This document shows, piece by piece, positions 1-26,882 of a stretch of 26,882 nucleotides of DNA. Position 1 is the stretch's first letter, and every line of letters starts with the position of its first letter. The stretch spans positions 1 through 26,882 of the IMG/VR virus record IMGVR_UViG_3300013102_000065; one strand, written 5' to 3'. This stretch comes from a virus. The position numbers and the translations under genes were made by a program. Below the pieces are notes generated by a model, which was given only the letters and a program-made list of their open reading frames with translations, was not told the DNA's origin and ran no database searches.

Positions 1-64
1 ACCGCCGGTGAGGGGAAAAAAGTCCGCGGAGGGTTCAAAACTTTCAGAGAGGGCGGTGATCGCC

Positions 65-616
65 ATGACTAGTGGTGGATTCCGTGCCCGTTCTGGGCCA
101 ACCGCTGACCCTGATTCTGGTCGTTCTGCGGGTCGTGGTTTGAACTTTCAGGCGCTTCCTTCTGAGGGTTACAAGGGGAAGATTCCTGATTTTCCGTTGG
201 ATCCTATTGTTTTGTTTGATGAGCATTTCAAGGATGGCGCTAAGGTTCGCGAGGCTGACCCTGAGGCATCTGCTGACTTCCATTCTCGGGAGGGTGTGGT
301 GTGGGTTGAGGCTTGGCGTTCCCCTCAGGGTGCTGCGTGGGCTGTTGAGTCGTGGCGTTGGCCGGTTATTGGCGAGTATTGCCGTTTGAAGGTTGCGGTG
401 GAGCTTGATCCTGGGGCTAATGCGGCTTTGGTGGGTCAGTTGCATCGTTACCGTGAGCAGATCGGGTTGACACCGGCGGGTTTGAGGCTGAACGGGTGGC
501 AGATCGCTCGTGATGGAGTTGGCGCCCGTCGTGAAAGCTCCCCTGCTCCTGAGAGTTCCGATGGTCGAATGTCAGCGCGTGAGCGCAGATTGAAGGCTGT
601 AGGTGGTGAAAAGTGA
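65..616 (+). CDS. Terminase small subunit (P27-like)
   Basis: This probably encodes the small terminase subunit, which recognises phage DNA and starts packaging with the large subunit. I see a 183-aa protein with an N-terminal GGFRARSGP block, then LPSEGYKGKIPDFPL, then a helical region with W-x-x-W and RSPQGAAW. This order is typical of small terminases of actinobacteriophages. The frame is also open from a GTG at 8, but the ATG at 65 is preferred: GAGAGGG lies upstream and the family usually begins at the GGFRARSGP block. The 3' end overlaps the large-subunit start by 14 bases. Function rests on family resemblance plus position directly before an unmistakable large terminase. Confidence 0.78.
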   Translation: MTSGGFRARSGPTADPDSGRSAGRGLNFQALPSEGYKGKIPDFPLDPIVLFDEHFKDGAKVREADPEASADFHSREGVVWVEAWRSPQGAAWAVESWRWPVIGEYCRLKVAVELDPGANAALVGQLHRYREQIGLTPAGLRLNGWQIARDGVGARRESSPAPESSDGRMSARERRLKAVGGEK

Positions 617-2339
617 GCCGCGTAATGTGTCTGAGGCTTTGCGTTGGTGGTCAGGCCCGACGTTAGACATTGTTCCTGAGTGGATTGAGCAGCATTGTGT
701 TGTTCCTGATGGCGATTTTGATCTTGATGGGAACAAGCCGCCGTTCGCGCTGAGGGATTATCAGCTTTGCTTTATTGGGAACCATTATGCGGTGCATCCG
801 AACGCTTCGGCTGATGTGAAGTCTGCCGCGTTTGTTCATCGCCTTTCGGTGTTGGTTGATGCCCAGAAAAAGGGCAAGTCGCCGTTGGCTGCTGCCCTGA
901 TTTGTGTTGAGGCTGTTGGGCCGGCACTGTTTGCCGGGTTTGCTCGGGGTGGCGAGGTCTGGGATTGCAGTGAGCAAGGTTGCGAGTGTGGATGGGTCTA
1001 CACTTACGCCCCTGGTGAGCCGATGGCCCGCAAGTGGCCTTCTCCGCTGATCCAGATCACGGCTAACTCTGAGGCTCAGACAGCAAACACGTTTGATTCT
1101 CTGCGTCCGATGATTGACTTTGGGCCCTTGGCGCAACAGATTACCCGGACTGGCGAGGAAGTTATCCGCTTGCCGGGTGGTAAGCAGTGTCAGGTTGTGC
1201 CTGTTACGGCTAAGGCTAAGAGCCGTTTGGGTCAGCGTGTCACCTATGTCCTTTGGGACGAGGGTGGCTTGTATGACACCGAGGGCATGTGGAACGTGTA
1301 CCGTACACAGTCTCGTGGTCTGACAGCTATGGGTGGTCGTGGTGTGATCATGACGAACCCGGACGATCCTGCAACGGACAATGTTGTTAAGGACATCCTG
1401 GAGAATCCTGCCGACAAAACGGTGTATGTGCAGCACATTGAACCTCCTAAGTATCTGAAGTGGACGGTTAAGGCGGATCGGAAGAAGATCCTGAAGTTCA
1501 ACTACTCTGATGCTCCTTGGGTTCTGATGAACCTTCCTGGTCTTGAGTCGGATATTGAAGCTGCGATGCGTCGTGACCCTGCTGAAACTGAACGGTTTTA
1601 CGGTAATCGACGTGTTCAGGGTGCTGGTGCATGGCTGAAAGAGATTCCCTGGGATGGCAAGGCCGCCCCGCGTGAGGTTCCTGATGGTACGTCCATTGTT
1701 GTTGCTGGCGACTTGTCCAATAACAATGACTGGACTGGTTTCCGGGCGATGACAGCTGACGGTTACCAGTTCACGCCGACTTATGGGCCTCATCAGGTTC
1801 CGACTATTTGGCGCCCGAACGATGGCTCGTTATTGATCCCGCGTGGTGAGGTTCGTGCTGCATTTGACGAGCTTCAGGAGCGCTTTAACGTGGTGCGGGC
1901 GTACTTTGACCCTGCTGGTTCCGCTCGTGGTATTTCGGCTGAGGCTGATGCGATGGAAGTTGTTGAGGATGATTCGTGGCGCCTTGAGCTGAAGCAGTGG
2001 CAGGCTCAGTACAAATCTGAGGATGGCAGGCCGACAGTGTTCGCTTGGGAGACTTCGAGTGTTTCCAAGGTTCACCCGGTCCTTGAGTCGTTTAAGCAAG
2101 CCGTGAATGGTGACGAGTCTATTTTCCGTCATGACGGGTGCCCAACAACTAAGGTTCACATCCTGAACGCGATCGTGCGGGCCCGAACAGGCCAGCGGTA
2201 CATCTTGGGTAAGCCGAACGAAAACCAAAAGATCGACCAAGCAATGTCATCCATTCTTTGTTATGAGGCGTGGTCTGACGCGCTTGTTGCCGAGGACTTT
2301 GAAGAAGAAACCGATTCTCGTATGTTTGTGTTCCGTTAG
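603..2339 (+). CDS. terL: Terminase large subunit
   Basis: ATP-driven DNA packaging motor and nuclease. The 578-aa length is normal for the family. Visible motifs: a Walker A variant KKGKS at residues 89-93, Walker B VLWDE with D219/E220, a coupling-like GVIMTNPDD at about 247-255, and RNase-H-like nuclease acidic residues D370 (AGDLS) and D436 (YFDPAG), plus a late DQAMSS aspartate. A cysteine trio at 122-129 sits in the ATPase domain, probably a metal-binding insertion. GTG at 603 is used here; GTG at 606 is equally possible. It overlaps the small subunit and is followed by portal, as in most tailed phages. Confidence 0.95.
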   Translation: MVKSEPRNVSEALRWWSGPTLDIVPEWIEQHCVVPDGDFDLDGNKPPFALRDYQLCFIGNHYAVHPNASADVKSAAFVHRLSVLVDAQKKGKSPLAAALICVEAVGPALFAGFARGGEVWDCSEQGCECGWVYTYAPGEPMARKWPSPLIQITANSEAQTANTFDSLRPMIDFGPLAQQITRTGEEVIRLPGGKQCQVVPVTAKAKSRLGQRVTYVLWDEGGLYDTEGMWNVYRTQSRGLTAMGGRGVIMTNPDDPATDNVVKDILENPADKTVYVQHIEPPKYLKWTVKADRKKILKFNYSDAPWVLMNLPGLESDIEAAMRRDPAETERFYGNRRVQGAGAWLKEIPWDGKAAPREVPDGTSIVVAGDLSNNNDWTGFRAMTADGYQFTPTYGPHQVPTIWRPNDGSLLIPRGEVRAAFDELQERFNVVRAYFDPAGSARGISAEADAMEVVEDDSWRLELKQWQAQYKSEDGRPTVFAWETSSVSKVHPVLESFKQAVNGDESIFRHDGCPTTKVHILNAIVRARTGQRYILGKPNENQKIDQAMSSILCYEAWSDALVAEDFEEETDSRMFVFR

Positions 2340-2348
2340 GGGGCCGTT

Positions 2349-3698
2349 GTGGCTTTGACGCCTGATATTGCTGGTCCTTTTACTGTTTTGCAGAATCAGG
2401 CGGCGACGTTTGCGGCTGCTGATGACAAGTTGGACAAGTATTACGAGGGTTCGCAGCGTTTGGAGCATATTGGGTTGGCTGTGCCGCCTGAGTTGCGCCG
2501 TTTTGAGACGGTTGTGAACTGGTCGAGGGTTGCTGTTGATTCGATTGATCAGCGTCTCAAGGTGAAGTCGTTCATCCTTCCTGGCGAGTCTGAGTCTGAT
2601 GATGTGTTGCGTGAGCATTGGGACGCGAACAACCTTGATTCTGAGTCTGCGTTGTTGCATAAGGACACGCTGATTTATGGGCGAGGGTTTGTGTGTGTTG
2701 GCACTAATCCTGAGGACAAGGATCATCCTCTGATCACGGTTGAGTCTCCGCGTGAGCTGACGGCAACGGTGGATCCGAAGACGCGCCGTATAAGTACTGC
2801 TCTGCGTTTGTACGGTGGGACGGTTGAAAACCCGGAGCCGTCGTTGGCGACGTTGTATTTCCCGAATTTCACTGTCTGGTTGCAGTTGGATAAGGGGACA
2901 TGGACTGAGTACGCGAGGGACACGCACAACCTTGGCCGGGTGCCGATTGTGATGTTCCTGAATCGCCGCCGCACTGGTTCGTATACGGGCGTGTCGGAGA
3001 TGAAGGATGTCATTCCGCTGGTTGATGCCGCGGCTAGGTCGTTGACTAACTTACAGATCGCTGCCGAGACGCATTCCGTTCCTCAGAAGTATGTGCTTGG
3101 CATGTCCAAGGGTGACTTCGTTGACGGCGCTGGTAATGCTATCCCGGCATGGGAGTCGTATTTCTCCGCGATATGGGCTAACCAGAACAAGGATGCGAAG
3201 GTCGGGCAGTTCACTTCGTCTGACCTGAAGAACTTCCACGACACGGTAAACCACTACGCCAACCTTGTTGCTTCGGTGACTGGTCTTCCTACCCGTTACT
3301 TGGGGCAGAACAGCGTGAATCCTGCGGCTGAGGGCGCTATCCGCGCTGATGAGTCGCGTCTTGTCCTGAACGTTGAGGGTAAGGCGTCGAACATTGGTGA
3401 TGGTTGGGCCTGGGTGCAGGGCATCGCTGAGCGTTTCCGCACTGGCGTTTGGCCCGCTGCTAACAGGATCAAGACTGAGTTCTTTGATGCTGGTACGCCG
3501 ACGTTCGCGCAGAAGTCTGATGCGATCACGAAGCTCGCGGGCGGCACTCCTATCCTGTCTCGTGAGGGCGCGTGGGATGAGATGGGCTGGTCTGATGCTC
3601 GCAAGGACAAGGAGCGGGCCTATTTCGAGTCCGAGGCTAGTGATCCGATGATCGAGAAGCTTCTGAACGCTCAGGGTCAGCCTCCGCAGGTCGCGTAA
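2349..3698 (+). CDS. Portal protein (SPP1 gp6-like)
   Basis: Predicted portal, the dodecameric ring at the unique capsid vertex through which DNA passes. The 449-aa protein shows typical actinophage portal features: an N-terminal helical region, a central RVPIVMFLNRRR segment, IAAETHSVPQKYVLG, then VTGLPTRYLG and an ADESRLV helix before a soluble C-terminus (identified by family memory). The start is GTG at 2349, ten bases after the terminase stop, with a GGGGG stretch just upstream. The stop overlaps the next ATG by one base (TAATG at 3696-3700), indicating coupled translation with the MuF-like gene. Confidence 0.9.
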   Translation: MALTPDIAGPFTVLQNQAATFAAADDKLDKYYEGSQRLEHIGLAVPPELRRFETVVNWSRVAVDSIDQRLKVKSFILPGESESDDVLREHWDANNLDSESALLHKDTLIYGRGFVCVGTNPEDKDHPLITVESPRELTATVDPKTRRISTALRLYGGTVENPEPSLATLYFPNFTVWLQLDKGTWTEYARDTHNLGRVPIVMFLNRRRTGSYTGVSEMKDVIPLVDAAARSLTNLQIAAETHSVPQKYVLGMSKGDFVDGAGNAIPAWESYFSAIWANQNKDAKVGQFTSSDLKNFHDTVNHYANLVASVTGLPTRYLGQNSVNPAAEGAIRADESRLVLNVEGKASNIGDGWAWVQGIAERFRTGVWPAANRIKTEFFDAGTPTFAQKSDAITKLAGGTPILSREGAWDEMGWSDARKDKERAYFESEASDPMIEKLLNAQGQPPQVA

Positions 3699-4693
3699 TG
3701 TATTCGGCGCCCGTGGTTGAGCAGTATGCGCTGATGTTGCGGTTGCAGGCTGCGGCGCTTCGTTTGGGGCGCCATGCGTGGGGCAAGGTGCGTGTTGATG
3801 ACTTGTCAGGTTCTTGGGCTGGTGAGGTTGCCCGTTTTATGCCGGCGATGCTGGCGGCGCAGACTGATGCGGCTTTTGCTGGTGTGGCGTACGTGGCTGA
3901 GTCTTTAGATTCGGCTGGTTCGTATGTTGCTCCGGTTGCTGCGGTTCAGTACAGGTCGCTGGTTGGTGTTGCTTCTGACGGGCGCCCTCTGGATTCGCTG
4001 TTGTACTCGCCGATTACTGGTGTGAAAACGCTCATTTCTCAGGGGATGGCGCCGCGTCAGGCTCTTGCAAGCGGCTTGCAGTTGTTGGAGCGGAACATTA
4101 GTACGACTTTGGCGGACACTGGTCGCACGGCTGGTGGTTTGGACATCGCTACACGCCCGCAGGTCGGGTACGTGCGGATGCTGAACCCGCCATCATGCTC
4201 ACGTTGCACTGTCCTGGCTGGCCGCTATTACAAGTGGAACGCCGGCTTTAAGCGGCATCCCAAGTGTGACTGCATCCATCAACCGTCTAAGGGTTTGGAC
4301 GCGGCAAGGTCTGAGGGGCTTATCTCTGACCCTTACGACTATTTCAATGGCCTGTCCCCTGCTGAACAGGATAAGGCGTTTACGAAGGCTGGGGCTCAGG
4401 CGATCCGCGATGGAGCCGACATTTCCCAGGTTGTGAACGCCCGCCGTGGCATGGCTACCGCCCAAGGGCAGTTGATCACTCGTGAGGGCACGTCAAAGCG
4501 TGGCTACTACGGGCGCGGTAAAGCGCCCCGGTTGATGCCGGAAACGATCTATCAGACTGCCGGTTCCCGTGAGGAAGCTTTGCGGATGTTGAAGCAGTAC
4601 GTCTACATCACAGATCAAGGCCAAGTTCTCGCACCTATCAGGGGTGAGGGCTTCGGCTTCTCTGGCGGGCGTAAGAACAGCCTCGGCTACTAA
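3698..4693 (+). CDS. MuF-like minor head protein
   Basis: A 331-aa protein of the MuF/SPP1 gp7 type, a minor capsid protein carried with the portal into the procapsid. The diagnostic region is residues 160-194: VRMLNPPSCSRC, then VLAG, then FKRHPKCDC. C167, C170, H187, C190, C192 and H194 form a likely metal site. The N-terminal half is helical and alanine-rich. No protease triad is evident, although actinophage annotations often name this family capsid maturation protease. The C-terminus contains a basic GTSKRGYYGRGK segment of unknown role. It is coupled to portal through TAATG and followed by a hairpin/T-run before the scaffold gene. Confidence 0.82.
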   Translation: MYSAPVVEQYALMLRLQAAALRLGRHAWGKVRVDDLSGSWAGEVARFMPAMLAAQTDAAFAGVAYVAESLDSAGSYVAPVAAVQYRSLVGVASDGRPLDSLLYSPITGVKTLISQGMAPRQALASGLQLLERNISTTLADTGRTAGGLDIATRPQVGYVRMLNPPSCSRCTVLAGRYYKWNAGFKRHPKCDCIHQPSKGLDAARSEGLISDPYDYFNGLSPAEQDKAFTKAGAQAIRDGADISQVVNARRGMATAQGQLITREGTSKRGYYGRGKAPRLMPETIYQTAGSREEALRMLKQYVYITDQGQVLAPIRGEGFGFSGGRKNSLGY

Positions 4694-4706
4694 GCCGCAC
4701 ATTTCT

Positions 4707-4736
4707 CCCCCTATGCGCGACGCTTCGGGGGTTTTT
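4707..4736 (+). terminator. Possible weak terminator after MuF gene
   Basis: CCCCC (4707-4711) pairs with GGGGG (4727-4731), with an inner GCG/CGC pairing, and TTTTT follows at 4732-4736. This has the shape of an intrinsic terminator. It lies inside the structural operon, so it is probably leaky or sets a step in expression before scaffold and capsid. Confidence 0.5.
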
Positions 4737-4758
4737 CCACCGCGATGGAGGACCAATC

Positions 4759-5244
4759 ATGTCGGAAGACACAACTGCTGTACCCGCTGCCGAACCGGCG
4801 GCTGAAACTACCCAGGAACCAGCGGAAACGTTGGGTGAGAACGGCGTTAAGGCGTTGCAAGCAGAGCGCGAGGCTCGCAAAGCAGCAGATAAGGCCGTCG
4901 CTGACCTGACCGCGAAACTTCAGGGTTTCGAGGATGCGAAGCTCTCGGACATTGAGCGCGCCAATAAGGCCGCGGCAGATGCTGCTGCTGAACTTGCCAC
5001 GCTTCGCACGGAGAACGCCCGCAGCAAGGTTGCCCTTGAGAAGGGCGTCCCTGCTGACCTTATCGAGTTCCTGACCGGCGACACGGCAGAGGATATGGCT
5101 GCGAAGGCTGATCTTCTCATGGCCCGGTTGTCATCTCCCGGCGTTCCGAAGCCTGACCCTTCGCAGGGCGGCTCGGGGCAACCCCACGCGCTCAACGGCG
5201 ATCCGCTGTTGGATGCGCTTAAAAACAGTCTTGGCATCGGTTGA
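4759..5244 (+). CDS. Scaffolding protein
   Basis: A 161-aa acidic, alanine/glutamate-rich helical protein directly before the major capsid gene, the classic place and composition of a phage scaffold that guides procapsid assembly and is then lost. Residues 1-28 are disordered and acidic. Residues of about 35-95 form a coiled coil (LQAEREARKAADKAVADL onward). A short C-terminal tail (LLDALKNSLGIG) could bind the capsid protein. The ATG at 4759 has a clear GGAGG at 4747-4751 with a 7-base spacer. Sequence conservation of scaffolds is low, so the call rests on composition and synteny. Confidence 0.85.
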   Translation: MSEDTTAVPAAEPAAETTQEPAETLGENGVKALQAEREARKAADKAVADLTAKLQGFEDAKLSDIERANKAAADAAAELATLRTENARSKVALEKGVPADLIEFLTGDTAEDMAAKADLLMARLSSPGVPKPDPSQGGSGQPHALNGDPLLDALKNSLGIG

Positions 5245-5270
5245 TGCCCTCTTTCCTCTAGGAGAAACCC

Positions 5271-6173
5271 ATGGCGATTACCGCCGCAACAAAGCTCTCT
5301 GATTTCTCCGGTTTCCTGAACCGTGAGCAGTCGGCGGCTATCTTTGAGCAGGCCGCGAAGACCTCTGTGGTTCAGCAGCTCGCTCCCCGTATTCAGCTTG
5401 GCATTAACGGTCAGTCCATCCCGGTTGTGACTGGTAAGGTCACTGCTGGCTGGGTGGCTGAAGGTGCGCAGAAGCCGGCGTCTAAGGGAAGCATCGCTCT
5501 GAAGACGATGGATCCGAAGAAGATCGCCGCTGTCGCGGTTGTTTCCGCTGAAGTTGTCCGCGCCAATCCTGGCGGTTACATGGATCTGCTTCGCCCGCAG
5601 ATCGCTGAGGCGTTCGCTACGTCGTTTGATGCTGCTGCCCTGTATGGCACTAACTCGCCGTTCTCCACAAACCTGGCTACGGGTTCCAGCACGCAGGAGT
5701 TCACTGGCACTGCCCCGGCTTTCACTGCCGTGTATGACGACCTGAACGCTGGTCTTGGCACTCTGGTGAATGCAGGCAAGAAGCTGACCGGCTGGGCTTT
5801 TGACAACCGTTTCGAGCCTGTTCTGAACGGCTCCAAGGACACGGCTAACCGGCCCTTGTTTGTTGAGTCTCCGTTCACTGAGACTGCTGGCCCGATCCGC
5901 CAGGGTCGCCTGCTGGGCCGTAACGCCTACATTGGCGACGGCATCTACGACGCCACCACGAAGACCTACGGTTTCGCTGGTGACTGGTCGCAGGCTGCTT
6001 GGGGTGCCGTTGGTGGCATCTCTTACAAGGTTTCCACTGAGGCGACTGTCACGATCAACGGCACTCTCGTGTCTCTGTTCGAGAACAACCTTGTTGCGAT
6101 CCTGGCTGAGGCTGAATACGGCTGGTTGGTAAACGACCCGTCCAGCTTCGTCAAGTTCCAGAACGCCTCTTAA
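5271..6173 (+). CDS. Major capsid protein (HK97 fold)
   Basis: A 300-aa protein matching small HK97-fold capsid proteins of actinobacteriophages. An N-terminal helix is followed by SIPVVTGKVTAGWVAEGAQK, a VSAEVVRANPGGYMDLL P-loop/spine-like segment, and a C-terminal region ending in AEYGWLVNDPSSFVKF. It follows the scaffold gene after 26 bases, with TAGGAGA upstream of the ATG. There is no large N-terminal delta domain, consistent with a separate scaffold protein. The capsid call is based on size, position and recognisable segments. Confidence 0.93.
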   Translation: MAITAATKLSDFSGFLNREQSAAIFEQAAKTSVVQQLAPRIQLGINGQSIPVVTGKVTAGWVAEGAQKPASKGSIALKTMDPKKIAAVAVVSAEVVRANPGGYMDLLRPQIAEAFATSFDAAALYGTNSPFSTNLATGSSTQEFTGTAPAFTAVYDDLNAGLGTLVNAGKKLTGWAFDNRFEPVLNGSKDTANRPLFVESPFTETAGPIRQGRLLGRNAYIGDGIYDATTKTYGFAGDWSQAAWGAVGGISYKVSTEATVTINGTLVSLFENNLVAILAEAEYGWLVNDPSSFVKFQNAS

Positions 6174-6184
6174 GGAGCTGCCCT

Positions 6185-6343
6185 GTGGCTATCAAGAAAG
6201 CAACCACTACCGATGATCTGGTGAAGGCTGCCGATCCGGTAGCTGAGGGTTACACGGTCCTTGTAGGGCCCGCGGGGATCCCATCAACTGTGCCTAACAG
6301 CATCGTTGATGCCCTGTTGGACTCTGGTTACAAGCGTAAGTAA
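6185..6343 (+). CDS. Small protein after capsid gene
   Basis: A 52-aa frame starting at GTG 6185, with AAGGAG at 6172-6177 overlapping the capsid stop and a 7-base spacer. The N-terminus is lysine/threonine-rich. It is followed by a compact domain with YTVLVGPAG and SIVDALLDSGYK. Short proteins of this kind, with a valine-rich strand then a helix ending in SGYK, are common directly after actinophage capsid genes; their role is not established to my knowledge. It lies 14 bases before the connector gene with the same strand and codon style. Coding is well supported by the ribosome site and spacing. Confidence 0.72.
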   Translation: MAIKKATTTDDLVKAADPVAEGYTVLVGPAGIPSTVPNSIVDALLDSGYKRK

Positions 6344-6357
6344 GGGAGGGTGCGGTT

Positions 6358-6741
6358 ATGGCTTATGCGACTGTGAATGATGTTGAGGTTCGCGGTAACC
6401 GCACCTTCACCGCTGGGGAGTCTGCCCAGGTGTCTGTGTGGATCGATGATCTTGAAGCTGACATCCTTGAGCGGATTCCGTTGCTTGAGGCTTTGATTCT
6501 CGCTGGTCGTCCTACTGTGACGACTATCAAGCGGGTGGTGTCCGGTGCGATTCTTCGGAAGCTGGACAACCCGAAGGGTTTGAAGTCGCGGACGGTAGCG
6601 ATTGATGACTACTCAACAACTGAGGTGAGTGACGGCGCTAATAGCGCCGGATGGCTTGGCCTTACTGATGATGAGTGGAATTTGCTGCTGCCCGGTACGT
6701 CTGGTGAGGCGTTCACTATCCGGCCTTATGGGGCGCCATGA
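6358..6741 (+). CDS. Head-tail connector (adaptor)
   Basis: A 127-aa protein of the phage Gp19/Gp15/Gp42 adaptor type, forming the first ring below the portal. Its layout is the usual one: a short N-terminal strand (YATVNDVEVRG), a helical core containing WIDDLEADILERIPLLEAL and VTTIKRVVSGAILRKLDNP, then a flexible C-terminus rich in small residues. AGGGAGGG precedes the ATG. It overlaps the next gene by 4 bases (ATGA at 6738). Assigned by structure pattern and its place between capsid and stopper-like genes. Confidence 0.8.
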   Translation: MAYATVNDVEVRGNRTFTAGESAQVSVWIDDLEADILERIPLLEALILAGRPTVTTIKRVVSGAILRKLDNPKGLKSRTVAIDDYSTTEVSDGANSAGWLGLTDDEWNLLLPGTSGEAFTIRPYGAP

Positions 6742-7130
6742 GTATGATCGATGCGGTTTTTGCGGGTCGTTCTGCTGCTGAGGCGTTGATGTTGGATGCG
6801 TGCACGGTGCATCATCCTGGTGAGCCGTTCACTGACGATGACGGCAACGTAACCCAGATCCCGACTTTGTTGTATACGGGTCCGTGCAAGATTCAGCAGA
6901 CACTTGCCCAGTCGAGCAACCCTGAGGCTGGTGGGCACCAATACACGGTGCAGGATACGCGGTGGGATGCGCCGGTCGCTGCTGGCGTGTTTGAGGTGGA
7001 CGACGTAGTAACGATTGTCGGTGCTGTGTTGGATCCTCAGCTTGTTGGGCGGGTGTTTCGGGTGACTGAGCCTTTCCATAAGACGGGGGCGACTGCGCAG
7101 CGTACACGGGTTGAGGAAGTGACGGCGTGA
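6738..7130 (+). CDS. Head-closure/stopper-like protein (DUF6093-like)
   Basis: A 130-aa mainly beta-strand protein, likely the head-closure (stopper) ring of the connector. It shows ALMLDACTVHHPG, YTGPCKIQQT and VDDVVTIVGAVLDPQLVGRVFRV segments resembling the DUF6093 family found here in actinophages. Start and stop both sit in 4-base overlaps (ATGA at 6738; GTGA at 7127), so it is translationally coupled on both sides. No membrane or catalytic motif is seen. Assigned from family resemblance and synteny. Confidence 0.72.
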   Translation: MSMIDAVFAGRSAAEALMLDACTVHHPGEPFTDDDGNVTQIPTLLYTGPCKIQQTLAQSSNPEAGGHQYTVQDTRWDAPVAAGVFEVDDVVTIVGAVLDPQLVGRVFRVTEPFHKTGATAQRTRVEEVTA

Positions 7131-7510
7131 GTGATGGTGTTGAGGAAGTCCGCCGTCTTGCTTCGAACCTTGGCCGGATTGCTGGGTCTGCGGTTGAGGA
7201 TGTTGATGCTGTCCTGAAGAAGGGTATGCAGAATATCAAGACGGAGATGCAGGCTGATGCGTCAGGTTCGGAGCATTTCAAGGGTATGGCTGGTTCGATC
7301 ACTTATGAGTCTCGTTATTCTCCGGGCGTGGTTCGTTATGTGGGTGGTCCTGATAAGGGCCGGCGTGGTGGCGCATTGGGGAATATTTACTATTTCGGCA
7401 CGAGTCGGGGTGGTGGTAGCGGTGATATTGATAAGCCGTTGCGTAACGAGGAACCACGTACGGTGTCTGCGCTTGAGGCGTTGGCCGTGAAGTGGGCGGG
7501 CCGGTTATGA
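7127..7510 (+). CDS. HK97 gp10-like neck protein
   Basis: A 127-aa protein of the HK97 gp10-like type, located at the head-tail interface. A helix (RLASNLGRIAGSAVEDVDAVLKKG) is followed by SITYESRYSPGVVRYVGG and a glycine-rich loop, then ALGNIYYFGTSRGG, a common signature of these proteins. The GTG start overlaps the previous stop, and the TGA overlaps the next ATG. Its exact structural role is inferred from homologous systems. Confidence 0.72.
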   Translation: MSDGVEEVRRLASNLGRIAGSAVEDVDAVLKKGMQNIKTEMQADASGSEHFKGMAGSITYESRYSPGVVRYVGGPDKGRRGGALGNIYYFGTSRGGGSGDIDKPLRNEEPRTVSALEALAVKWAGRL

Positions 7511-7914
7511 CTGGTGATGCTCTGGCTAATGGGTTTGAGTCTTTGTTGACTGGGTTCACTGTCTATAAGGACAAGGTTCCCAAGGAGCCATCGTTCCCTT
7601 ATGTGTTTGTGTTGACGAATTTTCCTGCTGTTGCTGGTCGTTCTCATGCGCGTACGGTTCATTCGCGTCAGCTTCGTTCTAGGACTCTGGTTGTTGGGCT
7701 CACGGCTGCGTCTGTGCGGATCATCGCGCAGAAACTCGCGAACTGTCTTGAGGGTAAACGCCCGGTGGTTGCTGGCTGGTCTCTTGGCACGATTGAGAAC
7801 GTCCCGAACGAACAGCCTATCCAGCCTGATCTTGACGTTACTATCCCTGACACTTCTGAGAATCCGTTGTATCAGCCTTTTGATTGGGTGTTGACAGGTT
7901 CTCAGGTCCCGTAA
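7507..7914 (+). CDS. Tail terminator protein
   Basis: A 135-aa protein in the tail-terminator slot, expected to cap the tail tube and join it to the neck. The ATG at 7507 overlaps the upstream TGA (ATGA) and is preferred over an in-frame upstream start at 7492. The fold pattern is alpha/beta: an N-terminal helix, FPYVFVLTNF, then SRTLVVGLTAASVRIIAQKLANCL and a C-terminal strand FDWVLTGSQ. A terminator-like hairpin follows. Tail terminators diverge strongly, so order matters more than sequence here. Confidence 0.7.
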   Translation: MTGDALANGFESLLTGFTVYKDKVPKEPSFPYVFVLTNFPAVAGRSHARTVHSRQLRSRTLVVGLTAASVRIIAQKLANCLEGKRPVVAGWSLGTIENVPNEQPIQPDLDVTIPDTSENPLYQPFDWVLTGSQVP

Positions 7915-7917
7915 TTT

Positions 7918-7940
7918 GCGCCTCCTTGGGGGGCGTTTTT
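7918..7940 (+). terminator. Intrinsic terminator in structural operon
   Basis: CGCCTCC (7919-7925) pairs with GGGGGCG (7929-7935) around a short loop, followed by TTTTT at 7936-7940. It sits between tail terminator and the next small gene. It likely attenuates rather than ends late transcription, because essential tail genes follow on the same strand. Confidence 0.65.
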
Positions 7941-7962
7941 CTTTGCCCTGAGAGGGGTTTCC

Positions 7963-8145
7963 ATGTTTGTCCGTGTGAAGGATTCAACGTCAGGTCATGA
8001 GTTTGATGTACCTGATTCGGATTGGCGGATAGCGGATGGTTCGTTGGTTCCTGTGAAGTCTGACAGGTTCCCTGCGTGGCATGTTCCGCGTCCGCCGAAG
8101 TTCAATGTTCAGCCCATTCGGGCGCCTAAGAAAGAGGAAAGCTAA
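7963..8145 (+). CDS. Small protein before major tail gene
   Basis: A 60-aa protein beginning at ATG 7963 with GAGAGG upstream. It contains MFVRVKDSTSGHEFDVPDSDW, then a proline/lysine-rich basic tail (PIRAPKKEES). The first 45 residues look like a small beta domain. Its stop (TAA 8143-8145) abuts the ATG of the major tail protein. I do not recognise a named family. Similar small genes often sit here in actinophages, but no function is known to me. Confidence 0.7.
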   Translation: MFVRVKDSTSGHEFDVPDSDWRIADGSLVPVKSDRFPAWHVPRPPKFNVQPIRAPKKEES

Positions 8146-8658
8146 ATGGCTGAAATTCCAGCACAACCCGCTGATGGTATGACCCTTGTGAAGGTTGTCA
8201 GTGCTATCGCGGATACGTCTGCTCCGAAGGTCGCGACGGAGCTTAATGCTGTGTCTTCGGTGGACATTTCTTGCTACTTGACTGCGGGTGGTTGGAAGCC
8301 GTCGCTGTCTGAGCAGGTCATCACTGATGAGCGTCTTTGCACGACTCAGACGTATGAGCAGAAGGGCCGTTCGCAGCGTGGTCTTGAGGTTGAGTACATC
8401 GACAACACGAACACGGCGAACGAGACGCTTTATAACAAGGCGAAGGAAACTCTGATTCCTGGCGCGAATTTGTTTGTTGTTGTTCGTACTGGCCTGCCTT
8501 ACACGACTGCTTTGGCGGCTGGTCAGAAGGTCACGATTTATCCGGTGACTCCGGGTGAGTACAACGAGATGCCTCCTGAGGCGAATTCTGTTTTCAAGAT
8601 CGGCCAGAAGTTGTTTGTTCGTGCTGGCGTGAAGATCAGCGCGACTACGGTCGCGTAG
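8146..8658 (+). CDS. Major tail protein
   Basis: A 170-aa protein of the size, position and pattern of siphovirus major tail tube subunits. The N-terminal arm is followed by SSVDISCYLTAGGWKPS, ERLCTTQTYEQKGRSQ and GLEVEYIDNT, then a C-terminal FKIGQKLFVRAGVKIS strand pair. It is directly followed by a strong stem-loop and the frameshifted chaperone genes, the standard neighbours. Tube proteins are weakly conserved; the assignment relies on context plus beta-rich sequence. Confidence 0.85.
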   Translation: MAEIPAQPADGMTLVKVVSAIADTSAPKVATELNAVSSVDISCYLTAGGWKPSLSEQVITDERLCTTQTYEQKGRSQRGLEVEYIDNTNTANETLYNKAKETLIPGANLFVVVRTGLPYTTALAAGQKVTIYPVTPGEYNEMPPEANSVFKIGQKLFVRAGVKISATTVA

Positions 8659-8665
8659 TTATGCC

Positions 8666-8706
8666 ACCTGTTCGCCCGTGTGTTGTGGGACCGCGGGCGA
8701 ACAGGT
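8666..8706 (+). promoter_or_regulatory. 13-bp stem-loop between tail tube and chaperone genes
   Basis: ACCTGTTCGCCCG (8666-8678) and CGGGCGAACAGGT (8694-8706) form a perfect 13-bp inverted repeat with a 15-base loop. No T run follows on the plus strand, so it is not a simple intrinsic terminator. It may lower or stabilise expression between the very abundant tube protein and the low-abundance chaperones, for example as a 3' RNA-stabilising structure. Confidence 0.65.
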
Positions 8707-8747
8707 TCCACGTCCCACTCGTCCCGCTAAATGACTTTGGAGTAGTA

Positions 8748-9284
8748 ATGACTTTGATTGTGAAGCGCCCTGAGACGCGTGTGAAGTTCTGCCTTGATGG
8801 TGATTTGAAGGCTGCGCATGAGGCTGCGGAGGCTGCGTTCAATGAGGCCCGTAATAAGTCTTTGGCGGATGCTCGTCTGAATAGTCCTGTGAAGGATCTT
8901 GCTCAGCGGGTGTCTGACATTGAGGAAGAGATGAAGGCCGCGTCTGTGACGTTCCTGATTCGTGGGATGCCTCGTGGTGCTTGGTCTGATCTTGTGGCTG
9001 CTCATGCCCCGCGTGAGGGTAACGCGTTGGATAAGTCGTATGGGTACAACGTTGAGGCGTTGATGGTTGAGGCGTTGCCACTGTCGATTGTGAGTGTTGA
9101 GAATTCGGCTGGCGAGGTGTTGCCTTTTGATCCTGCTAAGGAGTGGGACGCCCTGGCTGATGACATGACGAACTCGCAGTATGAGGATTTTGTGTTGGCT
9201 GCTATGCGTGTGAATGCGGGGCGAAATGATGTCCCTTTTTCGCTCAGCGCATTCAGGATGATCCAGGACTCCGAGCAGAAGTAG
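8748..9284 (+). CDS. Tail assembly chaperone (short, gpG-like)
   Basis: A 178-aa chaperone that coats the tape measure during tail assembly. The ATG at 8748 has GGAG at 8739-8742 and starts with TLIVKRPETRVKF. The frame is open from 8661, but that extension lies inside a hairpin and has no ribosome site. Helical, charged sequence includes VKDLAQRVSDIEEEMK and a C-terminal YEDFVLAAMRVNAGRNDVPF. Near its end is a canonical -1 slippery site that gives the longer G-T fusion. Position before the tape measure and the frameshift make this call strong. Confidence 0.9.
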   Translation: MTLIVKRPETRVKFCLDGDLKAAHEAAEAAFNEARNKSLADARLNSPVKDLAQRVSDIEEEMKAASVTFLIRGMPRGAWSDLVAAHAPREGNALDKSYGYNVEALMVEALPLSIVSVENSAGEVLPFDPAKEWDALADDMTNSQYEDFVLAAMRVNAGRNDVPFSLSAFRMIQDSEQK

Positions 9285-9628
9285 AGGCGGCTCATTCGCT
9301 GGGTATTTCGTTGAAGCGGTTTCATGGGTGGGAGCCTGTGACGGTTCATGAGTATCGGGCGGGTGTGTTGGTTTCTTCGCGTCCTGAGGTTGAGTGGGAT
9401 GACGCTGAGCAGACTGTGATGTTGGCTTTGCAGTATTACCAGAATGGGTTGTGCCCGAAGTGTGGTGGCCCGTTGTCAGTTTGTACTGATGCGGCTAATG
9501 AGATGCGTTTTGATGCTGGTCTGCCGATTAGGTGCCATGCGACTACTGCTCGTGGGCGTGCTGCTGAGAAGTACAGGGATCAGCCTGGGTCTGAGGCGTT
9601 GATGTTTGTTCCCCGGTTGCGGGATTAG
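8748..9628 (+). CDS. Tail assembly chaperone G-T fusion (-1 frameshift)
   Basis: The long chaperone form of about 293 aa, made when ribosomes slip back one base at C CCT TTT (9233-9239). After the slip the reading continues as FAQRIQDDPGLRAEVEAAH, then SLGISLKRFHGWEP, the classic opening of actinophage gpT regions. The new frame stays open to TAG 9626-9628. The T part carries a small zinc-ribbon-like cluster, CPKCGG then a CTDA cysteine and a later RCHATT. An ATG at 9311 lies inside this frame but has no supporting ribosome site. The fusion is inferred from frame logic and family knowledge. Confidence 0.88.
9233..9239 (+). other. Programmed -1 slippery heptamer CCCTTTT
   Basis: In the zero frame the bases read C CCT TTT, a perfect X XXY YYZ heptamer. 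Slippage repairs tRNA pairing as CCC TTT and joins the two chaperone frames. It lies 16 codons before the zero-frame stop at 9282-9284, the usual arrangement for G/GT chaperones. Confidence 0.9.
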
Positions 9629-9876
9629 CGCTTCTCGACTGCTGCGAGGACCCGCCTTGCGTATCCCACAAGGACGAGGACTGCGCCAGCAACAAGCAGG
9701 ATTATCGCGCCCACGCTTGGCCCTTGTGTTTGTACCATTCCTACGCCTGAGACGTAGTTGGTCACGGGGTTTGCCAAGTTGAAGATCAGCAAAACAACCC
9801 CAAGAACTAGTACGACGATGCCGGCTGTCATGAGCCGTGTTCCTGGTCGCTGCTTTTCCCCAACTGTTTTTGTCAT
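9625..9876 (-). CDS. Small two-helix membrane protein on reverse strand
   Basis: An 83-aa protein encoded against the tail operon, between chaperone and tape measure genes. Two membrane segments are clear: about residues 17-35 (AGIVVLVLGVVLLIFNLA) and 54-75 (VGAIILLVAGAVLVLVGYA), separated by a short polar loop. The C-terminus is basic (RRVLAAVEKR). There is no Shine-Dalgarno, but TAGAAT lies exactly 6 bases upstream of the ATG, an arrangement expected of leaderless actinobacterial mRNAs. Its stop overlaps the chaperone stop in the opposite direction. It may be an extra gene expressed from the prophage, for instance in exclusion of other phages; that role is speculation. Confidence 0.75.
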   Translation of the reverse strand: MTKTVGEKQRPGTRLMTAGIVVLVLGVVLLIFNLANPVTNYVSGVGMVQTQGPSVGAIILLVAGAVLVLVGYARRVLAAVEKR

Positions 9877-9882
9877 GCCGCG

Positions 9883-9888
9883 ATTCTA
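9883..9888 (-). promoter_or_regulatory. -10 element for leaderless reverse gene
   Basis: On the minus strand TAGAAT ends 6 bases before the ATG at 9876, so transcription would start at or beside the A of the start codon. No good -35 hexamer is seen. It overlaps the region just before the tape measure ribosome site. Confidence 0.5.
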
Positions 9889-9925
9889 GCGGGTTGACCA
9901 GTCGAATAATACAGGAGGCCATCAG

Positions 9926-12889
9926 ATGGCGGACCGGTCAATCAGTATTGCTCTTGAGGCTAAGGTTCAGGGTTTTGTTGCTGGGATGAAGACCGCTCAG
10001 CAGGCGGCTTCTGATTTCGCTAACCGGACGGCGAAGTTCGCTCGGGATAATGAGGAACATTTCGACCGTGTTGGTAAGGCGTCCATGGTCATGGGTGGGG
10101 CGTTGTTGGGTGGCGCTGTTCTGGCTGTGAAGTCGTTTATGGAGTTCGACTCTGCTATGGCTGAGGTGAAGGCCTCGACGCATGAGACTGCCGGGAACAT
10201 GGATTTGTTGCGGGAGGCTGCCATCAATGCGGGCGCTGATACGGCGTTCTCTGCGAAGGAAGCTGCGCAGGGCATTGATGAGTTGGCTAAGGCTGGCGTT
10301 TCCACGAAGGACATTCTTGGGGGTGGCCTTAAGGGTGCGTTGTCGTTGGCTGCTGCTGGTTCGTTGGAGGTTGCGGAGGCTGCGGAGATTAGCGCTTCGG
10401 CGTTGACCCAGTTCAAGCTTTCTGGTGATAAGGTCCCTCACCTTGCGGATTTGTTGGCTGCGGGTGCTGGTAAGGCTCAGGGTTCGGTGCATGACCTTGG
10501 TATGGCGTTGAATCAGACGGGTCTTGTTGCTGCGTCTACTGGGTTGACGATTGAGGAAACCACTGGCGGGTTGGCTGCGTTTGCGTCTGCCGGGTTGATT
10601 GGTTCTGATGCTGGCACGTCCATGAAGACGATGTTGCAGCGCCTTACGCCTCAGTCTAAAGAGGCTGCGGACAAGATGGCTGAGTTGGGCATTAGTGCTT
10701 ATGACGCTCAGGGTAATTTCATTGGGTTGTCGAAGTTCTCGCAGAACTTGAAGGACTCGATGCGGGACCTGACCCCGGAAGCCCGTAATGCGGCTATGGG
10801 TGTGATGTTTGGTTCTGATGCTGTGCGTGCGGCGAATGTTCTGTATGAGCAGGGCGCTGATGGTATTTCGAAGTGGATTGAGAACGTCAACGACGCGGGC
10901 TATGCGGCTGTCACTGCAAGCATCAAGCAGGACACGTTGGCTGGAGATCTTGAGAAGTTGGGCGGGTCGTTTGATTCGGTTCTGATCAAGGGCGGTGGTG
11001 CTGCTGCTGAGGCTTTGCGTGGCATCGTGCAGGGCGCTGAGGATCTTATTGATGCTGTCGGTAAGATCCCAACGCCTGTTCTGAATGCCGCTGTTGGTAT
11101 TGCTGCCGTGACTGGTGGTGCTTTGCTGCTGGGTGGGGCGTTCTTGACTGCCCTGCCTCGGCTGGTGGAGTTCAAGTCTTCGTTGGACAACATTGCGCCG
11201 GCTGGGTCTAGGGCTCGTGGTGCTATCACTGGTGTTGGTAAGGCTGCTGGTATCGCCACTGTTGCGCTTGTTGGTTTACAGATCGCTGGGGCAGTGTTCA
11301 GTGACAAGCAAACCAAGTCAGCGGAGGACTTCGGGCAGGCTTTGTTGAAGGTCCAGAAAATCTCTGGGGCTAACTCTGGTAAGGGCCTTGATGAGATGTT
11401 CCAGGGATGGGACAAGATCATCACTGGCGAAACTGTCTCGACTGTGAATGATTTGTCTTCTGCTGTTGAGCGGTTGACTCATCAGGGCAGCAAGGACTGG
11501 ATTGACACGAACATCGCTGATCCGCTGAACCGTCTGCTTGGGTTCTCTGTGTCTGACGTGGCCCAGATTGAGGAACGGTTCAAGGGTCTTGGCGAGTCCA
11601 TGGGCGAGGTTACCCGTAATGGTGGTGCTGAGACGGCGGCTAAGTCGTTCCAGGCGTTGAGTGCTGAGTTCCAGAAGAACGGCAAGAGTGCGAAGGAAGC
11701 ACTGGATGTTGTCCCTGGCTATAGGGACGCATTGAAGGGCCTCGCTAATCCGGCTGGTGTGACGCTGAATGACCAGGAGTTGCTGGACTTTGCCATGGGT
11801 AAAGTCCCCGACTCCATGCTCAAGGCTGGTGGCGCTGTTGAGACTTACACGACGAAGGTTGGCAACGTTGCGCCGCTGAGCGACGAAATGGCTAAGGCGC
11901 TTGAAGATGTTGGGATTAGCGCTGACGGCGCGGTGATTTCGGTTGACGCCTTCACTAAATCGTTGTTCAACGCTGGCTTGTTGCATTTGTCCGCATCTGA
12001 CGCGGCGATTGCGTATGAGGCTGCTATCGACTCGGTGACTGCTTCGATTGCTACTAATGGCAAGACGCTTGACATTACGACTGAGGCGGGTCGGAATAAC
12101 CAGAAGTCGTATAACGATCTGGCGAAGGCTGCGATGGATGTTGCTACAGCGACCGCCGAGGAAACTCTTAAGACGCAGGGTTCCGCTGCTGCTCAGGGTC
12201 AGCTGCAAGCCGGGTTGGCTCAGAGCTACAAGGACCTGATTACTGCGGCAGGCCAGTTTGGTATTACTGGGGATGCCGCGGACGATATGGCTCGCAAGGC
12301 TTTGGGCATCCCGAAGGAAGTCCCGATTGAGGCGTGGGTTAATGATCACGCTTCAACGACCCTTGATGGCATTAAGGGCAAGGCTGATGGGTTGAACGGC
12401 AAAGTTGTGGACATCTACGCGTATACGCATGACATCACATTGAAGAAGACCATTGAGGACCCGGAGGGTATGGGCTCAAGTATCGGAGGTAGGGCTAACG
12501 GATCCCTTCGAGGCGGGTTGGCTACGGGCGGTCGTGTTCATGGTCCTGGCACTGGCACCTCTGATGAGGCGGGGCTGTTTGACTTGTCGAACGGCGAGTA
12601 TGTGTTGCGGGAGTCGGCGGCGCGAGCTATCGGTTATGACAAGTTGGACCGGATTAATGGCGGGGCTGTGCATGAGATGCGCCCAATGCGTTATGAGTAT
12701 GCGCCGGCTGGGGCGCCCACTGTGACGGCGCGTCCTGCTCAAGCTCCTGTGGCTCCTGCCCAGTCGCCACCTGTGTATGTGCAAAACCCGTTCACTGGGG
12801 AGTATTTGTTGGCGCAGGTTGGTTCTGTCGCTAATGGTGCTATCAAGGCCGCTGATTCTTCTACTAGGTACGCGAGGGTTGGTTCCTGA
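9926..12889 (+). CDS. Tail tape measure protein
   Basis: A 987-aa tape measure that sets tail length and helps DNA entry. The ATG at 9926 has AGGAGG at 9913-9918, 7 bases away. The conserved tape-measure core begins near residue 72 (EFDSAMAEVKAST) and includes NAGADTAFSAKEAAQGIDELAK and TGLTIEETTGGLAAFASAG. Two hydrophobic stretches lie at about 385-412 and 441-460. The rest is mostly helical with repetitive A/K/D composition, then a proline-rich C-terminus. At about 0.15 nm per residue this implies a tail near 150 nm. It overlaps the next gene by one base (TGATG). Confidence 0.96.
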   Translation: MADRSISIALEAKVQGFVAGMKTAQQAASDFANRTAKFARDNEEHFDRVGKASMVMGGALLGGAVLAVKSFMEFDSAMAEVKASTHETAGNMDLLREAAINAGADTAFSAKEAAQGIDELAKAGVSTKDILGGGLKGALSLAAAGSLEVAEAAEISASALTQFKLSGDKVPHLADLLAAGAGKAQGSVHDLGMALNQTGLVAASTGLTIEETTGGLAAFASAGLIGSDAGTSMKTMLQRLTPQSKEAADKMAELGISAYDAQGNFIGLSKFSQNLKDSMRDLTPEARNAAMGVMFGSDAVRAANVLYEQGADGISKWIENVNDAGYAAVTASIKQDTLAGDLEKLGGSFDSVLIKGGGAAAEALRGIVQGAEDLIDAVGKIPTPVLNAAVGIAAVTGGALLLGGAFLTALPRLVEFKSSLDNIAPAGSRARGAITGVGKAAGIATVALVGLQIAGAVFSDKQTKSAEDFGQALLKVQKISGANSGKGLDEMFQGWDKIITGETVSTVNDLSSAVERLTHQGSKDWIDTNIADPLNRLLGFSVSDVAQIEERFKGLGESMGEVTRNGGAETAAKSFQALSAEFQKNGKSAKEALDVVPGYRDALKGLANPAGVTLNDQELLDFAMGKVPDSMLKAGGAVETYTTKVGNVAPLSDEMAKALEDVGISADGAVISVDAFTKSLFNAGLLHLSASDAAIAYEAAIDSVTASIATNGKTLDITTEAGRNNQKSYNDLAKAAMDVATATAEETLKTQGSAAAQGQLQAGLAQSYKDLITAAGQFGITGDAADDMARKALGIPKEVPIEAWVNDHASTTLDGIKGKADGLNGKVVDIYAYTHDITLKKTIEDPEGMGSSIGGRANGSLRGGLATGGRVHGPGTGTSDEAGLFDLSNGEYVLRESAARAIGYDKLDRINGGAVHEMRPMRYEYAPAGAPTVTARPAQAPVAPAQSPPVYVQNPFTGEYLLAQVGSVANGAIKAADSSTRYARVGS

Positions 12890-13749
12890 TGGCTGTTGCT
12901 GTGACTGTTGAGGTCATCATGGGGACACCGGATCGTGCTGGGTTGACGATCACTTGGCTTGGCGTTGGTGAGTCTGTTGTGAATGTTTGGCAGATGGCTG
13001 ATGGTGAGCGGAACCGGGTGCCTGGGTATCGGCGTGTGACGATGAATGATGCGTCGTATGTGGTTGATTATTATGCGCCGTTGCAGCGTCCGGTGACGTA
13101 TGAGGTTGAGGTTGTGTCTGGGCCGAATGGTCCGTCTCGCACGGTATCGGAGCCGGTGACTATTCCGTCTGTGACTGGGTTCCTGATGGATGCGTTGGTT
13201 CCTCAGACTGCGGTTCCGGTGGTTGGTGATTCGGACAGGGCCGGGGATTTCTATTTGAGGTCTTCGGCCTTGGCTGAGATGGAGTACCGGGCTGAGGTTT
13301 CGATTTTCAATGTGATGGGTTCGGATAAGCCGTTGGCGTTGTTTGGTCAGCGTATGGCTGAGATGAATCTTGATACGTCGTTGGGGATTAATTCGGCTGA
13401 GGAAAATGCCCGGTTGAAGAAGTTGCTGCGGTCTACGGGGCAGTTGTTGTTTAAGCCGTTGCCGTCGTGGGGTGGGCTTGAGTTGTCGGGGGCTATGTCG
13501 TTGGCGAATGCATCGGCTAAGCAGGTCCCGGTGAATGTGACGTTTGGCGGGGATTTGACGTGGTGGGAGCTTAAGTCGGATGTTGTGGCCCCGCCGACGA
13601 TCCGTGTTTTGACGGCTGAGTTCACGTATGGGGATGTAGCCCTGCTCTTTAGTACGTATCAGGCGAAGCTGGATACGGTGGTTGCTTCGGCTGCTGCTGC
13701 GGGTGAGTCGCCTACGTATTTGTACGATTTGAAACGTCCGCTTGGTTAA
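12889..13749 (+). CDS. Distal tail (Dit-like) / minor tail protein
   Basis: A 286-aa beta-rich protein immediately after the tape measure, where siphoviruses encode the distal tail hub protein. Features: an N-terminal fibronectin-like segment (GLTITWLGVGESVVNVWQ, then VVDYYAPLQRPVTYEVEV) and a later WGGLELSGAMSLANA region ending in VRVLTAEF-like strands (here IRVLTAEFTYGDV). The ATG at 12889 overlaps the tape measure stop. Its last 38 bases are overlapped by a reverse-strand gene ending at 13712. Role inferred from order and the beta-sandwich look; a named family is not certain. Confidence 0.75.
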   Translation: MAVAVTVEVIMGTPDRAGLTITWLGVGESVVNVWQMADGERNRVPGYRRVTMNDASYVVDYYAPLQRPVTYEVEVVSGPNGPSRTVSEPVTIPSVTGFLMDALVPQTAVPVVGDSDRAGDFYLRSSALAEMEYRAEVSIFNVMGSDKPLALFGQRMAEMNLDTSLGINSAEENARLKKLLRSTGQLLFKPLPSWGGLELSGAMSLANASAKQVPVNVTFGGDLTWWELKSDVVAPPTIRVLTAEFTYGDVALLFSTYQAKLDTVVASAAAAGESPTYLYDLKRPLG

Positions 13750-13888
13750 CGTCATCAACGATTGACGCGACGGCGGGGAACAGCTCGCTGCATTCCTCGC
13801 AACTGATGATGTGCGGGGCGTCTTTCACTAGATCAAACGGGTCATCCATTGTCGGGTGCTTGATGCCTTGCTGGTCAACGCGACTCAT
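13712..13888 (-). CDS. Small CxxC protein, coupled reverse gene
   Basis: A 58-aa reverse-strand frame whose ATG (13888-13886) overlaps the stop of the upstream reverse gene as ATGA. The protein is acidic with SCEECSEL near residues 29-36 and a hydrophobic PAVASIV stretch, ending in DVSNRTNT. The 4-base coupling and clean opening suggest it is real. It overruns the 3' end of the distal-tail gene by 38 bases. I do not recognise the family. The CxxC pair could bind a metal as a dimer or form a disulfide. It may cooperate with the neighbouring 82-aa protein. Confidence 0.55.
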   Translation of the reverse strand: MSRVDQQGIKHPTMDDPFDLVKDAPHIISCEECSELFPAVASIVDDVNQADVSNRTNT

Positions 13889-14133
13889 GACTCGTCCGCT
13901 TGGGTGGGCCCAGCCGCGTGGTCGATCTGGTTCTTGACGCGTTCCCAGTTGAACGGATCTGGCCGTAGTTCGGAGTGCCGTTGTTCTGCTGCGATGAGTT
14001 TCTGCACAACATCCTCACCGACAGTCCGTGCGGCGGCGTGAGCGAATAGGTTCTCCATCTTCGCCCGAACGTCAAAGAAGTAACCGAATGATGCAGCCCC
14101 GATAGCGGCGAATGCTGCGCTGTTAATCGTCAT
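13885..14133 (-). CDS. Small paralogous protein A (tail-operon copy)
   Basis: An 82-aa protein of unknown function on the reverse strand inside the tail module. The ATG at 14133 gives MTINSAAFAAIGAAS; an upstream in-frame ATG at 14160 would add 9 residues but has no ribosome site. TAAACT lies 5 bases before the chosen ATG, resembling a leaderless promoter. Its key block AKMENLFAHAAA, then DVVQKLIAAE, matches the gene at 22087-22380 (AKMEGLSAPAAA, DVVRGLIEAE): 18 of 27 residues agree. The protein is helical, with no signal peptide or clear membrane span. It is followed by a coupled CxxC protein, suggesting a two-gene accessory unit. Confidence 0.72.
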   Translation of the reverse strand: MTINSAAFAAIGAASFGYFFDVRAKMENLFAHAAARTVGEDVVQKLIAAEQRHSELRPDPFNWERVKNQIDHAAGPTQADES

Positions 14134-14138
14134 CCCTA

Positions 14139-14144
14139 AGTTTA
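14139..14144 (-). promoter_or_regulatory. -10 element for reverse paralog A
   Basis: Minus-strand TAAACT ends 5 bases before the ATG at 14133. This is close to the 6-7 base gap of leaderless actinobacterial promoters. No convincing -35 box is visible. Confidence 0.35.
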
Positions 14145-14177
14145 ACGGTTGCCCGCCCATTTTAATAGGAGTCTTCT

Positions 14178-14591
14178 GTGCGTCTGATTGATGAGTTGTC
14201 GTTGGATGCGTTGGAGGGTTCTAGGCCTGCTGATTCGTTGACGGTGTGGGCGTGGCGTGGTGATTCGCTGGTGGTTGCTGAGCCGTTGGAGGTCATTAGC
14301 TGGGGGGCTGATGATCAGGCCGGGGATAACGTGAAGGTCGGGCAGAAGGTGTCCCTGACTGTCGCGGATCCTGACGGGACGTTGGGGGCTTGGCGGTTGG
14401 ATGACCCGTTAGCTGTCACTGGTGCGCGGTTGCAGATCATTTACCGTGTCGGCGGTGCTGGTGCGGTGAATATGGGATGTACCGGGTCACGTCGAATGAG
14501 CCTGATGAGGTTACCGAGTCGAGGGTTGTTGATGAGTATGGGTATGAGGAACCTGACGGCTTGCTTGAACCGCATAAGCGTCGGGTGCTGA
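14178..14591 (+). pseudogene. Minor tail protein, N-terminal part (frameshifted)
   Basis: The GTG at 14178 has AGGAG upstream and begins MRLIDELSLDALEGSRPADS. Good tail-protein sequence runs to IIYRVGGAGAVNMG (about residue 100, position 14476). Beyond this the frame gives unrelated, serine/arginine-rich residues to the stop at 14591. The proper continuation is the frame starting MYRVTSNEPDE at 14477. The family normally reads straight through here as one protein of about 430 aa, so one G appears lost from the GGG at 14474-14476, or the base call is wrong. No slippery heptamer is present, so programmed slippage is unlikely. Confidence 0.75.
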
Positions 14592-15472
14592 TCACTCGGA
14601 GCGTTGTCCGGCTTGAGGCTGTTGATCTAACGGTTGAGCCTGATCGTGACCGTTTTGAGGCGCCTGAGTCTCCGGGTTCTGGTGCGACTGTGATTAGCGA
14701 GGTTCAGCGTTTGTTGACTCCGTATTTCCCGGTGGTTGTGGATCCTGGTGTCGGTGATGTTGGGGTGTCGCGGCAGTTGGTGTTTGATCGTGAACGTTTG
14801 GAGGCTGTGCAGGATCTTCTTGGCAGGGTGTCCGCTCGTTACCGCATGGGTGGTGATGGTGAGTGTCACGTGTATCCGCGTGCTGCCAACCCTGTGTGGC
14901 GTGTGGGTCCTAATGAGGGTCTTGTCAAGGTTGCTCGTAAGCAGTCGTTTGATGGTTTGTATAACCGTTGGGTTGTTGAGGGTAAGGAAGAAGGCTCTGG
15001 TAACCCGGTTCGGGCTGCCGTGTCGATTGATAGCGGGCCGTTGAAGTATGGTGGCCCGCACGGCAAGGTGCCTACCTTTTACAGCTCTGAGATGATCACG
15101 ACGACTGCCGCGGCTGTTCTGTATGCGATTGAGTTGCGGGATAAGTTCTTGGCGTCTCTCGCGTTGGAGCTGAACGTTGAGTGTGTGCCGCGTCCTGAGT
15201 TGCAGGCTGGTGATCGTATTGAGGTTGGTTGTCCGTTCGCTGGCAGGGTCGCTTGGATCCCTGGCGAAATCACGAGTATCAAACGTTCTGGCACAACCGT
15301 TCCTGGCCCCACCTCTTTGACTGTGGTGTGCGCTTATGGTGACGTGATCGGCGCTCTGGAACGTACTGACTGGGCGCAACACCTGACCGGGAATTTGCCG
15401 CCGCTTACTTGGGATCGGATGCCTTCTACGTGGGGTGCTGGTCCTGTCATGTCTTGGGACGATCTACCTTAA
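14477..15472 (+). pseudogene. Minor tail protein, C-terminal part (frameshifted)
   Basis: 331 aa in the -1 frame relative to the upstream part, overlapping it by 115 bases. It contains the bulk of the minor tail protein: VLITRSVVRLEAVDLTVEPD, GATVISEVQRLLTPYFP and NPVWRVGPNEGLVKVARKQ, with WDRMPSTWGAGPVMSWDDLP-type Trp-rich sequence at the end. The frame could start at ATG 14477, but no good ribosome site precedes it. It most likely forms one gene with 14178-14476 (baseplate/tail-tip protein). If the frameshift is genuine the phage might make a broken tail tip unless this ATG is used. Confidence 0.75.
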
Positions 15473-15480
15473 GGAGACGC

Positions 15481-16443
15481 ATGGGCTTGGATCATACGCT
15501 TGCTGCGATGCCTTCGGGTGGGATTACCCGCAAGTATGGGAAAGCTTATTGGGACGGTTCGCGGTGGTGGGCGGATGTTGGCGGAAACTTGCTTGACGCG
15601 AGATGGGCCGACCCGATACAGCCTTTGCAGGGCGGCAACATTGTTGTTGACATTACGACGGAGGGTCGGGGTTTGTCTTCGGCTTTCGTGGTTGCTGGGT
15701 TCACGGATCAGCCCCGCCCGTCTACTGGTACGGCGTCGGCGGTTATTCCTGCTGGTTTGGCTACTTTGATTGTTTTTGTTGGTGAGGATGGGGTTACTTA
15801 CGAGACGGATCGTTTTATTGGTTCGTATTCTCCGGGGGATCCTATCTATCTGACGTGGGATGCGGGTAAGCCTACGGTTATTGGGAAGATCCAGGCGTTG
15901 GCGCCGCCGCCTCCTGCACCGCCTCCCCCACCGCCGCCTGTGGTGTCCACTGGTACTGAGGTGTTGACGGCTACTGCTAGTGACACGTTTGGTGTTGGTG
16001 GTTGGGGTCGTTGGGCTGGTGGTGGCGAGAAAGTCTATTCGGGTTCGTATGGCGGTTACACGCTGACGGGCTCGTTTTTTTATGGGGCACCGCGTCCTGC
16101 GTTGCAGGGTAAGACAATCACGGCGATCCGGTTTAGGATCCCGCAGCGTCTCACGGTCGGTTCGTATAACTCTGCTGCCATGGTGCATTTGTATGCGCAT
16201 CCGTCGCAGGCCCGCCCTGGTGGTGACGTTGCCCGTGTCGCCGGTCCTTTTGATATTTCGGTTACGGCTGGTCAGGGCCCGTCGTGGGTGAACGTTTCTT
16301 CCGCTCACCCCGCGTTTGCGGGTATCGCATCGACCCTCGCTAACGGCGGCGGTATTAGTTTCGCGGGCGACCCATACACCGGCTGGACAAGCCGACTCAC
16401 AGACCCACTCGCTGGGCAAATCGAACTTGATTGGAGCGCCTAG
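15481..16443 (+). CDS. Minor tail protein with poly-proline hinge
   Basis: A 320-aa tail protein. The ATG at 15481 is chosen because AAGGAGA overlaps the previous stop at the right distance; the frame is open upstream to 15409. Residues of about 1-138 form a beta-rich N-terminal domain (KYGKAYWDGSRWWADVGGN; TLIVFVGEDGVTYETDRF). Residues 141-154 are nearly all proline (APPPPAPPPPPPP), a rigid spacer. The C-terminal half looks like a carbohydrate-binding jelly-roll (ITAIRFRIPQRL; WVNVSSAHPAF). It ends in TAGTG with the next gene. Likely an exposed tail-tip or adhesion protein; exact ligand unknown. Confidence 0.75.
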   Translation: MGLDHTLAAMPSGGITRKYGKAYWDGSRWWADVGGNLLDARWADPIQPLQGGNIVVDITTEGRGLSSAFVVAGFTDQPRPSTGTASAVIPAGLATLIVFVGEDGVTYETDRFIGSYSPGDPIYLTWDAGKPTVIGKIQALAPPPPAPPPPPPPVVSTGTEVLTATASDTFGVGGWGRWAGGGEKVYSGSYGGYTLTGSFFYGAPRPALQGKTITAIRFRIPQRLTVGSYNSAAMVHLYAHPSQARPGGDVARVAGPFDISVTAGQGPSWVNVSSAHPAFAGIASTLANGGGISFAGDPYTGWTSRLTDPLAGQIELDWSA

Positions 16444-17021
16444 TGCATACTCTTGAAAACGGTGTTGTGGTTCCTACGAACTCTGACCCTTACAACCTGA
16501 CCGATGATTTGGGGAATGCTTTCAAGCAGGTTCCTGGTGCGGTGCGTGTTAGTTCGCAGGCTCAGCGTGATGCGTTGACGAAGTACACGGGTTTGCGGGT
16601 GCAGCGCATGGATTTGCCGGGTCATCCTGATGATATTTGGGATGGGTCTGCTTGGTTGCCGTTGGCTCCTGCGGTGTTGTCGTTTTCGGCGAATTATCGG
16701 CAGGCTGGGACGTGGTTTCTGGATGCGTTGCGGCCCGCGTCGGTGTCTCGTATCGGCAGGCGCGTGTCGCTGTCTGGTGCGTTGGCGAACAATGTGCCGA
16801 TCACGTATTTGGCGAACACTGAGTACACGTTGGCGACGTTCCCTGTGGAGTACGCACCGAAGACCTATTCGGAACCGTTCGTTATTCTGACGAACGCGTA
16901 CCAAGTGAACGTGTGGGTCACCCCCGCAGGGCAGATCAAAATCTACTTCCTTGTGAACGTCCCCACCCAATCAGTCGGGGCGCTCGTGTTCCCCCTCTCA
17001 ATGATGTCGTGGAACTCATGA
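16443..17021 (+). CDS. Minor tail / fibre-like protein
   Basis: A 192-aa tail protein starting at GTG 16443, which overlaps the previous stop (TAGTG) and has GGAG at 16433-16436. The N-terminal half has TLENGVVVPTNSDPYNLTDDL and DIWDGSAWLPL, a common opening of actinophage tail-fibre proteins. The C-terminal half is beta-rich (EPFVILTNAYQVNVWVT; IKIYFLVNVPTQSVGALVFPLS), resembling a small trimerising fibre tip. It overlaps the following membrane gene by 4 bases (ATGA). It is the last gene before the lysis cassette. Function is inferred. Confidence 0.72.
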   Translation: MHTLENGVVVPTNSDPYNLTDDLGNAFKQVPGAVRVSSQAQRDALTKYTGLRVQRMDLPGHPDDIWDGSAWLPLAPAVLSFSANYRQAGTWFLDALRPASVSRIGRRVSLSGALANNVPITYLANTEYTLATFPVEYAPKTYSEPFVILTNAYQVNVWVTPAGQIKIYFLVNVPTQSVGALVFPLSMMSWNS

Positions 17022-17464
17022 GGGACCTGAAAGCGTATAGACGGGTCGTGATCGGCAGGAACATCACCCTCACTGCTGGGGCGGTCCTGGCGTTCACTCG
17101 TGGCCTGTCATACGCAAACATCAACCCTGCTGCCCTCAACCAAGGACAGTCTCTTGTCACGTTTGACGGCAGGATCCTTGGTTTGTGGGCTGCTGTGTGG
17201 TTCACCGCGGCGATCCTTTGCGTAGCTGACATGATCAACCGTCACACCCGCTACGGCCTTTCGCTCTTGGTTGGTGCTGTCGCGGCGTGGGGTGTTGGGT
17301 ATTTGATCGCGTGGGCGGCGACAGGGTTTACGAACCCGGAATTAGCTCAGGCGGCGATGATCTGGCTGACACCTGCTGGTCTTGTCCTTGGGTTCCTTAT
17401 CAAGGTCACTGCGCTTCAGGACATGCTTAGGCGGAAACAGCCACCGGGTGGTGCCGGTGAATGA
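17018..17464 (+). CDS. Multi-span membrane protein near lysis cassette
   Basis: A 148-aa protein with about four membrane helices: residues of about 16-30, 53-70, 77-98 (GLSLLVGAVAAWGVGYLIAWAA) and 112-130 (MIWLTPAGLVLGFLIKV), with a basic C-terminus (DMLRRKQPPGG). The ATG at 17018 overlaps the tail gene stop. It lies two genes before endolysin. It could be a second holin or an accessory lysis protein, but helix number alone does not prove this. The next gene begins inside its 3' end. Confidence 0.68.
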   Translation: MRDLKAYRRVVIGRNITLTAGAVLAFTRGLSYANINPAALNQGQSLVTFDGRILGLWAAVWFTAAILCVADMINRHTRYGLSLLVGAVAAWGVGYLIAWAATGFTNPELAQAAMIWLTPAGLVLGFLIKVTALQDMLRRKQPPGGAGE

Positions 17465-17780
17465 ATGGGCAATAGTCGGGTCGGTTGCGGTGGCTGCTGT
17501 CACTGTTTGCGGGACGTGGCTGGCGACGAAGATCCAGCATAAAGGCAAACCTGAGAACGCGTTGATTGATCAGCTTCAGGAGCAGATCAAGGATGACCGG
17601 GAAGCCAAGGATAAAGAGATGTCGGTGATGCGCGCTGATATTGCTGAGCTGAAGGCTGAGCAGAACAAGGCGCGCCGACGCGAGATGATCCGCGATAACT
17701 ACATCAACCGCCTGCGGGATCACATTAACGCTGGCAACCCTCCCCCTCCGCCTGAATGGCCTGAGGGGCTTTACGACTAG
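17457..17780 (+). CDS. N-anchored coiled-coil protein (possible holin or spanin-like)
   Basis: A 107-aa protein from GTG 17457; an in-frame GTG at 17448 is an alternative. Residues of about 4-22 form one membrane helix (AIVGSVAVAAVTVCGTWLA). A charged coiled coil follows (LIDQLQEQIKDDREAKDKE onward, to about residue 85), and the end is proline-rich (NPPPPPEWPEGLYD). One helix plus coiled coil resembles DUF2746-like proteins placed near lysins in actinophages. It overlaps the upstream membrane gene and sits 8 bases before endolysin, so a lysis role is likely but unproven. Confidence 0.65.
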   Translation: MNEWAIVGSVAVAAVTVCGTWLATKIQHKGKPENALIDQLQEQIKDDREAKDKEMSVMRADIAELKAEQNKARRREMIRDNYINRLRDHINAGNPPPPPEWPEGLYD

Positions 17781-17788
17781 GACACCAT

Positions 17789-18478
17789 ATGGCTAAGCAG
17801 TTGGTTCAACCTAATCCGAACATTCCTTGCAAGCCGGGTTGGTGCTTGCAGTATGTGCGGGAGGCGTTCGGTATTTACCCTGGCGTTTACCCCTCCGCTA
17901 CGGCTGGGTGGGCCAATGCCCAGTACAAGCACCCTGGCGAGTTACCGCCCCGTGGCGTCTGGACGGTGCTGTGGTTCTTCATGGAAGACGAACCGTTGGG
18001 GCACGTGGTTCTTGGCGCCCCTGACGGTTCGGTCTATTCCACCAGCGACCCGTCCACGGTGCCGCACCATCACTCTAGTCTCGCTGACCTGATGGGTTAC
18101 TACGCCTACTGGGGCCTGCCACTCACGTACCTCGGCTGGTCCGAGGACATCGAGCGTGTGCGGGTGGTCGAGGTCAGCGACTCCATTGAATACGCCGGCG
18201 AAGTCACCACACCCACCCCTGTTACGGAAGAAGTAGATTTCATGACTGACATGCACGAATTCCTCAACACCCCGGCTTTCACTGGCGGCCCCACGATCTC
18301 CGAAATGTTCAAGGAGACTCACGCCGTCCATGAGGCGATCTTCAACAACGACGGCACGAACGAGTCCATCTTGGGCGGGTTCTCCATCAGCGGCCTGGAC
18401 AACCACAACGCGGGCAAGATCCTCGAGTCTCTCTCCGCGCTGCAGTCTGCCGTCCAGCAGCTTCAAGCGAAAGGCTGA
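17789..18478 (+). CDS. Endolysin, CHAP/NlpC-like cysteine amidase/peptidase
   Basis: A 229-aa endolysin that should cut host peptidoglycan. The N-terminal catalytic domain shows PCKPGWCLQYVREAFGI with candidate nucleophile C19, a GHVVLG histidine H72, then DGSVYSTSD and the ending YLGWSEDIERVRVV, a pattern I recognise from CHAP/NlpC-type lysins. The C-terminal about 80 residues are helical (HEFLNTPAFTGG; ILESLSALQSAVQQLQAKG) and contain no clear SH3, LysM or other wall-binding repeat. AGGA at 17779-17782 precedes the ATG. A holin follows after 3 bases. Bond specificity cannot be read from sequence. Confidence 0.85.
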   Translation: MAKQLVQPNPNIPCKPGWCLQYVREAFGIYPGVYPSATAGWANAQYKHPGELPPRGVWTVLWFFMEDEPLGHVVLGAPDGSVYSTSDPSTVPHHHSSLADLMGYYAYWGLPLTYLGWSEDIERVRVVEVSDSIEYAGEVTTPTPVTEEVDFMTDMHEFLNTPAFTGGPTISEMFKETHAVHEAIFNNDGTNESILGGFSISGLDNHNAGKILESLSALQSAVQQLQAKG

Positions 18479-18481
18479 GTT

Positions 18482-18817
18482 GTGGAGAACACTGAGCTTC
18501 TGGTCACTGTGGTGACGGCAGCGCTGGCCATCTTCGCGCCGTTGGCGATTGCGTGGGCTAAGCGTGAGTCGTGGTCGCGGTTGGTGCGGGTGGCTGTGCC
18601 GATCCTGGTGAGCGTAATCCTGGCGGCGGTGTACATCGTGCTGCGTGGCCGGCTGGTGCTGGTCACTTTGGAGGACTACTTGAACGCGTTCCTCGTCTTC
18701 TACGGCCTCCAGCAACTCGCGTACACCACCCTGCTGCGCTGGTGGGCCAGCATCCTCGAAAAGGTCGGCAACCAGCCCACCGCCGAGGACGACGACGCCC
18801 CAGCTCACCGCGCCTAA
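18482..18817 (+). CDS. Holin
   Basis: A 111-aa protein from GTG 18482. Three hydrophobic helices are visible: about 7-25 (LVTVVTAALAIFAPLAIAWA), 36-55 (VAVPILVSVILAAVYIVL) and 60-80 (VLVTLEDYLNAFLVFYGLQQLA). The C-terminus is acidic then basic (AEDDDAPAHRA). Small size, several helices and position right after endolysin are typical of class I/II holins, which form lethal membrane holes at a set time. Assignment is from topology and context. Confidence 0.78.
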   Translation: MENTELLVTVVTAALAIFAPLAIAWAKRESWSRLVRVAVPILVSVILAAVYIVLRGRLVLVTLEDYLNAFLVFYGLQQLAYTTLLRWWASILEKVGNQPTAEDDDAPAHRA

Positions 18818-18838
18818 CAAACCGGATAGGAGGCCCCT

Positions 18839-19114
18839 GTGGCCGTAGAAACCACGCCTCTGGGTTTCAAGAAACCGGACGGCAATGACCCTGTCCGGAA
18901 TGGTGAGAACCATATTGCGACGAACGCCCAACGGTCACAGGACCTCCTCGCCCCAACGCTCGAGCGGCTGGGGGCCGCGGAGGCTGCTATCAACGCTGGC
19001 GCGGGCGGGCCGGGCCTGTCCGAAGACCCGCTCCACCCGGGGCTGTACTACTTCGCTGGCCACGCCTTCACCGCCGACCCTGACCACCCCGGCCTTTACC
19101 TGATTGGAGAGTGA
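18839..19114 (+). CDS. Small tail-fibre N-terminal-like protein
   Basis: A 91-aa protein from GTG 18839 with AGGAGG at 18827-18832. It opens with TTPLGFKKPDGNDPVRNGENHI, which I recognise as the N-terminus of many actinophage tail-fibre proteins that usually continue into larger domains. A short helix (LLAPTLERLGAAEAAINAG) is followed by two copies of a D-P/HPGLY motif (DPLHPGLYYF; DPDHPGLYLI). Here the protein ends there. It begins a three-gene group with YD-like and SGNH proteins. Likely part of a split adhesion device or an anchor. Confidence 0.7.
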   Translation: MAVETTPLGFKKPDGNDPVRNGENHIATNAQRSQDLLAPTLERLGAAEAAINAGAGGPGLSEDPLHPGLYYFAGHAFTADPDHPGLYLIGE

Positions 19115-19118
19115 CCGC

Positions 19119-19427
19119 ATGGTCAACAAGCTTGTTTCTGTTGGTGATGATCTAACCCTCCCGGCGCCTGTGAAGGTGGCTGACACAAACCTCCCGGCCC
19201 GACTCCAGGACACGGCACTTAATGCCACTTATGTCCCTGGCTTCGCACCGTCCACGAGCATCATTTACAACGGAGCTGGTCAGGTCACCAGCTCCACAGA
19301 GAACGGCATCACCACCACGTACACCTACAACACTGACGGCACGGTGAACACCGAAACTCGGCTAGGCAAGGTCCGCACGTGGGCCTACGACGCAAACGGC
19401 AACCCTACTAGCTCGACGGTGGTCTGA
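19119..19427 (+). CDS. Small tail protein with YD/RHS-like repeat
   Basis: A 102-aa protein from ATG 19119, with GGAGAG ahead. Residues of about 1-40 contain LPAPVKVADTNLPARLQDTALNATY, a segment that often precedes SGNH domains in actinophage tail proteins. The rest carries YD-like repeats: YNGAGQVTSSTENGITTTYTY, then TDGTVNTETR and YDANGNPTSS, as in RHS/YD proteins and other prophage tail genes. It lies just before the SGNH hydrolase and probably belongs to the same appendage, as separate chains. Such repeats bind carbohydrate or form a shell in other systems; here the function is unknown. Confidence 0.72.
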   Translation: MVNKLVSVGDDLTLPAPVKVADTNLPARLQDTALNATYVPGFAPSTSIIYNGAGQVTSSTENGITTTYTYNTDGTVNTETRLGKVRTWAYDANGNPTSSTVV

Positions 19428-19429
19428 TC

Positions 19430-20695
19430 ATGGATGTTGTAACCCTCGGCGCCGCAAAGGCGTACATGAAGCGGGAGCGCGAGAGCGGCATTCTGCGGCC
19501 CGCTGGCTACAGGTTCATGCCCATTGGTGACTCCATCACCTACATGGACGCTGGCAACCTCTCTGACAACCCGCTGCTGCCAGTCACCACGGCATACGCT
19601 ACGGGCGCGACGTCAGCAGGGATGTTCGCTTGGGCGAACGCCCAGCTTGGGCACCGCCTCAAGATGGCTGGCAACGGCGGCGTTCCTGGCGATACCTCGG
19701 AGCAGGTTCTTGCACGGCTTGACTCGCTGTTGGCTGTGCCGTCTGACATTGTTTCCGTTCACTGCGGGGCCAACGATTTCTCGCAAGGTTGGGCAGCATC
19801 CCGCACAATCACTGCACTTACGGCCATCTACGCCAAGGTACGAGCCAGCGGACGGCGGCTCGTGGTCCTCACAACCATGTCCCGGTCCACGATGAACAAC
19901 GCTGGCGGCTACGCCTACCTTGCTATCGTCAACCAGTTCATCAAGGACTACGCCCGCAAAACCCCTGGCGTGATCCTCGCGGACATCTCATCCGCAATGA
20001 CCGACCCGGCAACAGGCATCCCATACATCTCGCCGTTCCACACAGCGGACGGAACACACCCCAACGCCATTGGCGCACAAGCCATGGGCAGGGTGCTTGC
20101 TGATGCACTGCGCCCATTCTTCCCCGCGGCTGACGTGTTCTCATCGAACAACAACGACCCGCTGAACTACATGCGAAACGCCTGCAACCTCGGCACCGGT
20201 GGGACCATCGCGAACGGCATCACTGGCACGCCAGGAACTCAGTGGGGACTCTCTGCCAGCGGCGGCACGGTGGACTGTGCAGTCTCGAAGGTAGCCCGCA
20301 CTGACGGGATGCCCGGCGAATGGACGCGCCTCGCAATCGGGGCGACAAACACGGCCAATGTTGTGGCATCAGGTGGTGTCTGGTGGGATTTGACCGGCGC
20401 GGCAGGCTTGAAGCCGGGCGATGTTGTAACTGCCGCCGTCGAAGTCCGCACGACAGGGCTGGTGGGCGTCTCCCAGTTCAACGGCGGTGTGTTCCACCCG
20501 AACAGCCAAGCGCTGGACCTCAAGAACATCTGGCAGCAAGGATCAGGCGCCGTGCGGGATAACACCTACACGCTCATGGTTGAGGGCGCGGTCATCCAGC
20601 CTTCAGCCACCTACCTGCAGGCCCGCGTGTCTGTGACCGCCACCGGGGGCATGGTGGACATCGGACGCTGCACGGTGTTCAAGACGCCCGCATAA
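19430..20695 (+). CDS. SGNH/GDSL hydrolase, tail-associated
   Basis: A 421-aa hydrolase. Block I is PIGDSIT with nucleophile S35; block II-like GVPGDTS and block III GANDF follow; block V is ADGTHPN with D207 and H210, giving the expected catalytic set. These enzymes remove ester groups or cleave surface glycans, so a tail-borne deacylase of host wall polymer is a fair inference. Residues beyond about 235 form a second beta-rich domain (WTRLAIGATNTANVVASGG; LQARVSVTATGGMVDIG) like a carbohydrate-binding module. It starts 2 bases after the previous stop. Codon use here is C-rich, unlike the T-rich head and tail genes. Confidence 0.88.
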   Translation: MDVVTLGAAKAYMKRERESGILRPAGYRFMPIGDSITYMDAGNLSDNPLLPVTTAYATGATSAGMFAWANAQLGHRLKMAGNGGVPGDTSEQVLARLDSLLAVPSDIVSVHCGANDFSQGWAASRTITALTAIYAKVRASGRRLVVLTTMSRSTMNNAGGYAYLAIVNQFIKDYARKTPGVILADISSAMTDPATGIPYISPFHTADGTHPNAIGAQAMGRVLADALRPFFPAADVFSSNNNDPLNYMRNACNLGTGGTIANGITGTPGTQWGLSASGGTVDCAVSKVARTDGMPGEWTRLAIGATNTANVVASGGVWWDLTGAAGLKPGDVVTAAVEVRTTGLVGVSQFNGGVFHPNSQALDLKNIWQQGSGAVRDNTYTLMVEGAVIQPSATYLQARVSVTATGGMVDIGRCTVFKTPA

Positions 20696-20713
20696 GGGGC
20701 TACATAAGACCGG

Positions 20714-20860
20714 TTATGTTCCCGCGCGTATGACGACGGCTTTGCACCCTTCCGGGATGAGTTCGCGCGCTTTGGTGTACGCGTCCGTGTAGTCCGTGCC
20801 AACAGCGGACACGTGCCCGATACCGCCCTCACTGTCTTCCACGGTCAAAGTAACTTCCAT
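20714..20860 (-). CDS. Small conserved-looking protein, 48 aa
   Basis: A 48-aa reverse gene: an acidic beta-like start (MEVTLTVEDSEGGIGHVSAVG), then a helix and strand (AYTKARELIPEGCKAVVIRAGT). The AR-LIPEG and AVVIR ending resembles small hypothetical proteins of actinobacterial phages. TAGGCT lies exactly 6 bases before the ATG, suggesting a leaderless transcript; no Shine-Dalgarno is present. It lies between the hydrolase gene and the integrase terminator. Function unknown. Confidence 0.68.
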   Translation of the reverse strand: MEVTLTVEDSEGGIGHVSAVGTDYTDAYTKARELIPEGCKAVVIRAGT

Positions 20861-20866
20861 GCCACA

Positions 20867-20872
20867 AGCCTA
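20867..20872 (-). promoter_or_regulatory. -10 element for 48-aa reverse gene
   Basis: Minus-strand TAGGCT, 6 bases before the ATG at 20860, as in leaderless actinobacterial genes. Just upstream is the T-rich tail of the integrase terminator, and no -35 box is seen. Confidence 0.45.
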
Positions 20873-20884
20873 ACCAAACAAAAC

Positions 20885-20920
20885 GCCCCCACCCTCGCAT
20901 AAAAATGCGAGGGTGGGGGC
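20885..20920 (-). terminator. Strong terminator downstream of integrase
   Basis: GCCCCCACCCTCGCAT (20885-20900) and its exact complement (20905-20920) form a 16-bp stem with an AAAA loop. On the minus strand it is followed by GTTTTGTTTGG, a T-rich tail. It ends leftward integrase transcription and, less surely, rightward read-through from the late operon. Confidence 0.88.
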
Positions 20921-20939
20921 CATTTGTGCGTTAAATGGG

Positions 20940-22094
20940 CTACTCGACAACTATCTCTGGTATCTCCCCGAGGGCCTTTGCTGCGTGTTCGGCGCCGCGG
21001 AAGTGGGCTTCAGGGAGAAGGTGGGCATAGAGGTCAACCGTCATTTGGATGGAGTTGTGTCCGAGCCGTGCTGAGAGTTCATACATGGACATACCAGCCT
21101 GGAGCATGATGGCGGCGTGGAGATGCCTGAGTGAGTGGACGGTGACGTGTTTGCCGGCCCCTGGTCCTAACCCTGCTGCGGCACGGGGTTTACTCCATGC
21201 CCGATTGTAGAAGGCTTGGTGTGTCATTTCGCCGCCTTCTTTCATGGTGAACACGTTGCCCCCGTCTTTGAGTACACGGGCAACCAGAGGCGCGATGACT
21301 TCCGCGGTTGATGGTGCGAGGCTGACACGTCGGCGTGACTTTGCTGACTTGGGATCGCCTATGTAGCGGGCGGGTGATTCGTCGCCGCCTAGTTTGTGGG
21401 CTTTGGTGATGTACACGAGAGGCGGTTTCCCTGACAGGTCAAAGTCAGGTCCCGTCAAGGCTGAGGCTTCACTGAACCTGCAACCAGACCCTACGAGGAA
21501 GTCAACGAACGGGCGGAAGTGGGAATCCATGCGGTCACGTATGGCCCTGTAATCGTCCATCGTGATGTCGTCCCCATCGTCACCCACCCTGCGCTTCTTA
21601 GGCATGCGTACGCCGTCACATGGGTTCCTGGGGATTGTTCCCAGCCGAACCTGCGTGAGCATGGCGGCACTGAGTAGGCCGTGTTTGTCGGCGATGGTCT
21701 TGGGTGCTTTACCCCGGCCCTGCATCCAGCGGATCCAGTCAACAATGTCACCATGGGTCAGGCCCGTTACTTTCAGTTCACCTAACGGCCCGTTGAAGTG
21801 GTTGGTAACTGCCGCCCGGTAGCGTTTGATGGTGTACGGGGTTACGTCCACAAGCTGGTTGAGGTGTCGCTCCAACGCCTCAACCACTGTGGGGCCTTCA
21901 AGTTTCGCGTTGGCATACATTTTCTCGGCAGCTTTGAATGACTGCCCGTTCGCATCCAACAACCGCTGCCACAACTCCGCCTCATCCCGGCTACCGAACG
22001 TCTCGGATTCGGCCTTACGGGTTACCGGGTCACGCCACTTCAACTGCCAACTCGACGGCCCCCTCTTACGCGGACGCTCATGAACACTAGCCAC
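20940..22094 (-). CDS. int: Tyrosine integrase
   Basis: A 384-aa site-specific recombinase for integrating the phage at a host attachment site. The N-terminus (residues of about 1-55) looks like an arm-binding domain (SSWQLKWRDPVTRKAESETF); a core-binding SAM-like domain spans about 68-165. The catalytic domain holds R206 (GCRFSEA), a beta-hairpin lysine (K249 or K252), H320-x-x-R323 (HSLRH), H346 (LGH) and nucleophile Y356 (DLYAHL). All key residues are present. The start is GTG at 22094, which overlaps the stop of the upstream small gene (GTGGCTAG), so the two are coupled. A tRNA-like attachment core lies about 380 bases upstream. Confidence 0.95.
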   Translation of the reverse strand: MASVHERPRKRGPSSWQLKWRDPVTRKAESETFGSRDEAELWQRLLDANGQSFKAAEKMYANAKLEGPTVVEALERHLNQLVDVTPYTIKRYRAAVTNHFNGPLGELKVTGLTHGDIVDWIRWMQGRGKAPKTIADKHGLLSAAMLTQVRLGTIPRNPCDGVRMPKKRRVGDDGDDITMDDYRAIRDRMDSHFRPFVDFLVGSGCRFSEASALTGPDFDLSGKPPLVYITKAHKLGGDESPARYIGDPKSAKSRRRVSLAPSTAEVIAPLVARVLKDGGNVFTMKEGGEMTHQAFYNRAWSKPRAAAGLGPGAGKHVTVHSLRHLHAAIMLQAGMSMYELSARLGHNSIQMTVDLYAHLLPEAHFRGAEHAAKALGEIPEIVVE

Positions 22095-22380
22095 GGGCGC
22101 TTGTGAAGTCGTCCAGTTTAGGGGCTACACCGATCATGCCAGCGTCATAATAGTCGCCAAGAGCATTTTGAAACCGAGCCATCTGCAATCTGGCGTCTTC
22201 TGCTTCGATTAGTCCTCGCACAACATCGGCGCCGGTAGTAAGAGCCGCTGCGGGCGCGGACAGACCTTCCATCTTCGCCTGTATCTGAGCCGCGGTACGT
22301 CTAGAAGCTGCCCCAATGGCTCCGAATGTCGCATGCGAATTGACCATAACTGTGTCACCGTTCAGAGTATTTTGTTGCAT
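22087..22380 (-). CDS. Small paralogous protein B (integrase-linked copy)
   Basis: A 97-aa protein in the same transcript as integrase, with the stop overlapping its GTG. The ATG at 22380 is used; an internal ATG at 22347 (MVNSHATFGAIGAAS) would match the start of paralog A and give 86 aa. The shared core is AIGAAS, then AKMEGLSAPAAA, then GADVVRGLIEAE. The C-terminal part (LGDYYDAGMIGVAPKLDDF) differs from paralog A. There is no recognised domain. Coupling to integrase could mean a role in recombination or lysogeny, but the other copy is far from integrase, so this remains open. Confidence 0.75.
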   Translation of the reverse strand: MQQNTLNGDTVMVNSHATFGAIGAASRRTAAQIQAKMEGLSAPAAALTTGADVVRGLIEAEDARLQMARFQNALGDYYDAGMIGVAPKLDDFTSARG

Positions 22381-22404
22381 CACTCTAATTTTCCCATTAT
22401 TTTT

Positions 22405-22634
22405 GGGAACAGTCCAGCGGTTCTAGGGAACACGGCCTGAAACTTCCGCGGGTTCTAGGGGTGAAATGGGTGGAGCTAAGGAGATTCGAACTCCTGACAC
22501 ATTCCTTGTGATAGCCCGGTTTTGGTAAAGACTAATCCTCAAAACAGCCTTTTTTGGTGGGAAACACCACCCAAGAACACCCAATAATGTTCCCTGCGGG
22601 AACAGCATTTTCCCCGTGGGAACACGTGGGAACA
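22405..22634. repeat. Repeated GGGAACA boxes around attachment core
   Basis: Exact GGGAACA occurs at 22405-22411, 22426-22432, 22598-22604, 22618-22624 and 22628-22634, and inverted as TGTTCCC at 22588-22594, where it makes TGTTCCC-TGC-GGGAACA. Two boxes are left and four right of the tRNA-like core. This clustering fits arm-type integrase binding sites. Confidence 0.6.
22471..22498 (-). other. attP: Attachment core (attP) with tRNA 3' end
   Basis: Read on the minus strand, this segment is TCAGGAGTTCGAATCTCC followed by TTAGCTCCA, a T-arm with GTTCGAATC and the 3' acceptor strand of a tRNA. The TTAGCTCCA end suits an actinobacterial tRNA-Ala, though this is from memory. No complete cloverleaf is present, so it is a fragment kept to restore a host tRNA after integration. 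It lies upstream of integrase with phage genes on both sides, so attP is more likely than attL or attR. Confidence 0.75.
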
Positions 22635-22652
22635 CCCGGTTTGTTACGCGCA

Positions 22653-22684
22653 AAGGCCCCTACCCTGGCCGGGGTAGGGGCCTT
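22653..22684. terminator. 13-bp hairpin after leftward operon
   Basis: AAGGCCCCTACCC (22653-22665) pairs perfectly with GGGTAGGGGCCTT (22672-22684) around a 6-base loop. T runs are weak on both sides. It lies downstream of the leftward operon ending at 22875, so it may stop that transcription from entering the attachment region. Confidence 0.6.
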
Positions 22685-22874
22685 GCTCGGGCCTTGCTGT
22701 TTTGGCACGTCAGCCAAGACCTTTATGTGGCGGCTTGAGCCACTTCACACTTAGGGCGCCCAACACAGCCAGCGCCTTAGCTCAAGTCCTTCTCTGCCGT
22801 TTCAGGCCACAGTGCTGCGTATTGGTGCTGGTAACGCTACGAATCAGTAATGCTCCGCTGAGAACGCAATAGCG
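22685..22874. other. Non-coding stretch with inverted and direct repeats
   Basis: No credible gene is seen. CTTGAGC (22734-22740) and GCTCAAG (22780-22786) are complementary and enclose a second pairing (GGCGC 22755-22759 with GCGCC 22772-22776), giving an imperfect long hairpin. CTACGAATCAG occurs at 22837-22847 and again at 22879-22889, the latter inside the end of the next gene. Purpose unknown. Confidence 0.45.
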
Positions 22875-23057
22875 TCAACTACGAATCAGCACTACCTCGT
22901 CCCGCCATGGCAGCAGGTTATCTTCTGCGTTGACCTGGAACCCCTCGCAGCCATCGTAATCGCAGTGGCACGTGGCAACTACATGCCCATTCAAGACTTG
23001 CTCGCGGGTCATCTCGGAACGCTCGGCATAACTAGCGAGGAACTGTTCAGCATTCAC
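22875..23057 (-). CDS. Small CxC...C protein, end of leftward operon
   Basis: A 60-aa protein from GTG 23057 with a strong GGGGGAGG ahead. The frame is open upstream, but that would read through the ribosome site. The N-terminal helix (AEQFLASYAERSEMTREQVL) precedes CHCDYDGCEGFQV, a cysteine cluster common in small actinophage proteins, and a WRDEVVLIRS end. GTGA overlaps the stop of the gene before. Possibly zinc-binding; function unknown. Confidence 0.7.
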   Translation of the reverse strand: MNAEQFLASYAERSEMTREQVLNGHVVATCHCDYDGCEGFQVNAEDNLLPWRDEVVLIRS

Positions 23058-23380
23058 TTGGCCTCCCCCATTCCCCTGCTGTCTAGTTCGTGGCATCGGG
23101 CGTACCATTCTTCTTCGGTTTCGTGGTACTCGTATGTGGCGTGGGGTTCTGGTTCGTTGACTTCGGTCCGATAGTCTGGCCCGCCCCATTCAGTACCAGC
23201 GTAAGCTTCCAACGCACGCAGCCCCGCTTTGGCCTGATAGTACAGCGCCCAATCCTCCGGCGTTGGTGGCGTTTCGTGGCGGGTAGCTTTGCGGGAATAC
23301 CGTGGGTCACTGAAAGACTTGTACATCCACACCGACTCAGCAGAAACCCACATAGTCATGGTGTTCTTGTTGATCTCCAT
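23054..23380 (-). CDS. Hypothetical protein, 108 aa
   Basis: From ATG 23380 with GGGGGGCGGG upstream; it begins 10 bases after the stop of the preceding gene. The longer open frame to 23509 would overlap that gene strongly and is not favoured. The protein is acidic and aromatic: MWVSAESVWMYKSF, PPTPEDWALYYQAKAGLRAL, then a glutamate/tyrosine-rich stretch (ATYEYHETEEEWYARCHEL). I see no known domain. It overlaps the last operon gene by 4 bases. Confidence 0.68.
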   Translation of the reverse strand: MEINKNTMTMWVSAESVWMYKSFSDPRYSRKATRHETPPTPEDWALYYQAKAGLRALEAYAGTEWGGPDYRTEVNEPEPHATYEYHETEEEWYARCHELDSRGMGEAK

Positions 23381-23390
23381 GCCCGCCCCC

Positions 23391-23591
23391 CTATTCCCTG
23401 CCGTCGAGTGCGTGGTGTGTGATGAGCCAGCCGATGTATCCGTTGTGCCCTTCGACTGGTTCAACTGTTGGCCCGCAGATGCAATCACCTTCAGGGTCGT
23501 CGTGGTCATGCTCTACAAGGTCATTGACGGGCCATACATGGTAGGGGTGGTCGCCTTCGATGTGGCAGTGCCATCGCTCGTCGGTTGTCAC
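23391..23591 (-). CDS. Small CxCGPxVEP protein, 66 aa
   Basis: The GTG at 23591 overlaps the TGA of the gene before (GTGA), giving 66 aa. The sequence starts VTTDERWHCHIEGDHPYHVWP and ends with DCICGPTVEPVEGHNGYIGW, then THHALDGRE, a pattern I recognise from short, separate actinophage proteins. The same frame stays open upstream to 23888, making an apparent 165-aa protein, but that extension is the upstream gene continuing after a frameshift. Histidines and cysteines suggest a metal-binding fold; function unknown. Confidence 0.72.
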   Translation of the reverse strand: MTTDERWHCHIEGDHPYHVWPVNDLVEHDHDDPEGDCICGPTVEPVEGHNGYIGWLITHHALDGRE

Positions 23592-23837
23592 GCCGATTTC
23601 CTTGCCCGGTATTCGCGGACCGCTTGTGCTTGTGCTGCTTTGCAAAGGTCGCACCGGCACCCGTGGTTTGTGTAGTGGCTTTGCATGCCGTGGGTGGACT
23701 CCGGAGCGATGGATTTGCATCCCTTTGGCTAGTCTCTGGTCCGCCCAGTATGACCTGATGGCATCGCTGCATTCATCACAGCGGCACCCGTTCCAGTAAC
23801 CTCGATTGGTTCCGCAACCCGTCTTGGTGTTGGTCAT
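23588..23837 (-). pseudogene. Tandem CRCDxC zinc-binding-like protein, frameshifted
   Basis: The start ATG 23837 overlaps the previous stop (ATGA). The first part, TGCGTNRGYWNGCRCDECSDA, ends at LAKG near 23722. A second, similar module, HYTNHGCRCDLCKAA, is in the +1 frame and ends in YRARKSA at TGA 23590-23588, overlapping the next GTG. Removing one G of the GGG at 23721-23723 joins both into an 82-aa protein with two CRCDxC modules. Hence one G seems inserted, or miscalled. The second module could also start alone at ATG 23686. Each module likely binds a metal; function unknown. Confidence 0.68.
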
Positions 23838-24193
23838 TTCTTGAGCCAGCCTGTCGCTATCAAGCGGGCACGTAACCCAGCAGGCCACGGTTCTGGCTCT
23901 GGCGGGTTCGGTGTCTCACCGGGAGCGACTTCGCCGCTCCTGTAGGGGTTTCGTTCGTGGGCGTCGGGGTCGTCCATGTTCACGTCATGCATCGGCCCGC
24001 CCTGCTTGAACCCTTGATCCCATGCTTGCGCGGCGATGAACGGGGCCGCGGCTTCAATGACCAGCGCAGCTTGGTGCTCAGGGTGAGATAACCCAAGCCT
24101 CGACCAGCCGCACAGGCATGATCCTGCGCTCTGCCGCTGGTGGGCCACAAGAACTCGTGCTACCGCTTCTGCTGCCGCGTCACTTACATGCAT
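23834..24193 (-). CDS. Small CLCGW-type protein, 119 aa
   Basis: From ATG 24193 with AAAGGAGG 8 bases upstream; a longer open frame to 24271 is not favoured. The N-terminal half has DAAAEAVARVLVAHQ, then SCLCGWSRLGLSHPEHQAALV, a motif I recall from many small actinophage proteins. The second half includes HDVNMDDPDAHERNPY, a proline-rich linker, and AGLRARLIATGWLKK. It overlaps its neighbours on both sides. The CxC plus histidines might bind zinc. Function unknown. Confidence 0.7.
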   Translation of the reverse strand: MHVSDAAAEAVARVLVAHQRQSAGSCLCGWSRLGLSHPEHQAALVIEAAAPFIAAQAWDQGFKQGGPMHDVNMDDPDAHERNPYRSGEVAPGETPNPPEPEPWPAGLRARLIATGWLKK

Positions 24194-24329
24194 GCCACTC
24201 GCCTCCTTTCTTGCAGACAAGCTGCAAGTCGGCATTTGGATGCTCACGCGCTGAGGACTCGGCCATGACATAGACCTCGCTGCCGTGTTGCAGGCCCCAC
24301 GCTTCTTCCGCTTCGTCAGGCACGCTCAT
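24180..24329 (-). CDS. Hypothetical protein, 49 aa
   Basis: A short frame whose ATG 24329 overlaps the stop of the preceding gene (ATGA) and whose end overlaps the next gene by 14 bases, covering that gene's ribosome site. Acidic start (MSVPDEAEEAWGLQHGSEVY), then VMAESSAREHPNADLQLVCKK and GGEWHACK. The continuous overlap pattern supports coding. No family recognised. Confidence 0.6.
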   Translation of the reverse strand: MSVPDEAEEAWGLQHGSEVYVMAESSAREHPNADLQLVCKKGGEWHACK

Positions 24330-24517
24330 GCTTCCACCTTCCAGTCAGGTAGTTCACGGGATACGAGGCGTGCGAGGCCAGCGTTGTTGCGGTTCATGTT
24401 GTTCACCATGTCCTTGGCTTCTTGCTCGGTGATGGGCCGGAAGTTCCAGGTTGTGACTTCACGGTCATAGTCACCATCAAGGAACGTCTTGTACTGGCAC
24501 GCCCACTGCCTAGTCAT
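24326..24517 (-). CDS. Hypothetical protein, 63 aa
   Basis: From ATG 24517 with GGAGGAGG immediately upstream, overlapping the previous stop by 4 bases. Sequence: MTRQWACQYKTFLDGDYDRE, a TWNFRPITEQEAKDMVNN helix and a C-terminal LVSRELPDWKVEA. The open frame to 24748 continues through the preceding gene and is a shadow. No known domain; a small globular protein is likely. Confidence 0.7.
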   Translation of the reverse strand: MTRQWACQYKTFLDGDYDREVTTWNFRPITEQEAKDMVNNMNRNNAGLARLVSRELPDWKVEA

Positions 24518-24669
24518 GCCTCCTCCGTTTTGCGCTGGTGCTGCCCTGTGCATCGGCATGGCTGCCCGATAGATGCGCTTGCGTGCGGGTTTCGCCATTC
24601 GTTGATGCCGTTGCAGTTGGCGCACTGCATGTTCTCGCACCAGAAGCAGCGTCCCGGATCGTAGCTCAT
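24514..24669 (-). CDS. Cysteine-rich small protein, 51 aa
   Basis: ATG 24669 overlaps the preceding stop (ATGA) and its TGA overlaps the next ATG. The protein contains CFWCENMQCANC at 8-19 (CxxC-x4-CxxC) and a later PCRCTG, six cysteines in all, a zinc-knuckle-like pattern. It fills exactly the space between neighbours. Likely nucleic-acid or protein binding, by analogy only. Confidence 0.68.
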   Translation of the reverse strand: MSYDPGRCFWCENMQCANCNGINEWRNPHASASIGQPCRCTGQHQRKTEEA

Positions 24670-24929
24670 GCTTCCTCCCGCAACGCCGCAACAACAGCAC
24701 GGGCCGTGTCAATGTGCCATGTCTTCGGGGCATAGCTCCAGCCAACACTCAAAGCGATAGTTCTCGCCGCTCGTTCTATCGCGGCCTCACTGACCTTGAA
24801 ATAGCCAGCCGCTAAGATCGCATCAGTCAGCTCGTGGTCCTGCTGATCGGGCGACTTGTAGCTGTTGACGGTCAGGTCTGGGCCGAAGTATCCGTAGATG
24901 ACCGCATGCAGCTCATCGTGCGCGGTCAT
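24666..24929 (-). CDS. Hypothetical protein, 87 aa
   Basis: ATG 24929 and TGA at 24668-24666 both lie in 4-base overlaps with neighbours. The helical sequence includes HDELHAVIYGYFGPDL, then DHELTDAILAAGYFKVSEAAIERAARTI and IDTARAVVAALREEA. No membrane span. Helical proteins of this type are common in early actinophage regions; function unknown. Confidence 0.72.
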   Translation of the reverse strand: MTAHDELHAVIYGYFGPDLTVNSYKSPDQQDHELTDAILAAGYFKVSEAAIERAARTIALSVGWSYAPKTWHIDTARAVVAALREEA

Positions 24930-25279
24930 GCCGTGTCACCACCCAACGCCTGGGTGAGTGCGGCGCGCAGGTCTTTTGCCGCCGTTCCTTTGCGCAGCGC
25001 AGGAGTCTCTTCCCAGTACGCCGCAAGCGTCTCCACGGCCTCTACTGCTGCGATGAGCTTGGCCTGATCCGTGGTGGCGTGGGCGATGAACTCGGCGTCA
25101 GCGAGGACGCGGGGCCCGTGCTTGTCACCGCATGACGCTACGAACGAAACCTGCTCTTGGTCGTGCACCACGTCTACCTCGTCATAGAGGTTGTCCTCCC
25201 GCGTTTCCCACGGTCCGGGGGTGGCTGCGGCGAGTCGGTCTTTCAGGGGCTGCAACAAGGACGGGATGCTGGCGGTCAT
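24926..25279 (-). CDS. Phage protein with ATPGPW motif, 117 aa
   Basis: A 117-aa protein with LKDRLAAATPGPWETRED near the N-terminus, a motif recurring in phage accessory proteins of Ea22-like type, and FIAHATTDQAKLIAAVEAVETL in the C-terminal helix. Both ends overlap neighbours by 4 bases. In other phages such proteins are non-essential early proteins; a specific role is not known. Confidence that it codes is high. Confidence 0.78.
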   Translation of the reverse strand: MTASIPSLLQPLKDRLAAATPGPWETREDNLYDEVDVVHDQEQVSFVASCGDKHGPRVLADAEFIAHATTDQAKLIAAVEAVETLAAYWEETPALRKGTAAKDLRAALTQALGGDTA

Positions 25280-25464
25280 GATGCGTCACCTCGCGGCGAA
25301 ACTTCGGACAGCATGAACCCGTAGTCTTGTCCGTCAACCTCAATACCAACGGTCCCCATGAACTCGCTGTGATAGATGACCACTCCGGTGCGTCCATCCT
25401 TGAGGTGGCCGCGTGAGTTGATGATGACGCACTCTCCCACGATGGGGAATTTTCGGTTGCTCAT
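25276..25464 (-). CDS. First gene of leftward operon, 62 aa
   Basis: A 62-aa protein from ATG 25464: SNRKFPIVGECVIINSRGH, then DGRTGVVIYHSEFMGTVGIEV and YGFMLSEVSPRGDAS, suggesting a small beta-barrel (SH3-like) fold. The frame is open to 25503, but a well-formed promoter (-10 at 25472-25477, 7 bases before this ATG) predicts a leaderless start here. It heads the operon that runs to 22875. Function unknown. Confidence 0.75.
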   Translation of the reverse strand: MSNRKFPIVGECVIINSRGHLKDGRTGVVIYHSEFMGTVGIEVDGQDYGFMLSEVSPRGDAS

Positions 25465-25471
25465 ACACGTG

Positions 25472-25500
25472 AGTCTACCTTTCTTGGTTGGTGATGTCAC
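25472..25500 (-). promoter_or_regulatory. Promoter of leftward operon
   Basis: On the minus strand GTGACA (25500-25495) is followed by 17 bases and TAGACT (25477-25472), close to the sigma-70/SigA consensus with ideal spacing. The first ATG is 7 bases further, so the mRNA is probably leaderless. Both boxes lie within or beside the dyad at 25473-25514. Confidence 0.72.
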
Positions 25501-25514
25501 CAAGAAAGGTAGAC
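25473..25514. promoter_or_regulatory. 16-bp dyad overlapping promoter (operator candidate)
   Basis: GTCTACCTTTCTTGGT (25473-25488) and its perfect complement (25499-25514) are separated by 10 bases. Inside, TTGGTGA-TG-TCACCAA (25488-25503) is a second dyad. There is no T run, so it is not a plain terminator. Its arms cover the -10 and its centre covers the -35, an arrangement suited to a repressor operator. Confidence 0.6.
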
Positions 25515-25565
25515 GAGTTTGTGGGCTCTGCTCATTGGGGTGTTACAGCAGAGACAACAGATAGG

Positions 25566-26033
25566 TTAGGCGACGAGTAAAAGACCTGCTGCACGTAACG
25601 GGCGGATGGGTGGCGGCGCACCACGCTGCGCCTCCACCGTCCCCACACCAATACAGAACCTGCCGCACACCTCGAAAATGGTTTGTTCTTCCGGGGTCAA
25701 CGAGAACACCCTGGCGTACAACAGGTCCTCGTCAACGTCCAAAGCGTCCGCAATATCAGCCGCGTTCGTGTGCCGAGTCATCGCCGCCAAAAACGCCGGG
25801 AACGGGATCAACCTACGCGCCGTCAACCTCTCCACAGCAATCTCACGCTGCAACCTCTGAACCAACGACACAGCCGGCCCATGCCCAAGGAGCTTATGCG
25901 TCAACTCATGCTCAAACGTGCACCGCTGCGAACGATTCGGCATCCGCTTATCCACATAAATGTTCCCCGTCTCGTGGTCGTAATACCCACAAACACCTGC
26001 GGGAAGGTCAACGTACAGCGCAGTACTACCCAT
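25566..26033 (-). CDS. ImmA/IrrE-like metallopeptidase
   Basis: A 155-aa protein with the zinc peptidase motif HELTH (H42, E43, H46) in TFEHELTHKLLGH, preceded by GYYDHETGNIYVDKRM as in ImmA/IrrE proteins. Such enzymes can inactivate a phage repressor by cleavage, as ImmA does in ICEBs1. It lies 107 bases downstream of the repressor on the same strand, a common pair. ATG 26033 has only a loose ribosome site (GGAGAGG 13 bases upstream). The C-terminal half is helical (ADIADALDVDEDLLYARVF) and may bind the repressor. Role inferred from the motif and context. Confidence 0.83.
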   Translation of the reverse strand: MGSTALYVDLPAGVCGYYDHETGNIYVDKRMPNRSQRCTFEHELTHKLLGHGPAVSLVQRLQREIAVERLTARRLIPFPAFLAAMTRHTNAADIADALDVDEDLLYARVFSLTPEEQTIFEVCGRFCIGVGTVEAQRGAPPPIRPLRAAGLLLVA

Positions 26034-26140
26034 GGAAGCCCCAGCCTCTCCAGAACGAATGATGCGTGAATCACTAGGAGAGCATGGGGCCGTGACATTA
26101 ATCCACTTCTCCGGCGTGTTAGTCCAACGACACGATTAAC

Positions 26141-26680
26141 TTACTTCCGGGTAGCTTTCCTGGGGTCTACCTTCTTACCCCCACGCGGGGTATGCGCCGC
26201 AAGGTCATACGCGTTCTGATGCGCCACCTGCGCCGGAGTCCCCTTGAAGTCGGCCCCTCCACTAGCCAACTTCCCCACATCCACAGCATCCTGCAACGAC
26301 GCCACAGAACCCAACGTCATGCGCCACCTGTCCATGCGTTTGATGACTTCAAGTAGTAGCGCCTCATCCGTAAGGTCCGCAGCCGCCGATACTGGTTCTT
26401 CTTTCTCCCAGTCACGGAACCACTCGAACGTCAGCTCGTCCTGGTCCTTCTTCAACGCCTCAGTGAGTGAACCGTCACGCCACATGAGTAGGTCTTCGAT
26501 CTTTGACCTGTTCGTTGACTGCGGGAACGTGTGACCCAGTTCGAACTGCGCCAACGTTTTGAAGTTGCCGATACCTGCGGCTTCTGCTGCTTTCTCGACT
26601 GAGGTGTAGCCGAGGCGTGCTCGTTCTGCACGGACTAACTGCCCGAGGTGGGCTACCAGTGTCTTGTCCGGGTTGCTCAT
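26141..26680 (-). CDS. Helix-turn-helix immunity repressor
   Basis: A 179-aa protein from ATG 26680, with AAGGAAGG 8 bases upstream. The N-terminal domain (residues of about 8-60: LVAHLGQLVRAERARLGYTS, then EKAAEAAGIGNFKTLAQFELG) is a Xre/Cro-type helix-turn-helix. A helical middle (TFEWFRDWEKEEP) and basic C-terminus (PRGGKKVDPRKATRK) follow. There is no LexA-type autocleavage site, consistent with regulation by the adjacent ImmA-like peptidase. An upstream GAGTAC dyad is a natural operator. Likely the lysogeny repressor; other Xre regulators are possible. Confidence 0.8.
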   Translation of the reverse strand: MSNPDKTLVAHLGQLVRAERARLGYTSVEKAAEAAGIGNFKTLAQFELGHTFPQSTNRSKIEDLLMWRDGSLTEALKKDQDELTFEWFRDWEKEEPVSAAADLTDEALLLEVIKRMDRWRMTLGSVASLQDAVDVGKLASGGADFKGTPAQVAHQNAYDLAAHTPRGGKKVDPRKATRK

Positions 26681-26723
26681 GCCCAAAACCTTCCTTGTTA
26701 TTCGAATGTTGGGCAACACGTAG

Positions 26724-26767
26724 GAGTACCCGATTTTTTGGTAGTGAGTACCTGCTCCGTACTCACT
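26724..26767. promoter_or_regulatory. Repressor operator candidate, GAGTAC boxes
   Basis: AGTGAGTAC (26743-26751) and GTACTCACT (26759-26767) form a perfect 9-bp dyad with a 7-base centre. A further GAGTAC lies at 26724-26729. These lie 44 to 87 bases upstream of the repressor start, where operators controlling it and a rightward promoter are expected. Confidence 0.6.
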
Positions 26768-26882
26768 GCGGCGGTGTTTTTCTACCTGTTGCTGTCACAA
26801 CACTGGCAGAAGTTTTCTTTGTTTACATAGTCAACTCCCGGATTCCGACACGCCGGTGACAGTGCCGCACGCCCATTCGAAA
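26768..26882. other. Truncated control region at window end
   Basis: No supported gene. It is T-rich in parts (26778-26785, 26812-26825), as in promoter regions, but I could not fix -35/-10 boxes. ATTCGAA occurs at 26700-26706 and 26875-26881. A rightward cro-like early gene would be expected just beyond the window. Confidence 0.4.

Follow-up and report, generated by a model that had tools for sequence, protein, structure and literature searches.

The closest described systems are phage morons, prophage accessory loci that are characteristically encoded antisense to the lytic genes (PMC7067206), and the lysogenically expressed defence genes of the actinobacteriophages Sbash (PMC6426596) and CarolAnn (PMC6426606), two-gene systems that have been compared to lambda RexAB. 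Prophage BTP1 makes an antisense RNA, STnc6030, that brings about superinfection exclusion (PMC7067206). Here we compare these systems with two related reverse-strand genes, P0001 and P0002, which occupy separate positions in a 26.9-kb virus contig whose whole stretch of 26,882 nucleotides is referred to as the window. We consider it fairly probable that these genes are paralogous cargo genes of the moron type, belonging to a new orphan family and loaded into two cargo slots.

The kin of the contig are temperate Arthrobacter phages, and its terminase is 91-92% identical to the terminases of Persistence, Anekin, Phrank15 and Hestia. The contig encodes a tyrosine integrase and an IrrE-like peptidase, the latter adjoining a likely regulator identified by a weak match, and the P0001/P0002 family is therefore unlikely to be the immunity repressor. 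Relatives were retrieved using the tail protein encoded at 12889-13749 as the query. Within 24664-25272, short patches of DNA were 90-97% identical to two related loci (L018 and L019) in surroundings that were otherwise unmatched; some of the patches lie at gene junctions (stop/start ATGA) and are possible sites of mosaic recombination.

P0001 (82 aa; 13885-14133, reverse strand) is the copy in the tail slot, and P0002 (97 aa; 22087-22380, reverse strand) is the copy between attP and the integrase gene. The preliminary description of this DNA had placed both open reading frames at these positions and had paired them by a shared AIGAAS and a block with 18 of 27 identical residues, all of which is correct. 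BLASTP aligned the two proteins with 28 of 49 residues identical and one gap (E 6e-12), and their local alignment score of 104 lay 16.8 SD above the mean of 2000 shuffles (mean 25.4, sd 4.7, maximum 51), so that the proposed homology holds; most relatives nonetheless lack the family. With P0002 as the query, the entire record gave matches at the places of P0001 and P0002 only.

A third homolog of 75 aa was identified in a related contig (L009, IMGVR_UViG_3300013105_000031), where it lies on the reverse strand at the same tail-gene junction as P0001, to which it is 48% identical over 73 residues. The comparison of these two genes gave a dN of 0.35, a dS of 1.37 and a dN/dS of about 0.26, a ratio that is only rough because dS is near saturation, and the differences by codon position (20/20/34) fit a selected protein. 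The third homolog and the low dN/dS indicate that the family gene is real; its known members number three, in two contigs. All three share the core AKME(G/N/D)LxAxA...(V/I)VxxLIxxE, while PFNWExVxNQID is present in both tail-slot members and absent from P0002. As judged from their divergence (dS above 1), P0001 and P0002 are old paralogs and not the outcome of a recent duplication. The proteins are small, acidic, mostly helical and soluble-looking. AlphaFold modelled P0001 as an arrangement of three helices (pLDDT 72, pTM 0.53), and the model of P0002 was poor (pLDDT 67, pTM 0.34).

The searches for a named family agreed with the preliminary description, which had known of none. Pfam returned no family match above its cut-off, PHROGs no significant match, NCBIfam and PADLOC no match for the family, and Rfam no match. 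The best profile match among PDB sequences (E 0.11, exosome subunits) was regarded as chance, and the P0001 model found nothing below E 1 with Foldseek against PDB and viral models and a best Z of 2.2 with VIA-align; the protein may still have a known fold. Weak matches to Csn2, GapR, MHC_I and VbhA (E 0.006-0.03) were rejected as noise because each hit a different, unrelated family. Further copies were equally scarce. No relatives were found in viral contigs with P0001, P0002 or their two-row alignment, none in genome contigs with the two-row alignment, and a three-row alignment recovered nothing beyond the L009 homolog already described. That alignment revealed no additional copy in the complete records (16) from which the compared loci came, no member turned up in the four Arthrobacter phage isolates searched, and tblastn against phages and plasmids gave best E-values of 2-9, the level of chance. 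By these searches, P0001 and P0002 form a new orphan family, not described before.

This rarity, together with the fast turnover of occupants in both slots, is what would be expected of passengers that mosaic recombination keeps only temporarily and that have scarcely any selected function, or none, in this phage. We consider this reading unlikely, as the protein is 48% conserved at near-saturated synonymous sites, which points to long-term selection somewhere. The third homolog, the signature of purifying selection and the nature of the two slots, one otherwise empty and the other variable, support the earlier proposal of a two-copy family with an accessory phage function, for which lysogeny, exclusion or regulation, as suggested there, would be conjectural roles.

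In the tail slot, an inserted cassette of about 416 bp (13750-14165) separates two forward-strand minor tail protein genes, one to the left (12889-13749) and one to the right (14178-15472). The frame of the right-hand gene is broken in the contig, which has two frames in place of the single 431-432-aa ORF of most relatives; the break is due to a one-base difference near 14470 that is either a real mutation or a sequencing or assembly error. In at least 14 relatives the slot is empty and the tail genes lie 1-12 nt apart. The next tail gene starts 1-10 nt past the stop codon of the first in nine related loci (L007, L008, L010-L013 and L015-L017), and 11-12 nt separate the two in the isolates Persistence, Hestia, Anekin, Phrank15 and Bridgette. 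The placement of P0001 in the tail operon was thus right as to location, but the gene belongs to an antisense insert that most relatives lack. In G+C content the insert (0.565) matches its flanks (0.549 and 0.568) and hence gives no sign of a recent foreign origin.

L009 carries a different insert of about 533 bp at the same junction. As in the window, this insert codes on the reverse strand and retains TAGGAG before the next tail gene. The partner of P0001 is a 58-aa ORF downstream of it, whereas that of the L009 homolog is an 87-aa ORF upstream, which leaves the P0001 family as the constant part. The 58-aa ORF (13712-13888, reverse strand) contains one CxxC and starts within the end of P0001 (ATGA overlap), as expected from the coupling to a CxxC protein noted at the outset. 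Its final residues are encoded opposite the 3' end of the upstream tail gene; apart from this antisense end, no homolog of it was found, so that it is best called a putative gene. As for the neighbours of the homologs in general, the 58-aa ORF and the integrase do adjoin the two copies in the window, but the partner is another one in the L009 insert and the slot occupants vary.

Small antisense genes among the late genes are usual in this group. An 83-aa membrane protein is encoded on the reverse strand at 9625-9876, just before the tape measure gene and with a TAGAAT 6 nt before its ATG, and at this position four isolated Arthrobacter phages likewise have reverse-strand genes, most of whose products are annotated as membrane proteins. 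Separately, a motif encoded at 23999-24079, AAPxIAAQAWDxG, is common to several small proteins of related contigs, among them the product of the 87-aa gene of the L009 insert; it occurs in several copies in L018, and looks like the mark of a second multi-copy family of small genes that also sits in cargo slots.

The tail cassette carries a promoter-like signal of its own. A putative -10 box, TAAACT (14139-14144, reverse strand), lies 5 nt before the ATG of P0001, and a similar GTTAAAATT stands ahead of the first gene of the L009 insert, such that both inserts begin with GTTAAA(C/A)TT, in which a TANNNT box precedes the first ATG by 5 or 6 nt. This arrangement was found at 10 of the 805 ATGs in the window, a count that is a rough guide since the pattern was seen before counting. 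A scan with the sigma-70 consensus found no promoter at the box. In Mycobacterium tuberculosis a TANNNT box is centred 7-12 bp upstream of 73% of primary start sites (PMC3898074), a frequency that makes a leaderless P0001 transcript plausible. No terminator was found at either cassette; on the reverse strand near 13.6-13.9 kb there was none, and the RNA downstream is not unusually stable.

With no terminator found to separate the cassette from the tail gene, an effect through RNA has to be weighed, in which a transcript from the cassette promoter would run antisense into the upstream tail gene and silence tail genes, whether those of the prophage or those of a relative that superinfects, and the protein would be secondary. 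The 58-aa ORF already overlaps the upstream tail gene in antisense, and STnc6030 provides a precedent. Two observations make this distinctly improbable as the main explanation, namely that the protein is conserved despite near-saturated synonymous change and that the second copy is not antisense to tail genes.

The second copy lies between an attP-like tRNA 3' end and the integrase. The tRNA 3'-end-like sequence (22471-22498, reverse strand), as read from the sequence, is the likely attP core, and the tyrosine integrase gene (20940-22094, reverse strand) starts at 22094 and overlaps the end of P0002 at 22087 by 8 nt. Just downstream of the integrase gene, at 20885-20920, is a strong terminator-like hairpin of 16 pairs on the reverse strand. 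Between the attP-like core and P0002, at 22381-22460, TTCCC is repeated and inverted (GTTCCCTAGAAC, TGTTCCCAAAAATAATGGGAA), and these motifs are candidate integrase arm sites or an operator. P0002 is preceded and entered by a conserved slot leader (TTAGAGTG ATGCAACAAAATACTCTGAACGGTGAC; 22354-22390, reverse strand) common to two phages with unrelated slot genes, and the -10 hexamer before this leader is GAAAAT in the window and TAAAAT in L018 and L030.

The integrase of L018 is 98% identical to that of the window and the DNA upstream of its slot gene is 86% identical (window 22353-22664), yet after an identical MQQNTLNGD leader its slot gene encodes an unrelated protein. L030, whose integrase is 45% identical, has a matching leader followed by a third unrelated protein in the slot, and L031, on the same contig as L009, has a fourth, short protein before its integrase. 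CGTGGCTAG is present at the integrase start in most of the 13 integrase loci compared, so that even the last two residues of P0002 (RG) derive from the slot. P0002 may itself start at M12 (22347) instead of at 22380, as the first Met of P0001 aligns with M12 and codons 1-9 (MQQNTLNGD) are the leader common to unrelated slot genes; the leader may then be untranslated and supply a GGGGA-like ribosome site for a start at 22347.

The coupling to integrase put forward in the preliminary description stands as an 8-nt overlap of DNA, but it is unspecific, since unrelated genes precede a 98%-identical integrase; the overlap is a property of the slot, which argues against a role as integrase or excision partner. 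It is accordingly very unlikely that P0002 serves the integrase as a recombination directionality factor or in some other partnership, with the tail copy being a stray duplicate. Its place between attP and the integrase, overlapping the integrase start, would suit such a partner, but L018 has an unrelated slot protein, the contig of L009 has the tail copy and a different protein before its integrase, and no match to a helix-turn-helix or excise was found. Lastly, a part in a toxin-antitoxin system, in particular as Fic-inhibiting antitoxins like VbhA, is the least probable of these readings, since its one likeness is a weak Pfam match of P0002 alone to VbhA (PF18495; E 0.013, 15.9 bits) that does not reach the curated cut-off of 25.9 bits, neither P0001 nor the L009 homolog gave a match, the [ST]xxxE[GN] inhibitor motif occurs in none of the three members, no Fic motif was found in any frame of the window, and neighbouring proteins gave equally weak matches to other unrelated families.

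We therefore return to cargo genes as the preferred reading. A tail slot that is empty or differently filled and an integrase slot whose occupants are swapped argue for optional cargo and not for working parts of the tail or integrase. Neither tail assembly nor integration would then need the family, and the empty sites suggest that it is dispensable for lytic growth. On this reading copy 1 is carried by a small antisense cassette between tail genes with its own promoter-like -10 box, and copy 2 fills a standing cargo slot between attP and the integrase, through which phages of the group swap small genes and retain the flanking leader and integrase start. The genes would be expressed from their own promoters, independently of the late genes, in the lysogen or in early infection. 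By analogy with the lysogenically expressed defence genes, the most likely role would be protection of the lysogen; more generally, the protein may benefit the lysogen or the infecting phage under certain conditions, for instance by excluding other phages or defending against them. A broader proposal, possible but doubtful at present, is that the fixed promoter and leader (ATGCAACAAAACACTCTGAACGGGGAC) and the integrase start bound a standard cargo port beside attP into which phages swap unrelated small genes, with the AKMExL family, as a new class of effector expressed in the lysogen, occupying both this port and another one among the tail genes. By itself the family would be another orphan accessory family. 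The case shows how the cargo of temperate actinobacteriophages can be organised by slots and not by which genes fill them, and it marks out a small undescribed family that is directly testable for a lysogen phenotype. Additionally, that a single genome has a paralog in each of two cargo sites suggests that protein dose or timing may matter.

In comparison with known morons, the tail cassette similarly lies at a precise gene junction, is absent from close relatives, runs antisense and, tentatively, has a promoter of its own, but it differs in having no terminator that we could find and no base-composition contrast to its flanks, and in that a paralog here also adjoins the integrase. The genes of Sbash and CarolAnn are likewise accessory genes of temperate actinobacteriophages, and as theirs are expressed from the prophage they offer an analogy for the role proposed here; compared by description only, their membrane RexB-like partner contrasts with the short, acidic, soluble-looking proteins of this family. 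Finally, the slot genes of Persistence, Hestia, Phrank15, Tiff81, AbbyDaisy and other Arthrobacter phages encode other, unrelated small proteins, but they too are small genes upstream of the integrase, in the same slot and direction as P0002, and terminate at, or close to, the integrase start that P0002 overlaps, in most cases CGTGGCTAG.
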